Of a stretch of 64,000 bases of DNA, positions 1-64,000 are shown in pieces. Below the pieces are notes generated by a model that ran no database searches, was not told the DNA's origin, and worked only from the letters and a program-made list of their open reading frames with translations. Every line of letters starts with the position of its first letter. Position 1 is the stretch's first letter. Position numbers and translations under genes: made by a program. The DNA is from Phycisphaerae bacterium (GTDB lineage Bacteria > Planctomycetota > Phycisphaerae > Sedimentisphaerales > Anaerobacaceae): contig JAAYBV010000074.1 of assembly GCA_012744475.1 (NCBI GenBank), forward strand, positions 1 through 64,000, read 5' to 3'.

Positions 1-726
1 ACAGAGGCCGACATGCAGGGCCTGCTGACCATGCTCTTCATGACCTATCTGAGCGGCGGCAATCCCCCGCTGTTCATGGACTTCCGCAAGGTCTGGGAAG
101 CGTGGGAGATCCAGGAACTGGCGGCCAGGCTGGGCCTCAAGAAGCTCGACAAGACTGCCGACTGGTACACCAAGGGTCTGGTGGACGGCGACAACTCCGG
201 CAGCGCCGCCTTCGACTGGGCGGCGACGCCTGGGGCCACGGTCAAGCAGATCATGGAACGCGTGACGATGCCGCTGGCCGATCCCGACTACTTCCCCGGC
301 GGCGGCAACTCGGTGACATTCCTGACGCCGGCGGGCATCGACGGCATCGCCGCCCGTATGGCGTACAGCAGCGTCACGGGGCTGTTCAGCCTGATCTGGG
401 ACGAGGCGCACACGACCGAAGTGCCGGAAGAGTTGGGCAAGGCCATGTGCGACCTGACGAATCCGACCTGGCCGCATACCTTCGTCGTACCGAAGTACGC
501 CAGCATGGTCGAGTACAAGCAGTACCCGCCGGCCAATCACTTCCACATGACGTGGAACCTGCCCGTAGCCCGACTGCAGCACTGGATGGACCTGACGGGC
601 GTGCTGAGCGTCACCCCGTGGGCGGCCCGGCCCTCGTTCATCGAGGGCTTCGATCGCCCCAGCCCGTTGATCCACCTGATCAACGGGGGCGAGAGCGTCT
701 ACAAGACCCTCACCGCCAAACGCTGA
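1..726 (+). CDS. L-fucose isomerase-like protein, C-terminal part (5' end outside window)
   Basis: The frame is open from base 1, reading TEADMQGLLTM before any start codon, so the gene begins upstream of the window; 241 residues are visible and it ends at TGA 724-726. The visible part resembles the C-terminal half of the L-fucose/L-arabinose isomerase group, cytoplasmic enzymes that interconvert an aldose and a ketose using a divalent metal. Segments such as LSGGNPPLFMDFR, TWPHTFVV and the His-rich NHFHMTWNLP fit that fold; a His in the last could be the metal ligand, which is inference. A good intrinsic terminator follows, so this is the last gene of its transcript. The exact sugar substrate cannot be told from the fragment. 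Confidence 0.6.
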   Translation, partial: TEADMQGLLTMLFMTYLSGGNPPLFMDFRKVWEAWEIQELAARLGLKKLDKTADWYTKGLVDGDNSGSAAFDWAATPGATVKQIMERVTMPLADPDYFPGGGNSVTFLTPAGIDGIAARMAYSSVTGLFSLIWDEAHTTEVPEELGKAMCDLTNPTWPHTFVVPKYASMVEYKQYPPANHFHMTWNLPVARLQHWMDLTGVLSVTPWAARPSFIEGFDRPSPLIHLINGGESVYKTLTAKR

Positions 727-756
727 ACTTATCGTATCGCACAAACAGGAACTGAG

Positions 757-786
757 GGGAGTCCGAACGCCGGGCTCCCTTCTTTC
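757..786 (+). terminator. Intrinsic terminator after the fucose isomerase-like gene
   Basis: GGGAGTCC (757-764) pairs with GGGCTCCC (772-779), eight pairs with one G-U, around a 7-base loop. TTCTTTC follows. It lies 30 bases after the stop codon. Confidence 0.75.
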
Positions 787-860
787 ACGCGCGGTGAAGA
801 CATCCCGCCAGCCTCTGACTTCGTCTCGGCGCATCCTCGGTCAGAATCGGAGGTTTGGCG

Positions 861-889
861 TTCGCGGAACGAGGGAAACCCGCTATAAT
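861..889 (+). promoter_or_regulatory. Possible sigma70-type promoter for the PD40-TPR gene
   Basis: A perfect TATAAT -10 box lies at 884-889, 47 bases before the GTG start at 937. The hexamer 17 bases upstream (TTCGCG, 861-866) is a poor -35, so the promoter may depend on an activator or be weak. Confidence 0.4.
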
Positions 890-936
890 ACGAGCAGATT
901 CGGGCATCATGACAGACCAACGGGAGTCAAGAACCA

Positions 937-3408
937 GTGGCAAAGTCCGCTCGAAACCTCTGGTGGATCGCTGGCGCTGTCGCCGCCAGCATTGTGGTCT
1001 ACGTGGCTTTTCGTCTGGCTTTCCGGGCAGCGCTGGAGCCGCAGGCCATATTGAAGTCGCTTGCCCAAACGACCTCGAACCACAAGCTGGTCATCGAATA
1101 CCCGCTCGACGAAACCCTGTTCCCGCCCGAGATTTGCGCCCCGTTGTTTCGCTGGAAGGACGAAGATGCTCGCTCCAACATATGGCTGGTCTCGATCGAG
1201 TTTCGCGACGGCGCAGACCGCATCGACGAGATCGCGCAGCAACCTGAATGGCGACCGACAACCGCAATTTGGGACCAGATCAAGCGCCGGTCCCTCGATG
1301 CGCCGGCGGTCGTGACGGTCGCCGGACTCCATCGCCGCAGTCCGTCGGAGGTCCTGTCCGCAGGACGCGTGACAATCTGCACCTCATCGGACCCCGTCGG
1401 GGCGCCGCTGTTCTACCGCGAGGTGAATCTTCCCTTTGTCGAGGCCGTCAAGGACCCGTCCAACATTCGCTGGCGCTTCGGTGCGATCTCGTCGAGCGAG
1501 CCTCCGCCGATCATCCTGGAGAATCTGCCCGTGTGCGGCAACTGCCACTCGTTCTCCGCCGACGCGACCGTGCTGGGAATGGACGTCGACTATGCCAACA
1601 ACAAAGGCTCGTATGCCATCGCGGCCGTCGGCGAGTCCATGCTCCTCGACGCCGGCACGATCATCACCTGGAGCGACTACAAACGAGACGAGGGGGATCC
1701 GACCTTTGGCCTGCTCTCGCAGGTGTCGCCCGACGGGCGGTACGTGGTCAGCACGGTCAAGGACGAATCCGTCTTCGTGCCCAAGCCGGGACTGGAGTTC
1801 TCCCAGTTGTTCTTCCCGGTCAAAGGGATCTTGTGCATCTACGACCGCCAGACCGGCGAGTTTCGCGCGCTGCCGGGAGCCGACGATCCGAACCTGGTCC
1901 AAAGCAACCCGACCTGGAGCCCGGATGGAAAGGAGATCGTCTTTGCGGCCACTGAGGCGTACAAACTGCGACGGGCCGGCAGCGAACGCAAGGTGCTGCT
2001 GGGTCCTGAGGATTGTCGCGAGTTCCTGGTAGAGGGCAAGCCGTTCAAGTTTGACCTCTATCGGCTGCCCTTCAATGAAGGCCGAGGCGGCAAGGCACAG
2101 CCCGTGGTCGGAGCCTCCTTCAACGGCAGGAGCAACTTCTTCCCGCGGTTTTCCCCGGACGGCAAATGGATCGTCTTCTGCCAGGCGGAAAACTACATGC
2201 TTCTCCAGCCGGACAGCGAAATGTACATCATTCCCTCGCAGGGTGGCCAGCCCAGGAGGCTGCGCGCCAACACCAAACGCATGAACTCCTGGCACAGCTT
2301 CTCGCCCAACGGCAACTGGCTCGTCTTCTCAGGCAAGCCTGATTCGGCGTACACCCGGCTGTACCTGACCCACATCGACGAGAACGGCCAAAGCACGCCG
2401 CCGGTCGTTCTGGATCGTCTGACGGCCCCGGACCGCGCCGCCAACATACCGGAGTTCGTCAACGCCAGCCCAACCGCGATCCGGCGCATACGCGAACAGT
2501 TCGTGGATGATCTTTCCTATGCCCGAGCCGCGTGGGAGTTCCTGAAATCGAACGATTACCAGGGCGCCGAACGACAGGCCCGCAAGGCCCTGGAGCTGAA
2601 TCCGAAGAGCGCCGACGGCCACCATTTTCTTGGATTGGCTTTGTTTGGAGCCAGGCAACACGACGAGGCCATCCGGCATCTGTCGGAAGCAGCGAAGCTA
2701 CAGCCCGACGTCGCTGACATACAGACCGAGTTGGGAGTTGTCCTGGTCGCCAGACGGATGCTGGACGAGGGCGTTCGTCATCTGCGCAGGGCGCTGGAAC
2801 TCGACCCGAACAACGCCGAGGCGTACTTCAATCTCGGCGCTGTGTCGCTCAGCCAAGGCCAGACGCAGGAGGCTCTCAGGTGCTGGTTGCGTGCGGCTGA
2901 ACTCAAGCCCAAGGATCATGAGGTCCACTACAATCTGGCCACAACGTTGGAGGAACAAGGCGACGCCGACCGGGCCATCGAATACTATCGCAAGGCCGTG
3001 GAACTCAAACCCGATCATTTCGAGACGCAAGCCCGTCTGGGCACCGCCCTTTGCGTCAAAGGGGCCGTCGGGGAGGGCCTGGCGCATCTGTCCCAAGCAG
3101 TCGCCCTCGAGCCCAACGACGTCGCCGTCCGCTACAATCTCGCCATCACCCTGGTCCGAGTCAGGCAATACGGCCAGGCCATCGCGCACTTGCGTCAGAT
3201 CCTGCAATCCGACCCTCGCAACCTCGACGCGATCCTGTGCCTGGCCGACAGTTGCGTCGAAACCGGCCGGCTCGACGAGGCCCTGCTTCACCTGGACGAA
3301 GCGTTCCAGATCGCCAGCTCCGCAGGCAACCAAGCCCTGGCCGGCCGGATCGCCAAACGGATCGAAATCCTCAAGGAACGTCGACGCATCTCGAACAGCG
3401 GCCAGTAG
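937..3408 (+). CDS. Membrane-anchored PD40 (TolB-like) beta-propeller and TPR protein with one CxxCH motif
   Basis: 823 residues. The GTG at 937 is chosen because GGGAG lies 10 bases upstream and no in-frame ATG is available. Residues 9-30 form one hydrophobic N-terminal helix, probably a signal anchor that places the rest outside the cytoplasm. Residues 200-204 read CGNCH, a covalent heme c attachment motif. The middle has PD40/WD40-like blades, each with a variant of FSPDGKWIVF (around residues 270, 330, 405 and 455). From about residue 515 to 810 there are some eight TPR units (for example AYFNLGAVSLSQGQTQEAL), a protein-interaction scaffold. Similar PD40 plus TPR proteins are common in planctomycetes but have no firm role. 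A sensor or assembly function is possible, and heme binding is inferred only from the motif. Confidence 0.7.
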   Translation: MAKSARNLWWIAGAVAASIVVYVAFRLAFRAALEPQAILKSLAQTTSNHKLVIEYPLDETLFPPEICAPLFRWKDEDARSNIWLVSIEFRDGADRIDEIAQQPEWRPTTAIWDQIKRRSLDAPAVVTVAGLHRRSPSEVLSAGRVTICTSSDPVGAPLFYREVNLPFVEAVKDPSNIRWRFGAISSSEPPPIILENLPVCGNCHSFSADATVLGMDVDYANNKGSYAIAAVGESMLLDAGTIITWSDYKRDEGDPTFGLLSQVSPDGRYVVSTVKDESVFVPKPGLEFSQLFFPVKGILCIYDRQTGEFRALPGADDPNLVQSNPTWSPDGKEIVFAATEAYKLRRAGSERKVLLGPEDCREFLVEGKPFKFDLYRLPFNEGRGGKAQPVVGASFNGRSNFFPRFSPDGKWIVFCQAENYMLLQPDSEMYIIPSQGGQPRRLRANTKRMNSWHSFSPNGNWLVFSGKPDSAYTRLYLTHIDENGQSTPPVVLDRLTAPDRAANIPEFVNASPTAIRRIREQFVDDLSYARAAWEFLKSNDYQGAERQARKALELNPKSADGHHFLGLALFGARQHDEAIRHLSEAAKLQPDVADIQTELGVVLVARRMLDEGVRHLRRALELDPNNAEAYFNLGAVSLSQGQTQEALRCWLRAAELKPKDHEVHYNLATTLEEQGDADRAIEYYRKAVELKPDHFETQARLGTALCVKGAVGEGLAHLSQAVALEPNDVAVRYNLAITLVRVRQYGQAIAHLRQILQSDPRNLDAILCLADSCVETGRLDEALLHLDEAFQIASSAGNQALAGRIAKRIEILKERRRISNSGQ

Positions 3409-3596
3409 CAGTCACACGCAGGGCGCAGCGCAAAAGACAGTACTCCACCAAACACTGAGGGGGGCGCCAGCAAAACTCTCCTTCTTCTTGCGCGCGTACA
3501 AGGCCGTATTTGCCCCCGGACCCAGCCCTCTTTCCAGGCGAGAGGAGGCCCCTGCCCCTCTGCCTCAAGAACCAGAAATCGCGTTGCCCAAAAAGG

Positions 3597-3626
3597 TTGA
3601 CATAGCGTGGCAGATGGGGGTATTAT
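3597..3626 (+). promoter_or_regulatory. Strong sigma70-type promoter for the discoidin gene
   Basis: TTGACA (3597-3602), an 18-base spacer and TATTAT (3621-3626). Transcription should start near 3633, leaving a leader of about 110 bases before the ATG at 3742. The rest of the gap from 3409 shows only weak GC-rich inverted repeats and no gene. Confidence 0.7.
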
Positions 3627-3741
3627 GGTTGGCAGCGACCGCGGAAACACAGCAGATGAGATTTTTGCAGATACCTCGACGCAGGTTCGTCTGTATACAC
3701 AGGAGAACTGTGCTCTGGGAAGACTCAGGAGAGGAAACCCG

Positions 3742-5442
3742 ATGAAGACGTACAAATGTGTAACTGCCAGGCTGTTCCATCTGCTGCTCGCCCTGACCCT
3801 CGCTCCGATCCACCATTCGCCCGCCCGGGCCCAGGAGCCCGACCTGGTGCCCTCTCTCATCTGGAACGTCACCGCCACAAGCAACAGAACTCCGCCAGAC
3901 GATGATCTCGGCCCCGAGAACATCGTCAATCGCTCCGGCCTGAACGGCAGCAACCAGCACTCCAACTCGCTCGGCGACATGTGGCTCGCCATGCAGAGCG
4001 ACGAGCCCATCTATGTCCAGTTCGAGTTCGAAGACGTTTACCAACTCGAGGAAATGTGGGTGTGGAACTACAATGAGGGCTGGTTCCTTGAACGTGGCGT
4101 CAAGGATGCCACGATCGAGTACTCTCAGGACGGGATCGACTGGACGGTTTTCGGGAGTATCGAATGTGCCATGGCCACCGGCGACGACGATTACATCGCC
4201 AATACCATCGTTTCGCTGGAAGGCATCCCGGCCCGCTACGTCCGCCTTACCCTCCTGAGCTCCCACGGAATCTATGGAATCCATCCGATCATAGGGCTCA
4301 GCGAGGTTCAATTCTGGACGCTTGCAGAGCCCACCTATCAGATCTACAACATCACCGCCACGAGCAATCTGCCCTCGGAAGAGGGTCATGAACCCGAAAA
4401 CACAGTCAACGACTCCGGCATGAACGCCACCGGCGAGCACTCGGCGTATTGGAGCGATATGTGGCTCGCCGACCCGAACGACGGCGTTGCGTACATCCAG
4501 TTCGAACTCGACGGTCTCTACGAGTTGGAGCAGATGTGGGTCTGGAACTGCGGCGCGTGGGGTTTCCAGGCCAAAGACGTCACGATTGACTACTCTGAGG
4601 ATGGAATCGACTGGGTCATCTTTGGCGACGTCCAGATCGCCCAAGTCATAGACAGGCCCAGATTCCTTGTGAGTACGGTCGTCTCGCTGAACGGCATTGC
4701 CGCTCGGTACGTTCGACTCACCATACACAACGTGTGGGAAGACGAAGACTATGTCAGCATCATCATTGGCCCTGGGGGAGAACCCCTGGACATCGAGCTC
4801 GTCGGGCTCAGCGAGGTCCGCTTCTTCACCAAGCAACCCCTGGCGGGTACGCCTGCCTCCTACGTCCTTGTCCTGGACAGTTTCGAACAGTACACGGACG
4901 ATGAAGATCTCGGTGAAGCAATCTTCCAGACGTGGACCGACGACGTTTGGTACGGCGGCAACGCCCGGGTCGGACACTGGTATACCCCGTTCGCCGAGAC
5001 CGAAATCATCCACACCGGTTTGCAGGCAATGCCGTTCTTCTACGACAACACAAACTGGCCCTATAGCGCCCAGACGTACAGAGACCTCGAAGGGCCGCTG
5101 CAGAATTGGCGTGTCGAGGGCGCCGAGGCCTTGATGCTCTACTTCCACGGCAGCACGGATCAGGACCACGACGTCGAGACCGATTGGCTGTACGTGGTCG
5201 TCGAGGACGGCGCCGGCGGGGTTGCCATGGTATATCACCCCGATTCCCAGGCGCTGCGGAGCGGGGATTGGCAGCAGTGGTCGATCGACCTCGATGAATT
5301 CGCCGGCGTGGACCTGAGCCACGTCGTGCGTTTGACCCTGGGCGTCGGCAATCACAGCGACCTGCGCCCCGGCGGAAACAGCGTCATATATGTCGACGAT
5401 ATCGGCCTCGGCGCCGCGCCGCCCGAAGGCGTCGAGGATTGA
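3742..5442 (+). CDS. Secreted protein with two discoidin (F5/8 type C-like) domains
   Basis: 566 residues. ATG 3742 is preceded by AGGAGAGGA and opens a signal peptide (MKTYKCVTARLFHLLLALTL, cut probably after ARA); an in-frame start at 3607 would put an extension in front of it and overlap the promoter. Two related galactose-binding-like units follow, about residues 38-195 and 200-375. Each has the pattern TSN...PEN.VN.SG, DMWLA, a YIQFE/YVQFE strand, EMWVWN and a run on YS.DGIDW; this is typical of carbohydrate-binding discoidin folds. Residues from about 385 form a third beta-rich domain (LDSFEQYTDDEDL) seen in planctomycete extracellular proteins. No catalytic motif is visible, so a binding role at the cell surface is the best guess. 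Partner unknown. Confidence 0.72.
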   Translation: MKTYKCVTARLFHLLLALTLAPIHHSPARAQEPDLVPSLIWNVTATSNRTPPDDDLGPENIVNRSGLNGSNQHSNSLGDMWLAMQSDEPIYVQFEFEDVYQLEEMWVWNYNEGWFLERGVKDATIEYSQDGIDWTVFGSIECAMATGDDDYIANTIVSLEGIPARYVRLTLLSSHGIYGIHPIIGLSEVQFWTLAEPTYQIYNITATSNLPSEEGHEPENTVNDSGMNATGEHSAYWSDMWLADPNDGVAYIQFELDGLYELEQMWVWNCGAWGFQAKDVTIDYSEDGIDWVIFGDVQIAQVIDRPRFLVSTVVSLNGIAARYVRLTIHNVWEDEDYVSIIIGPGGEPLDIELVGLSEVRFFTKQPLAGTPASYVLVLDSFEQYTDDEDLGEAIFQTWTDDVWYGGNARVGHWYTPFAETEIIHTGLQAMPFFYDNTNWPYSAQTYRDLEGPLQNWRVEGAEALMLYFHGSTDQDHDVETDWLYVVVEDGAGGVAMVYHPDSQALRSGDWQQWSIDLDEFAGVDLSHVVRLTLGVGNHSDLRPGGNSVIYVDDIGLGAAPPEGVED

Positions 5443-5458
5443 CCGCACCTGAGCAAAC

Positions 5459-5480
5459 CGGGGTACCATGCCCCGCTTTT
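5459..5480 (+). terminator. Intrinsic terminator after the discoidin gene
   Basis: CGGGGTA (5459-5465) pairs with TGCCCCG (5469-5475), with one G-U pair and a 3-base loop, then CTTTT. It separates the discoidin gene from the pseudopilin cluster. Confidence 0.65.
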
Positions 5481-5544
5481 CCGTTCGGGATTCCTGCGGG
5501 GCTTCGGGGTCGGCTGCGAGAGGCTGGCGGTGGGAGTGCGGACG

Positions 5545-6480
5545 ATGGCGATTGAACGCACGCAAGGCAACCGGAAGGATTCCGCCGGCAGCGCCTTCAC
5601 CCTGATCGAGCTGCTGGTGGTGATTGCGGTGATCGCGCTGCTGATGGCGCTTCTGGTGCCGGCGCTGGGCAGGGCTCGGGAACAGGCCCGCCGCACCGTC
5701 TGTCTGGGCAATCTGCGACAACTGACCGCCGCCTGGATCGCCTATGCCGATCAGAACGACGGAAAACTCGTCAACGGCCACGCCCTTGGCGGCGGTCAAA
5801 AGGGCAACTACGTCTATAGGGAGAGTTGGATGGGTCGAGCCTTCCACTGGCCGCCCGACCGCGCGACCCTCATCGCCGACCCTTATAAGGGCGCGCTCTG
5901 GCCCTATATCAGGGACATCGATGTCTATCGCTGCGCCAGCGGCCGGAAGGGACATCTGGCTACCTACCAGGTGGTCACCAGCGCCAATGCGGCGAACGTA
6001 GGGAATGCAGAAGAGGGGACCATATTGCGCAAGACTCTTGTAGACCTCGAAGGCATCGGCATACGCATCGGGCGGACCGTCCTGCACCTGACGCGGATCA
6101 CGGATATCGTCAATCCCGGCAGGCGCGCGGTCTTCATCGACGCAGGCCAGATCGACCCCTGCTTCAGGGTCCCTTATCTCTACCCCAAATGGGACTGCGC
6201 CAGTCCTCCGCCCATCCATCACCAAGGTGGTGCCACGTTGTCCATGGCCGACGGCCACGGCGAATACTGGCGTTGGAAAGGCGCTGAAACCCTGGCCGTA
6301 CCGCGCAAAGAAATCGAAGCGTACAACGGCCTCAGCAACGAGTGGCTGACCAACGCGTCCGGCCTGTACGGGGCCTATGAGCCCCAGACCGAGGACGGCC
6401 GCTACGACCTGCAGAAAGTGCAAAGAGCCGTCTGGGGCCGCCTTGGGTATGCGCCCCCGCGGAAGCGGAGGGCTCCCTGA
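5545..6480 (+). CDS. Prepilin-type N-terminal domain protein, copy 1 of 3
   Basis: 311 residues. ATG 5545 is chosen: GGGAG lies 8 bases upstream and the same context recurs in copies 2 and 3; a GTG at 5530 is also in frame. Residues 14-36 carry the prepilin peptidase signature [20 protein letters not shown], where cleavage before Phe and methylation would be expected, followed by a long helix. [10 protein letters not shown]-like and YADQND motifs follow. Near the C-terminus is [15 protein letters not shown], the H-x-DG type motif common in planctomycete pseudopilin-like proteins. These are inner-membrane or periplasmic proteins of type II secretion or pilus-like systems, but no secretion ATPase or secretin is nearby, so the partner system is unknown. 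Confidence 0.8.
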
Positions 6481-6499
6481 CGCAGTGGGAGTGCGGATT

Positions 6500-7444
6500 A
6501 TGGCAACTGGACGCACGGAAGACAACCGGAAGGATTCCGCCGGCAGCGCCTTCACGCTGATCGAGCTGCTCGTGGTGATCGCGGTGATCGCGCTGCTGAT
6601 GGCGCTTCTGGTTCCGGTGCTGGGCAGGGCTCGAGAGCACGCCCGCCGCGCCGTCTGCCTGAGCAACCTGCGCCAGCTGACCGCCGCCTGGATCGCCTAT
6701 GCCGATCAGAACGGCGGCAAACTCGTCAACGGTTCCCCCTTCAGTGAGCAATTGCATTATAAGTGGAACCCATGGACACACCGGCGCACAGCACAAGGCT
6801 GGTTGGGGCGGGCTTTCGAGGCGGCGAATCGTGAGGCCCTGATAGCAGACCCCAACAAGGGCTCGCTCTGGCCCTACCTTCAGGACGTCGACGTCTATCG
6901 CTGTGCGAGCGGCCTGCCCGGACACCTGGCCACCTACGGAGTGGTCGCCAGCGCCAATTGCGCTGCTATCGAGGGAACTGCAGCCGAGTACTCGCCGCAA
7001 GAACTCACACAGATCGGCACACGCGTCGGCCGGACCGTGCTGTACCTGACGCGGATAACGGATATCGTCAGTCCCGGCCCAGCCGAACGCGCCGTCTTCA
7101 TCGATGCAGGCCAGATCGGCGACTGCACCGGCTTCGCAGTCCATTACCTCTACCCCAAGTGGCACTATGCCAGTCCTCCCCCGATCCAGCACAGTGGCGG
7201 CGCGACCCTCTCGATGGCAGACGGTCACGCCGAATACTGGAAATGGCAAGGCGACGAGACTCTGACCTTCCCGCGTATGCAGATCCCCCTTAAGAACGGT
7301 AGCTTCGCGGAACTGCTTGCCGATTCCAAAAATGACGGCCGCATGCCCCAGACCGAGAACGGTCGCTACGATCTGCAGAGGGCCCAAAGAACCATCTGGG
7401 GCCGCCTCGGGTACACGCCCCCGAGGAAGCGGAGGGCTCCCTGA
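6500..7444 (+). CDS. Prepilin-type N-terminal domain protein, copy 2 of 3
   Basis: 314 residues, starting at ATG 6500, 19 bases after copy 1. It has the same [20 protein letters not shown] prepilin segment near residues 16-35, the same [19 protein letters not shown] block and the same C-terminal [17 protein letters not shown] and [13 protein letters not shown] tail. The central part differs from copy 1 (about residues 85-110 and 160-185), while long stretches are near-identical to copy 3 at DNA level. The 19-base spacer is almost the same before copies 2 and 3, which indicates recent tandem duplication. Role as for copy 1: a pseudopilin-like envelope protein, partner system not identified. 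Confidence 0.8.
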
Positions 7445-7463
7445 CGCAGTGGGAGTGCGGACG

Positions 7464-8408
7464 ATGGCAATTGAACGCACGGAAGATGATCGGAAGGCTT
7501 GCCGTAGGAGCGCCTTCACGCTGATCGAGTTGCTGGTGGTGATCGCGGTGATCGCCTTGCTGATGGCACTTCTGGTGCCGGCGCTCGGCAGGGCTCGGGA
7601 GCACGCCCGCCGCGCCGTCTGCCTGAGCAACCTGCGACAACTGACCGCCGCCTGGATCGCCTATGCCGATCAGAACGACGGAAAACTCGTCAACGGGTGC
7701 GCGTTCAGTCACCGATTGCGGCACAAGGAAACCCCCTGGTCGAACCGCCGCGAAGCGGAAGGATGGTTGGGGCGAGCCTTCTGGTGGCCGGCGGACCGTG
7801 AGAGCCTGATGGCGGACCCCAACAAGGGCGCGCTCTGGCCCTACCTTCAGGACGTCGACGTCTATCGCTGTGCGAGCGGCCTGCCCGGACACCTGGCCAC
7901 CTATGAAGTGGTCGCCGGCGCCAACGGCGCCAATCTGGAAGGGACCGCAACCGACCACTCCCCGGAGGCAACAGCCATCGGCGTACGCATCGGCCGGACG
8001 GTCGTGCACCTTACGCGGATCACGGATATCGTCAGTCCCGGCCCAGCCGAACGCACCGTCTTCATCGACGCCGGCCAGATGGGCGACTCCACCGGCTTTG
8101 CAGTCCACTACCTCTACCCGAAGTGGTGGGTGAACAGTCCTCCCCCAATCCACCACAGTGGCGGCGCTACCCTCTCGATGGCGGACGGTCACGCCGAATA
8201 CTGGAAATGGAAAGGCGATGAGACTCTGGCCCTACCCCGTACGCAACTCCTCCTTGAGAAGGGGTTCTTCGTGGAACTGCTCGTCGACTCGGATGGTTAT
8301 GGCCGTATGCCACGGACGGAAGACGGCCGCTACGACTTGCAGAGAGCCCAAAGAGCCATCTGGGGCCGCCTCGGGTACACGCCCCCGAGGAAGCGGCGCG
8401 CTCCGTAG
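7464..8408 (+). CDS. Prepilin-type N-terminal domain protein, copy 3 of 3
   Basis: 314 residues, starting at ATG 7464, 19 bases after copy 2, ending at TAG. The prepilin segment is intact ([20 protein letters not shown]). The sequence just before it differs slightly ([10 protein letters not shown] instead of [10 protein letters not shown]), so the residue at -1 is Ala in all copies but the charge upstream is different; peptidase recognition may vary. The C-terminal [18 protein letters not shown] and PPRKRRAP segments match the other copies. Probably co-transcribed with copies 1 and 2, since no terminator is visible between them. Confidence 0.8.
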
Positions 8409-8499
8409 CGCAGAGCCCTCCCAACGGCAGTCTCGAACGAAGTGACGACGCCCTTCGACACCGGCCGGGACACCCGCAGGGTCCCCGCCGCTTCGATCG

Positions 8500-10170
8500 C
8501 TACCGCTTCATCACCAGGTCGCCGAAAGGGGCGAGCAGGTCGTACTTGTCTTGCCAGGTGGTGTACATGACGCCGATCGCGCCGGGCGTTTGGTCCAGCG
8601 CGTCGAGCCAGCCTTTGGGGTTCTCCAGCGTGTCCCCGTCGTAGTAGGCGCCCGCCAGCGTGCGAAAGCCCAGCGACGAGAAGAACGGCAGGCTTTCGCT
8701 TCGCCTGTCGTAATACCAGCAGACGATGATCAGGTCCTTGGGGACAAGCTTCCACGAGCCGGAGAAATCGCCTTCGACGAGATAGTAGTCGCCGTGCGCG
8801 TTGTGATGCGGATCGAGCATGTCCGACCAGATGAGCACCTCGGCCTTCGGATTGACGCTCCTGATAATGGCGACCTGTCTGGTGATGCAATCGCCCAGGA
8901 TCTGGGCCATGCTCAGACCTCGATCCTTGCACGCCCGGCAGCTTCCTCCAGCTCGAATCTCGTCCATGCTGAGCAGGTACTTGGAAGGCCCCAGGTGCCG
9001 ATGGATCAGCTCGGCCTGCCTGCCCCAGATTTCGTACGGCTTCGGCTCCGACATGCAGATCGTGACCTGGCCGTCGTAGATCGCGATCCCGTGGTAGTAG
9101 CTGACGCTCAGTCGTTGCCCACCCCGGATCCGGCCGCCGGGGAGAATCTCGATACTCGGCGACTCATGATCGAACTGGAAGTTCAGTCGGTCGTCCTTGA
9201 TCGGCGCGAAGTCTTTGCCTTCTTCGTAGATCTGGCCGCTCTTCGCATCGCGGACGGTGACCGGCGTGCCGGGCCGCCTCAGGACGTTGAGAAGTCCGAC
9301 CTCCTCCAGCTCCAAATCGTCGATCCAGAACCGCCCGGCCTTGCCGCCCCAGGCGCCGGCATAGATCCTGACGATCTCATAGTCGAGACTGTTGAAACCC
9401 ATCACAACGTGACGCCAATCGGTCGTGGATGGGATACGCGGATCGAACGGCGCCAGTTCTCGACCGTCCGCCGTCAACACCTGTATGCGAAACCCACCGG
9501 CCGAATCGAGGCCTTCGGTTTTGACATGGCAACTGAGTCGGTAGCATCGGTGCGGCCGAACCGCCACCTCCTGCATCACACGGGCATGACCGTGTTCGTA
9601 TCGGCCGAAGTCCTGAAAACGAAGCGACGCTTTGCCCTCCTTGAAGACCTCCCGATCCACGAACGAAACGTCTCCCGGCCGGTCGTGAAACCCATAGCCA
9701 GCCAACTGATGGCCATCATATTGTTCGAATCCGGCATTGGCGATCTGGGCTCGCGCATCCGGATCCAGCCGCGCCCGGTTGCCTTCCACCAGGAACGGAA
9801 CATCGCGAGCAGGAATCCCCGCCGCGAGATTGCGGTCGTACGCCAGGACGGAGCCACCATAGCCGACACTGAAGATGTTGGGGACGATTTCGACGCCATG
9901 TTGTCTGCAAATGTCTCTGACGCTCGCAAGTCGGTCGAGGTTTTCGGCAGGCTGCCTGTCGAGCCAATCCAGACCAGCGGACAAAACCATGCCGTTCAGA
10001 CCATGGGCCGATGCCGTCTTCACGATCCGCTCGACATCGGCTACATCCTGATCCGTTCGCAGCAATCGTGACACGAAGACCCAGCGGTGCGGATACGTCT
10101 TCGCCAGGCACAGCGGACTGGACGCGCAGACCAGAAGGAGCAAGAGCAATCGTCGTTTCATCGCGATCAT
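8500..10170 (-). CDS. Secreted glycoside-hydrolase-like protein with internal carbohydrate-binding-like domain
   Basis: 556 residues. Start at ATG 10170, 7 bases after AAGGAG; a second ATG at 10161 is less well placed. The N-terminus is a signal peptide (MKRRLLLLLLVCASSPLCLA). Residues 25-110 (VFVSRLLRTDQDV, GLNGMVLSAGLDWL, GVEIVPNIFSVGY) look like the first strands and helices of a TIM barrel. Residues about 160-290 form a jelly-roll binding domain of the CBM4/9 kind (NAGFEQYDGH, FWIDDLELEEV). The barrel seems to resume after it (YLLSMDEIRAGG, EVLIWSDMLDPHHN, LIIVCWYYD). DE in the SMDEIR segment could be catalytic, as in family 20 hexosaminidases; this is inference. It is divergent from the oxidoreductase at 10388, and both suit extracellular sugar processing. 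Confidence 0.55.
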   Translation of the reverse strand: MIAMKRRLLLLLLVCASSPLCLAKTYPHRWVFVSRLLRTDQDVADVERIVKTASAHGLNGMVLSAGLDWLDRQPAENLDRLASVRDICRQHGVEIVPNIFSVGYGGSVLAYDRNLAAGIPARDVPFLVEGNRARLDPDARAQIANAGFEQYDGHQLAGYGFHDRPGDVSFVDREVFKEGKASLRFQDFGRYEHGHARVMQEVAVRPHRCYRLSCHVKTEGLDSAGGFRIQVLTADGRELAPFDPRIPSTTDWRHVVMGFNSLDYEIVRIYAGAWGGKAGRFWIDDLELEEVGLLNVLRRPGTPVTVRDAKSGQIYEEGKDFAPIKDDRLNFQFDHESPSIEILPGGRIRGGQRLSVSYYHGIAIYDGQVTICMSEPKPYEIWGRQAELIHRHLGPSKYLLSMDEIRAGGSCRACKDRGLSMAQILGDCITRQVAIIRSVNPKAEVLIWSDMLDPHHNAHGDYYLVEGDFSGSWKLVPKDLIIVCWYYDRRSESLPFFSSLGFRTLAGAYYDGDTLENPKGWLDALDQTPGAIGVMYTTWQDKYDLLAPFGDLVMKR

Positions 10171-10387
10171 GGGCGGACTCCTTGGGACAGCGATCTCTTC
10201 AGAAACCATGATACCACAGGCGAGACGATACGCCAGCGCCTGTCCCCAAGGGACCGTCTGGGTTTCCGGCTTGACTGGGGACCGAGTATGTCGGACACTG
10301 AGGCCGTCAAAGGCGGCTCCGGCCGGCCGGATTCGCGAAGAAATCCAATTCTCAGATCGATGCAGCTACGAAGATGGAGGCCTCGCC

Positions 10388-11713
10388 ATGTCCATGAATC
10401 GACGCACCTTCCTGAAGAGTTCACTGGCCACCGGGCTGGCTGTCAGCTTTCCCCACGTGGTGGCTGCTCAACAAGGCAGAACGTATCGCACGGCTTTGAT
10501 CGGGTGCGGCTGGTGGGGCACCAACATTTTGCGTGAAGCGGCCGCTTCCGGACGCTGCAAGATCGCAGCGCTGGTGGACGTGGATCGCCGCCAGCTCGCC
10601 AAATGCACCGAAGAGGTCGCGAAATGGACCAGCGATACGCCGAAGCACTATGAGGACTATCGCGAGATGCTGGCTGCCGAGAAGCCCGACATCGCCATCG
10701 TCGCGACGCCGGACCATTGGCACGCCCTGCCGACCATCGCGGCGGTCCAGGCGGGCGCCCACGTCTACGTCGAAAAGCCCATCGGCCACACGGTCATGGA
10801 GGGCCGCGCAATGGTCAAGGCCGCCCGCGCCGCCGGCCGCGTCGTGCAGGTGGGCACGCACCGGCGCATCTCGCCACACAACGTCTCGGGCAGACAGTTC
10901 CTCCGCGAGGGCCGCGCCGGGAAGATCGGAATGGTCAAGTGCTTCGTGCTCTCCGGCGGGGGCGGGCCGGAGCAGCCCCGCAAGAACGTCGAGCCGCCGA
11001 AGGAGTTGAACTGGGACTTGTGGTGCGGCCCCGCCCCGCTGCGGCCGTTCAACGGCGGCGCACATCCGCGCGGGTTCCGCAGCTACCTCGACTTCGCCAA
11101 CGGGACGCTCGGCGACTGGGGCGTCCACTGGCTCGACCAAGTCCTTTGGATCATGGAAGAGAAGTGGCCCAAGACCGTCCATTCCACCGGCGGCCGGCCG
11201 ATCAAGGGCGCGCCCATTCTAACGGCGGAACACCAGACGACCAATGCGCCGGACCACCAGGTGGCGACGTATCAGTTCGAGGACTTCACGCTGACGTGGG
11301 AGCACCGCCAGTTCGCCGGCAACCCGACGGACAAGACCGAAAGTGTCGGCTGCTACTTCTACGGCACCAAAGGGACGTTTCACATGGGCTGGCAGAGAGG
11401 CTGGACGTTCTATCCAAGCGGCCGGGGCGAGCAGGAGGTCCATGAGGAACCGCAACTGAACCTGCCCGATCAGCAGAACATCAAGGGACTGTGGACCGAT
11501 TTCCTCAGCGCGATCGAGACGGGCAGCCGCCCGGTGTGCGACATCCAGACGATCCACTACTCGACGAACCTGAGCCTGTTGGGGATGCTGTCGTACAAAC
11601 TCGGACGCAGCGTCACCTGGGACGGGGAAAAGGAAATCTGCGTCGGCGACCCCGACGCCAACAGACTGCTCCGCCGCGATTACCGAGCCCCCTGGGTCTA
11701 TCCAAAGGCCTGA
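10388..11713 (+). CDS. Gfo/Idh/MocA family oxidoreductase with Tat signal
   Basis: 441 residues. ATG 10388 is set by GGAGG 7 bases upstream. The N-terminus has a twin-arginine motif (NRRTFLKSSLATGLAVSF), so the folded protein is likely exported with its cofactor. Residues 34-50 show the Rossmann nucleotide-binding turn (ALIGCGWWGTN), and VEKPIGHT at 128-135 contains the EKP lysine typical of the family. The C-terminal half (residues 150 onward) matches the alpha/beta dimer domain. Family members oxidise or epimerise sugars and inositols with NAD(P). Planctomycetes have many Tat-exported paralogues of unknown substrate, so no specific sugar is assigned. Divergent from the glycoside-hydrolase-like gene. 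Confidence 0.85.
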   Translation: MSMNRRTFLKSSLATGLAVSFPHVVAAQQGRTYRTALIGCGWWGTNILREAAASGRCKIAALVDVDRRQLAKCTEEVAKWTSDTPKHYEDYREMLAAEKPDIAIVATPDHWHALPTIAAVQAGAHVYVEKPIGHTVMEGRAMVKAARAAGRVVQVGTHRRISPHNVSGRQFLREGRAGKIGMVKCFVLSGGGGPEQPRKNVEPPKELNWDLWCGPAPLRPFNGGAHPRGFRSYLDFANGTLGDWGVHWLDQVLWIMEEKWPKTVHSTGGRPIKGAPILTAEHQTTNAPDHQVATYQFEDFTLTWEHRQFAGNPTDKTESVGCYFYGTKGTFHMGWQRGWTFYPSGRGEQEVHEEPQLNLPDQQNIKGLWTDFLSAIETGSRPVCDIQTIHYSTNLSLLGMLSYKLGRSVTWDGEKEICVGDPDANRLLRRDYRAPWVYPKA

Positions 11714-11819
11714 ACGTCGCTGGATTCCGCATGCGTCACGCAGGAACGCGACGGCAATCCGTGTGGGTGTGCGCGCCAGAAGCGGCAGGTGGACAAGAAC
11801 CGGCGGCAGACTGGCGGGA

Positions 11820-12569
11820 CTACCAGCCCTTTTTGGCGAAGAGAACGGGGATCGTCTGGAGGAGGATGTAGATGTTCAGCAGGAGGGAGCGGTTCTGGAT
11901 GTAGATGTAGTCGTACTTGACCTTGTGGGCGGGTTTGAGGTCGTAGAAGCTGCGAACCTGGGCGAGGCCCGTCAGGCCGGGCTTGACGACGAGACGCACA
12001 CCCTGCAAGGCCCTGTGCCTCTGGACGAAGAAGGGCCGCTCCGGCCGGGGTCCGACGAGACTCATGTCGCCCCGCAGGATGTTGTACAATTGGGGTAGCT
12101 CGTCCATCCGCGTCCGACGCAGGATGCGGCCGACCGCCGTCACCCGGTGGTCGTCCTTCGAGGCCAGGACCGGACCAAGGTGCTTTTCCGCGCCGTCGAT
12201 CATCGTCCGGAACTTGTACAGATTGAAGAGTCTGCCGCCCTTGCCCACCCGCTCCTGGCTGTAGAGGACCGGGCCGCGTGAGGTCAGCTTGATCGCCAGG
12301 GCCGCGACGAGCATCAGCGGCAGAGCGCACAGGAGAATGCACAGAGAACCGGCAAGATCCAGCAGCCGGATCAGCAATTCCACGCTCTTGGCCGGCTGGG
12401 CGATGGAATAAGTCGACGGGTCAAAAGACGGGGCTTCTTCGTGTCGATAGGCCACGCGCGTATGGGGGCGCAGTTCGATCACACCGACCTGGGCCGGCTC
12501 GCGGTCAACCCGCATCCCTCTGCCCACCTCGTGGAGATTCACCTCGCGAAGATGCAATCCTTGCTCCAT
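11820..12569 (-). CDS. Bacterial sugar transferase (initiating phosphoglycosyltransferase)
   Basis: 249 residues if it starts at ATG 12569; the start is uncertain because the ribosome site is weak and the first 45 residues resemble no family. The hydrophobic hairpin LLDLAGSLCILLCALPLMLVA precedes the catalytic domain with KLTSRGPVLYSQERVG, LYKFRTM and DELPQLYNILRGDMSLVGPRPE, the hallmarks of monotopic enzymes that move a sugar-phosphate to undecaprenyl phosphate. This is the first step of polysaccharide repeat assembly at the inner membrane. It lacks the N-terminal membrane and CoA-binding-like part of long WcaJ-type enzymes. It lies apart from the main cluster, between the oxidoreductase and the PEP-CTERM-like gene. 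Confidence 0.85.
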   Translation of the reverse strand: MEQGLHLREVNLHEVGRGMRVDREPAQVGVIELRPHTRVAYRHEEAPSFDPSTYSIAQPAKSVELLIRLLDLAGSLCILLCALPLMLVAALAIKLTSRGPVLYSQERVGKGGRLFNLYKFRTMIDGAEKHLGPVLASKDDHRVTAVGRILRRTRMDELPQLYNILRGDMSLVGPRPERPFFVQRHRALQGVRLVVKPGLTGLAQVRSFYDLKPAHKVKYDYIYIQNRSLLLNIYILLQTIPVLFAKKGW

Positions 12570-12850
12570 GGTTTCCCCAAGCTGGCCGCCACGAAAGCCA
12601 AGCGGTCCCCTTTGCGTCCTTTCGCAGCCCACGCTCGTTCGGAGGCTGCCCGTCGGCTGCCAGCACGACCGTACGGACCCCATATCGGTCAGAAAGTCCA
12701 AGAATTCTACGGATTACATCGGCCGGAACAAGACAAAAGCATTAGTCCAATATCCGGCGAAATCAACCAGCACTGTCAACACCTGGGGATCAGAATACAG
12801 CGCCCCGGCACACATGACGGAACGACAATAAGATCCACCCCCAAACAAGA
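12570..12850 (-). other. Non-coding stretch upstream of the sugar transferase
   Basis: No convincing gene. On the minus strand a TTGACA hexamer (12774-12779) is followed 19 bases on by GATATT, a weak candidate promoter for the sugar transferase. Confidence 0.3.
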
Positions 12851-12882
12851 AAACCGGCGGCTCCGAACGGACCCGCCGGTTT
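12851..12882 (-). terminator. Terminator of the PEP-CTERM-like gene
   Basis: A perfect 10-pair stem: AAACCGGCGG (12851-12860) with CCGCCGGTTT (12873-12882). On the minus strand it ends in TTTTCTTGTTT, as expected for rho-independent termination of the gene at 12952. Confidence 0.8.
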
Positions 12883-12951
12883 ATGCATCTTCTCTATTCT
12901 CCGGCCGAGGCCGGTATTCAACCGCGTCTGGGCTGCGCCTTCAAGCCCGGA

Positions 12952-13560
12952 TTACAGGGCCCTGCGCCGTCGCAGCCAGCCAACCAGACCCGCCCCGAGG
13001 CTGCCAAGCAGCACCGCACCCGGAGCCGGAATCGCCGGCGTCGCCTCTCGCGTCGTCAGATTGTCCATCGCGAACTGCGTGCCACCGTTCGGACGGTTCT
13101 CGAAGGCGGGCTCGCCACCGGACGATGCAAACCTGACCTCGTCGACCGTCCAGTTGAACTCCTTCCACTCGGACCCACCGGTGTCCACGTTGAATTCCGT
13201 GCTGCCCACCGACTCGCCACCGAGGAAACCCTCAACCTCGATCAGCAGGCCATCGTTCCAGGCGGCGGTAAAATACGCGCCGATGAAATCGAAGGCGCCG
13301 GCAGCCGAGAATTTGCCCGGATCGCCCCAGCCACTAAAGGCCATGTGCTCGCCTGAGACCACCCCGTTGTAATACCCGGAATCGGTCCCGTGGCGCTGAT
13401 ACCAGACTACGTTGAAATTCTCCCAATTGAGCCCTGCGTACCCGTCCGCAATCTCAACATTGCCGTCACCGACGATCAGATCATCAAATGTCGTCACACC
13501 CGCCAGACTTGTTCCTGCCAGTGTCAGACTCACTGCCAGTATCGCCAATGCTCTCTTCAT
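12952..13560 (-). CDS. Secreted protein with PEP-CTERM-like C-terminal sorting signal
   Basis: 202 residues. ATG 13560 is chosen (GAGAGGG upstream); a GTG at 13569 is also in frame. The N-terminus is a signal peptide (MKRALAILAVSLTLAGTSLA). The mature part is beta-rich (WYQRHGTDSGYYNG, FDFIGAYFTAAWNDG, VEGFLGGESVGSTEF) and resembles short secreted planctomycete proteins with no known function. The tail IPAPGAVLLGSLGAGLVGW plus RRRR is a proline-motif, hydrophobic helix and Arg cluster, the three-part pattern of PEP-CTERM signals read by exosortases. The motif is PAPG instead of PEP, a variant. No exosortase gene is in the window. It has its own promoter and terminator, so it is a single-gene transcript. 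Confidence 0.75.
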   Translation of the reverse strand: MKRALAILAVSLTLAGTSLAGVTTFDDLIVGDGNVEIADGYAGLNWENFNVVWYQRHGTDSGYYNGVVSGEHMAFSGWGDPGKFSAAGAFDFIGAYFTAAWNDGLLIEVEGFLGGESVGSTEFNVDTGGSEWKEFNWTVDEVRFASSGGEPAFENRPNGGTQFAMDNLTTREATPAIPAPGAVLLGSLGAGLVGWLRRRRAL

Positions 13561-13718
13561 TTCGACCACCCTCTCTGGGAACTCATCCCACTCCAGAACC
13601 TGCCGTTTGTGTTCTCCTCCTCACGCCTATCCCCCGTCCCATCCCTGGATACACCTGCCGGACCAGCCAGACAATGAACTCACGTGGAGTCATTCCCGGC
13701 GACCCAGCATTGACACGT

Positions 13719-13747
13719 AGTATACGCGTTTGCGGGCGCAAAGTCAA
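13719..13747 (-). promoter_or_regulatory. Sigma70-type promoter for the PEP-CTERM-like gene
   Basis: Read on the minus strand: TTGACT (13747-13742), a 17-base spacer and TATACT (13724-13719). Transcription should start near 13711, giving a leader of about 150 bases. Confidence 0.7.
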
Positions 13748-14161
13748 GACTTTCTGCTGTCGCATGGCCAGTACGCCCTCGGCCGTGGGTCCGCTATTGG
13801 ACTTAAACTCATTTGTTTCAAGAACTTATAGAAATCTCGCCCTCTGACGAATTTGAACGGAGAAATAGGATGTCTTCGCGTATTAGGGTGTCTTATTGCA
13901 GAGACAGAGAGAGCTTTGGGGTGTATGTGTACTTAGAGCGTATTACGACCTCTACGTAATATACGATGGCGCAACCGTGATAGGCGGGATGGGAAATTAT
14001 CACAGCCTGGCAGCGGTTTTCGCGAGAGAAACCAGAGAGAAGGCGTCTGACCGTCCCCCTTGGTTAGTGTCAGTCTAAGGGTTGGGATTTCCAGCTTCAA
14101 CGGGTTGCATTTGTGAGTTTCCTGTCTTCTGTTCGGTTTCAACGATGCTGTGGTCTTCGCC
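13748..14161. other. Intergenic stretch between polysaccharide cluster and PEP-CTERM-like gene
   Basis: No gene can be supported. It is more AT-rich than its surroundings. A 29-codon open frame at 13870-13959 on the plus strand has no ribosome site and no recognisable sequence. Confidence 0.5.
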
Positions 14162-15406
14162 TTACGTGGAGTAGACTTGTCTAGGGGTATGGTCGCTGCA
14201 GGCAGCGGCAACCCTGTGATCAGCGGTTGCCGCAGGCGGCAAGTCAATAGTCAGAGTAACACCCTGGTCGACAGCACTGCCTTTGATGCCAAGGCAATTG
14301 TAGTATGCCAGAATCCGCTGTTCGCAGATTGTCCGGTCGAAATCACGTTCCACAAGCTGCCGGCCGGCACAGCCCATGCGCTGCCTCAGTTCCCGATCAA
14401 GGCGTAGAACTGCAAGGACCTTCGTCAGTGCATCGCTGTCTCCGGGAGGAACAAGCACACCGTTGTGGTCATCGATGATCGAGTCAATACCGGGAACAGC
14501 GCTGCCGACGAGAGGCCGCGAGGCAGCGGCCCCTTCCAGCAACGAGTAAGGCATGCCCTCATGCCAACTCGGCAGAACGACGACATCACACGCCGCGTAG
14601 TACATGCGAATATCCCGTACGTAGCCAAACGCCCTGATGCTTGGCACAACACGTCCGGCCGCGCTGGCAACGTCGGCATTCGTACAGCCTGCAATGAGCA
14701 GCACATCCCCGTTCTTCTCTCCACCCATCTTCTGCCAAGTGTCGAGAACTGTGTGGAATCCCTTTCTGCGAAAGGGCCGGCCAACATAGAGGGCCACATA
14801 TGCATCCTGCGAAATCCCGAGTTGCTCTCTGACTTGTCTCCTGCGGTGCGAGGCAAATTGATCGGGAGAGAATTCCTCCAGACAGATACCATAAGAAGAA
14901 CCCCGTCCCAATACCTGACACTTTCGTGCCCGGACGACTCCGTCGCGAATCATGCAGTCACGAATCGAGTGGGACACAGTGATGACGTGCGTCGCAAACC
15001 GACAATTCAACGAGTCGAGCATCCATAGCACGACACGCAACAGACCGCCGTATCCCAGATATGGCGTGCCATGGACATGGTAGATACGAATGGGAACACG
15101 CGCAATCACTGCCGCCAGCAACGGGATGAAAGCAGCTCGCGTCTGGTGCGCATGTATCGCAGCCGGCCTGGATCGACCGAAGGCCCGGACCATCTGAACG
15201 AGTCGCGTCAGAACGCGGAAGAGGTTCAGGGAGAGATCGAACTCGGCGAAGCGCTTCGGACATTTGATTTCAGCGACAAAATCAGCCATCCCCCTGCGAT
15301 TCTCGACCCACAATTCGGCCGGGATGTGATGATCGTTCAGGGATTTGACGATTGGTTCGACAAACCGTTTCGCGCTGACGGGGTGGTGGATCAGATGGAT
15401 GATCAT
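14162..15406 (-). CDS. Glycosyltransferase family 4 protein
   Basis: 414 residues. ATG 15406 overlaps the stop of the gene before it (ATGA). The two-Rossmann GT-B pattern is visible: an N-terminal acceptor domain (PAAIHAHQTRAAFIPLLAA, IYHVHGTPYLGYGG) and a C-terminal donor domain (ALYVGRPFRRKGFHTVLD, CDVVVLPSWHEGMPYSLLEGAAA) with the E-x7-E motif. Such enzymes add a sugar from a nucleotide donor with retention. It is the last gene of the long minus-strand cluster. The last 40 residues (after ILAYYNCLG) are low-complexity and not part of the fold. Confidence 0.85.
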   Translation of the reverse strand: MIIHLIHHPVSAKRFVEPIVKSLNDHHIPAELWVENRRGMADFVAEIKCPKRFAEFDLSLNLFRVLTRLVQMVRAFGRSRPAAIHAHQTRAAFIPLLAAVIARVPIRIYHVHGTPYLGYGGLLRVVLWMLDSLNCRFATHVITVSHSIRDCMIRDGVVRARKCQVLGRGSSYGICLEEFSPDQFASHRRRQVREQLGISQDAYVALYVGRPFRRKGFHTVLDTWQKMGGEKNGDVLLIAGCTNADVASAAGRVVPSIRAFGYVRDIRMYYAACDVVVLPSWHEGMPYSLLEGAAASRPLVGSAVPGIDSIIDDHNGVLVPPGDSDALTKVLAVLRLDRELRQRMGCAGRQLVERDFDRTICEQRILAYYNCLGIKGSAVDQGVTLTIDLPPAATADHRVAAACSDHTPRQVYST

Positions 15407-16170
15407 GCAAGGTAGCCGTGCTTGGAGCGTGCCAATAACTTGCCTATCGAGAGCAGAAAGCCACCGAACAGGGGTAAGGACCGCTGGACCAGCGATTCCC
15501 GCAACAAGATGCTCGAAACGGCAATATAGCCTTCTCGTCGGCCTCTGATCTGGGCAGGGTGAATCCTGTACTTGAGTAACGGCTCGGGAAGGTTGGCAAA
15601 CTGGAGCGTCCTGTCTCGCGACAGGCGTATCCAGAGATCGACATCTTCACAGAATACACTGTCTCTGTAACCAGCGTGTGCGATAACAGTCTGCCGCCGA
15701 AACATGACGGTCGGATGACAGATCACGAAGCGAAAAGGCAGCCGTTTTCGGATGGCCGCATCGGTTGTCGGCAGAACCACAATCTCAGGCATATCCTTCT
15801 CGCCGTTCAACGTTTCAAAGGCCGTGCCCAAGACCATCACTTCCGGATGGGTGTCCAGGTAGGCTGCTTGCCGCTCCAAACGCTCAGGTTTGGCGACGTC
15901 GTCGGCGTCCATCCGCGCGATGTAATGGGCCTGAGTCTGAATCAGCCCGAAGTTCAGATTGAAGGTCAGCTGCTTCAGGGGCGTTCGGAACGCCCGTATA
16001 CGAGGATCAGTGTACGATTGGATCGCCTCCCAGGTCCTGTCGGTGGAGCCGTTCTCGACGATGATGAAGTCGAAATCCCGATAGGTTTGATTCAGGATGC
16101 TCTCGATGGCCTCCCGAACGAAGGCCTCCGAGTTGTGAGCGCACATCAGCACTGCAACCGTTGGGCTCAT
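15403..16170 (-). CDS. Glycosyltransferase family 2 protein
   Basis: 255 residues, with both ends in 4-base ATGA overlaps, so translationally coupled. The N-terminal GT-A domain shows VAVLMCAHNSEAFVREAI, IIVENGSTDRT and the metal-binding MDADD at residues 87-91. CEDVDLWIRLSR near residue 175 contains the ED pair typical of the catalytic base region. It should act at the cytoplasmic face of the membrane in repeat-unit assembly. No sugar can be assigned. Confidence 0.88.
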   Translation of the reverse strand: MSPTVAVLMCAHNSEAFVREAIESILNQTYRDFDFIIVENGSTDRTWEAIQSYTDPRIRAFRTPLKQLTFNLNFGLIQTQAHYIARMDADDVAKPERLERQAAYLDTHPEVMVLGTAFETLNGEKDMPEIVVLPTTDAAIRKRLPFRFVICHPTVMFRRQTVIAHAGYRDSVFCEDVDLWIRLSRDRTLQFANLPEPLLKYRIHPAQIRGRREGYIAVSSILLRESLVQRSLPLFGGFLLSIGKLLARSKHGYLA

Positions 16171-17198
16171 ACTGGCAAGATCGAATGCTCGGCGATGTAG
16201 TTGAAGAGCGCCGCAAATCTGTGATCGTACAGGTGCTCGCGCTGTGTACGGTCGTAGGCCGCCCGGGCCATTCGCCTGTACGGCTGTGGATTCTCTATGC
16301 TGTCGTGGATGAGCCTAATCAAGTCAGACGGCGTTTCCCAGAAGAGAATCTCCCGGCCCGGCTCATAGTAGCGATGCAGTCTATCATTCGGCTGCGTCGC
16401 GACAACGCAACCCATTGAGGCGTTTTCGAAGATCCTTGCCTTGATCTGACGTGTCCTCCCGTCGTAAGCCGTCGGGTCATCAATCGCCAACCAGGAGCTT
16501 TGGTACGCTGTAATCATGGCCTGCTCATTCAGCGTCCGGACCCTCGTATCATGCAAGAAGACCTTCTCGCCAAACTCGCTTCGCAGACGCCTGACGAGGG
16601 CCGCTCTCGGACCGTACATTCGCCCGACAAAGCAAGCTGCATAGCACCGCGACTCCAGAAAGGGACAATCGTCGACACCGGCCCATTGCGACGCGACGGC
16701 CTTGGCACCGAGGGCTTCGTAGCGAGGCAGGTTTGGCTCATATGTGGTGACATTCAGACCGAAACGCCTCGCGGCGTGCACGGAGAACCGATCGAAGAGC
16801 ATATCGTCGTCGGTGTGCCAGTTGACAAGGTAGAATCCTTCCTGCGACAGCTGAAAGTAGCCGCTGGGAATGTCCTCCATGCTCTGAAAAGAGGAAAAGA
16901 CAATACTGCGTAGGTCCCCGTTCTTGAGGCGTTTTATCTCTGCCGTCATTGTGCGTCTGTTTTCGACTGGCACGAAATAGACAACCTGCGCGCGTCTTCT
17001 GAACGCCCCCATGAATCGCGTATATAGCAGAGCATCACCGACAAAACGAGATCTGTAATCCCATCTGGGAGCAACCACGATGAGCTGCGACAGGAGATCT
17101 CCGGATCCCGAAAAGACTTCGGTCTTTGGTGGCAAGAGGGGGTTGAGTACCTGGCCGACCTTGTTGCGAATCCTGTTTCCTACAGACGCGATGTTCAT
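16167..17198 (-). CDS. Glycosyltransferase, CgeB/GT1-like
   Basis: 343 residues. ATG 17198 is chosen because it follows the upstream stop by 4 bases; an extension to 17258 would overlap that gene. Features: LSQLIVVAPRWDYRSRFVGDALLYTR, DNA-independent GT-B-like blocks such as LNVTTYEPNLPRYEAL and a C-terminal QIKARIFENASMGCVVATQP that matches the donor-binding end of CgeB-like transferases used in spore-coat and polysaccharide glycosylation. Classification rests on these blocks only. Confidence 0.65.
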   Translation of the reverse strand: MNIASVGNRIRNKVGQVLNPLLPPKTEVFSGSGDLLSQLIVVAPRWDYRSRFVGDALLYTRFMGAFRRRAQVVYFVPVENRRTMTAEIKRLKNGDLRSIVFSSFQSMEDIPSGYFQLSQEGFYLVNWHTDDDMLFDRFSVHAARRFGLNVTTYEPNLPRYEALGAKAVASQWAGVDDCPFLESRCYAACFVGRMYGPRAALVRRLRSEFGEKVFLHDTRVRTLNEQAMITAYQSSWLAIDDPTAYDGRTRQIKARIFENASMGCVVATQPNDRLHRYYEPGREILFWETPSDLIRLIHDSIENPQPYRRMARAAYDRTQREHLYDHRFAALFNYIAEHSILPV

Positions 17199-17202
17199 GC
17201 TG

Positions 17203-18309
17203 TTAGCTGGCCCAGCAAGGCGGCATGTCTGCCGACGCATGATCTGACAAATACGCAATCAGTTGCGACTGATAGGCTCTGTGATCCAACGTGTTCGGTA
17301 TTCTTATGTGAAGACACTCAACTCTGCCGAACGTATCTTGAAACACTTCTCTGATCTGGGCGAACACTCCATTTAAGGAGAACGTACTCAGGCCGCTGTA
17401 GCGGTACAGGATCGACATAGACTGGTACCACTCTTGAAACATGATGTTTGCGCATCTTTCTGCAAGGTCTTCCGCGTCGATGGTCTCGACCATGATTTGA
17501 GACGACGTACTCTGGACTTTGGATAGATAGCATACTCTATGAAGTGGGCCGTTCTGGGCAATGCAATTTGACCCGAAGATCGTCACAGGAGAGACACTGA
17601 CAAATCTCGTCGCGATGAATCGAATCACCATACTCAAGAGTCTGTCCATCCTCGGGTCGTAGCGTCGCAACGGGGCCGTCATGCAACTGAACAATCTCGC
17701 ACACCGATTCAACGCTTCGATTCGGCGAAGCGACTTTGTCACCTTGGGATCTTCAATCTTCAATACATGGAGATGATATGGATAAAGGGAGAAATCCAAG
17801 GGAAAGGTCGAGAGACATCCCTGACTCACAATGACCATATCGTCACCGAAGAGCTTTCCTCCATCACCTATGACAGCCGAAGCCAACACGGTTTTGCCGA
17901 CCCCTCCAAAGGCCGGAAACAGGTAGTTTCTCCCTCGATACTCCAGCGCTGCAGAGTGAATCAGAGAATATCCCCTCTTCAGCAGCACCACCTCCACCAA
18001 GAACTTGAGGGGTATGACATACCTGTTGCAGTATACGGTCAGCGGCGCATCAATCAGATTTAGGCACAGTTTTTCGTCCGCGATGTTGAGATAGTTGTCA
18101 GCATAACATGTCTCAGACGTGACTGTACCGTTCTCGAGCGATGGGCACTCGCAGTAGTCATGTATGAATATGTCGATGGAAGCATCCGCAGCTCGATCGA
18201 CTTCAAAGTGCCGGAAATGCCTCATAGCAATATCGGCTTTCGACTTGATCGTCGTCTCCATCCTAATTCTAACGAGACCATGTATATTGAAGTCTTTTAC
18301 AATCATCAT
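17203..18309 (-). CDS. HPr-kinase/phosphorylase-like P-loop protein in polysaccharide cluster
   Basis: 368 residues, start ATG 18309 overlapping the previous stop. The middle has YSLIHSAALEYRGRNYLFPA, then FGGVGKTVLASAVI, a Walker A loop, then KLFGDDMVIV, an arrangement seen in the C-terminal kinase domain of HprK and in HprK-like proteins found in many exopolysaccharide and peptide-modification clusters. The N-terminal 90 residues do not look like the HprK N-domain, and the HprK family loop GxSGxGKS is changed to GGVGKT. No HPr gene is nearby, so the substrate is probably not HPr. A role in sensing or in phosphorylating a sugar or carrier is inference. Confidence 0.6.
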   Translation of the reverse strand: MMIVKDFNIHGLVRIRMETTIKSKADIAMRHFRHFEVDRAADASIDIFIHDYCECPSLENGTVTSETCYADNYLNIADEKLCLNLIDAPLTVYCNRYVIPLKFLVEVVLLKRGYSLIHSAALEYRGRNYLFPAFGGVGKTVLASAVIGDGGKLFGDDMVIVSQGCLSTFPLDFSLYPYHLHVLKIEDPKVTKSLRRIEALNRCARLFSCMTAPLRRYDPRMDRLLSMVIRFIATRFVSVSPVTIFGSNCIAQNGPLHRVCYLSKVQSTSSQIMVETIDAEDLAERCANIMFQEWYQSMSILYRYSGLSTFSLNGVFAQIREVFQDTFGRVECLHIRIPNTLDHRAYQSQLIAYLSDHASADMPPCWAS

Positions 18310-19286
18310 TCAATTCCAATCTCAGGGGGAGTATCTCGTCTGGCCGAGACATAGATGCATGAGGGATCATAGCGGCACGATTGCTGCCAGTACTCCTTTT
18401 CGACAGCGAAGCCTACCCTGAGAAGCACGTCCTTCAGATTGGCATACGTCCAGTGCCACATGTGATCGTCGGGCTCCCGCCCCAGGCTCCTGATTCGCGC
18501 CGCTAGTCCCTTGCACAATCCAGGAATCCCTTCCTGGCGCAACTTCGTGCGGGCCCGATATATGGTTGAAGCAATGCGGTGCTGAACAGCAGTATCGCCC
18601 TGTTTTGAGCCAAGAGCGCCCGCCACGCGCAGTCCTATGAGTAATCGGCCTCCAGGCTTCAGTACTCTGCGTGCTTCCTTGAGCACGATCCACGGATCAT
18701 AGAAGTGATCCAACACCGATCTCATGTGAACCCAGTCAAACGAACCCTCGGCCAGGGGAAGACTCTCGCCGCAACCCGCCAAGAAGTTCAAGGGCTTGTG
18801 AAGGCAAGGATAGGCTTTGAGCAGATTCCTACGCAACGCCATGTCACTGAGAATATTGAGGTAGGGATCGACCGACACATATAGCGACACAGCGTCTGTG
18901 AGGAAATGGCGGAGTTTCCCTATGTTCCCGCCGACGTCCAAGACCTTTCCAGCTATCACGAATTGCTCAGTATATATGGTGGCCACACCAGAAATCTCAC
19001 GGGCGTACGTATCATAGTTGTCAACATTAGATAGGTCGCGGTAGGTGTCCTCGTAAAGGTCCTGCTTGTCATCCCATTCAGACCAACCTGCCGGGCAGCA
19101 GTAGCTTGGCCGATGAATGCGAAAATCATAAATAGACTCCTTGCCGCTACCGGTGTCGATAGCATACGTGCCATACGTGCTCGCGCAGAGCTCGCAGACA
19201 AAACTATCTGTCCGCGATTGCAGGTGCGCTTTGCACAAGGGACATCGGAGCACTGCAACTGCTTCTGCGTCCAGTGTAACGAACAT
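18306..19286 (-). CDS. SAM-dependent methyltransferase with N-terminal zinc ribbon
   Basis: 326 residues. Residues 15-36 hold two CxxC pairs (CPLC and CELC), a zinc ribbon as in Trm112-fused or rRNA-type methyltransferases. The class I fold begins near residue 108 with VIAGKVLDVGGNIGKLRHF (motif I, SAM binding). WVHMRSVLDHFYDPWIVLKEARRVLKPGGRLLIGL is the later strand-helix part. In this setting it most likely methylates a sugar or lipid-linked intermediate. Start at ATG 19286. The stop overlaps the start of the HprK-like gene. Confidence 0.8.
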   Translation of the reverse strand: MFVTLDAEAVAVLRCPLCKAHLQSRTDSFVCELCASTYGTYAIDTGSGKESIYDFRIHRPSYCCPAGWSEWDDKQDLYEDTYRDLSNVDNYDTYAREISGVATIYTEQFVIAGKVLDVGGNIGKLRHFLTDAVSLYVSVDPYLNILSDMALRRNLLKAYPCLHKPLNFLAGCGESLPLAEGSFDWVHMRSVLDHFYDPWIVLKEARRVLKPGGRLLIGLRVAGALGSKQGDTAVQHRIASTIYRARTKLRQEGIPGLCKGLAARIRSLGREPDDHMWHWTYANLKDVLLRVGFAVEKEYWQQSCRYDPSCIYVSARRDTPPEIGIE

Positions 19287-19334
19287 TCAGCCACTCCTTC
19301 TCACCACGTTCGACAGTATTCCGTCCTGCCCGGC

Positions 19335-20111
19335 TCAAGGTGAATCACTCGAAAGGCCTCTTCGAATCCAGAAGTGGCCGCCGCGAACGTTGCCCATGTG
19401 CAATAGCAACCTGTGGGCAAGTCGTATCGGCCACCGGGAACCCTCCGAGTACTCGACGGCGTCCAAACCTGCATCGCGGATGATGTCTAACCACGCCTTC
19501 CTGGAGCGAAAGCAGACTCCGACGCCGGCGGTGTTGGCCCCCCATCGTCGGATCAGCGAGGACAGTCTTCTGGAAGACGTCAGGTGGTAGATGATGTGGC
19601 TGGGCAGGTTGTCGATCACCAGACCATCGTACATGTGCTCGAAAATCGATATCCTGCCGTTTGGATGCAGGAGCGATCCGGCACCGTGTAGGAGACGCCT
19701 GACATTCTCTGTCGTGGAAGCGTAGGACTCGCCCACCAGATGGTGCAGGACCCAGTTCATAAAGATGATATCGAACCGCTCGCCCGCGAAGAGCGTTTCC
19801 AGGTTCTCCGCAGAGCCACAGACAATGGTTTTCCGATCTGGCCAGTCCTTGTTTTTACGCAGGAGAATCTCGGCATTGTCCAATACGGTTCCTCTTGAGT
19901 TCGAATATGTCGCCAGTACGCGGTCGGCAAACAGCCCGTTGCCCCCACCGATATCGAGGAACGAGAACGGCCTGCCGGAGAAATCCCGGTCGATGCAGGC
20001 CCGCAGAGCCGCCCATTTGCGTTCGCCGACGTATTCCTTGTCGAAGTTGGCAAGCTGGCTGTCGGCAAGCCGTCTTACCTGCATCGTTTCAGACTGTGCG
20101 GTGGAACTCAC
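19335..20111 (-). CDS. SAM-dependent methyltransferase
   Basis: 258 residues from GTG 20111, chosen because AGAAGG lies 8 bases upstream; ATG 20084 is the alternative. Longer versions would overlap the polymerase gene in another frame and are rejected. Motif I is FSFLDIGGGNGLFADRVL, with FDIIFMNWVLHHLVGESYAST as the motif around strand 4. The C-terminal part (RLSSLIRRWGANTAGVGVCF, KAWLDIIRDAGL) fits O- or C-methyltransferases of small molecules. Probably decorates a sugar of the repeat unit. Confidence 0.75.
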   Translation of the reverse strand: MSSTAQSETMQVRRLADSQLANFDKEYVGERKWAALRACIDRDFSGRPFSFLDIGGGNGLFADRVLATYSNSRGTVLDNAEILLRKNKDWPDRKTIVCGSAENLETLFAGERFDIIFMNWVLHHLVGESYASTTENVRRLLHGAGSLLHPNGRISIFEHMYDGLVIDNLPSHIIYHLTSSRRLSSLIRRWGANTAGVGVCFRSRKAWLDIIRDAGLDAVEYSEGSRWPIRLAHRLLLHMGNVRGGHFWIRRGLSSDSP

Positions 20112-20188
20112 CGGAAACACCTTCTCTACATGGCAAACAGCCGCTGTCCAGCGCCGCATGGACCGGCAGAAGGGCGACGCCAAGCGCA

Positions 20189-21550
20189 TCAGGCGGCATA
20201 TCTGGCCCGATATGCGCAGGTCCGCAATACTCCGACGAGACGCGTGCTGCCGATCAGTTTTGCCAGGGGGAAGAACGCCACGGCCGGAGCAGGAAGAAAC
20301 ATGAGGGTCAGAAAATGATTGTATGAGTGGGCCGCAACCAAGGTCCAGGCGGCCAGGCTGTACACAAGCAGGCAGAACAGCGATCGGGCGGACTGAACGT
20401 ACAGGTACTGACAGGTCACACCCACGCCGAACATGAACACGAGCATCCATCCCAAGCCCAGACACCAATGAGGCTGTGACAGGAAACCCGATGGGGATGT
20501 TCGCACAACCTTTGGCCTCTTTGGAAGGACCTGTGCATCCCTGAAATCGCTGCGCCATTTGAAGGGAAGCAGCCCATCCAGCAGTCCGCGCCATTCCGAG
20601 CTCCCGCCGGAAAACCCGGAAACCTGAACCTGTTTCTCCATGTTCATCAGGGGCCATGACATGTAACTCACAACCCCCTCGAATGCATATGCAATTCCGA
20701 ATTCCCTGTTGCCAGGCCTACGAATGTAATGGATACCTGCGTGAAACAACATCAGCAGGAAGCATAAAACCGAGAGAACGAGAATTGTCCTTCTCCTGGA
20801 GTTCTGTGATGAACTGTTCTTTGGGGAAGAAAACGCACAAAGCGGATTCACACCACTCAGGGCAACGCCGGTGAACAACATACAGCCAAAAAGAAAGAGA
20901 CCCTGTGTTTTTCCGGCAAAGAGAGAAGCAAAGGCAGTAACACCGATTGCCACCCAGAGAACTCTTCTATTTGAGCGGTTCGACCGAATGTTCGAGACGA
21001 AACCAGCAACGATCAGCGCACCCAATGCAGAATTCGTCAGTCGCAGCAGGCCCAATTGCCCGAAGCCAGACGCCTCCTGCGCTTTGTTCACCTCACCGAT
21101 ATCATACCCGGACGCAAAAGCGAGGATCGGCAGAGCACCGTAGAGGCGACAGGCGAGAAAGACCTGCACAAGCACGAGAACGATCACAACGATCATGCAA
21201 GTCCAATATGTGCCTGGGGTAACCCGAAACACTGTCAGAGAGCCAGAGCCCCGGGACTTCCTGCACAGACACGACGAGACGTGGAGACAGCCCAGATAGA
21301 AGGCCAAGTAGGCCAGAATCCATAGATGCAGCGGCTGGTATGTGATGTCAAACCTTCCCTCCCTCGATATCGGATAGCCGAGGTACCAAAGGAGATAGGG
21401 CAGATTCGCCTGCAACGCACCTATCAGAAGGAGCATCTCCGGCCGTACGAGGAATCTCCACCCGAGCTTTCTCATCGATGTAGTCTCTCGCGCCCACCGT
21501 CCGTAGGGCAGGTCAGGTGCCACGACACTCTCTTGAGCCTTCACTGGCAC
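20189..21550 (-). CDS. Multi-pass membrane protein, Wzy-like oligosaccharide repeat-unit polymerase
   Basis: 453 residues, about ten hydrophobic helices (for example LWILAYLAFYLGCL, WTCMIVVIVLVLVQVFLA, ILVLSVLCFLLMLFHAGI). Start GTG 21550 is preceded by GAGG and overlaps the upstream stop; ATG 21475 is an alternative that removes a 25-residue cytoplasmic tail. A large periplasmic-type loop between late helices (about residues 290-355) is typical of Wzy proteins, which join lipid-linked repeat units on the outer side of the inner membrane. Wzy sequences diverge strongly, so the assignment rests on topology and on its place in a cluster with flippases. Confidence 0.6.
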   Translation of the reverse strand: MPVKAQESVVAPDLPYGRWARETTSMRKLGWRFLVRPEMLLLIGALQANLPYLLWYLGYPISREGRFDITYQPLHLWILAYLAFYLGCLHVSSCLCRKSRGSGSLTVFRVTPGTYWTCMIVVIVLVLVQVFLACRLYGALPILAFASGYDIGEVNKAQEASGFGQLGLLRLTNSALGALIVAGFVSNIRSNRSNRRVLWVAIGVTAFASLFAGKTQGLFLFGCMLFTGVALSGVNPLCAFSSPKNSSSQNSRRRTILVLSVLCFLLMLFHAGIHYIRRPGNREFGIAYAFEGVVSYMSWPLMNMEKQVQVSGFSGGSSEWRGLLDGLLPFKWRSDFRDAQVLPKRPKVVRTSPSGFLSQPHWCLGLGWMLVFMFGVGVTCQYLYVQSARSLFCLLVYSLAAWTLVAAHSYNHFLTLMFLPAPAVAFFPLAKLIGSTRLVGVLRTCAYRARYAA

Positions 21551-22458
21551 CGTTGCCTCAATCCTACAATACCTGTGTAGAAACGACTACCGGCCAACGA
21601 GAGAATCCAAGCCACGGCCGGCTTGAGGTTTCGCGGATAGCAGCCGAAGGACCGGCGGAAGTAGCCTCGCCCGCCTCGGACGTCTCGCAACTTGCAGAGG
21701 TTGTGTCCGATGTTGTAGAGGAGTTGGGCGTGGATCCTCGGGTGTCTCTTGAATTCGACGCCGTGCTTGTCCAGCATCATCCGGTTACCCATGAGGAGTT
21801 TGTGAGGATTCCGACTCGTTCGCGCCGGGCCATTCTCTTCACAATGCCATATGAACAAAGGAACATCGACGTAGATGAAGTGATACTTCCGGGACAGGCG
21901 AATCCACAACTCCCAATCCTGAAAGGCTGGCAGTGCTTCATCAAATACATCGTCCTCAAGACATTCCTTCTTCACGAGTGCGGCGCAAACCGAGACGTAG
22001 TTGTGGTGCAACTCGTCAATGTATATGTCCCCGGAAACGCCGCATGTCAGGTGTGGCCTCGCCCCACCTCCTCGGGTGATCAGAAAATTCGAGTAGACTA
22101 CTCCCACTTGGGCCGGCGACGCCTCCAAGACAGAAACCGTATTCTCCAACCGTTGCGGAAGATACTCGTCATCGCTGTCGAGGAATGCGATGAAACGTCC
22201 CCGGGCCGCCCGGATTCCCGTATTCCGGGCCGTGTTGCCCCCCTTGTTCGTATCGTGCCTGGTGTACCTGATCCTGCTGTCTCTGAAGCAGTGGACAACG
22301 CGTTCCGTATCATCCGTCGAGCCGTCATCGACCACGATGATCTCGAAGTCCGGGTACGTCTGGGCCAGCACACTGCGGATCGCCCGGCCGAGCACGCCCG
22401 CCCGATTGTACGTCGGTATGATCACCGTCACCAGACCAGGTTGATATCGCCCAGTCAT
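21541..22458 (-). CDS. Glycosyltransferase family 2 protein
   Basis: 305 residues. GT-A signatures: VTVIIPTYNRAGVLGRAI, IIVVDDGSTDDTERVV, NTARNTGIRAARGRFIAF and LDSDD at residues 93-97, the metal-binding motif. FQDWELWIRLSRKY supplies the later acidic catalytic region. Stop overlaps the start of the polymerase gene. Clean match over the full catalytic domain, plus a C-terminal 60-residue helical tail. Confidence 0.88.
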   Translation of the reverse strand: MTGRYQPGLVTVIIPTYNRAGVLGRAIRSVLAQTYPDFEIIVVDDGSTDDTERVVHCFRDSRIRYTRHDTNKGGNTARNTGIRAARGRFIAFLDSDDEYLPQRLENTVSVLEASPAQVGVVYSNFLITRGGGARPHLTCGVSGDIYIDELHHNYVSVCAALVKKECLEDDVFDEALPAFQDWELWIRLSRKYHFIYVDVPLFIWHCEENGPARTSRNPHKLLMGNRMMLDKHGVEFKRHPRIHAQLLYNIGHNLCKLRDVRGGRGYFRRSFGCYPRNLKPAVAWILSLAGSRFYTGIVGLRQRCQ

Positions 22459-22486
22459 CTCGCAAGCACTGTGAACAGGCAGACTA

Positions 22487-23551
22487 TCATTGGCATGAAT
22501 CGGCAGATTCTATCAACGACCCGTGAAGAAATGCATGTGAGCGTCTACAGGCTCCCTCCAGTCGCGGGTCCACCAAGTCGTACGAGATGGGTCTCTCGAT
22601 GCGCTGTTCCACCTCTTCCTCCGAGCAGATTAGCCGGTCTGAAAGTCCCAGCGTCTTTAGAACATCCTCTATGCGTGTCAGCCCTCTTTGGATCGGAAGC
22701 GCCACGAAGTTCTTGCGATTGATGATGGAGAAACACACCCCGTGGAACGAGTTGGTGCATACAAAATCAGCGTGGCACATCAGACTCAACCATTGACGTG
22801 GGCCGGCCGACCATATGACGTGCGCCTCTTCAAACGGCATGCCAATAGAGACGATGGGCATTTTCAAGGCGCGTCCGGCAGCACGCACCCCATATCTGAT
22901 GAGGTCGCTATTCCCCGGGCAGTAGACAACGATGTACGGTTCGGAGACAATCCTCGGCGCAGTGATCGGTCCGTATTCCGTAAGGAAACAGGGGTCAAGC
23001 ACATGTTCGGCTTGGCAACCCGTTAGTTCGCGTACCATCTGCTGACTCTTGACATCACGCACAGAGAGACGTTGGAACTTGCTTAGCAGACCTGCAATGG
23101 CCTGTCGGTGAGTGCCCAGATCATCTGCGTAGCCAAACGTCGCGGCGTAGCTGACTCGACGAATGTGGACATCATCGACAAAATCAAGGAAGAAGGCTGG
23201 ATCAAAGCCTCTGAAAGACGCCACATTCCAGACCTGATCGCTTCCGCAGACTACACAGTCGACGTCTGGCGGCGAGGTCCTCAGGTCCTGCGGTGTCCAA
23301 TACCGGCGCTGGGACAGCGGCAGGAATTGCTTTCTGAATTGGTGATATCTCCATCGGGCCAACATGGAAGGAAGCATGCGCCTTGGATGTCGCGACCAAC
23401 GCCCATAGACTCGTCGAGCCGCCACAGGGCGGTAGTCAATCATCTGCACGGAATGCCCCATCGCCTCAATCGCCTTCGCGAGGCCGTATGCTTGAAGCAC
23501 GGCACCGTGATTGTTGGCCTGATGGAATGTGAGAATGCCAACTTTTGCCAT
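22487..23551 (-). CDS. Polysaccharide pyruvyl transferase family protein
   Basis: 354 residues from ATG 23551. It opens with MAKVGILTFHQANNHGAVLQAYGL, the usual start of this family, and has VDCVVCGSDQVWNV, RRVSYAATFGYADD, YGPITAPRIV and CHADFVCTNSFHGVCFSII, which form the GT-B-like fold of CsaB-type enzymes. The family transfers pyruvate from phosphoenolpyruvate to a sugar, giving a ketal and a negative charge to the polymer. It sits 9 bases after a nitroreductase-like gene, a pairing seen in other capsule clusters. Confidence 0.85.
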   Translation of the reverse strand: MAKVGILTFHQANNHGAVLQAYGLAKAIEAMGHSVQMIDYRPVAARRVYGRWSRHPRRMLPSMLARWRYHQFRKQFLPLSQRRYWTPQDLRTSPPDVDCVVCGSDQVWNVASFRGFDPAFFLDFVDDVHIRRVSYAATFGYADDLGTHRQAIAGLLSKFQRLSVRDVKSQQMVRELTGCQAEHVLDPCFLTEYGPITAPRIVSEPYIVVYCPGNSDLIRYGVRAAGRALKMPIVSIGMPFEEAHVIWSAGPRQWLSLMCHADFVCTNSFHGVCFSIINRKNFVALPIQRGLTRIEDVLKTLGLSDRLICSEEEVEQRIERPISYDLVDPRLEGACRRSHAFLHGSLIESADSCQ

Positions 23552-23560
23552 TAGGCCTAC

Positions 23561-24496
23561 CTACTTCCTTATGAATAGCTCCCTATTCTTCCTCGGCGGC
23601 ACTTCAACTCCGCCATTAGGGTAACCCCCTACGGCACCCACAACGATCTGAAAATCCGTGGGAATATCAAGAAGCTTGCGCAGTTCAGTCTCATGGCGGT
23701 CTTTCCTGTAGCTCCACGTGAGAGGCGTCAGCGATAGTCCCAACGTATGTGCGACGAGGACGCAATTCTGGATTCCGAGAGCCACGTCAATACAAGGCAT
23801 AAACAGCTCTGTCGGCATCGCGTACAGTCTTGCATCCGCACAGAAGACCAGAAACAGCGGGGCATAGATGTCGGTGAAACAGGCTGCACCAGCGTGGAGT
23901 TCAGTGCATTTCCTGACAATATACGGGTTGTTAGTAGCATATACTCTTGCCGGCTGCCGGTGGCAACTTGTGGGAGCCCAATCTACTACCTCGGCTATCT
24001 TCTCGACCAACGCATCGGGCACGGGCTTTTCCAGATAGCGGCGTATGCAACGGCGCGTCTTGATCGCATCGAGAAGCTGCTCATGGTTGCATGTCGTCCT
24101 GATGTACTCGCTTGTAAGACCCGGCAAATCACTTGCTTGATACTGCTCGTACTGCCTGATCTTCCTCACGCTCCATTGAATGGACGGATCGCCCATCGCC
24201 TCGGGCGACCGGATATGAGCCAAGGCATCTCTGGCCATCCCATAGGCCCACGTGCCGTGACCTTTGGAGAAATCCCCCCTGTGCAGCCCCTTGTCGACCA
24301 TGTGGGCATACTGCCTAAGCTTGCCCATCCAATAGGAGTCGTCAAGCTCGTCGGGACTTCTCAGAAGGGCGACCATGTCCTCACTGTGCGATATGGATTG
24401 GCGGTACAGCCAGAAGGCGAGCACACGTCTGACGTATCGATTCATCAAGAACGGACGGACGATGATCTTCGCCAGTTTCCTCACATATCGAGTCAC
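23561..24496 (-). CDS. Nitroreductase-like flavoprotein of a polysaccharide cluster
   Basis: 311 residues. The first 125 residues are an extension absent from ordinary nitroreductases (FWLYRQSISHSEDMVALL, HMVDKGLHRGDFSKGHG). The FMN-binding core follows: DAIKTRRCIRRYLEKPVP (the RR-x-x-RxF-type phosphate site), VVDWAPTSCHRQPARVY and GLSLTPLTWSYRKDRHE. It precedes the pyruvyl transferase by 9 bases and is likely co-translated with it. In related clusters a third partner, an F420-dehydrogenase-beta-like protein, is often present; none is seen here. The reaction in polysaccharide synthesis is not known. Confidence 0.75.
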   Translation of the reverse strand: MTRYVRKLAKIIVRPFLMNRYVRRVLAFWLYRQSISHSEDMVALLRSPDELDDSYWMGKLRQYAHMVDKGLHRGDFSKGHGTWAYGMARDALAHIRSPEAMGDPSIQWSVRKIRQYEQYQASDLPGLTSEYIRTTCNHEQLLDAIKTRRCIRRYLEKPVPDALVEKIAEVVDWAPTSCHRQPARVYATNNPYIVRKCTELHAGAACFTDIYAPLFLVFCADARLYAMPTELFMPCIDVALGIQNCVLVAHTLGLSLTPLTWSYRKDRHETELRKLLDIPTDFQIVVGAVGGYPNGGVEVPPRKNRELFIRK

Positions 24497-24627
24497 ACAT
24501 GCCTCCCGGAAATCCCAACTGCTTCTGCGGGACGGGTTGGTTATGCGGCAGAACCTTGCCTAAACGACCCCATGCCGGCGAAGAGCTATTGGCAACAGCC
24601 GGCAAGGGATTGGAGAGCTCTCTTCTC

Positions 24628-25227
24628 TCACAGAAGGGCTCCGTTCACGCCACCATACTTGCCTTCTCGGTCCAACCTCTCATAGTGCTCTATGTCGCGA
24701 AACTTGAGAACCCTTGCCGGGTTTCCACCAACGATCGCGCATCTGGGAACATCCTTTGTGACCACAGCCCCCATGCCAACGATAGCTCCCTCATGAATTT
24801 GCACACCTGGGATGATACAGACGTTCATTCCGATCCATACGTTCTTGTCTATGCGTACAGACTTCTTGACGTATCTACAATCATATGGGAGTGCCTCTCC
24901 GGAGTAATCGTGATTGATGGTGTAGATGGTCAGATTCCGGCTGAAATGCGCGTTGTCCCCGATGTACAACCCCCCTTCAGCCCGGAGGTACGCATTGCCA
25001 TTGATATGAACGTTGTTACCCAACTCCAGATTCTCCGGGCTTGTGCAGATGATGGTCCCGTTAAGGCGAACGCCTTTGCCTTTTGCTCTGACTCTGGATA
25101 ACAATCGCTTGTTCAAGTAGGATATCCTCTTCTTCTGCAGGTATTCTCCCACGAGGGCAATTCGGACGTATACGAGAGCGATTGCGTCCAGCCCGAAACA
25201 AGCCAAGAATCTGATTACCTTCTTCAT
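24628..25227 (-). CDS. Hexapeptide-repeat acyltransferase (sugar O-acetyltransferase-like)
   Basis: 199 residues from ATG 25227; a longer frame to 25380 overlaps the flippase and lacks a ribosome site. After a hydrophobic N-terminal helix (FLACFGLDAIALVYVRIAL) come left-handed beta-helix turns: LELGNNVHINGNAYLRA, YIGDNAHFSRNLTIYTINH and KNVWIGMNVCIIPGVQIHEG, ending with AIVGGNPARVLKFRD. The INHD block has the His expected as catalytic base. Such trimeric enzymes add an acetyl group from acetyl-CoA to a sugar hydroxyl. Confidence 0.85.
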   Translation of the reverse strand: MKKVIRFLACFGLDAIALVYVRIALVGEYLQKKRISYLNKRLLSRVRAKGKGVRLNGTIICTSPENLELGNNVHINGNAYLRAEGGLYIGDNAHFSRNLTIYTINHDYSGEALPYDCRYVKKSVRIDKNVWIGMNVCIIPGVQIHEGAIVGMGAVVTKDVPRCAIVGGNPARVLKFRDIEHYERLDREGKYGGVNGALL

Positions 25228-25304
25228 ATCTGTGGGCACTCCGCGTGGAAGGCCACATCTGGAAGCCGTACGACAGCAGGTCGCGCTGGCATCAAGGGGG
25301 TAGC

Positions 25305-26798
25305 CTATGCTCTTGACGTAACTGCGCCCGCCCTTGGACGGAGATGGTGTTTGAGAAGTGCTTTTCCATAGGACATCCATTCAGGAAAGACATAAGTCGC
25401 GATCATGACATATGCCGATCCAAAGACAAGCAATGCCACACCAAAGCTCGCAATCGGCCAATCCAGCGGCAGGAGGAAACGGATGCACGACAGAAGGCCG
25501 GCCACGAGACCAACAAGGAATATACTGAGCAATTGCCTCACGGGAAGGACAGAAGTATACCTACACGTAAACCCCATCGCTATCAAGCGCAGATTGTATG
25601 GAACAGACCACAGGTATATGGTCAGAACTAGTGCAACCGCAGCACCGATGTAGCCAAACCATGTTACAAACAGATAGCAGAGGACCGAATTCAGGACCAG
25701 GCTTCCCGCGCTTCGCCACATGATGGAGGAAGTCATCCCCAGAGCCATGAGCGCAGAACCGAAGAACACAATGCGGACCGGGAGAATAAAGAGAAATATC
25801 CGGAACGGAAGAACACTGCCGCTATACTTTGCTGAGAAGAGAATAAGTATGAAGTCCCGCGCGTGAAGAAAAAGGAACACGCTGATCGGAAGAAGGATCA
25901 TTCCTGAACGGATGGCGGCTTTCCGAAACAGTTCTAGAGCCTCTGTGTAGGAGCCATTGCGGCACGCGACAGTCATGTCAGCGAGAATAACGGCGGCAAT
26001 AGAGCCCGTGATCACACCCACAAGTGGTATTTCCACCGCTCCGTTCGCGTATACGGCAAATTCCTCAGGGGAGCACAGCAAAGAGACAATCATCTTGTCA
26101 AGTTGTAGGGTGACGGTTCCGAGCATCGTAGACAAACCTAACGGAACGCTGTACTTGATCATGGACAGCATCATTGTGAGGCGAAGCCCAGATGCGCCTT
26201 TCGATACAGACGAAAAGGCCATTGTGAGGGCGATGGGCAACATGACGCCCGCCCATACTACCTGAGAGATGACAGGTGCCAGATGGTTGCGCCAAACCAA
26301 GGAACTGCCAATCACCAGAACGCCCAGGAGCAGCCGAGAAGTGACATTGTAGACGGAAAGCAAGGTGGTCCTTCCCTTGACCACCATAACGGCGCTGACG
26401 ATGCTGGCTGGCATGACAAACAAGGGATACGGGATGAGCCAACGCAACGAAGAAGAGAGGGCGGGGTTGTCGAATCGAAGAGCCAAGAGGTTATTGCCTC
26501 CAAAGAAGAGAAACAGGGTAAAGACGGAGGCAAGCAGTGTCAGGAGTGCGATGTTGTCGAGGAGGACTCCCCTCTCGCGATTGCTCGATAGAGGAAGAAA
26601 GTAATAGAGCGCCATAGGCAAGGCAAGCGTGAGAAGAGGTTCGGCGAACTGATATGCCAGCATGGTCTGGCGATACGTAGCGTAATCACTCTTGGTCAGA
26701 ACCCGGGCCAACACCATGGTAGAGAGCAGTCCCACAACGGCCGTCAGTGCGCCGCCGAGAGAAAGAGCGATGACTTTGGATGCTCGCGAGGTATTCAC
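25305..26798 (-). CDS. Wzx-like oligosaccharide flippase (first of two)
   Basis: 497 residues with 12-14 predicted membrane helices (SKVIALSLGGALTAVVGLLS, LSMIKYSVPLGLSTMLGTVT, GMILLPISVFLFLHARDFI). The pattern of paired helices and the segment VLTKSDYATYRQTMLAYQF match the MATE/Wzx polysaccharide transporters, which turn lipid-linked repeat units across the inner membrane. Start at ATG 26798. It precedes the acetyltransferase by 77 bases. A second Wzx-like gene is at 32187. Confidence 0.82.
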   Translation of the reverse strand: MNTSRASKVIALSLGGALTAVVGLLSTMVLARVLTKSDYATYRQTMLAYQFAEPLLTLALPMALYYFLPLSSNRERGVLLDNIALLTLLASVFTLFLFFGGNNLLALRFDNPALSSSLRWLIPYPLFVMPASIVSAVMVVKGRTTLLSVYNVTSRLLLGVLVIGSSLVWRNHLAPVISQVVWAGVMLPIALTMAFSSVSKGASGLRLTMMLSMIKYSVPLGLSTMLGTVTLQLDKMIVSLLCSPEEFAVYANGAVEIPLVGVITGSIAAVILADMTVACRNGSYTEALELFRKAAIRSGMILLPISVFLFLHARDFILILFSAKYSGSVLPFRIFLFILPVRIVFFGSALMALGMTSSIMWRSAGSLVLNSVLCYLFVTWFGYIGAAVALVLTIYLWSVPYNLRLIAMGFTCRYTSVLPVRQLLSIFLVGLVAGLLSCIRFLLPLDWPIASFGVALLVFGSAYVMIATYVFPEWMSYGKALLKHHLRPRAGAVTSRA

Positions 26799-27092
26799 AG
26801 ATTGTTGATTGCGAGGAAAGTACTGGGCGACATACGGATCGAGTCCACGGACCTTGGGGGATCCACGCGCCTTCTGCTAGTCATGCCGCCGCGCACCGAC
26901 TTGCCCGCCAGATCGCGGCTCAAATGCTCTGAATCGAACAGCATGTCACTGGAGAGTCTTCTCACTCTCTATCACCGGATATCTTGATCGACGCAAGACT
27001 CGGCAAGCCGGGCAGAGCATATGCCTGCGTGTCTCTCCGAACTACCGTCTCCAATACAGATCCGCCAAGGAAACACGTTCTTCCGTCCAAGA
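26799..27092 (-). other. Gap inside the polysaccharide cluster
   Basis: 294 bases between the glycosyltransferase at 27093 and the Wzx-like gene. It is the longest break in an otherwise tightly packed run; no gene, clear promoter or terminator was found, but it may separate two transcripts. Confidence 0.4.
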
Positions 27093-28172
27093 TCAGCCGC
27101 ATTCCGCACGAGATACCGACTCGAGCAATTCGTTCCACTTCCTGATAACTGAACCCTGGCAGAAACGTGTGCCCACTTTGCTGGCTTCCCTACCCAATGT
27201 CTGACGAAGTTGCACATCACCGGCCAGACAGGCAATTCGCTCGGTCAAACCTATGAGATCTCGTGGTTCGACAAGGAATCCATTGGAGCCGTCCTGGATC
27301 AGTTCGGAGAGCCCTTCATTGCAGTTGAACGCGATGCATGCAATGCCAGCAGCCATGGCCTCAGCCAAGGCATTGGGAAACCCCTCACGCAATGAGGGCA
27401 ATACGAAGATAGACGCTCTTTGGAGGTAGAAGCCAATATCCTTGACAACACCGGGAAAGGCAACCTGATCACCGACGCCCATTTGACCGGCCAGGTCCTT
27501 GAGCTCTTGAGCCAGGGGACCATCGCCAAGGATGGCCAAACGCCAGCCATTTCGATTCAGATTGGCAAAAGCCTCAATCAAATACGACTGGCCTTTTTGG
27601 GGCACAAGGCGTCCCACGTTCAAGATGAGCGGCTCTTTCGGACACTCGTGAAGGGGGACAACGGATACGGGATTATGGATCAGAGCAATTCGCTTATGCC
27701 TGAGGTGACGTTCATAGTAGTTGCGCGCATAAGACGTCTGGACAACAATCGCATCGGCGAATCGATAGACGATATTCCGGATGAGACGTCTAATACCATG
27801 ATAGCGAGAAGGATCGTTCCGGTCCGAGACCACAACAGGTATTCGCAGAAACATCTTCGCTAGGATAACCACCTGGTCAAATCTGTATTCGTAGAAGGAC
27901 ACAATGACGTCCGGTCGGATTCCCTTGAGAAGCCGGCGTAGTCGAAAGAGTCCCCCAAGATAAGCAAAGAGCTTTGCGAAGAAGGATGTGTGTAGTCGCA
28001 CGGTGTCCACATAGTGTATCGGGACACCGTCGGGGATGGGGTAGAATGGCTGATGGAGGACATGGAAAACGAGATGGACCTTGTGATTCCGCGACAGATG
28101 GTCCGCCATGATGGACATGACCCGTTCGGCGCCGCCGGCATCGAACTTCGGGATCACCAGCGCGATTCTCAT
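27093..28172 (-). CDS. Glycosyltransferase family 4 protein
   Basis: 359 residues. ATG 28172 overlaps the stop of the previous gene (ATGA); GTG 28178 is an in-frame alternative. N-terminal motif MRIALVIPKFDAGGAERVMS is classic for GT4, with DVIVSFYEYRFDQVVILAK in the acceptor domain. Donor domain: LILNVGRLVPQKGQSYLIEA, IFVLPSLREGFPNALAEAMA (E-x7-E) and GSNGFLVEPRD. A retaining transferase of repeat-unit assembly. Confidence 0.9.
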   Translation of the reverse strand: MRIALVIPKFDAGGAERVMSIMADHLSRNHKVHLVFHVLHQPFYPIPDGVPIHYVDTVRLHTSFFAKLFAYLGGLFRLRRLLKGIRPDVIVSFYEYRFDQVVILAKMFLRIPVVVSDRNDPSRYHGIRRLIRNIVYRFADAIVVQTSYARNYYERHLRHKRIALIHNPVSVVPLHECPKEPLILNVGRLVPQKGQSYLIEAFANLNRNGWRLAILGDGPLAQELKDLAGQMGVGDQVAFPGVVKDIGFYLQRASIFVLPSLREGFPNALAEAMAAGIACIAFNCNEGLSELIQDGSNGFLVEPRDLIGLTERIACLAGDVQLRQTLGREASKVGTRFCQGSVIRKWNELLESVSRAECG

Positions 28173-29383
28173 GGCCACACCCTGCCTGGCACCGGTTTCA
28201 GAAACCGACTAGTCTCAGTAGCGGAAGAACCTTTTGACTCGCTGAATACTGAGGGCAACCCCTCCAACACTCTCGCCGCTCTTTGTGCCCACGTATATCG
28301 CAACAGGAATTCGTCTCGGGCCGTGTTGCCCAGTCTGGTCCGAAGATCGAGATCATCCCGGAGGGATAGGAGAGCCCTTTCCCAGGCTCGGATATCGGTA
28401 GATGGAACCAATAGTGCGTTGACATTGTGCGTGAGGACCTCTCGAAGAACAGGGAGGTCGGACGATATGATCGCTTTGCCGGCCGCCATGTATTCGAACA
28501 CTTTCAACGGTGACATCCACTGTCCTATGTCGGGTCCGCTATCCCCGCCACCGCCGAAGACCGCAACTCTTTGTTGGTACGGAGCCAGTAGCACGTCAGC
28601 AGCAAATCGATATCGGTCAGCCTCTGCTGGACTCTTGAAACCATGCAGGAACAGGTTGTCTATCGATGGGATACGTGCTCTACAGGCCTGGATATCTTCA
28701 TCCGTACCTCCGACAACGTGAAAATCCGCCCAACGGCACCGTGGCGCCAATTGTTCGACAACCTCTATTCCTTTGCCCGCATAGAGATGTCCCACGTAAC
28801 CAACGCGCAGTCTGCAACCCTGATTTGGCAGGTCCGCGGGCTTCGCGTTCAACGGCATAGGGTCTGCACCATTGGGAACTACCTGCAGTCTATCGGCCAA
28901 GGATGCGAAACAATCAAGATAATGGGTCTTCAACGAGTGCGTAATCACAACCAGCTTGCGAAAGCCGGGGGCGGAGACTAGTCGTTGGAACATCCAACTC
29001 GATAGTAGGCTGCCGCAATTGGCGGGCGCATGCGATTCATAGACAACTGGCAGCCCCATCAAGCCCGCCATCGAACAACCGATGAGACTCCTCCCATATA
29101 CAAGCTGCGCCTGAAGTGACTTCGCCTTCTTCGCTGCACCGTACCCGTACATGCAGTGCTTACCCTTGATAGGTGGTGCAGGCAGATCCATGAGTTCGAA
29201 ACAATTCTCCACATCGTAGAAGGAGAAGACATCGTCAACGCCGCGCTCCATACCCTTCCCGCGCTGTGCAATCAGAGTAACCTGATGACCGCCCTTCGCA
29301 AAGGCCTGGCACATCCGCATGACTTGGATGCTGTTGGCGCTGCGCGAGGGTATAGTCGAACTCGAGAGATAGATGAGTCTCAT
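28169..29383 (-). CDS. Glycosyltransferase family 4-like protein
   Basis: 404 residues from ATG 29383, which overlaps the stop of the asparagine-synthase-like gene; the frame upstream of it is another gene. GT-B features: MRLIYLSSSTIPSRSANSIQVMRM start, VVYESHAPANCG, LVVITHSLKTHYLDCF, VGYVGHLYAGKGIEVVEQL, and the donor-binding SPLKVFEYMAAGKAIISSD. C-terminal residues after 385 look disordered. Confidence 0.85.
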   Translation of the reverse strand: MRLIYLSSSTIPSRSANSIQVMRMCQAFAKGGHQVTLIAQRGKGMERGVDDVFSFYDVENCFELMDLPAPPIKGKHCMYGYGAAKKAKSLQAQLVYGRSLIGCSMAGLMGLPVVYESHAPANCGSLLSSWMFQRLVSAPGFRKLVVITHSLKTHYLDCFASLADRLQVVPNGADPMPLNAKPADLPNQGCRLRVGYVGHLYAGKGIEVVEQLAPRCRWADFHVVGGTDEDIQACRARIPSIDNLFLHGFKSPAEADRYRFAADVLLAPYQQRVAVFGGGGDSGPDIGQWMSPLKVFEYMAAGKAIISSDLPVLREVLTHNVNALLVPSTDIRAWERALLSLRDDLDLRTRLGNTARDEFLLRYTWAQRAARVLEGLPSVFSESKGSSATETSRFLKPVPGRVWP

Positions 29384-30678
29384 GGCAGGGGCGTCTTCTG
29401 GGCCTTCAGGTTGATCTCGAGGGAGGCGAGTAGTGTCAGGGCGTCGGCATGGTTGGCCTGCCGGTTCTGGTGGCGGTTCCAGATCGCGTCGATATTGATC
29501 CAATCGACGATCCGGCGTTTCTTGAGATCCTGAATGCTCTCGTAGACCACGGTCTTCAGGTCCGCTCGCTCGCGAAGGCCGCGATCAAAATCAATGTAGT
29601 TCGTGTTCGGCGACGTCCTCCAATCAACCCAGGGGAAGGAGCGCCTTGCAGCGGCGCGCAGTCGAAGCCCTTGGCGGCGAAGGCACCTTCGCCATCGGGG
29701 AGCGCTCAGGGGCAGGCCGAAGCTGTTCTTCGTCGGCAGCGAAAACAGCTTCGGATACGCCGTCTTGAGAATCTCCTTGTAGAGATGCTGTCCCTGGCGA
29801 TAGCGGCGCCGCACACTGAGGACGAAGCTCACCCAATCCGGATGAAGGAACGGCGCGTAGCAGACATAACCCCTCGGCACCACAATAGCCTTAATGTAGC
29901 AGCCCTGGCGAACCGCAAAATCGAGTTGTTCATCGTAGCAGAGTATACTAGGATCGGCCAGTGGTACCTGGGGCAGACTGTCGAGCGCAGAGAAGCCTGG
30001 CGGAGTCAACTCTGTCGAACGGCAACATCGTCCACGTGCCACAAAGCAAGACATCGCCTGGCTCCAACTTGTGCTGTCCTGCTTGCACAGATGAGAGCCC
30101 GCAAGCGGATCGCCCATGAAGCCGCTCCAATACACAGATTCGTGGCCAAACCGGACTCGCATCTGGTGAAACAGGTACGGCTCGAACAACGCGATGGGGT
30201 GCTCGCACTCGCCCGCGAAGCGAACGAGCGATTCCGTATCCCACGGCACATCGGACAGGTCGATCTGCGTATGGGCAACACCCGCTTCTTTGGCGACCAT
30301 CCGCCCGATGTCGAAATCCCACGTGCCCGGCACTCCGAACGTCACAGCCTGCATCCGGGAAGAATCGACGTAGGGAAGCAGGCCGCCCAGGATGGCGCGG
30401 GAATCCATCCCTCCGCTGATCGGTATTACGTGCATCGAAGCGTTCGCATGGGAATCCAGCAAGGCCCTGTACACAGCAGACAGCCGGCTCACGCCTTCGC
30501 AGACCAACTCCTTCAAGAGCATACAGTGCACTGCCGGTCTTCCGTCGTGGTTGGGCGGCTCCACGCAAACCGGCAGCTCCATCCGGTCTCCTGTGACATA
30601 ACCATAGTACAGAAACCGGCAGATGGAACGAACACCTTCGAACGTCACAGCCTCGCCGGCAAGGTCGCGCTCTACCAT
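29380..30678 (-). CDS. Asparagine-synthase-like protein without the glutaminase domain
   Basis: 432 residues. ISGGMDSRAILGGLL near residue 90 is the PP-loop of the asparagine synthase ATP-pyrophosphatase fold, followed by VTFGVPGTWDFDIGRMVAKEAG and GFMGDPLAGSH. The catalytic N-terminal Cys glutaminase domain of AsnB is missing; in its place are 80 residues with no recognisable motif. Proteins like this occur in O-antigen and capsule clusters, where they may amidate a uronic acid or an amino acid side group. Where the nitrogen comes from is unknown. Coupled by overlap to genes on both sides. Confidence 0.75.
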   Translation of the reverse strand: MVERDLAGEAVTFEGVRSICRFLYYGYVTGDRMELPVCVEPPNHDGRPAVHCMLLKELVCEGVSRLSAVYRALLDSHANASMHVIPISGGMDSRAILGGLLPYVDSSRMQAVTFGVPGTWDFDIGRMVAKEAGVAHTQIDLSDVPWDTESLVRFAGECEHPIALFEPYLFHQMRVRFGHESVYWSGFMGDPLAGSHLCKQDSTSWSQAMSCFVARGRCCRSTELTPPGFSALDSLPQVPLADPSILCYDEQLDFAVRQGCYIKAIVVPRGYVCYAPFLHPDWVSFVLSVRRRYRQGQHLYKEILKTAYPKLFSLPTKNSFGLPLSAPRWRRCLRRQGLRLRAAARRSFPWVDWRTSPNTNYIDFDRGLRERADLKTVVYESIQDLKKRRIVDWINIDAIWNRHQNRQANHADALTLLASLEINLKAQKTPLP

Positions 30679-31385
30679 TTCTGTGCGATGATGAAGAATA
30701 GATATTGGACATCGTTGCCCCTCTTGGGAGCATTTAGGATCTCACGGACACCATACGCCCCCTTGCCCCATGTGACAATCAAGTAGGGCATCATGGCGAT
30801 GTCCGCTCCGAATGGGTCCAATTGGTTGACAGACGACACTCCGTGCCCGGAACTGTGCTCCAAGATGCAGAGGCCTCCCCTCTTCAGGCAGCTCATCCAG
30901 GCATCGAGGCATTTCTCCGGATCGTAGCTGTGATCGAATGCGTTGGAGTAGATGAAGTCGGCTGCACCCACCCACTCCGGCTTGACGTCATGGAAATCCC
31001 ACTGAATCGTGTCAGGGAACTGACTTGCCGTGTCGGATATCTCCGTCCCGAGAACCTCACAATTCAGATACTCCCTGAACCACGCCTGCTCCAGACCGCG
31101 TCGGGTCCCGTGGCATAACCCGAATCGCGGAAGGCCTATGACGCGCTCGATGTAGCGGGATAGGAAGGCGATGTTCTCCTCAATGGCCCATACCCGCTCA
31201 GTCTTGCGCTTGTTGCCCTCGATCTGAATCTGCCGGTATCTCTCGTAATCCAACGTGCCGTCTTCGTTCAGGTACGAGTAGAGCCCGTATCCAACTTCTC
31301 GCTGCCGGCACAGATCGATCTTGCGGATATCATAGCCAAGTCGGGCAAGCACTCTCTTGCCACTTGCCGACCATGTTCTATGCAT
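30672..31385 (-). CDS. SAM-dependent methyltransferase-like protein
   Basis: 237 residues. FGLCHGTRRGLEQAWFREYL and VLGTEISDTASQFPDTIQWDFHD fit a class I methyltransferase (motif I is HGTRRG instead of the glycine-rich norm). ADFIYSNAFDHSYDPEKCLDAWMSCLKRGGLCILEHSS is the strand 4 to 5 region. Its stop overlaps the next gene by 7 bases. Likely acts on a sugar, but the odd SAM loop leaves open an inactive or different role. Confidence 0.65.
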   Translation of the reverse strand: MHRTWSASGKRVLARLGYDIRKIDLCRQREVGYGLYSYLNEDGTLDYERYRQIQIEGNKRKTERVWAIEENIAFLSRYIERVIGLPRFGLCHGTRRGLEQAWFREYLNCEVLGTEISDTASQFPDTIQWDFHDVKPEWVGAADFIYSNAFDHSYDPEKCLDAWMSCLKRGGLCILEHSSGHGVSSVNQLDPFGADIAMMPYLIVTWGKGAYGVREILNAPKRGNDVQYLFFIIAQKW

Positions 31386-31405
31386 ATTGACCGCGCCCTC
31401 CTACG

Positions 31406-32182
31406 CTATTTCTTGGCGTCTTCATCGCTGCAAACCTTCTTCAGGCCAGATAGGACAGCTTGCCGCGCCAGACTGAACAACGTGATGCCGATCCATCGTC
31501 CCGCCATGGGAACGGGTTCATGCATAGGCAGTCGCCCTTCCCATCGATCAGGACACCGAGCACCTATGGCAAGCAAATAGACGGCGGAGTTCCTGTGCGG
31601 ACTTTGTGCTTCGTAGATGACAGTCAGGCCATTCTCGTCACAAAGCCTTCGCAGGCACGTCGGTGTGAATCGCCAGTAGTCTTTCCAGTCGTCCGATTCA
31701 TGCTGGACCTGTGCAAACGGCACGATAACGATAATCACGTCTCTGGACAATTCGCAGAGATTCGCAAAGGCCTTGCGCACTTCGAAGAGGTGCTCGAGCG
31801 TGGTGTGGTTGAAGACCACATCGAATCGGCACTTCAGCTCGCCCGGCACCTTGTCCGTCAAATCGAGCGTGTATTCGCCCGGTAATCCCTGAAAGCCTCG
31901 GTAGCCTCGGTAGTTCGTATATGAGTAACTGCTGGCGTTCGTGAAGTAGTCCTTGTAGTAGCCACCCTCCTTGTCGCGGTCGTCCCAGGCGGAAACGTTG
32001 ACGACATCACCGTGGAAGAGCGGCGCAAGCGTGGCTAGCTCTCGGTTCGACCAGTGACGCGCCAGTCTATACATTCTGTCCGTAAACACGGTTGTGGCTC
32101 CGCTTTCGGTATCGGCCCATCTCTTGGGTGCTCTATCAATAGTGTGGTGCCAAGAACATCTCACGATCTGGCACCAGCGCAC
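31406..32182 (-). CDS. Methyltransferase-like protein of the polysaccharide cluster
   Basis: 258 residues from GTG 32182, four bases after the flippase stop; ATG 32074 is a possible later start. FDVVFNHTTLEHLFEVRKAFANLCEL and RDVIIVIVPFAQ resemble methyltransferase-11 type domains, but the first glycine-rich SAM loop is not clear (VNVSAWDDRDKEGGYYKDY occupies the place). Tyr-rich patch SSYSYTNYRGYRGF at residues about 84-97. Function by context only: modification of a sugar or lipid intermediate. Confidence 0.55.
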   Translation of the reverse strand: MRWCQIVRCSWHHTIDRAPKRWADTESGATTVFTDRMYRLARHWSNRELATLAPLFHGDVVNVSAWDDRDKEGGYYKDYFTNASSYSYTNYRGYRGFQGLPGEYTLDLTDKVPGELKCRFDVVFNHTTLEHLFEVRKAFANLCELSRDVIIVIVPFAQVQHESDDWKDYWRFTPTCLRRLCDENGLTVIYEAQSPHRNSAVYLLAIGARCPDRWEGRLPMHEPVPMAGRWIGITLFSLARQAVLSGLKKVCSDEDAKK

Positions 32183-32186
32183 CTTG

Positions 32187-33545
32187 TCAACTGTGACGGA
32201 TTTGCTGGAAGAGTAATGACCGCAGGTAATACGTCATGAGAGCTATCCACAAGGCATAATACAGAAGGTAAGCCAATGCCGCCCCGGTGATACCGAAAGA
32301 CTGAACGGCGGGAAGCAGGACGACGAGATAAAGAATCGTGGCCGCTGTCTGCGATTTGAAGGAATTGCGCGGCAATCCGATGGCAAGCATCGCCGGCTGA
32401 AACGCGAAGGCCCACAAGGCCACCACCAGCGCCAGCAGATACAGGACGGCTGTAACGTAGGCATGCGAATACGCCGCCCCCACCGTCCAGGCGATCAGTC
32501 GCGGTCCGAGCAGGATAAAACCTACCCAACCGACGGTCGCCACGCCGCCAACCAACAGCGTAGTACGTCTGACCAGCGAGATGAACGCCTTCCTGCGGTC
32601 TGCCGCCCAGAGGCGCGCCAGCTCCGGGTAAATCGATTGGTGGAGCGGATCGAGCAATCTCGGCAGAACCTGCGAGAATTGTTTGGCAACCTTGAACAGG
32701 CCCAGAGCTGCCGGTGTCATCAGAGCGGCGATGATCAACTCATCCGCCTCACGAGACACCATGCGGATCGTGGAATTGACGTTCGTCGTCCAGACGTAAT
32801 CCACGATGCCAGGGAACCTGCTTCGAATATCGCGTATGGGCTGATGGATTATGCCGGTGACCTCTTGCTTACGCAGAACCCCAAGCGAGGCGACGAGCTG
32901 ATACAGCTCGCCGATGACCCCGGTAATCAGATAGATCAGGACAAAACCATAGAGGGCCTGCCTCGTCGCGAGGCACCAAGCCACACCTGCCAGCCGGGCG
33001 ACCGCGCCAAGAACCGCCGTGTAGCTGAGCAGGTCGAATCGATCGAACAGCCGCAGGACGCCGATGGGTGTGCCGCTGAGGCTGAAAAGGATCAGCATAC
33101 TGTATAGGACCATCAGTGGCCGGACCGATGGGTCCCAGCCGAGCAGGCCGATCACCGGACCGGCAAGAGCCATCGCAAGGGCCGTCCCTACGATGGCGCT
33201 GGCAACATCAAGAGCAAAGCCGAACTTGATGAGCTGCCGCAGGGCCGGCCGATCCTCGGCATGCAAGGCCTCGCTGCCGAACTTGATGATTGCCTGCCAG
33301 GCGTTGAACGTCACCAGCTTGCCGATGGTCAATTCATAGACCAGAACCAATGCGAGAACGCCGTAGTCCTGGGGTCCGAGGACGCGGGCAGTCAGCACGG
33401 TGGCGATCAGGCCCAGGACAGCCGCGATGGCGTTGGCCGACAGCAGCTTGCCGGCGTTGATGAACAGGCGTCGGAAGACGTCATCGTTGAACCACGACAG
33501 GACCCGACGATGACTACAAACGACCCAATTGACTAACGCTTCCAC
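32187..33545 (-). CDS. Wzx-like oligosaccharide flippase (second of two)
   Basis: 452 residues, GTG start 33545 preceded by GAGA. About 12-14 helices (AGKLLSANAIAAVLGLIATV, LVLVYELTIGKLVTFNAWQA, VLYLLALVVALWAFAFQPAM). The N-terminal LTARVLGPQDYGVLALVLVY matches the Wzx/RfbX family closely, more so than the copy at 25305. It is the first gene of the long minus-strand cluster. Two flippases suggest two repeat units or two merged clusters. Confidence 0.85.
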   Translation of the reverse strand: MEALVNWVVCSHRRVLSWFNDDVFRRLFINAGKLLSANAIAAVLGLIATVLTARVLGPQDYGVLALVLVYELTIGKLVTFNAWQAIIKFGSEALHAEDRPALRQLIKFGFALDVASAIVGTALAMALAGPVIGLLGWDPSVRPLMVLYSMLILFSLSGTPIGVLRLFDRFDLLSYTAVLGAVARLAGVAWCLATRQALYGFVLIYLITGVIGELYQLVASLGVLRKQEVTGIIHQPIRDIRSRFPGIVDYVWTTNVNSTIRMVSREADELIIAALMTPAALGLFKVAKQFSQVLPRLLDPLHQSIYPELARLWAADRRKAFISLVRRTTLLVGGVATVGWVGFILLGPRLIAWTVGAAYSHAYVTAVLYLLALVVALWAFAFQPAMLAIGLPRNSFKSQTAATILYLVVLLPAVQSFGITGAALAYLLYYALWIALMTYYLRSLLFQQIRHS

Positions 33546-33628
33546 TGATTCTCGATTCCAGAACGGTCCCTCGCCCGGTGGGCTGCGTGCTTGATCCTAC
33601 AGCGTCTCGCTTGTTCCTCTTGGCCTCC

Positions 33629-34397
33629 TCAGAGGACAACGACCACCGTGTTGCCGGGCTCGGCCTCCCCGGCCTCGTTGACGGTGATGATGCGGTACCC
33701 GAACTCCCTGCTGCGTGGTTGGTCGGTCAGCGTCACCGGCATTTCGACGGCGGTTCCGACGTCTTGCCACGGCCCGGCGGGCCGCTCGCGCCGCATGACG
33801 CGGTAGGTTCAGTCTGCCTCGGCCCCTGTTACGCTGATATCAAGAGCGGCCGGAAGAGGTGCGAGACGATTGTCCCGCGCAGCCTGAAGACGCTGGAGTT
33901 CATGGAGGCCCTTGTAGAGGATGCGTTCGAGGTGACTCTCATACCGGGCCACATTGTTGAGGCGGTCCCACCGCCAAGCGGCCTCGCTCAGAACGCCACC
34001 CAATGTGTGGGGACGAGGCTTTGGAGGACCCCAGCAACCGAGTCAATTCATCCAACGGATCCCCCTCACGCGCGACCGCTAACATCTCGTTAAGCATTTC
34101 CTGTTCGATCCGGCCCGCCCGCCGCAACCGCCAAGCGCCCGCGACGATACGATGGGCCAGCATGTTCTCCAACTCGCCGTCGGGGTCAAGCCGCTCGATC
34201 ATCGTGTCCCGGAAGCTCTCGAATTCCTCACGGCTTTCGCCGCCTAGGACGATGTCGCTGGCCAGCAGGCCATGCTTGATGGAGTTCCGAGAGGCCTTGG
34301 CCTTGCCGGCGGGAGTGATCGGGCCGGTGGATTCCTCGGCGTTACGTCGATTGGCGGCCGTTTGTTTGTCCGTTGTCTTTAGCTTCTGCTTCGCCAT
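33629..34397 (-). pseudogene. Broken planctomycete gene (STGP/KHGL family with FnIII-like tail)
   Basis: From ATG 34397 the frame gives NRRNAEESTGPITPAGKAKA and RNSIKHGLLASDIVLGG, the start of a family of unknown function abundant in planctomycetes, then REEFESFRDTMIERLDP and a helical part. Near 34004 the frame is lost: the natural continuation (NNVARYESHLERILYKGLHE, LQRLQAARDN) is in another frame down to TGA at 33811-33809. Beyond that stop the same frame stays open for 59 more codons (TYRVMRRERPAGPWQDVGTA, EFGYRIITVNEAGEAEPGNT) to TGA 33631-33629, an FnIII-like tail known from similar genes. So there is one frameshift and one nonsense codon. A sequencing error could explain only one of them. 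Confidence 0.7.
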
Positions 34398-34680
34398 ATT
34401 ACCAAATGGGTTCGTTTCGTAGAAGCAAGTGAAGCCATCGACGCCATGCGTCGTGCAGAGTAGCTGCTGTCACGTTCAGTGTGCAAAGCCGTGTTCGCCA
34501 ACTGTTTTGTGTTGATTGGTACGCACGAATCGCCTACTGCGCCTCGGTCCGGATGGACTCCGTCCCCGTCGGTGGCGCCGGGCCGTTGGCGACGACGGCA
34601 CTACCGTGGTCAAGACCCGAGGCGGGCATCACCACCCATCCCCTCAGGCACCACCCGCCGGCCCATGCCTTCGATCCGAG

Positions 34681-35712
34681 CTACCTGGCCCCCGAACCCA
34701 CCTCAGCAGGCGGCTTGCGTTCCCTGGAAGGCGAAGACTTCGGCGTCTCCTGCTCCAGGCAAATCGCATAACCGCCACCGACGTGTCGTTCGGCGGTCCG
34801 CGGCAGTGTCTGCTCCCGGCTGCGAATCTTGACGGCCGCAGCGTATTCACGGGCGAAGGCCACAAAGATGCCGAATATGAAGGCGACGATTCCGGCCAGC
34901 ACACCTTTCTTGACCGTTCCCCGACCGACCGGCAATTCCGGAACGATCGCCGCATCGAGCACCTGGAGCGTGGGCATGCTCTTGGCCTCTTCGATCTTGG
35001 CCAGCTCGCACTCGTGGACGAGCAACTCGTAGAGCTTCTCCTGGACCAGCGCCTCGTGCGCGGGGATGCTGTCGATCCGGCTGAGCTTGGTCTCCACCTC
35101 CTTGAGACGACCCTCCAGAAAGACCCGCTTGCTGGTCGCCTCACCCGCCGAGAGCCTCTTGTTCTGGCGGTCCAGTTCCGCGATATAGGCATCAGCCATC
35201 GCGGCGGCCCGATTGGGATCGAAGTCGGTGACAGCGATCCTCACGACTCCCTCATCGGAGGTCTTGATGGTGGTGCTCTTCGCCAGGCGGCTGCGGGCTC
35301 TCGTACGATTGTCCACGCCCTCGTAGGCTTCCATCAGATCAAACTTTTCGATCAAGGCGTCGGTGACTGCGCGGCTCGTCAAGATGTCGACATAGATGCT
35401 GGCGATGTTGCCGCCGTCCAGGATGTTGCGGAACATCGAACTGCCCAGTCCACCGAGGGCGCCGGCGACCGTCGACTGTTTTTGCAGCAGCTGCATCGGT
35501 GGGACGATCGTCGCATTGGCCTGATAGCGGCGGGGTTTCGTCAACATGGAGGCCACCGTGGCCGCCATGGCGACCATCGATAGAACGACGATCATCCGCC
35601 GATGCCGCCAGATCACGAGCAGGTAGTCGAACAAGTCGATCTCGTCCGCGCCGGCCGGCGCCGGCCCCTGCGGCGACAACGGGCTGCTATGTCTTTCCTG
35701 CTGCTGAACCAA
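34681..35712 (-). CDS. Wzz-like polysaccharide chain-length determinant
   Basis: 343 residues, TTG start 35712 with AAAGGG upstream. Two membrane helices flank a periplasmic domain: IVVLSMVAMAATVASML near residue 45 and KKGVLAGIVAFIFGIFVAFA near residue 275. YLLVIWRHRRMI and RRYQANATIVPP are typical of the Wzz N-terminal region, and the helical AYIAELDRQNKRLSAGEATS is the usual coiled-coil. There is no C-terminal tyrosine kinase; the tail after residue 295 is short and polar. It follows the SLBB export gene by 25 bases. Confidence 0.85.
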   Translation of the reverse strand: MVQQQERHSSPLSPQGPAPAGADEIDLFDYLLVIWRHRRMIVVLSMVAMAATVASMLTKPRRYQANATIVPPMQLLQKQSTVAGALGGLGSSMFRNILDGGNIASIYVDILTSRAVTDALIEKFDLMEAYEGVDNRTRARSRLAKSTTIKTSDEGVVRIAVTDFDPNRAAAMADAYIAELDRQNKRLSAGEATSKRVFLEGRLKEVETKLSRIDSIPAHEALVQEKLYELLVHECELAKIEEAKSMPTLQVLDAAIVPELPVGRGTVKKGVLAGIVAFIFGIFVAFAREYAAAVKIRSREQTLPRTAERHVGGGYAICLEQETPKSSPSRERKPPAEVGSGAR

Positions 35713-35737
35713 TGTCCACGCCCTTTCTTGCTGGCGG

Positions 35738-38392
35738 CTATATGGCGAATACCACTCCGGCGGCGACGGCGATCTGGAAGACGATCTGGGTGATGTCCTT
35801 CGTGGTCTTCAGCCAGAAGTAGCGATCCAGCTTCCTCGGCACGACGATGGTGTCGCCCGGGTCAAGCTCGGTGTTCTTGAGGCCGCCGAAGGACCATTGA
35901 TTGAACTCATTGTCCCAGAACACGAGTTTGCCCCGATTCTGCTGCCGGCTGATCACGGAGCCGTCGGCCTTGATGATGCTCAGTTGTTTGGCGTCGGCGT
36001 CTTTGGTCATTCCGCCCACGCGGCGGAGATAGTAACTGACCGTGCCGTCGGTCTCGTACAACAGAGACGTCTCGTTGAAGACCTCGCCGACGACGTGAAT
36101 GACTCCCGGCATGCGAGGAATGACCAGCAGATCGCCGTCTTCAAGTTCGAGGTCGTATTTCGTTGCCTTGAACTGCTCCAGCGGCGTCAGCTTCACGACG
36201 ACTCGGCCGGTGATCTCGCTGGTGCGAAGCCTGGCGAGCAGCTCCTTCTTTGCGCCGAGCGCCGCCTGCTGACCTTTGACGGTCTCGGCGTCGAGGGCAC
36301 TGCCCAAGGCCTGTTCGGCGCCGCCGAACATGGACTCCTCAAGCTGTCGGATCAACTGACCCAGTCGTTTTCGTTGAACCTCTTTGGCGCTTTCGCGGGT
36401 GAAGACAGCACCTTTGAGATAGGCCTGCTCGGTGTAGCCGCCGGCTCGTTCGAGGAGCGAACTGAGGGTCTCGGCCCGACGAATGGGATAGCGGCCGGGG
36501 AATCGCACCTCCCCCTGGATCTCGACCACTCGGTTGAAATCCAGCTCCGGAATCGGCCGCACCACCAGGGTGTCACGGTCTCGCAGGAGAATATTATGCT
36601 CGGGATCGCCCGCCATGGCCTTGTCCAGATCGACATCGAGCTTCTCCGTATCCACGCCGTCCTGGGTGATGTGCCGGCGAGTGACCTCCGCCGAGCGGCA
36701 ATAGGCATCCTTCTTCAGCCCCCCCGCCACATCGATCAGGTCGGTCACACGCATGTTCGGAACCAGCCGGTACTCATTCGGGTCAAACACCATGCCGGAG
36801 ATCGCAGCGCTCTGATAGTTTCGCTCATCCCACTGGAAGAGGCGAATCGTGTCATACTGGGCCAACTCGAGGTTCGCCGCCTCATCGCCGGCCAGCACTC
36901 TGGCCGGGTTGAACGGAATGAATGTCACGTGCAGATCGGGAGGAACGAGCCGCTCGATCTCGCCATAGTCGATGTTCGGCTGAGGCAGAAAGACATCGTA
37001 CGAGTTGAGGATATCGCCCAGACGCATGCCCGGCTTCCACTCGTACTTGCCCGGCCGCTCGACGTGTCCCTCCACAGAGATGATGTCCCGTTCGCGGGCC
37101 GCCACAGGAAAGAGCTTGACGACATCTCCATCGTGAACCGCCGTATCCAGCGGTCCCCGCCGACCCGCGCCGGCCTGCCTGTCAGCCAGGTCGAAATCCA
37201 CCACGATCCTCTTGCGGTGATCCTCTATGCGTTCGACCTGCACGCGCTGGAGCCATCCGGCAAAGGTGGCTCCGCCGGCCAGGTCGAGCACCTCGCCTAA
37301 CGTCATGGGCCCGGCCATCTCATAGATCGCCGGGCGTTTGACGTTGCCGGCCACACCGACCACCGGGCCGATCACCGGGATAAAGATCGTATCACCGTCC
37401 TGGAGCCGGACGTCACCGCTGCGGTCGCCGCCCAGAAGGAAATCGTACAGATCGACCGTCATCGGCTCGGCGCCGTTGCGCCGCAACTGGATGTTCCTGA
37501 GACTGCCGCTCTTGGAGGGTCCTCCAGCCGCGACCAAGGCATTGATCACGGTCGCCAGCGAACTGATCGTGTAGCTGCCGGGCTTCGAGGCTTCGCCCAC
37601 CACGAAGACACGGATGACGCGCAGACGATCCATCGCAACGGACATCTTGAAATCGGAGTACTTGCGCGACACCTCGTGCTGAAGGTAGTCTTCCATCTCG
37701 CTGAACTTCATGCCCCAAACCCGCAGGGCCCCCACCTGGGGCACGACGACCTGACCGTTGCGATCGACCTGCAAGAGAAACTGGGCGTCGACGCGTCCCC
37801 AGAGCGTCAGAATGAAGCTGTCTCCGGGCCCGATCACGTAATCCGGCCCCACCGGCACATCGGTCACCGGCGCGAAGGTCAATACGGGTGCGGCGAAGAC
37901 ATCGTATCCGAACTGCTTCAGCTGCGTGGATACGTTTGGGTCGATCTCACCTGCGATCAACCGCTCCATGGCCGAGGGCTCTTCTTCGGCCACAAGAACC
38001 GGCGGTTCCGCAGGCAGATTGACGTCGTTCGGCTCCAGCACGGGGCTCTGCTCTGCGGGGGCGGGCCTGAGCCCCCCATAGACCAGCCGCGGGTCAACCC
38101 TGTTTGGATCGGACAATTCCGCCGTCTTGGGGGCCAGTGCGCTGGTGCGTGGGCGCGTGATCGGCGGGGAAGTCGGGGTGTTCGTACGCGGACGAGTGGC
38201 TTCCCTGGAAGCAGCGGTCCCTCCCGCCGACGCCCCGAGCGCCGAGACGGCCAGCACCAGCGAAAAGACCAGGCAGGCCGCGCCCGATAGAACACCCGCC
38301 CATGCCCGTCGATGGAGACGGCGCACGATGGCAAACCTCCGAACCGCTCGATCCTCCGATCGGCCCTGGGAAACGGACTCACCGGACTCCAT
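35738..38392 (-). CDS. Large SLBB-domain polysaccharide export protein (Wza-like)
   Basis: 884 residues, start ATG 38392 with AAGAGGAG 6 bases upstream; a GTG at 38413 is weaker. A membrane segment near residues 30-55 is followed by a Pro/Thr-rich linker and a polysaccharide export domain (VIGPGDSFILTLWGRVD). Then come about six SLBB-type units: FVVGEASKPGSYTISS, VAGNVKRPAIYEMAGP, VEGHVERPGKYEWKPG, ISGMVFDPNEYRLVPN, IQGEVRFPGRYPIRRA and VVGEVFNETSLLYETD. The end has a hydrophobic helix (VFQIAVAAGVVFAI). Ordinary Wza has two or three such domains in about 380 residues, so this is an enlarged form that could span the whole planctomycete periplasm. Confidence 0.88.
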   Translation of the reverse strand: MESGESVSQGRSEDRAVRRFAIVRRLHRRAWAGVLSGAACLVFSLVLAVSALGASAGGTAASREATRPRTNTPTSPPITRPRTSALAPKTAELSDPNRVDPRLVYGGLRPAPAEQSPVLEPNDVNLPAEPPVLVAEEEPSAMERLIAGEIDPNVSTQLKQFGYDVFAAPVLTFAPVTDVPVGPDYVIGPGDSFILTLWGRVDAQFLLQVDRNGQVVVPQVGALRVWGMKFSEMEDYLQHEVSRKYSDFKMSVAMDRLRVIRVFVVGEASKPGSYTISSLATVINALVAAGGPSKSGSLRNIQLRRNGAEPMTVDLYDFLLGGDRSGDVRLQDGDTIFIPVIGPVVGVAGNVKRPAIYEMAGPMTLGEVLDLAGGATFAGWLQRVQVERIEDHRKRIVVDFDLADRQAGAGRRGPLDTAVHDGDVVKLFPVAARERDIISVEGHVERPGKYEWKPGMRLGDILNSYDVFLPQPNIDYGEIERLVPPDLHVTFIPFNPARVLAGDEAANLELAQYDTIRLFQWDERNYQSAAISGMVFDPNEYRLVPNMRVTDLIDVAGGLKKDAYCRSAEVTRRHITQDGVDTEKLDVDLDKAMAGDPEHNILLRDRDTLVVRPIPELDFNRVVEIQGEVRFPGRYPIRRAETLSSLLERAGGYTEQAYLKGAVFTRESAKEVQRKRLGQLIRQLEESMFGGAEQALGSALDAETVKGQQAALGAKKELLARLRTSEITGRVVVKLTPLEQFKATKYDLELEDGDLLVIPRMPGVIHVVGEVFNETSLLYETDGTVSYYLRRVGGMTKDADAKQLSIIKADGSVISRQQNRGKLVFWDNEFNQWSFGGLKNTELDPGDTIVVPRKLDRYFWLKTTKDITQIVFQIAVAAGVVFAI

Positions 38393-38780
38393 TCCAAACT
38401 CCTCTTGTGTCACAGCCCGACGACCTGACCTTCCTCACCTGCCGGGACGGCTGTCGTCAGTGACCAGCCCCTGAAACGCCCGTCCGCAGATGTATCGTGC
38501 CGAACCGGCCGACCGTGTCGCGAACGGACGATGGCACGAAGCCACGGGCGGCGGCCAAGGCCCTGGCAATCTTGTCGCCGCGACAGGACGGCGCGCAATA
38601 CAACCGAAACAACGTTAACTCAACTGTGTTTATCGGACAGCACGCCCGGAAATCTTTACTCGTTCAGAGAATTCCGGCCGGGTCCGTCTGCACATTGAAC
38701 TTGACCAGCCTGCCGGGATGCCTTATCCTCGCGCCCGTCGTGAGAAGGATTCGCGCGAAGATCCTGTATTGACTGAGGCC
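38393..38780. other. Divergent regulatory gap between the SLBB export gene and the Wzi-like gene
   Basis: 388 bases without a gene. It should hold both promoters, but no convincing -35/-10 pair was found in either direction. Confidence 0.4.
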
Positions 38781-40280
38781 ATGCGAAGGATTGCGGCGTC
38801 TCTGATTCTGGTTTTTCTACTGCCTGCTCCGGGCCAGGCTCTGGTATCGACCAATGTTCCCCTCGATCACTGGAGTTATCAGGCCGTCGATAAACTGGCG
38901 AATTACGGCCTGATCGACAGCGCCATGCTGACCGTCAAACCCATTTCCCGAGTCGAAATGGCCAGGCACATCGAGCGGGCGACGCAAAGCCTGTCGCAGA
39001 TGAAAGATCCTCCACAGGTGCTTTCGAGCATTGTCGACAGGCTTACGGAAGAGTTCAAAGGCGATCTGATCCTGATCGGCGCTCTCGACGGCGCGTACAG
39101 CGAGTCGTTCGTCAAGCCCGTCGAAGACCCCTATGTCAAATTCCTTCATGCCGACCGCGACGCCGGCCTGGAGAACGTCCGCGGCGATACGTTCGAGTCC
39201 GGCTCCAATTACCGGGCGGGGTTCGCTTCGCGCATCAAGCTCTGGGAACGCGCCGCATTCTATCTGCACCCGGAATTCCGCACCGCCTCAGACGACGGCG
39301 ACAACGACGTTCGGCTGATCGAAGGATACGGCAAGGTGCAGGGCGGACCGCTGGAAGTGCAGGTCGGAAAGGACTCGCTCTGGTGGGGTCCGGGCTATCG
39401 TGGCTCGATGCTCATGAGCAACAACGCCCGGCCCCTGACCATGGTCAAAGTAACGAACCCGCAACCAATCCAGTTGCCGTGGCTTCTGCGCAGTCTGGGG
39501 CCTTTTCGAGCGCAGTGGTTCCTCAGCGAGCTGGAAGAGGATCGGGTCATTCCGGAGGCCATGCTGTCCGGCATCCGAGTCAGTTTCAAGCCCCTGGCCG
39601 TCTGGGAGGTGGGATTTTCTCGCGTGTTCATGTTCGGCGGACGGGGCATGCCCAGCGTGGACCTGTTCGACTACGCCGAGCTGGCCTTGGCCATGAGCAA
39701 CCAGGAAAAGGACAACCAGATTGCCGGCTTCGACACCTCCGTGCTGTTTCCTCTGGCCGATATCCCCTACTGCGGGGCCCTTCCGCTGCGGTCGGTCAAG
39801 CTGTACATCGACGCGGCCGGGGAAGATGAGGCCGGTGGCATTCCAAGCAACTGGGGCATGCTGGGGGGCGTTCAGTTCAACGACCTGCTGAAGACGGGGC
39901 GAACCGACCTGCGCGTCGAATACGCCGACAATCACGTTTCCGGCAAACCCAACGTCTTCTACAATCACAGCCTCTATCAGTCGGGATACACCTACAGAGG
40001 CCGGGTGATGGGTCACTACATGGGAACCGATTCACGCGACGTGTTCGCGCAACTGTCCCACTACCTGACCGACGACATCGTGATCCACCTGTCGTTCGAC
40101 CGGCTGACGCACAATCTGTCGGTTCCCGACCATCCGAGGGTAGACATCTATCAGTGCGATCTGACCACGTTCTCGTGGCCCAACTGGCAGATCGCCGCCG
40201 GCTATCGGTATGAAGACGGCAAGGGGGAAGGATACGAAGATAACCACATCTTCCAGGTGCGATTGATTCGCGACTTCTAA
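38781..40280 (+). CDS. Wzi-like capsule assembly outer-membrane protein with SLH-like N-terminus
   Basis: 499 residues from ATG 38781, chosen because it opens a signal peptide (MRRIAASLILVFLLPAPGQA); an ATG at 38718 would add 21 polar residues. Residues 24-75 (VPLDHWSYQAVDKLANYGLI, ISRVEMARHI) resemble an S-layer homology domain. The rest is a beta-barrel with Wzi hallmarks: VQVGKDSLWWGPGYRGSMLM, NARPLTMVKVTNPQPIQLPW and a final aromatic strand (NHIFQVRLIRDF). Wzi proteins bind capsule polysaccharide at the outer membrane. Divergent from the SLBB gene, it completes the export pathway. Confidence 0.85.
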   Translation: MRRIAASLILVFLLPAPGQALVSTNVPLDHWSYQAVDKLANYGLIDSAMLTVKPISRVEMARHIERATQSLSQMKDPPQVLSSIVDRLTEEFKGDLILIGALDGAYSESFVKPVEDPYVKFLHADRDAGLENVRGDTFESGSNYRAGFASRIKLWERAAFYLHPEFRTASDDGDNDVRLIEGYGKVQGGPLEVQVGKDSLWWGPGYRGSMLMSNNARPLTMVKVTNPQPIQLPWLLRSLGPFRAQWFLSELEEDRVIPEAMLSGIRVSFKPLAVWEVGFSRVFMFGGRGMPSVDLFDYAELALAMSNQEKDNQIAGFDTSVLFPLADIPYCGALPLRSVKLYIDAAGEDEAGGIPSNWGMLGGVQFNDLLKTGRTDLRVEYADNHVSGKPNVFYNHSLYQSGYTYRGRVMGHYMGTDSRDVFAQLSHYLTDDIVIHLSFDRLTHNLSVPDHPRVDIYQCDLTTFSWPNWQIAAGYRYEDGKGEGYEDNHIFQVRLIRDF

Positions 40281-40361
40281 GACAACCGCCCGACTCATTC
40301 GGCCGCCCTGGCGACGTCTCCTTCGCATGCGACATCGCCAAAAACGTGGGAGTCCGACGGC

Positions 40362-40721
40362 TCAGCCGGTGATGGCTTTCCAACTCTGATTCAGTTCTTC
40401 CAGCAATCCGATGACTTCCTGGATCATCTGCGGATCGCGTTTGGCGTTCGCCTGGCCCAGACGCCGCCCCATGAACAGGTAGAGCTTACGCAGATTCTCG
40501 GCGATCTCGCCCCCCGCCTCTGTATCCAGTACGGCGTTGAGTTCGTTGAGGATATCCTGCGCGCGGTTGATGTACTGCCCTTTGGCCGCGTAGTTCTTGG
40601 CCTCCAGCTCCCGAATGGCCAGTTTGAGGAACTTGATCGCCCCGTCGTAGAGTAGGACGATCAGGCGGCCCCTGCTTTGCGTGCCAACGGTGGCTTCCTT
40701 GTATGCACCGATTCCGTTCAT
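40362..40721 (-). CDS. fliS: Flagellin export chaperone FliS
   Basis: 119 residues from ATG 40721 (GAGGG 7 bases upstream). The helical bundle MNGIGAYKEATVGTQSRGRL, LIVLLYDGAIKFLKLAIREL and QYINRAQDILNELNAVL, then LRKLYLFMGRRLGQANAKRD, matches FliS, which holds flagellin unfolded before export. It lies 177 bases downstream of flagellin on the same strand, with a stem-loop between them that would lower its expression relative to flagellin. Confidence 0.92.
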   Translation of the reverse strand: MNGIGAYKEATVGTQSRGRLIVLLYDGAIKFLKLAIRELEAKNYAAKGQYINRAQDILNELNAVLDTEAGGEIAENLRKLYLFMGRRLGQANAKRDPQMIQEVIGLLEELNQSWKAITG

Positions 40722-40827
40722 GGTAATGCCCTCGTCAAAGACATCGTCCTCCGAGTCCCTGGAAGCGATTCTTCCCGGCGCCAAGAAACCGAGAAGGCAG
40801 ACAGATCACACAGACACGTTCATAGAT

Positions 40828-40866
40828 AGGGAGATGACTGACGCAATCTCCATCAGCCATCTCCCT
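40828..40866 (-). terminator. Strong stem-loop between flagellin and fliS
   Basis: AGGGAGATG (40828-40836) pairs with CATCTCCCT (40858-40866), and CTGA (40838-40841) pairs with TCAG (40853-40856), leaving an 11-base loop. There is no long T run, so it may only partly terminate, or protect the 3' end of flagellin mRNA. Confidence 0.6.
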
Positions 40867-40898
40867 CTATTCGCTGCGTGATCTCGATGCCGAGGCGA

Positions 40899-41708
40899 TT
40901 AGCCCAGCAGCGTCAGGGCCATCTGCGGAATCGAGTTGGCCTGCGCCAGCATCGCGGTACCGGCCTGCGAGAGCACCTGGTTCCGCGTCAGAGTCGCCAT
41001 TTCCGTGGCCACGTCCACGTCCGAGATACGCGATTCGGCGGCCGAGAGGTTCTCCGCCTGAATGTTGAGCACCTCGCCGGTGGACTCCAGACGATTGATC
41101 ATGTAGCCGAACTTGGCTCGCGCGGTGTCCTTCACGTTGATCGCGCTGTCGAGCGTCGTCAGAGCGGCGCGAGCGCTTTCGGCCTGCGAGATCGAGAGGC
41201 CCGCGATGCCCAGGCCGGAGGCATCCATCTTGCTGCCCGCGATGTCGATCTTGTCCGTCTCACCACCGAAGTGCACCGAAACCGTGGCCGAGTTGTTGAG
41301 CATCTTGATGCCGTTGAAGTCGGTCGAGGTCGCAATGCGCGTGATCTCGCTGGCCATCTCGCTGAACTCGTTGTCCATGATGACCCGCTGAGCCGACGAG
41401 TACGAGCCCGTGGCGGCCTGCTCGGCGAGCTGTTGCATACGCACCATCAGGTCGTCGATGGTCTGTAGGGCACCTTCCATGGTTTGCAGCAGGCTCACGC
41501 CGTCCTGGGCGTTTCGCGAACCCTGCTGCAGCACCGCGATATCGGCACGCATCAACTCGCGGACGGCCATACCGGCGGCGTCATCGCTGGCACTGTTGAT
41601 GCGAAGACCGGACGACAGCCTCTCGACCGACGAGGCCAAGGCGTCGTAACTCTGCCCCAGGTAGCGGGCAGCGTTCGCGGCCATGAGATTGTTCTTGATT
41701 GCTAGCAT
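40899..41708 (-). CDS. fliC: Flagellin
   Basis: 269 residues from ATG 41708 (AAGGAG, spacing 8). Terminal D0/D1 regions are typical: NLMAANAARYLGQSYDALAS, VERLSSGLRINSASDDAAGM at the N-terminus and LSAAESRISDVDVATEMATL, LTRNQVLSQAGTAMLAQANS at the C-terminus. The variable centre is very short (about residues 140-180), with no D2/D3 domain, so the filament should be thin-surfaced. A sigma28-type promoter and a palindrome precede it. Other flagellins may exist elsewhere. Confidence 0.95.
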   Translation of the reverse strand: MLAIKNNLMAANAARYLGQSYDALASSVERLSSGLRINSASDDAAGMAVRELMRADIAVLQQGSRNAQDGVSLLQTMEGALQTIDDLMVRMQQLAEQAATGSYSSAQRVIMDNEFSEMASEITRIATSTDFNGIKMLNNSATVSVHFGGETDKIDIAGSKMDASGLGIAGLSISQAESARAALTTLDSAINVKDTARAKFGYMINRLESTGEVLNIQAENLSAAESRISDVDVATEMATLTRNQVLSQAGTAMLAQANSIPQMALTLLG

Positions 41709-41759
41709 GTTTCCGTCTCCTTAAACAAAGACCCCAATTTGGCCCCTACTCGTTTGCTC

Positions 41760-41785
41760 AATTGACAGCGTATCCGCTCACAATT
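41760..41785 (-). promoter_or_regulatory. 26-base palindrome in the flagellin leader, lac-operator-like
   Basis: Minus strand: AATTGTGAGCG, GATA, CGCTGTCAATT; 9 of 11 positions are symmetrical. Its first 15 bases equal those of E. coli lacO1. It sits roughly 12-37 bases after the expected transcription start. It may be an operator for a LacI-type protein or form an RNA hairpin. Confidence 0.5.
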
Positions 41786-41804
41786 TCGCGGCATTCAATG
41801 GTCA

Positions 41805-41831
41805 TTATCGCCAAAAGACCCAGGGACTTGA
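41805..41831 (-). promoter_or_regulatory. Sigma28 (FliA)-type promoter of flagellin
   Basis: Minus strand: TCAAGTCC (41831-41824), 11 bases, GGCGATAA (41812-41805). The consensus is TAAAGTTT-N11-GCCGATAA; spacing is exact and the -10 differs at one base. The leader would be about 90 bases. Confidence 0.75.
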
Positions 41832-42215
41832 GTCTGCCGGGCGTCGCGAAAAGCCACAAAAAAGAAGGGCCCTCTAAAACCTTCGCTAGCCGGGCTGATA
41901 TGGCCCGCCTGGCCGTGGCCCCCATGATAATTCTGGGTATAGAAAAAATCGGAATCCTCGGAAAACGGGCGTTGCGGTGCGCTCTACAGACACCTTCCGT
42001 TTCGCTCCCGCAGGTCGGGGAACTGAGCCTCCGGCGCAACAGACCAGGGCCGTTTTTTCATGCAAATCGTGTCAAATGCCGATAATCTCTTTGTTGTGGC
42101 CGCCCGAAACCACTCCATCGGTCCATCAGCCGGTGGCCCACGGCCGTTCGCGGAGTCTCCGAAACCAACGCCGCCCTCGGCCTGGAGGGCGAGAGTGCCC
42201 TGACTGAGATCGCGC
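41832..42215 (+). other. Divergent gap with a possible sigma28-type -10 for the glycosyltransferase
   Basis: No gene. An exact GCCGATAA octamer lies at 42078-42085 on the plus strand, 131 bases before the start at 42216, but the base pattern at the -35 position (CATGCAAA) is poor. Confidence 0.35.
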
Positions 42216-43271
42216 ATGACGGAAAAGACCACCCCAACATGGGAAAAGACACTGCTGGTGTTCAACTGCCACGAGCCGTGGGTCCACCAGCTTGGAGCAC
42301 TCGGCTATCGATTGGACGTGATCGTCAATCTGAAGGGCAAGTACAACCTTGGCTGGGACGAACGCATGCGTCCGCTCCCCGCCAACGCGCGTCTCATCAC
42401 CTTGCCGGAGGCGATCCAGTCTCCGACAGACTACCATTGCATCATCACCCACAATGTGACAGACCTCATGGATGTCCGCAGCCGGTCCGAGCCGAGAATC
42501 CTCGTGCTTCACCACACTCTTGAAGGTCGCGTGCAAGAGGAGCATCCAAGCTGTGACCCTCACGCTTTCGTAGACCGGCTTCACCGATATGTCGAGCTGA
42601 CGGGTGCCCACGTCGTGGCGACGTCGATGTACAAGGGTGAATCGTGGGGGTTCACCGAAGACATCGTCCACTTCGGCATCGACGTGAACGACTATCTGCC
42701 CTACTCTGGAGAGAAGGCCTGCGGCGTGCGCGTCTGCAATTTCATCAATTCCCGCCGACGGATTCTCTGCTGGGACTTTCACGAGAAGGCCTTCGCGGGC
42801 ATTCCCGTTACCCTCGTGGGTCACAATCCGGACATTCCAGGCGTCCAGGCCGCTCGCGACTGGACCGACCTGAAGAGGACGCTGCAGTCCCATCGATTCT
42901 ACATCCACACCGCCGCTCCACACCTCGAGGCCGGACACAATATGGCCAGCGCCGAGGCCATGGCCACCGGGCTGCCGGTGCTCGGGAACCGTCACCCCAC
43001 CTCACCCATCCGCCACGGGATCAGTGGATTCCTCAGCGACGATCCCGGCGAATTGCAGCGCTATGCGAGGATTCTGTTGGAGGACAGAGAATTGGCGGCC
43101 CTGATGGGACAACAGGCCCGCAAGACCATTGCCGAGCGGTTCTCGCTGACCCGATTCCGAACCTCTTTCACGCGTTCGATTGAGATCTCGCGGCGCAAGT
43201 GGCGCGCCCGCCAAATCGCCTCTGAAGCGCCCACGACGCACCCGTGGCCCCCCGTGGCCGTCGGCCGGTAG
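42216..43271 (+). CDS. Glycosyltransferase (GT-B type) divergent from flagellin
   Basis: 351 residues from ATG 42216. The N-terminal half (TLLVFNCHEPWVHQLGALGY, CIITHNVTDLMDVRS, PRILVLHHTLEGRVQEEH) and the C-terminal donor half (IPVTLVGHNPDIPGV, FYIHTAAPHLEAGHNMASAE, AEAMATGLPVLGNRHPTSPI, GISGFLSDDPGELQRYA) fit a GT4-like transferase, with EAGHNMASAEAM in place of the usual E-x7-E. It lies between flagellin and fliK, away from the polysaccharide cluster, so filament glycosylation is a reasonable inference. It stands alone, running convergently into fliK. Confidence 0.72.
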   Translation: MTEKTTPTWEKTLLVFNCHEPWVHQLGALGYRLDVIVNLKGKYNLGWDERMRPLPANARLITLPEAIQSPTDYHCIITHNVTDLMDVRSRSEPRILVLHHTLEGRVQEEHPSCDPHAFVDRLHRYVELTGAHVVATSMYKGESWGFTEDIVHFGIDVNDYLPYSGEKACGVRVCNFINSRRRILCWDFHEKAFAGIPVTLVGHNPDIPGVQAARDWTDLKRTLQSHRFYIHTAAPHLEAGHNMASAEAMATGLPVLGNRHPTSPIRHGISGFLSDDPGELQRYARILLEDRELAALMGQQARKTIAERFSLTRFRTSFTRSIEISRRKWRARQIASEAPTTHPWPPVAVGR

Positions 43272-43292
43272 ACCCCAGAGGCCCAGGCAAGG

Positions 43293-45014
43293 CTACACCA
43301 GCATGTCGATGCGGTCCTGCGCGTCTTGGGCCTGGAGTTCGTCACGTCCGGCTCGGTTCTGCTGGAATCCCATCTGTGCAGACCAGTTCATTGCGGAGGC
43401 GTTCTGAGAGCGGTATCCCTGCTGGTCTGAATGAGATTGATGCTGCTGCGCCCAGGCGTCCTGCTGTGACTGTTCCCTGCCGACGCCCCTGTCGGGCTGA
43501 TCAGAAACGACGACCTCAAGCCGCCGGACCTGAACGCCGGCATCCTGCAAACCCCTCAGCACCTGGGGCAGCGCCTGCTCGATCTCCCGGCGCGTTTCAT
43601 CCCGGCTGACCTCCAGGAATCCGCGGATTTGATCGCCCTGTTCGCTGAGACGCACCAGAACGCTACCGAGTTCCGGCGGGTCCAGCCGGATCTGCACCTG
43701 CTTGTCCGCGCGAGCCAGGGAGGCATGAACTGAGCTGAGAATCTGTTCTCCGACGTCCTGGACCGGGCTTCTTGTCGTCGTTGCGGCGCCAAGACTGGCC
43801 GAGCCGGGCGCCTGCGCCGACATTCGAGCGGAAGCATCCGCGGTCTGGTTCTCGACAGCAGCGGTCAACTCCGCCTGAGGTTGCGCCAGGTTCTTGAAGC
43901 CCGGGACAAGTGCCTGCTTGTCCTGTTCCGGCGTCGCCACAACCTGGACGCCACCCTGAGAAGCCGTCCTGTGGTCCTGCTGTGAAGAGGACTGTCCGTC
44001 CTCCCGAGGCATGTCGTCCGAAGTGCGCTCGGGCGTCTGCGATCCGCGGGATGCGATCGCGGCCTTGTCGAGGCCAGACTCCTTCGGGCCTTCTGAAGCA
44101 ATCTGAACCTCAGATCGGGTTTGTCCCTGCGGCTTGGCCGCCGCTTCACCGGTGGCCGCCACAGGTGTATCGGTGACCTCCGCATTCGAACCGGCAGCCT
44201 TCGCTTGCGCATCCGCCACTTCGCCGGTCTGTTCCTTCACGACCACGGTCGTCGCATCTGCCCCGACCGTTCTGGTTCCTTCGAAAACTGCCGGATGCCC
44301 TGACTGGACCCCGGCATTATCGGACGCATTGTCCGTCGGCTGGTCTGAGACCGACACTCTTGCCGACACCTCCACACTGCCCTTGGCCACGGAAGCCACG
44401 ACCTCGGACTGGAGAGAGTGTTGGCGTCCCTCGTCCGTCTGCGTCACGGCACCGGCCTGGACCTGGCTGAATGCCCCGCCGTCACCGGTGCCGGCTTGTG
44501 CAACCATATTCAGCGATTGACGCGTGGATGCAAGGGAAACGTCGGTGGTCACCTCGGCTTCCATGCCCATGACGACCTCGACTTCGCCGGTGGTTGAGAC
44601 ACCTGCAACACCATCGGCGTCCGACGGCAATGCCGCGAGGGTCGCTTCGCTGTGCCGCGCGACCTCGCCTGTCGGCGACGCCACCTCCAGCGGAACCGTC
44701 TCTTCTTCCGCTGGTGCGGTGGCATCATCATCAAGAGATTTCTGTCGTGGGCCGTCGCCGGACGCACAGAACTCCTTCGGATCGGTCTGGCGCTCTGCCA
44801 CCTCCGGCTCTTCCAGATGCTTCGGCTTTTCAATATCGGAAACCTGTTCGTTATTGGACCTTATCTCCTCTCGGAGTCTTGCCAGCGGGGCCGTCTCGGC
44901 GAAGAGCGGATGGGCCCCCTTGCTCTTTGGCTGGAACGCATGGGAGCAACTGGCCCCCGCCTCACCGCCTGTGCCAACGAACAGCTTGCTGATCACCGTC
45001 GCTACATCGCTCAT
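43293..45014 (-). CDS. fliK: Flagellar hook-length control protein FliK
   Basis: 573 residues from ATG 45014 (TAGGA, spacing 8). The first 420 residues are low-complexity and rich in Ala, Thr, Glu and Gln, as expected of the FliK ruler region. The C-terminal domain contains VQIRLDPPELGSVLVRLSEQ, GFLEVSRDETRREIEQALPQ and LRGLQDAGVQVRRLEVVVSD, the substrate-switch part that binds FlhB. It is secreted and tells the export gate to change from hook to filament proteins. Divergent from the flgB operon. Confidence 0.88.
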   Translation of the reverse strand: MSDVATVISKLFVGTGGEAGASCSHAFQPKSKGAHPLFAETAPLARLREEIRSNNEQVSDIEKPKHLEEPEVAERQTDPKEFCASGDGPRQKSLDDDATAPAEEETVPLEVASPTGEVARHSEATLAALPSDADGVAGVSTTGEVEVVMGMEAEVTTDVSLASTRQSLNMVAQAGTGDGGAFSQVQAGAVTQTDEGRQHSLQSEVVASVAKGSVEVSARVSVSDQPTDNASDNAGVQSGHPAVFEGTRTVGADATTVVVKEQTGEVADAQAKAAGSNAEVTDTPVAATGEAAAKPQGQTRSEVQIASEGPKESGLDKAAIASRGSQTPERTSDDMPREDGQSSSQQDHRTASQGGVQVVATPEQDKQALVPGFKNLAQPQAELTAAVENQTADASARMSAQAPGSASLGAATTTRSPVQDVGEQILSSVHASLARADKQVQIRLDPPELGSVLVRLSEQGDQIRGFLEVSRDETRREIEQALPQVLRGLQDAGVQVRRLEVVVSDQPDRGVGREQSQQDAWAQQHQSHSDQQGYRSQNASAMNWSAQMGFQQNRAGRDELQAQDAQDRIDMLV

Positions 45015-45465
45015 GCACTGGTTCCTAAACGACAACAGATGAACATGATCCCACCGTAGCAAGCGGTGTGCCAGCAGCAACTTCGATGCGACAGTGTCGG
45101 TTTAAGGCCTTTACGGACAAGACTTTGCGCCTCGCATTCCGATGCAGCGGCGATGCAATTGCCGCATTGACCGGTCATTCGCCGGAGGAATGTTCCGCAA
45201 CCGGGAGGTCTTTTCCGCCCCTCGACGCGACGACCCGGGCCGCCTCATGCGCCGCGATGCGCGTCAAATTACCCAACCGTGTGTATAGAATCCTGACACC
45301 CCAGAAAAGAGCCCCAAAGACGCCGACAGCCCCGATTCTCCTTCCTCGCGGGTCTTCCGCAACGCCCGCAACGACCTTCCGCACAGACGCCCACGGCCTG
45401 GCACGGTTATTGCACACCATGTTCCCGTCAAAGAATGTTCGTTCGTGAACAGAAGGGTGCAAACG
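45015..45465. other. Divergent gap between fliK and flgB
   Basis: 451 bases with no gene. It holds the sigma54 promoter at 45399-45414. No promoter for fliK was recognised. Confidence 0.5.
45399..45414 (+). promoter_or_regulatory. Sigma54 promoter of the flgB-flhB operon
   Basis: TGGCACG (45399-45405), 4 bases, TTGCA (45410-45414). All 12 fixed positions of the consensus TGGCACG-N4-TTGCW match, with GG and GC ten bases apart. Transcription should start near 45425, 40 bases before flgB. Such promoters need an activator of the FlrC/NtrC type. Confidence 0.9.
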
Positions 45466-45828
45466 ATGACGCAGTCGAACAATATCGTGGACCTGCTGGA
45501 AGCCGGGATCAAAGCGGAAGGGCTCCGACAGAGGACGATCGCCAGCAACATGGCCAATATCGAGACGCCGAGGTACCGGCGAATCGATGTCAAATTCGAC
45601 GAGTTGCTGGCCAAGGCCCTGCAGTCGTCGCGTGCGGTCGATCTCGACAAGGTCGAACCGGAGATCTACGAACCCCGGAACACCTCGATCCGCGATAACG
45701 GAAACGACGTCAGCATGGAGGCCGAGGTCGGAAGCCTCGTGAAGAACTCCCTGCGTCACACCGCCTATGTCAGGCTCATGCAGAAGAAGTTCACTCAGAT
45801 CGAGGCGGCCATTCGCGTCGGCGGCTGA
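45466..45828 (+). CDS. flgB: Flagellar proximal rod protein FlgB
   Basis: 120 residues. ATG 45466 has AAGGG 8 bases before it; GTG 45445 is rejected. VDLLEAGIKAEGLRQRTIAS, NMANIETPRYRRIDVKFDEL are the rod-protein N-terminal pattern, and the C-terminal helix FTQIEAAIRVGG closes it. Forms the base of the rod with FlgC and FliE. Confidence 0.93.
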   Translation: MTQSNNIVDLLEAGIKAEGLRQRTIASNMANIETPRYRRIDVKFDELLAKALQSSRAVDLDKVEPEIYEPRNTSIRDNGNDVSMEAEVGSLVKNSLRHTAYVRLMQKKFTQIEAAIRVGG

Positions 45829-45892
45829 AAGAAACGCCGTCACCCGGCCGCAGGCACAACGCTCCGAGTGAATTGAGAAAGGATTCGTCACT

Positions 45893-46306
45893 ATGCGAGT
45901 AGACAGCACGTTCGGTCCTGTCGATATCGCCGTCTCGGGCATGCGGGCCCAGAACACGCAGATGGAGCTCATCTCGTCGAACATCGCCAATGCTCGGACG
46001 ATCGACAACGGACAGGGCCAGCCGTACCGCCGGCTCGAGGCGTTCTTTCGCACCGAGAATCAGGACGAAGAAGGCATCGGCGGCGTCGGGATCGACAGCA
46101 TCGCCCAGGACATGAGCGCCCTGGAGAAGATCTTCGATCCGGGCAACCCCAAGGCGGACGCGGGGGGCTATGTCAGCATGCCGAACGTCCAGTTGCCGAT
46201 CGAAATGATGAACCTTTCAACCGCCACGCGGGCGTATCAGGCCAACGCGGCCATTCTGAAACGCTATCAGAAGATGGTCGAAACCACCCTGGAATTACTC
46301 CGGTAA
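45893..46306 (+). CDS. flgC: Flagellar proximal rod protein FlgC
   Basis: 137 residues, AAAGGA 9 bases before the start. DIAVSGMRAQNTQMELISSN, IANARTIDNGQGQPYRRLEA and the C-terminal EMMNLSTATRAYQANAAILK match FlgC. Exported rod component that assembles directly above the MS-ring. Confidence 0.95.
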   Translation: MRVDSTFGPVDIAVSGMRAQNTQMELISSNIANARTIDNGQGQPYRRLEAFFRTENQDEEGIGGVGIDSIAQDMSALEKIFDPGNPKADAGGYVSMPNVQLPIEMMNLSTATRAYQANAAILKRYQKMVETTLELLR

Positions 46307-46321
46307 CAGAAGGATAGCCAA

Positions 46322-46636
46322 ATGATCGATTTCAATCCGAATGTGAATTCCCTCTTGCCGAACACCAGGCCCTCCCTGCCGCCGACCGAGGGTCCCGGCG
46401 GGGCCAAAACCGACTTTTCGCAGGCAGTCAAGGCCCTCGACAAGTACGTCTCGCAGGTGGACGATCTCCAGCAAACCTCCGATGCCTCCATCCAGGACCT
46501 GCTGACCGGCAAGAACAACGACATCACGGCGGTCGTTTCCAGCGTCGCCAAGGCGGACGTCAGCTTCAAAGTCCTGGTCGGCGTGCGAAACAAACTCATC
46601 GAGGCCTACAAGCAAACGATGAGCATGCCGCTGTAG
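46322..46636 (+). CDS. fliE: Flagellar MS-ring/rod adaptor FliE
   Basis: 104 residues, AAGG before the start. The C-terminal half VAKADVSFKVLVGVRNKLIE, AYKQTMSMPL is the conserved FliE signature, with the family ending in a short hydrophobic tail. Its N-terminus is Pro-rich and variable. Joins FliF to the rod. Confidence 0.92.
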   Translation: MIDFNPNVNSLLPNTRPSLPPTEGPGGAKTDFSQAVKALDKYVSQVDDLQQTSDASIQDLLTGKNNDITAVVSSVAKADVSFKVLVGVRNKLIEAYKQTMSMPL

Positions 46637-46715
46637 GCCCGGCGAATCTCGGGCGCCGTGGTGGCGCCCTGCGACGCGTCTTGAGAACGCGCGGTAGCGC
46701 GGGTTCAGAGGCTCG

Positions 46716-48215
46716 ATGGAACTTCTTCACAAGATAGCCTTGGTCTGGCAGAAGATCAGCCTGATACAAAGGGCTTTGTTGGCCGCCGTGCTGGTGGCCT
46801 CGGCCATCATCGGGTCGCTTCTGGTCCATTGGGCGCGTCGACCCGACATGCGGATGCTGTACCAGGAGCTGACACCGGGCGAGGCCGCCCGGATCACCGA
46901 CAAGATCGCGGAGAAGGAAATTGTCTACCAACTGCGGGACGGGGGCACGACGATCTACGTCCCCCAGGAGCACGTCTATCAGCTTCGGCTGGACCTGGCC
47001 AAGGAAGGACTGCCGGCCGGGGAGCAGAGCGGCTACAAGCTCTTCGACGACGAGAAGATCGGCGTAAGCCCCTTTGTCCAGAACGTCAATCTCAGCCGGG
47101 CCTTGCAGGACGAGCTGGCCAAGAGCATCCAGATGATCGACGGCGTCGCCCACGCCAGGGTCCATATCGTCAATCCCGAGCAGAATCTGTTCGCCTCGGA
47201 AGAAGGCCGGACCTCCGCCTCCGTCGTTCTGCGTCTGAAGCCCGGTTACCGGCTCAGCGGCGTCAACATCGCCGCCATCACGCACATGGTTTCCGGAAGC
47301 GTCAAGGGCCTCAAGTCCGAAGACGTCACCGTCATCGACAGCCAGGGCAATCTCCTTTCCAGTCAGAGCGATCCAACACTGGCCACCGGCGCCGGCACCG
47401 TCCACGACTACAAAGAGCGCGTCGAACAGGGCCTCGTCAAGAAGGCCGAAGACATGCTCACGATGGTCCTGGGACCGGGCCGCGCCACGGTGCGCGTCAG
47501 CGCCGTGGTCGATATGAACAGCGTCAGCACCGTCACGGAGATCTATGATCCGTCGGCCAAGGTGGCCACCAAGGAGGAGATCACCAACAACTCGGAAACC
47601 GGCGCCGGCAACGCCGGACAACAGGCCGCCGCCGGCAGCACCAAGAAGGACGAGTCCATCGTCACCGAGTATCAGGTCGGAAAGACCGTCAAGCAGCAGA
47701 TCATCCTCCCGGGAGAGATCCGCTCGCTCTCCGTGGCCGCCTTCGTGGATCTGTACGTACGCGATGCAAACGACGCCACCACGGCCGCCCAACCCGCTCT
47801 GATCATGGAGGTGGCCGAGGTCGAGCAGATCATCCGCACGGCCCTGGGCCTGAAGGAGAACGATTCACTCAAGGTCGTCAACGCACGATTCCGCCAGCCG
47901 ACTGCGTCCCTGATCGAGGACGAACCGACGGCCTGGCCACGCTATCTGGCGCTGGCCCGCCATCTGTCGCTGGGGATCATGGCGGTCTGCGCCCTGATCG
48001 TCTTGCGAATCTTCAGCCGCGCCAGAAGCAAAGCGGTCGCCGCCGGCCAGACCCGGCAGCTGGCCGAGGGCGGGAGCACCGGAGGCGGTCTGCTGCCCCA
48101 GGGCAGTCCCGTGGCCGAGCCTGTCTTGCTGCGCCGCCAGATCACCCATGCCCTGAGAAACAACCCGGACCAAGTCCGAGAGATGTTCCTGAACTGGATC
48201 GAAGAGAAGGAGTGA
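46716..48215 (+). CDS. fliF: Flagellar MS-ring protein FliF
   Basis: 499 residues. First membrane helix at residues 18-36 (LLAAVLVASAIIGSLLVHWA), then the secretin-like ring-building motifs with LFDDEKIGVSPFVQNVNLSR, LQDELAKSIQMIDGVAHARV and ISHMVSG-like VNIAAITHMVSGSVKGLKSE. A second helix near residue 415 and a cytoplasmic tail that binds FliG (EMFLNWIEEKE). It makes the ring in the inner membrane on which the flagellum is built. Confidence 0.95.
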   Translation: MELLHKIALVWQKISLIQRALLAAVLVASAIIGSLLVHWARRPDMRMLYQELTPGEAARITDKIAEKEIVYQLRDGGTTIYVPQEHVYQLRLDLAKEGLPAGEQSGYKLFDDEKIGVSPFVQNVNLSRALQDELAKSIQMIDGVAHARVHIVNPEQNLFASEEGRTSASVVLRLKPGYRLSGVNIAAITHMVSGSVKGLKSEDVTVIDSQGNLLSSQSDPTLATGAGTVHDYKERVEQGLVKKAEDMLTMVLGPGRATVRVSAVVDMNSVSTVTEIYDPSAKVATKEEITNNSETGAGNAGQQAAAGSTKKDESIVTEYQVGKTVKQQIILPGEIRSLSVAAFVDLYVRDANDATTAAQPALIMEVAEVEQIIRTALGLKENDSLKVVNARFRQPTASLIEDEPTAWPRYLALARHLSLGIMAVCALIVLRIFSRARSKAVAAGQTRQLAEGGSTGGGLLPQGSPVAEPVLLRRQITHALRNNPDQVREMFLNWIEEKE

Positions 48216-48223
48216 CGAAAGAC

Positions 48224-49228
48224 GTGGCACTGACCGGAAAACAAAAGGCCGCCCTGCTCCTGACCAGTCTCGATGCGGCCACCGCCGCGGAGCTGCTCAA
48301 GGGCGTGGATCCCCGGATGGTTCGGGAGCTGGCCGTCGAGCTGAGCTACCTCGACGCCTCCGGCCACCGGAATGCCAAGCAGGCCGCCGAGGTCGCCCGG
48401 CAATTCTGCCAATCGCTGGGAAGTGAATCGGGATTTCAGTTCAAGAACTTCCTGCGCGAGGTCCTCAAGAACACAGTAGGCGAGGACAAGGCCAAGCAGG
48501 TGCAGCAGGAGATCCAGGATCTGCTTCAGAAGCGCGATCCATTCATGACCATCCGTTCGGCGGACCAACGGAAACTGGCGACCGTCATGGAGACCGAGCA
48601 TCCGCAGGCGGTCGCGGTAGTCCTGTCGGAACTGCCTCCGAAGAAAGGCTCGGAAATCCTCGGGCTGCTGGGCGAGGGACTGCGGGTCAGCGCGATCAGC
48701 CGCATGACCGCCATCGGCTCGGTGACTCCCGAGGCCAAGGCGAGAATCGCCCAGATGGTGCGCAAGCGTCTGGAAGCCCTGGGCTCGACCCAGCAGATTG
48801 CCGGCGCCGTGCAGGCCCATCCGGAGGAATCGCTTCGCAAGGTGGCGGTCCTCGTGCGGAACCTGGACAAGGAGGTCCGCGACGGCGTCCTCGAGGCCAT
48901 CCAGCAGAAGGACAGCGAGGCCGGCGAAAAGGTGATGAATCTCATGGTCACATGGGACGACATCCCCCAGATCGGCGGCCGCTCCCTCCAGCAGGCCTTG
49001 CGCGGCGTCGACGAACGACAACTGGCGCTGGCCCTGCACGAGGTCCCTGAGGAGATTGCCCAGGCAATCAAGTCCAATATCTCCGAACGTGCGGCGGCCA
49101 TGGTGAGCGAAGAAGCGTCCCTGATGTCGGCGCCGAAGAAGGAAGACATTCGCCAGGCGCGCGACAAGATCGTCGAGGGGTTGCGGGAGCTCAACCGCAA
49201 CGGTGAACTGACTTTCGTGGAAGAGTAG
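48224..49228 (+). CDS. fliG: Flagellar motor switch protein FliG
   Basis: 334 residues. GTG 48224 is placed 11 bases after AAGGAG; GTG 48212, which overlaps the fliF stop, is a close alternative. Motifs: LTGKQKAALLLTSLDAATAA, EHPQAVAVVLSELPPKKGSE (middle domain) and the charged torque helix region LMVTWDDIPQIGGRSLQQAL. FliG links FliF to the stators and carries the torque residues. FliM and FliN, its usual partners, are not in the window. Confidence 0.95.
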   Translation: MALTGKQKAALLLTSLDAATAAELLKGVDPRMVRELAVELSYLDASGHRNAKQAAEVARQFCQSLGSESGFQFKNFLREVLKNTVGEDKAKQVQQEIQDLLQKRDPFMTIRSADQRKLATVMETEHPQAVAVVLSELPPKKGSEILGLLGEGLRVSAISRMTAIGSVTPEAKARIAQMVRKRLEALGSTQQIAGAVQAHPEESLRKVAVLVRNLDKEVRDGVLEAIQQKDSEAGEKVMNLMVTWDDIPQIGGRSLQQALRGVDERQLALALHEVPEEIAQAIKSNISERAAAMVSEEASLMSAPKKEDIRQARDKIVEGLRELNRNGELTFVEE

Positions 49229-49232
49229 GATC

Positions 49233-49835
49233 ATGTCCGAGGCACTGACGCTCAATCTGCCCCGACCTGTCGCAGGCCTTCGCGTCGTCGAAGAGCCGGG
49301 GCGGGCGGTCTTGCCCCCGGACCCGTCGATGAACGCCGAGGCCCAATCGCAAATACCCCTCGCCGCGCCGACCGACGTACTTCGCGAAGCGGAGGCGCTC
49401 CAACAGCAGAAGAAGAGCCTCGCACAACTGGGTGAGACCATCAACACCCTGGCTGCCAGGCTGAACGACCTGCATCAGCAGACCGTCGAGCGCCATCGGG
49501 CCGACATCGCCAGGCTGGCGGTCGAGATCGCCAGGAAGATCCTGACGCGCAAGATCGACCAGGGTGAATACGACATCCAGACGATCATCGAGGAGGCGCT
49601 GAAGTGCGCCCCGGCCCGCCAGAACCTCGTGGTGCGCGTGAACCCGGAGGATCTGGCGACCTGCCAGCAGTTCCAGCGGGAAAACCCCGGCACGCAGTTT
49701 GCGGAACTGGATCTGGTCGCCGACTGGGGCATCGCGCGCGCCGACTGTCTGGTAGAGACCCCGAAGGGCATCGTCAAGTCGTTCGTCGAGGAGCACCTCG
49801 CGCGGATTGGCGAAGCCCTGGAGAAAGCGCAGTAG
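49233..49835 (+). CDS. fliH: Flagellar export ATPase regulator FliH
   Basis: 200 residues. A coiled-coil (LREAEALQQQKKSLAQLGET) precedes the C-terminal FliH/YscL domain with VEIARKILTRKIDQGEYDI, NLVVRVNPEDLATCQQFQRE and ADCLVETPKGIVKSFVEEHL. It binds and restrains the ATPase FliI, encoded next, 3 bases later. Confidence 0.9.
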   Translation: MSEALTLNLPRPVAGLRVVEEPGRAVLPPDPSMNAEAQSQIPLAAPTDVLREAEALQQQKKSLAQLGETINTLAARLNDLHQQTVERHRADIARLAVEIARKILTRKIDQGEYDIQTIIEEALKCAPARQNLVVRVNPEDLATCQQFQRENPGTQFAELDLVADWGIARADCLVETPKGIVKSFVEEHLARIGEALEKAQ

Positions 49836-49838
49836 TCT

Positions 49839-51203
49839 ATGATCGACTCCAATTGCCCGACCATCGATTTCGACAAGTACCGCTCGGCCCTGGAGACGGT
49901 GGACCTGGTGGATTGCCAGGGCTACGTCGTACGCGTTTCCGGCTCGACCATCGAGTCGGCCGGTCCGTCTGTCGGCCTCGGGGAGTTGTGCGGAATCCAC
50001 ATCGGCACCGACCGGCGGGTCCTGGCCGAGGTGGTCGGCTTCCGTCACGACCACGTGATTCTGCTGCCGCTGGAACACATCGAGGGCGTCTGCCCCGGCG
50101 ACGTCGTGACGGCCCGGACCACGCCCCGTCACATCATGCTCAGTCCGAAGGTCCTCGGACGCGTTCTGAACGGCCTGGGCGAGCCGATCGACAACAAAGG
50201 GCCTCTGCTCGGAGACGAGAAGAGGCCGCTGGACGTCAGCAGCCCGCCGCCGTTGAGCCGCGAGAAAATCACCAGGCCGCTGGCGTTGGGCATCCGTTCG
50301 ATCGACGGTATTCTGACCTGTGGCCAGGGCCAGCGCGTCGGAATCTTCGCCGGCAGCGGCGTCGGCAAGAGCGTCCTGCTGGGTGACATCGCCAACGGCA
50401 GCGACGCCGCGGTCAACGTCGTCGCCCTGATCGGCGAGCGTGGCCGCGAAGTACGTGAGTTTCTGGAAGAAAACCTTGGTCCCGAGGGTCTGGCTCGCAG
50501 CGTGGTCGTAGTGGCCACGTCGGATGCGCCGCCCATTCAGCGGGTCAAGGCCGCCTTCGTGGCGGTGACCGTTGCGGAGTACTTCCGGGACAAGGCCAAG
50601 AACGTCCTGTTCATGATGGATTCGTTGACCCGGTTTGCCCAGGCGCAGCGAGAGATCGGTCTGGCCGCCGGAGAACCTCCTGCGACGAAGGGGTATTGCC
50701 CGAGTGTCTTCAGCCTGATGCCCCGGCTGATCGAACGTCTGGGCTGCGCCGGCATCGGCAGCATCACCGGTATCCTGACGGTGCTGGTGGAAAATGACGA
50801 TTTGACCGATCCGGTGGCCGACAGCGCGCGAAGCCTGCTGGACGGGCACATCGTCCTGTCGCGAAAGCTGGCCAGTCGCGGCCACTATCCGGCGGTGGAC
50901 ATCTCGCAGAGTGTCAGCCGGCTGATGCCGGCGGTGGTCAGCGACGAACATCGCACGGCCGCCCAAAAACTGCGGGAGATCCATGCGACGTACGCCGATG
51001 CGGAAGACTTGATCAACATCGGAGCCTTCTCGCGGGGAAGCAACCGGCGCATCGACGGCGCAATCAGTCTGATCGACCGCATCAACGAGTTCCTCGTGCA
51101 ACCGGTGCGTCAGAGGACCCCCTTCGAGGAGACCGTTCAGCGGCTGACGGAAATCCAGCGCGTCTGGGACCAGTTGCTCAGTCTCGACAAGGCTCGGACG
51201 TAA
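49839..51203 (+). CDS. fliI: Flagellum-specific ATPase FliI
   Basis: 454 residues. Walker A is GIFAGSGVGKSVLLGDIA near residues 170-187, with NVVALIGERGREVREFLEEN, the Walker B segment NVLFMMDSLTRFAQAQREIG and ISQSVSRLMPAVVSDEH. These are the marks of the F1-beta-like hexameric ATPase of type III export, energising or assisting substrate unfolding at the base of the flagellum. Confidence 0.95.
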   Translation: MIDSNCPTIDFDKYRSALETVDLVDCQGYVVRVSGSTIESAGPSVGLGELCGIHIGTDRRVLAEVVGFRHDHVILLPLEHIEGVCPGDVVTARTTPRHIMLSPKVLGRVLNGLGEPIDNKGPLLGDEKRPLDVSSPPPLSREKITRPLALGIRSIDGILTCGQGQRVGIFAGSGVGKSVLLGDIANGSDAAVNVVALIGERGREVREFLEENLGPEGLARSVVVVATSDAPPIQRVKAAFVAVTVAEYFRDKAKNVLFMMDSLTRFAQAQREIGLAAGEPPATKGYCPSVFSLMPRLIERLGCAGIGSITGILTVLVENDDLTDPVADSARSLLDGHIVLSRKLASRGHYPAVDISQSVSRLMPAVVSDEHRTAAQKLREIHATYADAEDLINIGAFSRGSNRRIDGAISLIDRINEFLVQPVRQRTPFEETVQRLTEIQRVWDQLLSLDKART

Positions 51204-51216
51204 GGCGGATACGGCT

Positions 51217-51729
51217 ATGAGACGATTCGCATGGCGCCTCCAGAGAGTATTGGACATCCGGACCAAGGAAGAGCAGCTCAAACGCATGGAGCTGTTTCGC
51301 CTGACCGAAACCCTGGCCATCAAGCGAAGCGAGCTGCTCACGCGCCAGCGCATCCTGCGGGAGATCATGGCGGAGATCACGCAGGATCGGTCGCCCGGAC
51401 GTCTGGGGACCCAGGAGTTCTTCCTGAGGAACGCCGACCGGGACGATCGGATCATCCGAACGCTGAAAGACGAGATCCGCGACCTGGAGGTCCGGCAGAA
51501 GGAGAAGACCGCCGAGGTTCTGGCGGCCAAGAGATTCAAGGAAGGCCTGGAGAAACTGCGGGCCGAAGCCAAGGCACGCTTCCTCGAAGAGCAGGAGAGA
51601 CTCGAACAGAAAGAGATGGATGACCGAACGACCATCAGCTTCGCACGAAGACAGTCCGATGCTCTGATGCCGCATGCGGTCTCGTCGCACGCGCATCCCG
51701 TGGATACCAGTTGGGAGCATACACCGTGA
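51217..51729 (+). CDS. fliJ: Flagellar protein FliJ
   Basis: 170 residues. RFAWRLQRVLDIRTKEEQLK followed by a long charged coiled-coil through about residue 140 (EIRDLEVRQKEKTAEVLAAK, KLRAEAKARFLEEQERLEQK) is the FliJ pattern, an export chaperone stalk inside the FliI ring. The tail after residue 148 is not conserved. Overlaps the next start by four bases (GTGA). Confidence 0.85.
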   Translation: MRRFAWRLQRVLDIRTKEEQLKRMELFRLTETLAIKRSELLTRQRILREIMAEITQDRSPGRLGTQEFFLRNADRDDRIIRTLKDEIRDLEVRQKEKTAEVLAAKRFKEGLEKLRAEAKARFLEEQERLEQKEMDDRTTISFARRQSDALMPHAVSSHAHPVDTSWEHTP

Positions 51730-52445
51730 GCAAGAAACTTCTGATAATCACTGTGGCCGCGGGATTGGTCAGCTTCCTCGGGGCCTTCGGCACCGCCTGG
51801 CTCACCAAGCCGGCCGCCGTCCAGGGCGCGGCGCCGGAGGAACCGGCTTCCGCCGCCAGCCAGGTCCCGTCGCCGGCAAAGACCGCACCGACGGTCCTGG
51901 CGACCGCGCTGACCCCGGCCGACGACAGCACCAATACCCGCGCGATGACGGAGGAGCAGCTCAAGGAACTGATCTTCGAGGTGCGCGAGAAGATCGAGGA
52001 ATACAACACGAAGATCCAGAGTCTCGACAAGGAAAGGCAGCGTCTGGCCATCGCCCAGCAGACCCTCCAGAAGGATGTCGCGGAACTGAACAACCTGCGG
52101 GTGGACCTGGCGGCCACCGTTGCGAATCTCCGGAACGAACGGGACATGCTCCAGAAGACACGCGTGGAAGTCGACCAGGCGGAGAAGGCGAACCTGCTGG
52201 CCATCGCGGCCGCCTACGACAAGATGGACCCCGCGCGCGCCAGCGAAATTCTCAGCAACATGGCCATGACGCAATCGACGAGCGGCGGAGCCGCACGCAA
52301 CACCAACATCGACGACGCCGTCAAGATCCTCTTCTTCATGCAGGATCGAACCAAGGCGAAGGTGCTGGCCGAACTGGCGACGAGCGAGCCGGCCCTGGCC
52401 GCCTTGTTGTGTCAGAAACTCAAACAGGTTCAGGAAGGAAAATAA
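51726..52445 (+). CDS. MotE-like coiled-coil protein of the flagellar operon
   Basis: 239 residues from GTG 51726, overlapping the fliJ stop; GGGAG lies 8 bases upstream. One N-terminal helix (LLIITVAAGLVSFLGAFGTA), a Pro/Ala-rich linker, a coiled-coil (EVREKIEEYNTKIQSLDKER) and a C-terminal MgtE-N-like unit (YDKMDPARASEILSNMAMTQ, AVKILFFMQDRTKAKVLAEL). This is the build of MotE/FlbB proteins, which help localise or gate stators. The position before motA supports that. Confidence 0.75.
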   Translation: MSKKLLIITVAAGLVSFLGAFGTAWLTKPAAVQGAAPEEPASAASQVPSPAKTAPTVLATALTPADDSTNTRAMTEEQLKELIFEVREKIEEYNTKIQSLDKERQRLAIAQQTLQKDVAELNNLRVDLAATVANLRNERDMLQKTRVEVDQAEKANLLAIAAAYDKMDPARASEILSNMAMTQSTSGGAARNTNIDDAVKILFFMQDRTKAKVLAELATSEPALAALLCQKLKQVQEGK

Positions 52446-52449
52446 TCGC

Positions 52450-53214
52450 ATGGATGCCGCAACCATATTGGGCATTGTCTTCGGGTGTGCCGTCATCATC
52501 TGGGCCATGGCGCTCGGCGGGAGCCTGCTGATCTTCTGGGATGTGCCATCCGTCGCCATCACGGTCGGCGGCATGCTGGCCTCTACGTTCATCCAATTCT
52601 CGCTGCCCCAGTGTTTGAGCATCTTCTCGGTCGTCAAGAAGACGTTCGTTGCGAAGATCCCGACGCCCGGAGAATTGACCACCAAGATGGTTGACTTCGC
52701 GACCATCAATCGTCGCGACGGCACGCTGGCCTTGGAGCCGGAAATCGGCAAGCTCAACGATCACTTCTTCGCCAAGGCCCTGCAACTGGTCGTCGACGGC
52801 CAGGACGCCGATGGCATCCGCGACTTCCTCTCGATGGAGATTCAATACATGCAGGACCGTCACGCGGTGGGCAAGAAGATCCTGGAATACATGGGTGCGG
52901 CCGCCCCCGCGTTCGGAATGGTTGGAACCCTCATCGGTCTGGTCCAGATGCTGCGAAACCTCTCCTCGCCCGACCAGATCGGGGCCGGCATGGCGGTAGC
53001 CTTGATCACCACGTTCTACGGCGCCATCCTAGCCAACCTGATCTTTTTGCCGCTGGCAGGCAAGCTCGGGCTCTATTCGAAGGCAGAGACCACCTCCAAG
53101 GAAATGATCGTCGAGGGGGTCTGCGCGATCGCCAACGGCGACAACCCGACGATTGTCCGCGAGAAGCTCCAGGTGTTCGTCTCCCAGCGCAAACGCGCAG
53201 AGAAGAAGGCGTAG
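52450..53214 (+). CDS. motA: Flagellar motor stator protein MotA
   Basis: 254 residues. Four membrane helices (TILGIVFGCAVIIWAMALGG, PSVAITVGGMLASTFIQFSL, AAPAFGMVGTLIGLVQMLRN, AVALITTFYGAILANLIFLP). The cytoplasmic loop between helices 2 and 3 carries the charged patch that meets FliG. The conserved prolines of the third and fourth helices are seen as AAAPAFGM and FLPLAGK. AGGAA precedes the start. Confidence 0.93.
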   Translation: MDAATILGIVFGCAVIIWAMALGGSLLIFWDVPSVAITVGGMLASTFIQFSLPQCLSIFSVVKKTFVAKIPTPGELTTKMVDFATINRRDGTLALEPEIGKLNDHFFAKALQLVVDGQDADGIRDFLSMEIQYMQDRHAVGKKILEYMGAAAPAFGMVGTLIGLVQMLRNLSSPDQIGAGMAVALITTFYGAILANLIFLPLAGKLGLYSKAETTSKEMIVEGVCAIANGDNPTIVREKLQVFVSQRKRAEKKA

Positions 53215-53221
53215 GCTCGCC

Positions 53222-53932
53222 ATGGGCAGACCGAAGAAAGAAGCAGAACCCGAGGAGGCCGCCGGCGCTCCGCTGTGGATGGTCACGTTCAGCGATTGCA
53301 TGAACCTGCTGCTGACGTTCTTCGTCTTGCTGGTGACCTTCTCCGCGTTCGGCCCGAGACAGGAGCAGAGAATCCTGAATTTCGGCAGCGCGATGCGCTC
53401 GGTCTTCGGAACGCCTGAAGACATGGGAGGCACCCTGGACAAGAGCGCCATCGTGGAAAGCCAGCGCGTGGTGGACACGGAACAGCCCGAGTACGGCAGT
53501 GAAAAACCCACCGACAGCACCACTTTGCGCAGCGGGTCACTGAACGAGGATCTCCAGCTCGCCGATTATCGCAGTCACAAGGTGTTCCTGATCCCGTCAC
53601 GCAAGGTCTTTCTGGGCCGAGGCAAAGCTCTGTCACCCGATGGACGGTATTTTCTGGCGATGGCAGCCGCCTTTCTCAGACAAGTGCCCGGCAGCGTGGT
53701 CATCAGCGAGAATGGTCCCATCAGACACACCGGCGACGCCGATCTTGGCTTGTCCCGAGCCTTGACCGTGCTTGAGCATCTCGTCTCCGCCGAAGGCCTA
53801 GGCCACGAGAGGCTTAGCATCGCCGCAGAAAGCATTGCCCCCCCTGAAGACACGGGCGGCTCCGCTCTGGTGTATCACCGACAGGAGCGGATGCTCGAGA
53901 TCGTTCTGCTGGAAGGGAGCGTGCAACAGTGA
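53222..53932 (+). CDS. motB: Flagellar stator protein MotB (first of two)
   Basis: 236 residues from ATG 53222. The single helix PLWMVTFSDCMNLLLTFFVL contains the ion-binding Asp (TFSD). The periplasmic part should be an OmpA-like peptidoglycan-binding domain but is hard to recognise: VFLIPSRKVFLGRGKALSPD, then VVISENGPIRHTGDADLGLS and RALTVLEHLVSAEGLGHERL, with the usual GHTD altered. It is followed at once by a second MotB-like gene, with GTGA overlap. Confidence 0.82.
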   Translation: MGRPKKEAEPEEAAGAPLWMVTFSDCMNLLLTFFVLLVTFSAFGPRQEQRILNFGSAMRSVFGTPEDMGGTLDKSAIVESQRVVDTEQPEYGSEKPTDSTTLRSGSLNEDLQLADYRSHKVFLIPSRKVFLGRGKALSPDGRYFLAMAAAFLRQVPGSVVISENGPIRHTGDADLGLSRALTVLEHLVSAEGLGHERLSIAAESIAPPEDTGGSALVYHRQERMLEIVLLEGSVQQ

Positions 53933-54684
53933 GCAAGAAGAGGGCAGAGGAAACCGCTCCGGGGGTTCCCATATGGATCATCACCTTCTCGGACATGACG
54001 ACGAACCTGCTGACGTTCTTCGTACTCCTGCTGAGCATGGGGCACGTCCGCGACGAGACACTCTTCGATGACGGGCAACGGGTCTCCGTGCTGTTTCTGG
54101 AATCAGTCAAAACAGGATTCGGGTTCCGGAACATTTCGGATTTTGAACACCCCATCGTCAAGTACTCCGTGGATGAACCTGAGCAGGCGCAAGGCATCAC
54201 CAAAGACGTCCGCGAGGAGCAAACCCGGCGGCTCTTCGATAACCTTCGGCGATCCATGCAGACCATGCCCTCGCAACTGAAGGGTGACCGGGTAGAGTTC
54301 CTGGTCGCCAATGTGCGCTTCGCGCCGAACCAGACCGTGTTGGATGAGGCCGGCAAGCAATGGCTGTTGCGCTTTTGTCTGAATGTCCGCGAGAGTCTCG
54401 ATCCCGCCGCTGCGATGTTGTATGTCGTCGGGGTGAGCGACAGGGGAGCCAGCGACTCTCCATCCCGCCTGCTGGCGGCCCGTCGATCCCAAGCCGTGGC
54501 TGTCTTCATGCGTCAGGCGTTGGGAGCGGCAACGACCGGCCGAGGCACAAACACTGCCGCTGGCGGTTCCCCTTGGAGGGTATTCTGGTGGGGCGCCGGT
54601 CCCGGCGCAAAATGGGGCGGACAGGATGCTCTGAGCCCCGGGCAATCCCAGATCCTGATCGCCGCCATGAAGACGACCGGCTGA
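53929..54684 (+). CDS. MotB-like stator protein (second of two)
   Basis: 251 residues from GTG 53929, overlapping the first motB stop; GGGAG upstream. The helix PIWIITFSDMTTNLLTFFVL again has the TFSD Asp. The periplasmic domain (VEFLVANVRFAPNQTVLDEA, AMLYVVGVSDRGASDSPSRL, LAARRSQAVAVFMRQALGAA) is a diverged OmpA-like fold; the tail is Gly/Ala-rich with RVFWWGAGPGAKWGGQD. The pair may form mixed stators; this is inference. Confidence 0.75.
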   Translation: MSKKRAEETAPGVPIWIITFSDMTTNLLTFFVLLLSMGHVRDETLFDDGQRVSVLFLESVKTGFGFRNISDFEHPIVKYSVDEPEQAQGITKDVREEQTRRLFDNLRRSMQTMPSQLKGDRVEFLVANVRFAPNQTVLDEAGKQWLLRFCLNVRESLDPAAAMLYVVGVSDRGASDSPSRLLAARRSQAVAVFMRQALGAATTGRGTNTAAGGSPWRVFWWGAGPGAKWGGQDALSPGQSQILIAAMKTTG

Positions 54685-54918
54685 CCGCCGCGGTCGTATA
54701 GTTTCTCTGCGCGCTGACCATTCTTCAGCCGTCCCGATAGACCTCCGGACTCTGGCGCTGCCGAAAAGCCCGCCCTCAACATGCACCAGGGTCCCGGCAC
54801 GCCGTTTGCATATCCGCCTATGACGCGGCACCCCGACCGTCATTGGGACGCGTCAGGCCGCCGTCGGCAGGAACGCTCCTTCGTGAATGACGCCGACGAG
54901 AACGATTTCGAGGTCCAT

Positions 54919-55404
54919 GTGAACGATCTGAAGAAAAGGAAGACACTGGTGATGTTTGCCGTGGTCGTCGTCGCCGGAGGGCTGATCGGCCTTGCCGCCC
55001 GCGCGACCGATCAGGAGAAAACGGCCCCTGTCCCGCCGGCGCAGAGAACCCTGTTCGATGATCTCAGCTTCGCCCAGGCGGGTCCCGAGGCGTCAGGCAA
55101 TCTCGGCAACAAGGAGCTGTTCTTCAAGATGATGCTCTCGGTCCTGCTCGTCGTGGGCCTGGGCGTCGGCGCCCTGTACCTGTCCAAGAGGGTGCTTCCC
55201 AACCTCACCAAGGCGTGCGGCAAAGAGATTCGCGTCGTCGAGACCACCTATCTCGGACCGCGCAAGGCGCTGCACCTGGTGGAGATCGGCAACCAGAGGC
55301 TGCTGATCGGCAGCACCAACGAGAGCATTGCCGCCCTGGCCCATGTCGGGGACACCTGGCTGGACCTGCCCAGGCAGGACATCGACAATCCGGTGAGTGC
55401 ATAG
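54919..55404 (+). CDS. fliO: Flagellar export protein FliO
   Basis: 161 residues. GTG 54919 is preferred: GAGG lies 5 bases upstream and it opens a signal-like segment (KRKTLVMFAVVVVAGGLIGL); an ATG at 54781 is less likely. A second helix FFKMMLSVLLVVGLGVGALY is followed by the FliO cytoplasmic domain with IRVVETTYLGPRKALHLVEI, NQRLLIGSTNESIAALAHV. It assists FliP assembly, and fliP begins directly after its stop. Confidence 0.85.
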   Translation: MNDLKKRKTLVMFAVVVVAGGLIGLAARATDQEKTAPVPPAQRTLFDDLSFAQAGPEASGNLGNKELFFKMMLSVLLVVGLGVGALYLSKRVLPNLTKACGKEIRVVETTYLGPRKALHLVEIGNQRLLIGSTNESIAALAHVGDTWLDLPRQDIDNPVSA

Positions 55405-56247
55405 ATGATGGCGATTCGAACCACCTTGACGGCGCTGCTGCTGGTCCTTGGGGCAGCGGTCACGACGTCGCACGGGCAGATGGCCGGCCCGATCGCGCCG
55501 CTGCCATTGCCCGGGGCGCCGTCCGACTCGACCACCGTTCCGCCATCGAACAACGTGCCGAGCCTGAACGACCTGGCGACCGTCCTCGACAAGGCCACCG
55601 CCAAAGAGGCGCAGGGCCGCGACTGGTCCACGCCCGTCAAGCTCGTCATCATCTTCAGCGGCCTGGCGATTCTGCCGAGCCTGCTGATGATGATGACGTC
55701 TTTCACCCGGATCGTGATCGTGTTGTCCTTCGCGCGGCGGGCCTTGAGCACCCAGAGCATACCCCCGACGGTGGCGGTCATCGGCCTGGCGCTGTTTCTG
55801 ACGCTGTACACGATGGCCCCGACGTATGCCAAGGTCAACACGGAAGCCATCCAGCCCTACCTCGCCGACAAGATCGACTTCACGAAGGCCACCGACACTG
55901 CGGCCGGGTGCATCAAAGAGTTCATGCTGCGTCAGAGCCGGCGCAACGACCTGGCGCTCTTTGTCCAGATGGCCAAGGTCGCCCCACCGACCACGCCCAT
56001 GGGCATCCCGCTGCACATCGTCATCCCGGCCTTCATCATCAGCGAATTCCGCACCGCCTTCGAGATCGGTTGCCTCCTGTTCATCCCCTTTCTGCTGATC
56101 GATATGGTCATCGCCAGCGTGCTGCTCAGCGCGGGCATGATGATGCTGCCGCCCGTGATGATTTCGCTGCCGTTCAAGCTGATCCTGTTCATCCTGGTCG
56201 ACGGCTGGGGGCTGCTGGCCAAGAGCCTCAGCCTCGGGTTCCAATGA
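55405..56247 (+). CDS. fliP: Flagellar export gate protein FliP
   Basis: 280 residues, start ATG 55405 abutting the fliO stop. Signal peptide, then LVIIFSGLAILPSLLMMMTS, FTRIVIVLSFARRALSTQSI, TPMGIPLHIVIPAFIISEFR, TAFEIGCLLFIPFLLIDMVI and SAGMMMLPPVMISLPFKLIL, the FliP signatures. Forms the FliPQR pore in the MS-ring. Confidence 0.95.
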   Translation: MMAIRTTLTALLLVLGAAVTTSHGQMAGPIAPLPLPGAPSDSTTVPPSNNVPSLNDLATVLDKATAKEAQGRDWSTPVKLVIIFSGLAILPSLLMMMTSFTRIVIVLSFARRALSTQSIPPTVAVIGLALFLTLYTMAPTYAKVNTEAIQPYLADKIDFTKATDTAAGCIKEFMLRQSRRNDLALFVQMAKVAPPTTPMGIPLHIVIPAFIISEFRTAFEIGCLLFIPFLLIDMVIASVLLSAGMMMLPPVMISLPFKLILFILVDGWGLLAKSLSLGFQ

Positions 56248-56297
56248 TGACCGGCCCCGGCCGCAACGGCGCACCCTGACAAAGAGGACTGGAATCT

Positions 56298-56567
56298 ATG
56301 GATAGCAGCTACGTGCTCTACCTCGGAAGACATACGCTGGAGACCGCCTTGCTCCTGTCGGCGCCGATCCTGATCACCTGCATGGCCGTGGGCGTCATCG
56401 TCACCCTGCTTCAGGCGGTCACGTCCATTCGCGACATGACGCTGACCATCGTGCCGAAGCTGCTGGCCGTCTGCGCTGCCAGCCTGCTGTTCGGCAGTTG
56501 GATGCTCCAGATCGCCTTGCGGTTCACCGCCGAAATCTTCGCCCAGATTCAGCATATCAAGTACTGA
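56298..56567 (+). CDS. fliQ: Flagellar export gate protein FliQ
   Basis: 89 residues, two helices. ETALLLSAPILITCMAVGVI, VTLLQAVTSIRDMTLTIVPK match FliQ over its full length. Part of the FliPQR gate. Confidence 0.94.
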   Translation: MDSSYVLYLGRHTLETALLLSAPILITCMAVGVIVTLLQAVTSIRDMTLTIVPKLLAVCAASLLFGSWMLQIALRFTAEIFAQIQHIKY

Positions 56568-56581
56568 CGGCGGAGGCCCCG

Positions 56582-57325
56582 ATGCTCGAAATCCTGCTCG
56601 GCTTCACCCTGGTCCTGACGCGCATCTCCGCTTTCTTCCTGATCCTTCCCGTCTTCGGGTGGCAGGCGATCCCGATGCAGATCAAGGTGGCCGCGACCGT
56701 GGTTCTCTCGGTCTTCTTCGCCGCCGTCGCGCCGCTCGGCATCGACGTAGCCGAGATCTCCACGCTCAAGGCGATGCTGTTGCTGGCCGGCGAAGCCACC
56801 TACGGCCTGGCCCTCGGAGTGATCGTCAGTTCGCTGTTTTCCGTGGTCAAGCTCAGCGGCCAGATTGTCGAGCGCGAGATGGGGCTGACGATGGCCGAGA
56901 TTCTGGACCCGTTGACCGGAGAGAACGGCCAGCCGCTCGGCGGTCTGCTGGAGATGATCTTCGTCCTGTTGTTCCTCAGCGCCAACGGCCACCATCTGTT
57001 CCTGCTGATCCTCTCGAAGAGCTACACCGCCTTCCCGGCCGGCACGATCCCGACGATCCAGATGCTGACCGGAGGGGTGCTCACGGCCGGCTCGGCCATG
57101 CTGATCGCGGCGCTGCGTCTGGCCGCTCCCATGTTGGCGGCGTTCATGGTCCTCATGGTGGCGTTGGCCCTGCTGGCGCGGCTGGTTCCCGAGATGAACA
57201 TTCTCTTCATCAGTATGCCGGTGCGCATCGGTCTGGGGCTGATTATGGCCGCGACGTTTCTGCCCTTCCTCAATGGGTATGTGACGGAGATGGCCGGTTG
57301 GATGGCGAAGCTGCTGCCGCTTTAG
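56582..57325 (+). CDS. fliR: Flagellar export gate protein FliR
   Basis: 247 residues, ATG 56582 with GGAGG upstream; earlier in-frame starts overlap fliQ. Six to seven helices with TRISAFFLILPVFGWQAIPM, LLAGEATYGLALGVIVSSLF, GENGQPLGGLLEMIFVLLFL and PEMNILFISMPVRIGLGLIM. Completes the FliPQR pore. Confidence 0.93.
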   Translation: MLEILLGFTLVLTRISAFFLILPVFGWQAIPMQIKVAATVVLSVFFAAVAPLGIDVAEISTLKAMLLLAGEATYGLALGVIVSSLFSVVKLSGQIVEREMGLTMAEILDPLTGENGQPLGGLLEMIFVLLFLSANGHHLFLLILSKSYTAFPAGTIPTIQMLTGGVLTAGSAMLIAALRLAAPMLAAFMVLMVALALLARLVPEMNILFISMPVRIGLGLIMAATFLPFLNGYVTEMAGWMAKLLPL

Positions 57326-57335
57326 AAGGATGATT

Positions 57336-57405
57336 GATTATGGATGATTGACGATGGCAGAAGCGGGACGTTCTCCCAACCATCAATCATCAATGATCCA
57401 TAGTC
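57336..57405. repeat. Imperfect AT-rich inverted repeat between fliR and flhB
   Basis: GATTATGGATGATTGACGATGG (first 20 bases, from 57336) is nearly the reverse complement of the stretch ending at 57405 (CCATCAATCATCAATGATCC, from 57380). Low GC and repeated GATGATT words set it apart from the surrounding operon. No long T run, so not a clear terminator. Confidence 0.6.
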
Positions 57406-57415
57406 ATTTTCGACG

Positions 57416-58498
57416 ATGGCCGACAAACCTGCTGCCGAAAGGACAGAGCAACCGACCCCGCGAAAGCTGGGGAAGGCCCGCGAAAAAGGGCAGGTCCCGC
57501 AGAGCCAGGACCTCGGCTCGGCCGTTACGCTTCTGGTGTTGTTTCTGAGTGTCGCGCTGCTGGGGCCCGGCCTGTTGGGCTGGGCCAAAGGTCAGGTCGA
57601 AGCGAGCGTGTCCGGGCAGATCGGCCCCATGGCCGACGCCGACACGTTTGCGGCGTACCTGAACGCCAATATCGTGGACGCGGTTGTCGTCATGCTGCCC
57701 ATCCTGGCCGCCATCAGTGTGGCCGGAATCGCCGCGAGCATCGCCATCGGGGGCGTGACGTTCAGTGCCGAGGCCGTGGGATTCAAGTGGGATGCCATCA
57801 ATCCCGTCTCCGTCATCCAGAGACTCGGCAACGTGCGATCGCTGGTCCGCCTGATCAGCTCGATCGCCAAGCTGCTCATCGTCGGTCTGATCGTCTGGCT
57901 CTACCTGCGGGACAAGCTGGAGACCATGGCCGCCCTCCGTTGGGCCTGGTCTTCGCAGTTGATCGGCGCCATCGCGTCGATGACCTTCGGCCTCGGGATC
58001 CGGGTGGGCATCGCCATCATCATCCTCGGGCTGGCCGACGCCCTCTATCAGAAGTGGCAGTACATTCAAGAGCTGAAGATGACCCGGCAGGAGGTCAAAC
58101 AGGAGCGCAAAGACAGCGAAGGCTCGCCGGAAATCAAGGGCCGAATCCGCCGCATTCAGATTCAGATGTCGATGAAACGCCTGATTCGCGAGGTGCCCAA
58201 AGCCAGCGTCATCCTGGTGAACCCGACGCACGTGGCGGTCGCGCTGCGGTATGAAGCCAAGACCATGGATGCGCCCGTCCTGCTGGCCAAGGGCGCCGAC
58301 CACGTGGCGCAGAAGATCATCGCCATCGGGCGATCGTACGGGATTCCAATCGTCCGACGGCCGGAAGTCGCCCGCGCCATCTACGCCTCCGTCCAGCCGG
58401 GACAGCGCATACCGGAATCGCTCTACATGGCGGTGGCGGAAGTTCTGGCGATGATCTACCGCCTGCGGCAAAGCCGCAAGGCGAAGGCCCGAAGGTAG
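57416..58498 (+). CDS. flhB: Flagellar export switch protein FlhB
   Basis: 360 residues. AERTEQPTPRKLGKAREKGQ at the N-terminus, four membrane helices to about residue 210, then a cytoplasmic domain with the autocleavage site VILVNPTHVAVALRYE (NPTH, cut between Asn and Pro). LAKGADHVAQKIIAIGRSYG follows. It interacts with FliK to change export specificity. Last gene of the plus-strand operon. Confidence 0.95.
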   Translation: MADKPAAERTEQPTPRKLGKAREKGQVPQSQDLGSAVTLLVLFLSVALLGPGLLGWAKGQVEASVSGQIGPMADADTFAAYLNANIVDAVVVMLPILAAISVAGIAASIAIGGVTFSAEAVGFKWDAINPVSVIQRLGNVRSLVRLISSIAKLLIVGLIVWLYLRDKLETMAALRWAWSSQLIGAIASMTFGLGIRVGIAIIILGLADALYQKWQYIQELKMTRQEVKQERKDSEGSPEIKGRIRRIQIQMSMKRLIREVPKASVILVNPTHVAVALRYEAKTMDAPVLLAKGADHVAQKIIAIGRSYGIPIVRRPEVARAIYASVQPGQRIPESLYMAVAEVLAMIYRLRQSRKAKARR

Positions 58499-58506
58499 TA
58501 CCAGCG

Positions 58507-58528
58507 GGCCGACGAGACCGGCCTTCTT
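58507..58528 (+). terminator. Terminator between flhB and fliD
   Basis: GGCCG (58507-58511) pairs with CGGCC (58519-58523), loop of 7, followed by TTCTT. The genes converge here. Confidence 0.5.
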
Positions 58529-58540
58529 CCCGGCAGACGC

Positions 58541-60568
58541 CTACTCATAGGACAGCAATCCCGACATCTGGCTTTGCAGCAGTGTCAGAGTCCTCTCGAG
58601 CCGTGCATACTTCGCAACCAGACGCGCCTCCACGCGCGACAGGCGGTCTTCCTCTGTCGCGATGCGGTCCTCCAGGTTCTCAATCTGCGACTCCACCGAC
58701 TCCTGGTCCAGTGTGAGCCATCCGTTCGTGGGCTTCAGGAATCCTTCGAGCACCTCCTTCATCGCCCCGGTGAATCCCTGCTTGACGCGGACCGTGGCGT
58801 TGAAGGTGCCGTCCTGGCTGAGATCGACGCTGAGCGTCAGGCCATTCTCCGCGTACAGCGGCGCCCCATTGTCATCAAACGTTCGGTCTCCGGTGACAAT
58901 GTTGCCGGCGAATATCGCATCGCGATAGGCGGATTCACCTTCCGGCTTGATCTTGGCGCTGGTGATGGCTCCTCCGGAAACCGTCACCTGCACGCTATAT
59001 GTCCCGCCTCTGGTATTCCTGCTCGAAGCGCTGTAGAACTGAACCACGTTGCTGTCGGAGCTGCCCGTCTTGTCGGCCCCGATCAGAGAAAGCACACCCA
59101 TGTAGTCCTTCGCGATCGCTTCGTCGAATGCAGTCGAATCCAGCGAGAGCAGACCGTCGCGGTCGAGTTCGAGACCGATTTGTCCCGGCATGAGGAAGCT
59201 GTCGACGTCCATAACGAAGCCGCTGGTTCGCTGAACCAGGGACGTCCGCAGATTGTTGGCAATGCTCGTGACGGTCGAGTCGCTCATCAGGAGGCCCGCG
59301 ATCCCCTGTGTGCTGTCGTATCCGGTGTTTGCCGTGATGAACGCCACCACGTCATTGTAGGCGTCCACCCACGACTGGAGCTTGTCCTTGACCGATTCGG
59401 TGTCGCGGGTCAGGCTCACTTGCACGGTCCCGGCGTCGTGCAGATGCAGCGTCACGCCGGAAATGGCGTCGTCAACCGTGTTCGAACTGCGACTGATCCA
59501 TTCATCGGCGCCCGGCGGAAAGCCATCCACCTTGATCTGAGAATCCTGGGCGGATTGCGTCTCGACGAAATCCGACCCGGCAAAGCCCGCCAGACTGGCC
59601 GTCACACTGCCCCCCTGCGTGGACTGGCTGATCGCCGGCAGGTCCAGCGTAGTGGACCCCGATCCGGGATTGTACGCCAAGCCGAGCGTCATCAGACTGA
59701 CGCCGCTGGTTTGGCTGGTCAACCGGATCTGACCGTTGACCAGCGTCGCCTTGGCCGTGCCTGAGAAGGCGTCATTGATCTCCCCGAGGAGATGATCCAG
59801 GGTCGTGTTCTCGTTGACGTTCAGCGTGTGGTTGACCACCGTGCCGTCGTGCATCGTGCCCGAGATGGTGATGGACTCGTCGCCCGTCAGCACGCCGCTG
59901 AATTGATCGAGCTTCTGGATCTTGTCGGTCACAGCGGCATTTTCCGTGCCCACGGTGAGGGAGGAGGTCGCCTGCCACACCTCCGTGTTGCTGGTGTTGA
60001 TCCTGATCTCGTAGTCCGAGCCGGCGTCGTTGCCGTTCAGTACGAGATGATACGCGTCATTATAGGACAGCAAATTCGCGGTCACGCCCGGGTTACTCGC
60101 GTCGTTGTTGATCAGCCCCACGAGCTCCTCCAGCGTCGTGTCCTCTGTGGTGGTGATGACCATCTCTTCGTTGTTGTACGAGAAGATGAACGTGCCGGCC
60201 CCAACGAGGCTTTCAGCATATTCCAGGCCGCTGGTGTGCACCCAGCGTTCCGCATTCGCCAGCCGGTTCACGACGACGGAATGGCTGCCCTCATAGGCCG
60301 TGTTGGACGATTCGGCCGAAAGGATATCCTCATCGCTGGTCTTGGTTCCGAAGGAACGGAGTTTCTTGGCGTCGGAAAGACCTTCGGCCGCCTCTTGCAG
60401 GGCCTCCAACTTCGTTTCCAGCGTGTTCAAGGCCTCCCGGCGATCGTCCCAAGTCTCTTTTCGTTCGACGTACTTGTCGCGCCGTTGCCCTTCAATCGCG
60501 ACCAATTGCTTGACCAGTGTCTCGGTGTCAATGCCCGTTGACAGGCCGGAAAGCCGCAATTCGCCCAT
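58541..60568 (-). CDS. fliD: Flagellar filament cap protein FliD (HAP2)
   Basis: 675 residues, ATG 60568. N-terminal domain: LSGLSTGIDTETLVKQLVAI, QRRDKYVERKETWDDRREAL, LNTLETKLEALQEAAEGLSD. Central surface domains are Thr/Ser-rich (about residues 90-480). C-terminal coiled-coil: LEDRIATEEDRLSRVEARLV, ARLERTLTLLQSQMSGLLSY. Longer than the usual 450-500 residues. Caps the filament and folds flagellin onto it. Confidence 0.93.
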   Translation of the reverse strand: MGELRLSGLSTGIDTETLVKQLVAIEGQRRDKYVERKETWDDRREALNTLETKLEALQEAAEGLSDAKKLRSFGTKTSDEDILSAESSNTAYEGSHSVVVNRLANAERWVHTSGLEYAESLVGAGTFIFSYNNEEMVITTTEDTTLEELVGLINNDASNPGVTANLLSYNDAYHLVLNGNDAGSDYEIRINTSNTEVWQATSSLTVGTENAAVTDKIQKLDQFSGVLTGDESITISGTMHDGTVVNHTLNVNENTTLDHLLGEINDAFSGTAKATLVNGQIRLTSQTSGVSLMTLGLAYNPGSGSTTLDLPAISQSTQGGSVTASLAGFAGSDFVETQSAQDSQIKVDGFPPGADEWISRSSNTVDDAISGVTLHLHDAGTVQVSLTRDTESVKDKLQSWVDAYNDVVAFITANTGYDSTQGIAGLLMSDSTVTSIANNLRTSLVQRTSGFVMDVDSFLMPGQIGLELDRDGLLSLDSTAFDEAIAKDYMGVLSLIGADKTGSSDSNVVQFYSASSRNTRGGTYSVQVTVSGGAITSAKIKPEGESAYRDAIFAGNIVTGDRTFDDNGAPLYAENGLTLSVDLSQDGTFNATVRVKQGFTGAMKEVLEGFLKPTNGWLTLDQESVESQIENLEDRIATEEDRLSRVEARLVAKYARLERTLTLLQSQMSGLLSYE

Positions 60569-60649
60569 GATTATCGACCCTTCATTGGCCGCCGACCCGG
60601 CGGCGCACAGAAATCCCCAGGGCTGTCGGAACTATCGACCCCGAGAGTG

Positions 60650-60676
60650 TTATCGTTCCGTCATGCGTAGTCCTGA
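60650..60676 (-). promoter_or_regulatory. Possible sigma28-type promoter for fliD
   Basis: Minus strand: TCAGGACT (60676-60669), 11 bases, AACGATAA (60657-60650). The -10 keeps CGATAA and the -35 resembles the flagellin one (TCAAGTCC). Weaker than the flagellin site. Confidence 0.4.
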
Positions 60677-60696
60677 AGCCTTTCATCCATTTTTTC

Positions 60697-63600
60697 TCAG
60701 GTCCCAACAGGCGAGAGAGTCGTCCGTTGCGGCGCCTTCGCTCCAGGCTTCGTCGCGCCCAGGTTGAGTCGCTCGGCGTGCTCCTGACACCAGGAGGCCA
60801 GGTCAACCGGCTTGGTGGACTCGAAGGCATCTTTCACGAACCGACGGGCGGCGGCCGTGCCATGACGACGAATCTCACGATCCAGATGCAGGCGAGCCTG
60901 CCCATTCATCCGCAGGGCGAAAAAGGCCAAGCCGCGCAAAAGGTCATAGCCGACTACGCGATCGGCCACGGTCGCATCGAGAACCTCCACATTGTTGAGG
61001 ATATTGACGCAACTGACGAAGAAACCCCGGTTGAACAGCGAGACCGCGATGTCCAGATACTCAGGGACAACCCGGTCATCCAGAGGCTGACTCTCCCAGG
61101 CGAGGATCTGGGCCCTGAAACGCGTCAGGAAATCGCCGCAGGTGCATTGACGCAATGCACGTCCGATATCCATGCCGGGTTCCGACTTCAGGCGCTCCCG
61201 GATGCGCGACAGCCGGCCGTCACAGTATTGCCGGTACCGCGTTCGTCGATTGCGCGGATCGAGTGTCGACACTACCCGCGTGTAGTTCATCGCGTGCAGA
61301 CGGATCAGGGTCAGGCTCTCGGGCACGTTCTTCACAAAGACGGGCTGACCGGCCTGGGCATACAGAGCCAGTTTCGCCGACCAGAACGAATCGGCGGCAA
61401 AGGGGTTCTCGTCGTAGAGACCGATCTGGGCGAAAAGGGCCTTGCGGATGATCGCGGTCCCGTGGCTCAGGCTGTGACGCCAGGTCCGGAATCGGGCCAT
61501 GATTTCATCGTCCGTCAACGGCAGTTGACTGCATTCGCTGTGTTCCGGACCGCGGTACGCTTCGAGAAACGTGCGGTAGTTCGAGCCCACCATAGCCAGC
61601 CGGTCGTCCCGGCTGATCTCGTCGTACAGAGTCTCCAGCTTGGTGGAGCACATCAGGTCATCGGCGTCGTGAATCACGATGAAATCTGCGCGGGCGCGTT
61701 CGATGGCGTAATTGCGCCGGACGTACGGTCCTGCCTGGTCGTGGAAGAAATGGACATGGATGCGTGCGTCGCGCCGGGCATATTCCTCGATGATCCGGCG
61801 GGTGTTGTCCGTGCTGGCGTCGTCGAGCAGGAACAGCTCCCACTGGCTCAGCGTTTGGGACAGAATGCTGTCCAGGCACTCGGGGAGAAAGTCAGCGGCA
61901 TTCCGGCACGCCGTGATCACCGTAACTTTGGGCGACTCGCCCGCCACGACGGCGGTTCGGGTCTGCTCCAACGACAACGTCGTGCACGCTGTGCCCCCGA
62001 CTTGCAGCGTGACGGCGTCCGCATGCTCGGCGCCCCACTGCTGCACGTCGATCTGCACGCCTGGCGTGAAGGCCTCCTCGCGAAACTGCCTGGCGGCCGG
62101 GGTGTCGTGATGGGCCATCTCCCTGCGCAGGTAGATCTGACACCGCTCTTTGTGCCCCAGCCCATAGAGCGCTAGCGCGCGGACCAGATCGACATTGGCG
62201 AGGCGATGCGGCAGTTCCAGGTCCATGCCCTCCAACGCGGACAGGGCCTGCACGCAACTGACGTACTGCTGCATTCGGAAACACTCTGTGGCACGCTGAA
62301 GGAAGCGAACCACGATCCCTTCGTCCACCGGCTCGCGTTCCCATTCGGCGATCTGCGCGCCGAAGCGTGGGAGGAAGTCGGCGCAGGTGCATTCGCGCAG
62401 CGCCCGGGCGACATCCATCGAGGGGTCGCGCGCCACCGCGTTGACCACCTCCTGGAGCCGGCTGAGGCAGTACTGTGAATACCGCGTTCGTCGGCTGCGC
62501 GGGTCCATCGCCGGCAGTTGCCCCACCTGCGATTCGCTGTGCACCCGCCGCAGAGTAAGAGACTCCGGAATATTGCACAACCGGATACGCTCCGTGCGGC
62601 GGGCGTATTCGGCCACCTTGGCCAGCCAGAACGAGTCGGCGCCGAAGGGATTTTCGTCATACAGCCCGATCTCCTCGAACAGCGTTCGCCGGACGATCGC
62701 CGAGCCATGCCACACGAAATCCCACATGGACCGGGCGTCATACGCCTCCAGAATCTCCTCGTGAGTCTCCGGCAGCGTCATGGCTTCAGTGGATTCGAGG
62801 CCGGTGAAATCATCCAGGAACTTCCGATAGAACGAACCGACGACCGCCAGACGCTCGTCGCCGCCGATTGCATCGCAAAGACGCCGAAGCTTGTCGGGAC
62901 ACATGATGTCGTCGGCATCCTGAATCGAGACAAACGGCGCACGGGCCTGTCGGATGGCGAAGTTGCGACGGATGTACGGCCCGCTGCTTTCGTCGAAGTA
63001 GAAGGGCCGGATCCGCGCATCGCGGGCGGCATACGCCTCCATGATCCCGCGCGTACCGTCGGTGCTACCATCGTCAAGAATCAGCAATTCCCATTCCGAC
63101 AGGGTCTGCTGCAGGATGCTGTCCAGACATTCCGGCAGGTGCTTTTCCCCATTGCGGCACGCCAACACCACGCTGACCGCCGGCACGGATGCACGCGGCG
63201 CGGGCGCAGTGGATTCAGCCACCGCCGGCGTACTGGCCCGCGCCTCGAGGCGCTGCTTCAGTTCGGGCACAAGAGCCGGACCGACATGTAACATCACATC
63301 GTTGGAATCCGTCCCGCCCGTGAGGATCTGGCAGTGCTTGCACCGATGGGGCATATCGTCCCGGCCGTCTTTGATGGCCTGCCGCAAATCCCGGAGTCTT
63401 CTGCCATTCCACACACCTTCGAGGGGCTCCGTCAGCGCATTGCCCATCGGAAGGTCCAGAAGATGGCAGCAGGAGACGACGTCGCCGTTGAGGAGTATGC
63501 GAACCCGCTGCCAGGGTCGAACACACCGTCTGTGGCCTTCCGTCAGTTGCTGCGAGGCCACATAGGGTGGGCGGCTCAGATCGAAGTTGTTGGGGATGTC

Positions 63601-64000
63601 CAGAACCAGTCCGAGTTGATCGGCCTTGGCCCTGGCCAAATCGAAGTTCGCATTCGCCCGCTCCCGGTGGAGGAGCAACGAGTCGTCCAGCGCCGAGGGG
63701 CTGTATATGTGGACGAAGTTCACCGCCACACTGTCGAAGGCATATCGGCCGGCCATCTCGATCACGTCGGGCAGTTCGGCGATGTTCTGGTGCATCGCAA
63801 CGAAGGTCAGTTCGCAACGGAGGTCGGGCTTGTCCCGCCGGATGTCGGCCAGAATCTCCAGGTTACGGCAGAGGCGGTCGAAACTCAGACGCGTACGGAT
63901 GGATTCGTAGGTCTGCCGGGTGGATCCGTCTACGGAAACACGAACCGTGTTGAAGAACTTCCGAATCGTCTCCGCCCGTCGCCCGGCCAGCGTGGACAGA
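60697..64000 (-). CDS. Radical SAM/SPASM protein fused to two glycosyltransferase family 2 units (5' end outside window)
   Basis: About 1100 residues are visible; the frame is open to the right edge, so the start and the CxxxCxxC cluster motif lie outside. The edge reads VRVSVDGSTRQTYESIRTRL, the later part of a radical SAM barrel. A SPASM-type region with Cys follows (RRCVRPWQRVRILLNGDVVS, CCHLLDLPMGN, RCKHCQILTG), likely binding an extra iron-sulfur cluster. Then come two copies of a GT2 unit: VSVVLACRNGEKHLPECLDS with ILDDGSTDGTRGI and IQDADD, and VTVITACRNAADFLPECLDS with LLDDASTDNTRRI and IHDADD. Each is followed by the same helical module (DPRSRRTRYSQYC / DPRNRRTRYRQYC, ECTCADFLPRF / QCTCGDFLTRF). 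The 128-base gap to fliD holds a possible fliD promoter. Substrate unknown; filament modification is inferred from position. Confidence 0.85.
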   Translation of the reverse strand, partial: LSTLAGRRAETIRKFFNTVRVSVDGSTRQTYESIRTRLSFDRLCRNLEILADIRRDKPDLRCELTFVAMHQNIAELPDVIEMAGRYAFDSVAVNFVHIYSPSALDDSLLLHRERANANFDLARAKADQLGLVLDIPNNFDLSRPPYVASQQLTEGHRRCVRPWQRVRILLNGDVVSCCHLLDLPMGNALTEPLEGVWNGRRLRDLRQAIKDGRDDMPHRCKHCQILTGGTDSNDVMLHVGPALVPELKQRLEARASTPAVAESTAPAPRASVPAVSVVLACRNGEKHLPECLDSILQQTLSEWELLILDDGSTDGTRGIMEAYAARDARIRPFYFDESSGPYIRRNFAIRQARAPFVSIQDADDIMCPDKLRRLCDAIGGDERLAVVGSFYRKFLDDFTGLESTEAMTLPETHEEILEAYDARSMWDFVWHGSAIVRRTLFEEIGLYDENPFGADSFWLAKVAEYARRTERIRLCNIPESLTLRRVHSESQVGQLPAMDPRSRRTRYSQYCLSRLQEVVNAVARDPSMDVARALRECTCADFLPRFGAQIAEWEREPVDEGIVVRFLQRATECFRMQQYVSCVQALSALEGMDLELPHRLANVDLVRALALYGLGHKERCQIYLRREMAHHDTPAARQFREEAFTPGVQIDVQQWGAEHADAVTLQVGGTACTTLSLEQTRTAVVAGESPKVTVITACRNAADFLPECLDSILSQTLSQWELFLLDDASTDNTRRIIEEYARRDARIHVHFFHDQAGPYVRRNYAIERARADFIVIHDADDLMCSTKLETLYDEISRDDRLAMVGSNYRTFLEAYRGPEHSECSQLPLTDDEIMARFRTWRHSLSHGTAIIRKALFAQIGLYDENPFAADSFWSAKLALYAQAGQPVFVKNVPESLTLIRLHAMNYTRVVSTLDPRNRRTRYRQYCDGRLSRIRERLKSEPGMDIGRALRQCTCGDFLTRFRAQILAWESQPLDDRVVPEYLDIAVSLFNRGFFVSCVNILNNVEVLDATVADRVVGYDLLRGLAFFALRMNGQARLHLDREIRRHGTAAARRFVKDAFESTKPVDLASWCQEHAERLNLGATKPGAKAPQRTTLSPVGT
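60766..63180 (-). repeat. Internal duplication of a GT2 plus helical module (two units of about 1.17 kb)
   Basis: Unit 1 spans 61996-63180 and unit 2 spans 60766-61932 in the same gene. The two align over the whole GT2 domain and the following cysteine-containing helical region; shared words include GLYDENPF, ADSFW, PESLTL and a CTC-x-DFL-x-RF motif. Confidence 0.8.

Follow-up and report, generated by a model that had tools for sequence, protein, structure and literature searches.

A 4,014-residue radical SAM-glycosyltransferase fusion beside fliD in a planctomycete, a member of a family of giant proteins with exchangeable modules and a putative role in flagellar glycosylation

In a Phycisphaerae-type planctomycete, a single gene beside fliD, which encodes the flagellar cap, specifies one genuine fusion protein of 4,014 amino acids, combining several glycosyltransferase (GT) domains with a radical SAM-Twitch module. 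Comparison with related genomes indicates that the radical SAM module is an optional, exchangeable part of fliD-linked giant glycosyltransferases, which form a broader family. We think it fairly likely that the giant is a cytoplasmic, modular assembly-line megaenzyme for the glycosylation of flagellin or FliD.

The window, i.e., the whole 64,000-nucleotide stretch analyzed, comprises positions 1-64000 of a 124-kb contig, and the giant open reading frame runs past its edge, such that the part inside (60697..64000, reverse strand) is the C-terminal 27% of the gene. From the window, the first-pass annotation had described an open frame at 60697-63999 on the reverse strand with the tail of a radical SAM barrel, a SPASM-type region and two GT2 domains, all of which were recovered by ORF and Pfam analysis (two Glycos_transf_2 domains, 3.4e-61). 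Extended contig sequence contains no stop from the window edge to 72741; the fusion therefore stands, but the protein is nearly fourfold the size of that layout, with additional GTs, TPRs and a methyltransferase-like domain. The pattern of GC content by codon position is uniform along the entire 4,014-aa frame, and no other GT2-bearing frame longer than 606 aa was found in this genome (G000). A radical SAM domain encoded by a separate gene, which the first-pass annotation had named as an outcome that would overturn its reading, is ruled out, the domain lying inside one uninterrupted frame with the GT2 domains. The same fusion occurs in a single frame in G004 (LVBB01000041, Phycisphaerales bacterium Planc_01) and G029 (JAFGLV010000031, Sedimentisphaerales), and in G001 (JAAYBA010000037) it spans two contigs that overlap exactly over 127 bp. 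Given this recurrence, an assembly or frameshift artefact is ruled out. The features are as follows, in contig positions or, for domains of the giant, in residues (aa):

40899..41708, reverse: flagellin gene, 269 aa (PF00669, 1.2e-34)
57416..58498, forward: flhB (flagellar export), convergent neighbor conserved with the giant gene and fliD
58541..60568, reverse: fliD (flagellar cap), FliD_N match; homologs in relatives adjoin the giant
60697-72741, reverse: giant multi-GT/radical SAM gene, 4,014 aa, ATG at 72741
aa 11-163: N-terminal GT2
aa 300-590 (70957-71844, reverse): stretch without a Pfam family
aa ~590-830: O-methyltransferase-like domain, weak Methyltransf_24 by sequence plus structural match
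between the O-methyltransferase-like and GT-A-like domains: TPR
aa ~955-1245: GT-A-like domain, no Pfam family, structural match
C-terminal to the GT-A-like domain: TPR
aa 1380-1860: one or two weak GT-like domains
aa ~1896-2281: GT2-helical copy 1
between GT2-helical copy 1 and the radical SAM domain: degenerate GT2-like stretch, then TPR-like repeats
aa 2842-2996 (Pfam match 63754-64218, reverse; later half, 63754..64000, in the window): radical SAM barrel, Radical_SAM 1.2e-13
aa 3073-3138 (63328..63525, reverse): Twitch (truncated SPASM), four invariant Cys at aa 3073, 3091, 3134 and 3137
from aa 3190: GT2-helical copy 2
62668..63174, reverse: GT2 of copy 2, DxD = IQDADD
62011..62493, reverse: helical module of copy 2, CTCADFL at 62371-62391
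from aa 3607: GT2-helical copy 3
61423..61923, reverse: GT2 of copy 3, DxD = IHDADD
60772..61263 (limits approximate), reverse: helical module of copy 3, CTCGDFL at 61126-61146

Across the whole giant, Pfam recognized GT2, radical SAM, SPASM and TPR families, and two structure models (pLDDT 84 and 82) matched GT-A polymerases, radical SAM enzymes and O-methyltransferases. Assignment to GT2, with its GT-A fold and DxD motif, is supported by PF00535 matches, DADD motifs and structural Z-scores up to 27. The GT2-helical module, with its CTC-x-DFL and intact DxD motifs, had been thought duplicated; the motifs hold, but the module is triplicated, the additional copy at aa 1896-2281 sharing 74% DNA identity over 693 bp with another copy. 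Mutual DNA identity among the three copies is 64-74% over 650-830 bp. Modeled structures align the O-methyltransferase-like domain with an O-methyltransferase (Z 15.7, 3.2 Å over 198) and the GT-A-like domain with chondroitin polymerase (Z 17.7) and GalNAc-T2 (Z 15.3). Neither aa 1380-1860, where a weak GT2 signal is present, nor aa 300-590 matched a Pfam family above cut-off. Judged by eye, aa 300-590 has a transglutaminase-like appearance; this stretch is also present in G004 and missing in G029.

The CxxxCxxC motif that the first-pass annotation expected to the right of the window is present as CNGGCVMC (aa 2847, nt 64180-64203), 180 bases beyond the edge. Along with the PF04055 match and fold Z-scores of 20-24 in a region modeled at high confidence (pLDDT 84), it identifies a radical SAM superfamily domain, i.e., CxxxCxxC in a partial TIM barrel. 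The Cys-rich region, originally called SPASM-like, does score above the Pfam SPASM cut-off (E 5.6e-12 to 5.9e-12), yet it has the four cysteines of a Twitch domain, which corresponds to one auxiliary cluster. SPASM domains are defined by seven cysteines, CX9-15GX4C-gap-CX2CX5CX3C-gap-C, and BtrN and SkfB exemplify the Twitch pattern, CX9-15GX4C-gap-CX2C (PMC6231123). Only the first four cysteines of the seven-Cys motif, which denotes two auxiliary clusters, occur in the giant, in the arrangement C-x12-G-x4-C ... C-x2-C that is invariant in an alignment of four genomes. The other three sequences share 93, 91 and 60% identity with the query, and all CxxxCxxC cysteines and GGE are kept in 4/4 sequences. 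Fold comparison, made on larger model pieces, returned SkfB (Z 24.4, 3.4 Å over 283), BlsE (Z 23.8, 3.1 Å over 284), SuiB (Z 22.9) and DesII (Z 21.6); sequence identities to SkfB, BlsE and DesII in the structural alignments lie below 20%, and the best PDB-sequence match was BlsE, a cytosylglucuronate decarboxylase (E 7e-5). As these neighbors are peptide and sugar enzymes alike, the fold leaves the radical SAM substrate undecided. Assignment to one known radical SAM family was rejected, as no curated cut-off of the NCBIfam equivalogs was passed (best NF033640, 96.1 bits vs. a cut-off of 170).

A 128-bp gap separates the giant gene from fliD downstream, both being read in the same direction; flhB and fliR come next and are convergent to both. 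The giant gene shares its segment, flgK-flgL ... fliD, with nucleotide-sugar genes, and this segment by location is a flagellar glycosylation island, i.e., nucleotide-sugar genes linked to flagellin, the cap or the hook-filament junction. Between the giant and flgL/flgK are genes encoding an HddA-like kinase, an RmlC-like epimerase, two Fcl-like SDRs, an HddC/ManC-like nucleotidyltransferase, a GMD-like dehydratase, a nucleotide-sugar dehydrogenase, a transketolase-like pair, a PDH-E1-like pair, methyltransferases and further TPR/GT proteins, the names transketolase N part, E1 beta, TPR/GT and methyltransferase coming from our own reading of the sequences. The GDP-6-deoxy-heptose route of Campylobacter comprises a kinase, guanylyltransferase, 4,6-dehydratase, epimerase and 4-reductase (PMC10680097), and the island may make a sugar of this type, its genes scoring below curated cut-offs. 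The transketolase-like and pyruvate dehydrogenase-E1-like pairs (contig 77232-81215, outside the window) perhaps point to a branched or extended sugar. Adjoining flgL are two more GT proteins with TPR-like parts (contig 86206-89447, also outside the window), whose presence varies among relatives. The flagellin is a short form with no variable middle domain and contains neither Cys nor Trp; FliD composition likewise includes no Cys. Both are candidate substrates of the giant.

A co-directional multi-GT protein of 935-4,014 aa is encoded 5' of fliD at 24 of the 26 readable fliD loci of the order, mostly 79-244 bp away (~0.7 kb in G036), with one 325-aa gene in between in G025 and G028. Homologs thus sit beside fliD and not away from flagellar loci, the latter being an outcome the first-pass annotation had considered damaging. 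The two exceptions, G034 and G006, are flagellated and have no giant beside fliD. Modules are shuffled among the giants, which contain one to six GT2 domains, GT1/GT4, GT9, Capsule_synth, FkbM or other methyltransferases and TPRs. Related giants beside fliD in G003, G005 and G036 have no radical SAM module; others carry FkbM, MT24 or MT23/11 methyltransferases or a B12-binding radical SAM. The last of these, a second and unrelated radical SAM type, occurs in the fliD-linked giants of G008 (L112:246-11363, 3,706 aa, CPFRCAFC) and G025 (L100:10742-14872, 1,377 aa, CPFKCRFC). In G018, four consecutive large genes (L064:407-15547; 935, 1454, 1539 and 1089 aa) lie upstream of fliD, with the core module in a protein of its own (1,089 aa), an arrangement that resembles a split giant.

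Beyond the order, BLAST with this protein's modules, which could miss other GT types, found no match to the GT modules at 20 fliD loci drawn from further families, orders and classes of the phylum (15 with ~14-15 kb upstream, five with 1.5-3.6 kb). In 392 genomes of the phylum, no giant radical SAM-GT fusion other than the query carried this Twitch module; its radical SAM relatives were stand-alone or otherwise fused, the longer ones (767-982 aa) having another layout by eye. A fusion widespread in the phylum was thus not seen, and a scan of genome contigs gave close matches only in G004, G001 and G029.

Silent sites were compared between G000 and G004. Identical third bases at four-fold sites numbered 375/476 for aa 1-1050, 127/261 for aa 1896-2700 upstream of the radical SAM module, 159/182 in the module itself (aa 2781-3157), and 145/280 downstream (aa 3165-4003; module vs. 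downstream, Fisher p = 3e-16), compared with 46% identity for FliD and 60% for FlhB. The steps coincide with domain boundaries and, within one gene, are hardly explicable by codon-usage constraint. We therefore read them as recent recombination, showing at the sequence level that the module moves as a cassette. The kinase/SDR/RmlC-like block accompanies the module in 4/4 genomes and is found in 3/57 genomes lacking it, counts that are few, drawn from related genomes and uncorrected for shared ancestry. Block kinase and SDR are absent genome-wide from G002, G003, G005 and G036. Strict pairing is ruled out by G012, G022 and G031, which have the sugar block and no Twitch module; in this set the module never occurs without the block, and the block can exist without the module.

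Gene order, the restriction of core giants to flagellin-bearing genomes and the nucleotide-sugar island together point to a probable role in filament or cap glycosylation, the best-supported reading, which is based on gene linkage. The first-pass annotation had offered a filament protein as a candidate target; with homologs at fliD and the sugar island, a filament or cap protein is now the target best supported. In the mechanism we favor, the TPR and helical modules would keep flagellin, or the FliD cap, in place prior to export, and several GT-A domains would add sugars one by one to Ser/Thr. Built-in O-methyltransferase-like and radical SAM-Twitch domains would modify these sugars: the radical SAM [4Fe-4S] cluster would cleave SAM and then take an H atom from the sugar, leading to dehydrogenation, deoxygenation or epimerization, with the Twitch cluster acting as electron acceptor. 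Lineages would swap modules and thereby change the filament glycan. The sequence itself shows the ORF with its domains and motif cysteines, the constant locus with its changing content and the step in synonymous identity; the enzyme activity of each domain, the order of sugars, the substrate and the radical SAM reaction are what we infer.

The radical SAM domain probably tailors sugar rather than protein: in other genomes, proteins of this kind contain methyltransferases or a second radical SAM type instead, the module goes with the sugar block, its structural neighbors include the sugar enzymes BlsE and DesII, and flagellin and FliD lack cysteine. Against this, the closest structural match, tied with BlsE, is the peptide maturase SkfB. 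Modification of a flagellar protein at backbone or side chain by the radical SAM-Twitch domain, in the manner of a RiPP maturase, with the GT2 domains then glycosylating at or near the same site, is unlikely in our estimation. It would fit SkfB and SuiB, both peptide maturases, as structural neighbors, TPR modules on the same chain that could present a protein, and the precedent of FliB, an Fe-S enzyme able to modify flagellin (PMC8598068). However, the Cys-free flagellin and FliD speak against thioether formation, the Trp-free flagellin excludes Trp crosslinks on that protein, and there is only one auxiliary cluster; the corresponding slot in relatives holds methyltransferases or B12-radical SAM domains, and the module follows the sugar block. 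Of the earlier proposal that one polypeptide prepares and glycosylates the same target, the single polypeptide thus survives and, on these same grounds, preparation of the protein has become less likely.

That the giant instead makes a lipid- or cell surface-linked polysaccharide (capsule, O-antigen or sheath-like), and lies at fliD by chance or through shared regulation, we regard as slightly less plausible again. Its GT2 domains do resemble heparosan and chondroitin polymerases, and some relatives' giants include Capsule_synth or heptosyltransferase-like domains, but the fliD location persists over several families while module content changes, giants with the conserved core occur exclusively in genomes encoding flagellin, and no export or polymerase gene was noticed on nonsystematic inspection of the island. 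The idea that only the GTs matter, with the radical SAM module as a passenger in decay, for which the module's absence from the similar giants of close relatives (G003, G005 and G036) might speak, is very improbable given cluster cysteines and GGE that are invariant down to 60% identity, an open frame and maintained codon bias.

Flagellar glycans are usually built by a handful of separate enzymes. The flagellin glycosyltransferases Fgt1/Fgt2 and the flgL-fliD glycosylation islands of Pseudomonas rely on separate, far smaller enzymes with tailoring genes that are also separate, and we know of no radical SAM domain there. What these systems share with the present locus is dedicated glycosyltransferase genes by the flagellin genes in the flgL-to-fliD segment (PMC3927599). 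FlmG of Caulobacter, whose TPR domain binds flagellin (PMC7591256), also combines TPR modules and a glycosyltransferase on one chain, but has 596 aa and one GT-B domain, unlike the giant with its GT-A domains and several tailoring modules. BtrN, SkfB, BlsE and DesII share CxxxCxxC and the one-auxiliary-cluster Twitch pattern, the last three at fold Z-scores of 21-24, yet all are stand-alone enzymes, whereas here the module is fused inside a multi-GT protein. FliB, the flagellin lysine methylase, is likewise an Fe-S enzyme dedicated to flagella but has a CX4CX3CC motif, contains no glycosyltransferase and methylates lysine. Heparosan synthase 2 and the chondroitin polymerase K4CP, which rank near the top of the structural matches to the GT2 part, carry two GT-A domains per chain but are polysaccharide polymerases with no radical SAM, TPR or flagellar link. 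In the limited library of open-access papers searched, we found no description of a flagellar system that incorporates a radical SAM domain.

One locus thus holds a modular giant whose domain set varies between close relatives, and giants in the same spot with swapped modules suggest a mix-and-match machine for decorating flagella. This makes it testable whether domain order predicts glycan structure and how radical SAM enzymes act on protein-bound sugars. More tentatively, and with some doubt, one polypeptide may build and tailor the whole flagellar glycan and evolve by exchange of domain cassettes at a fixed fliD locus. If so, cassettes including two unrelated radical SAM types would let lineages of one planctomycete order diversify their filament glycans in a manner comparable to polyketide synthases and their products.
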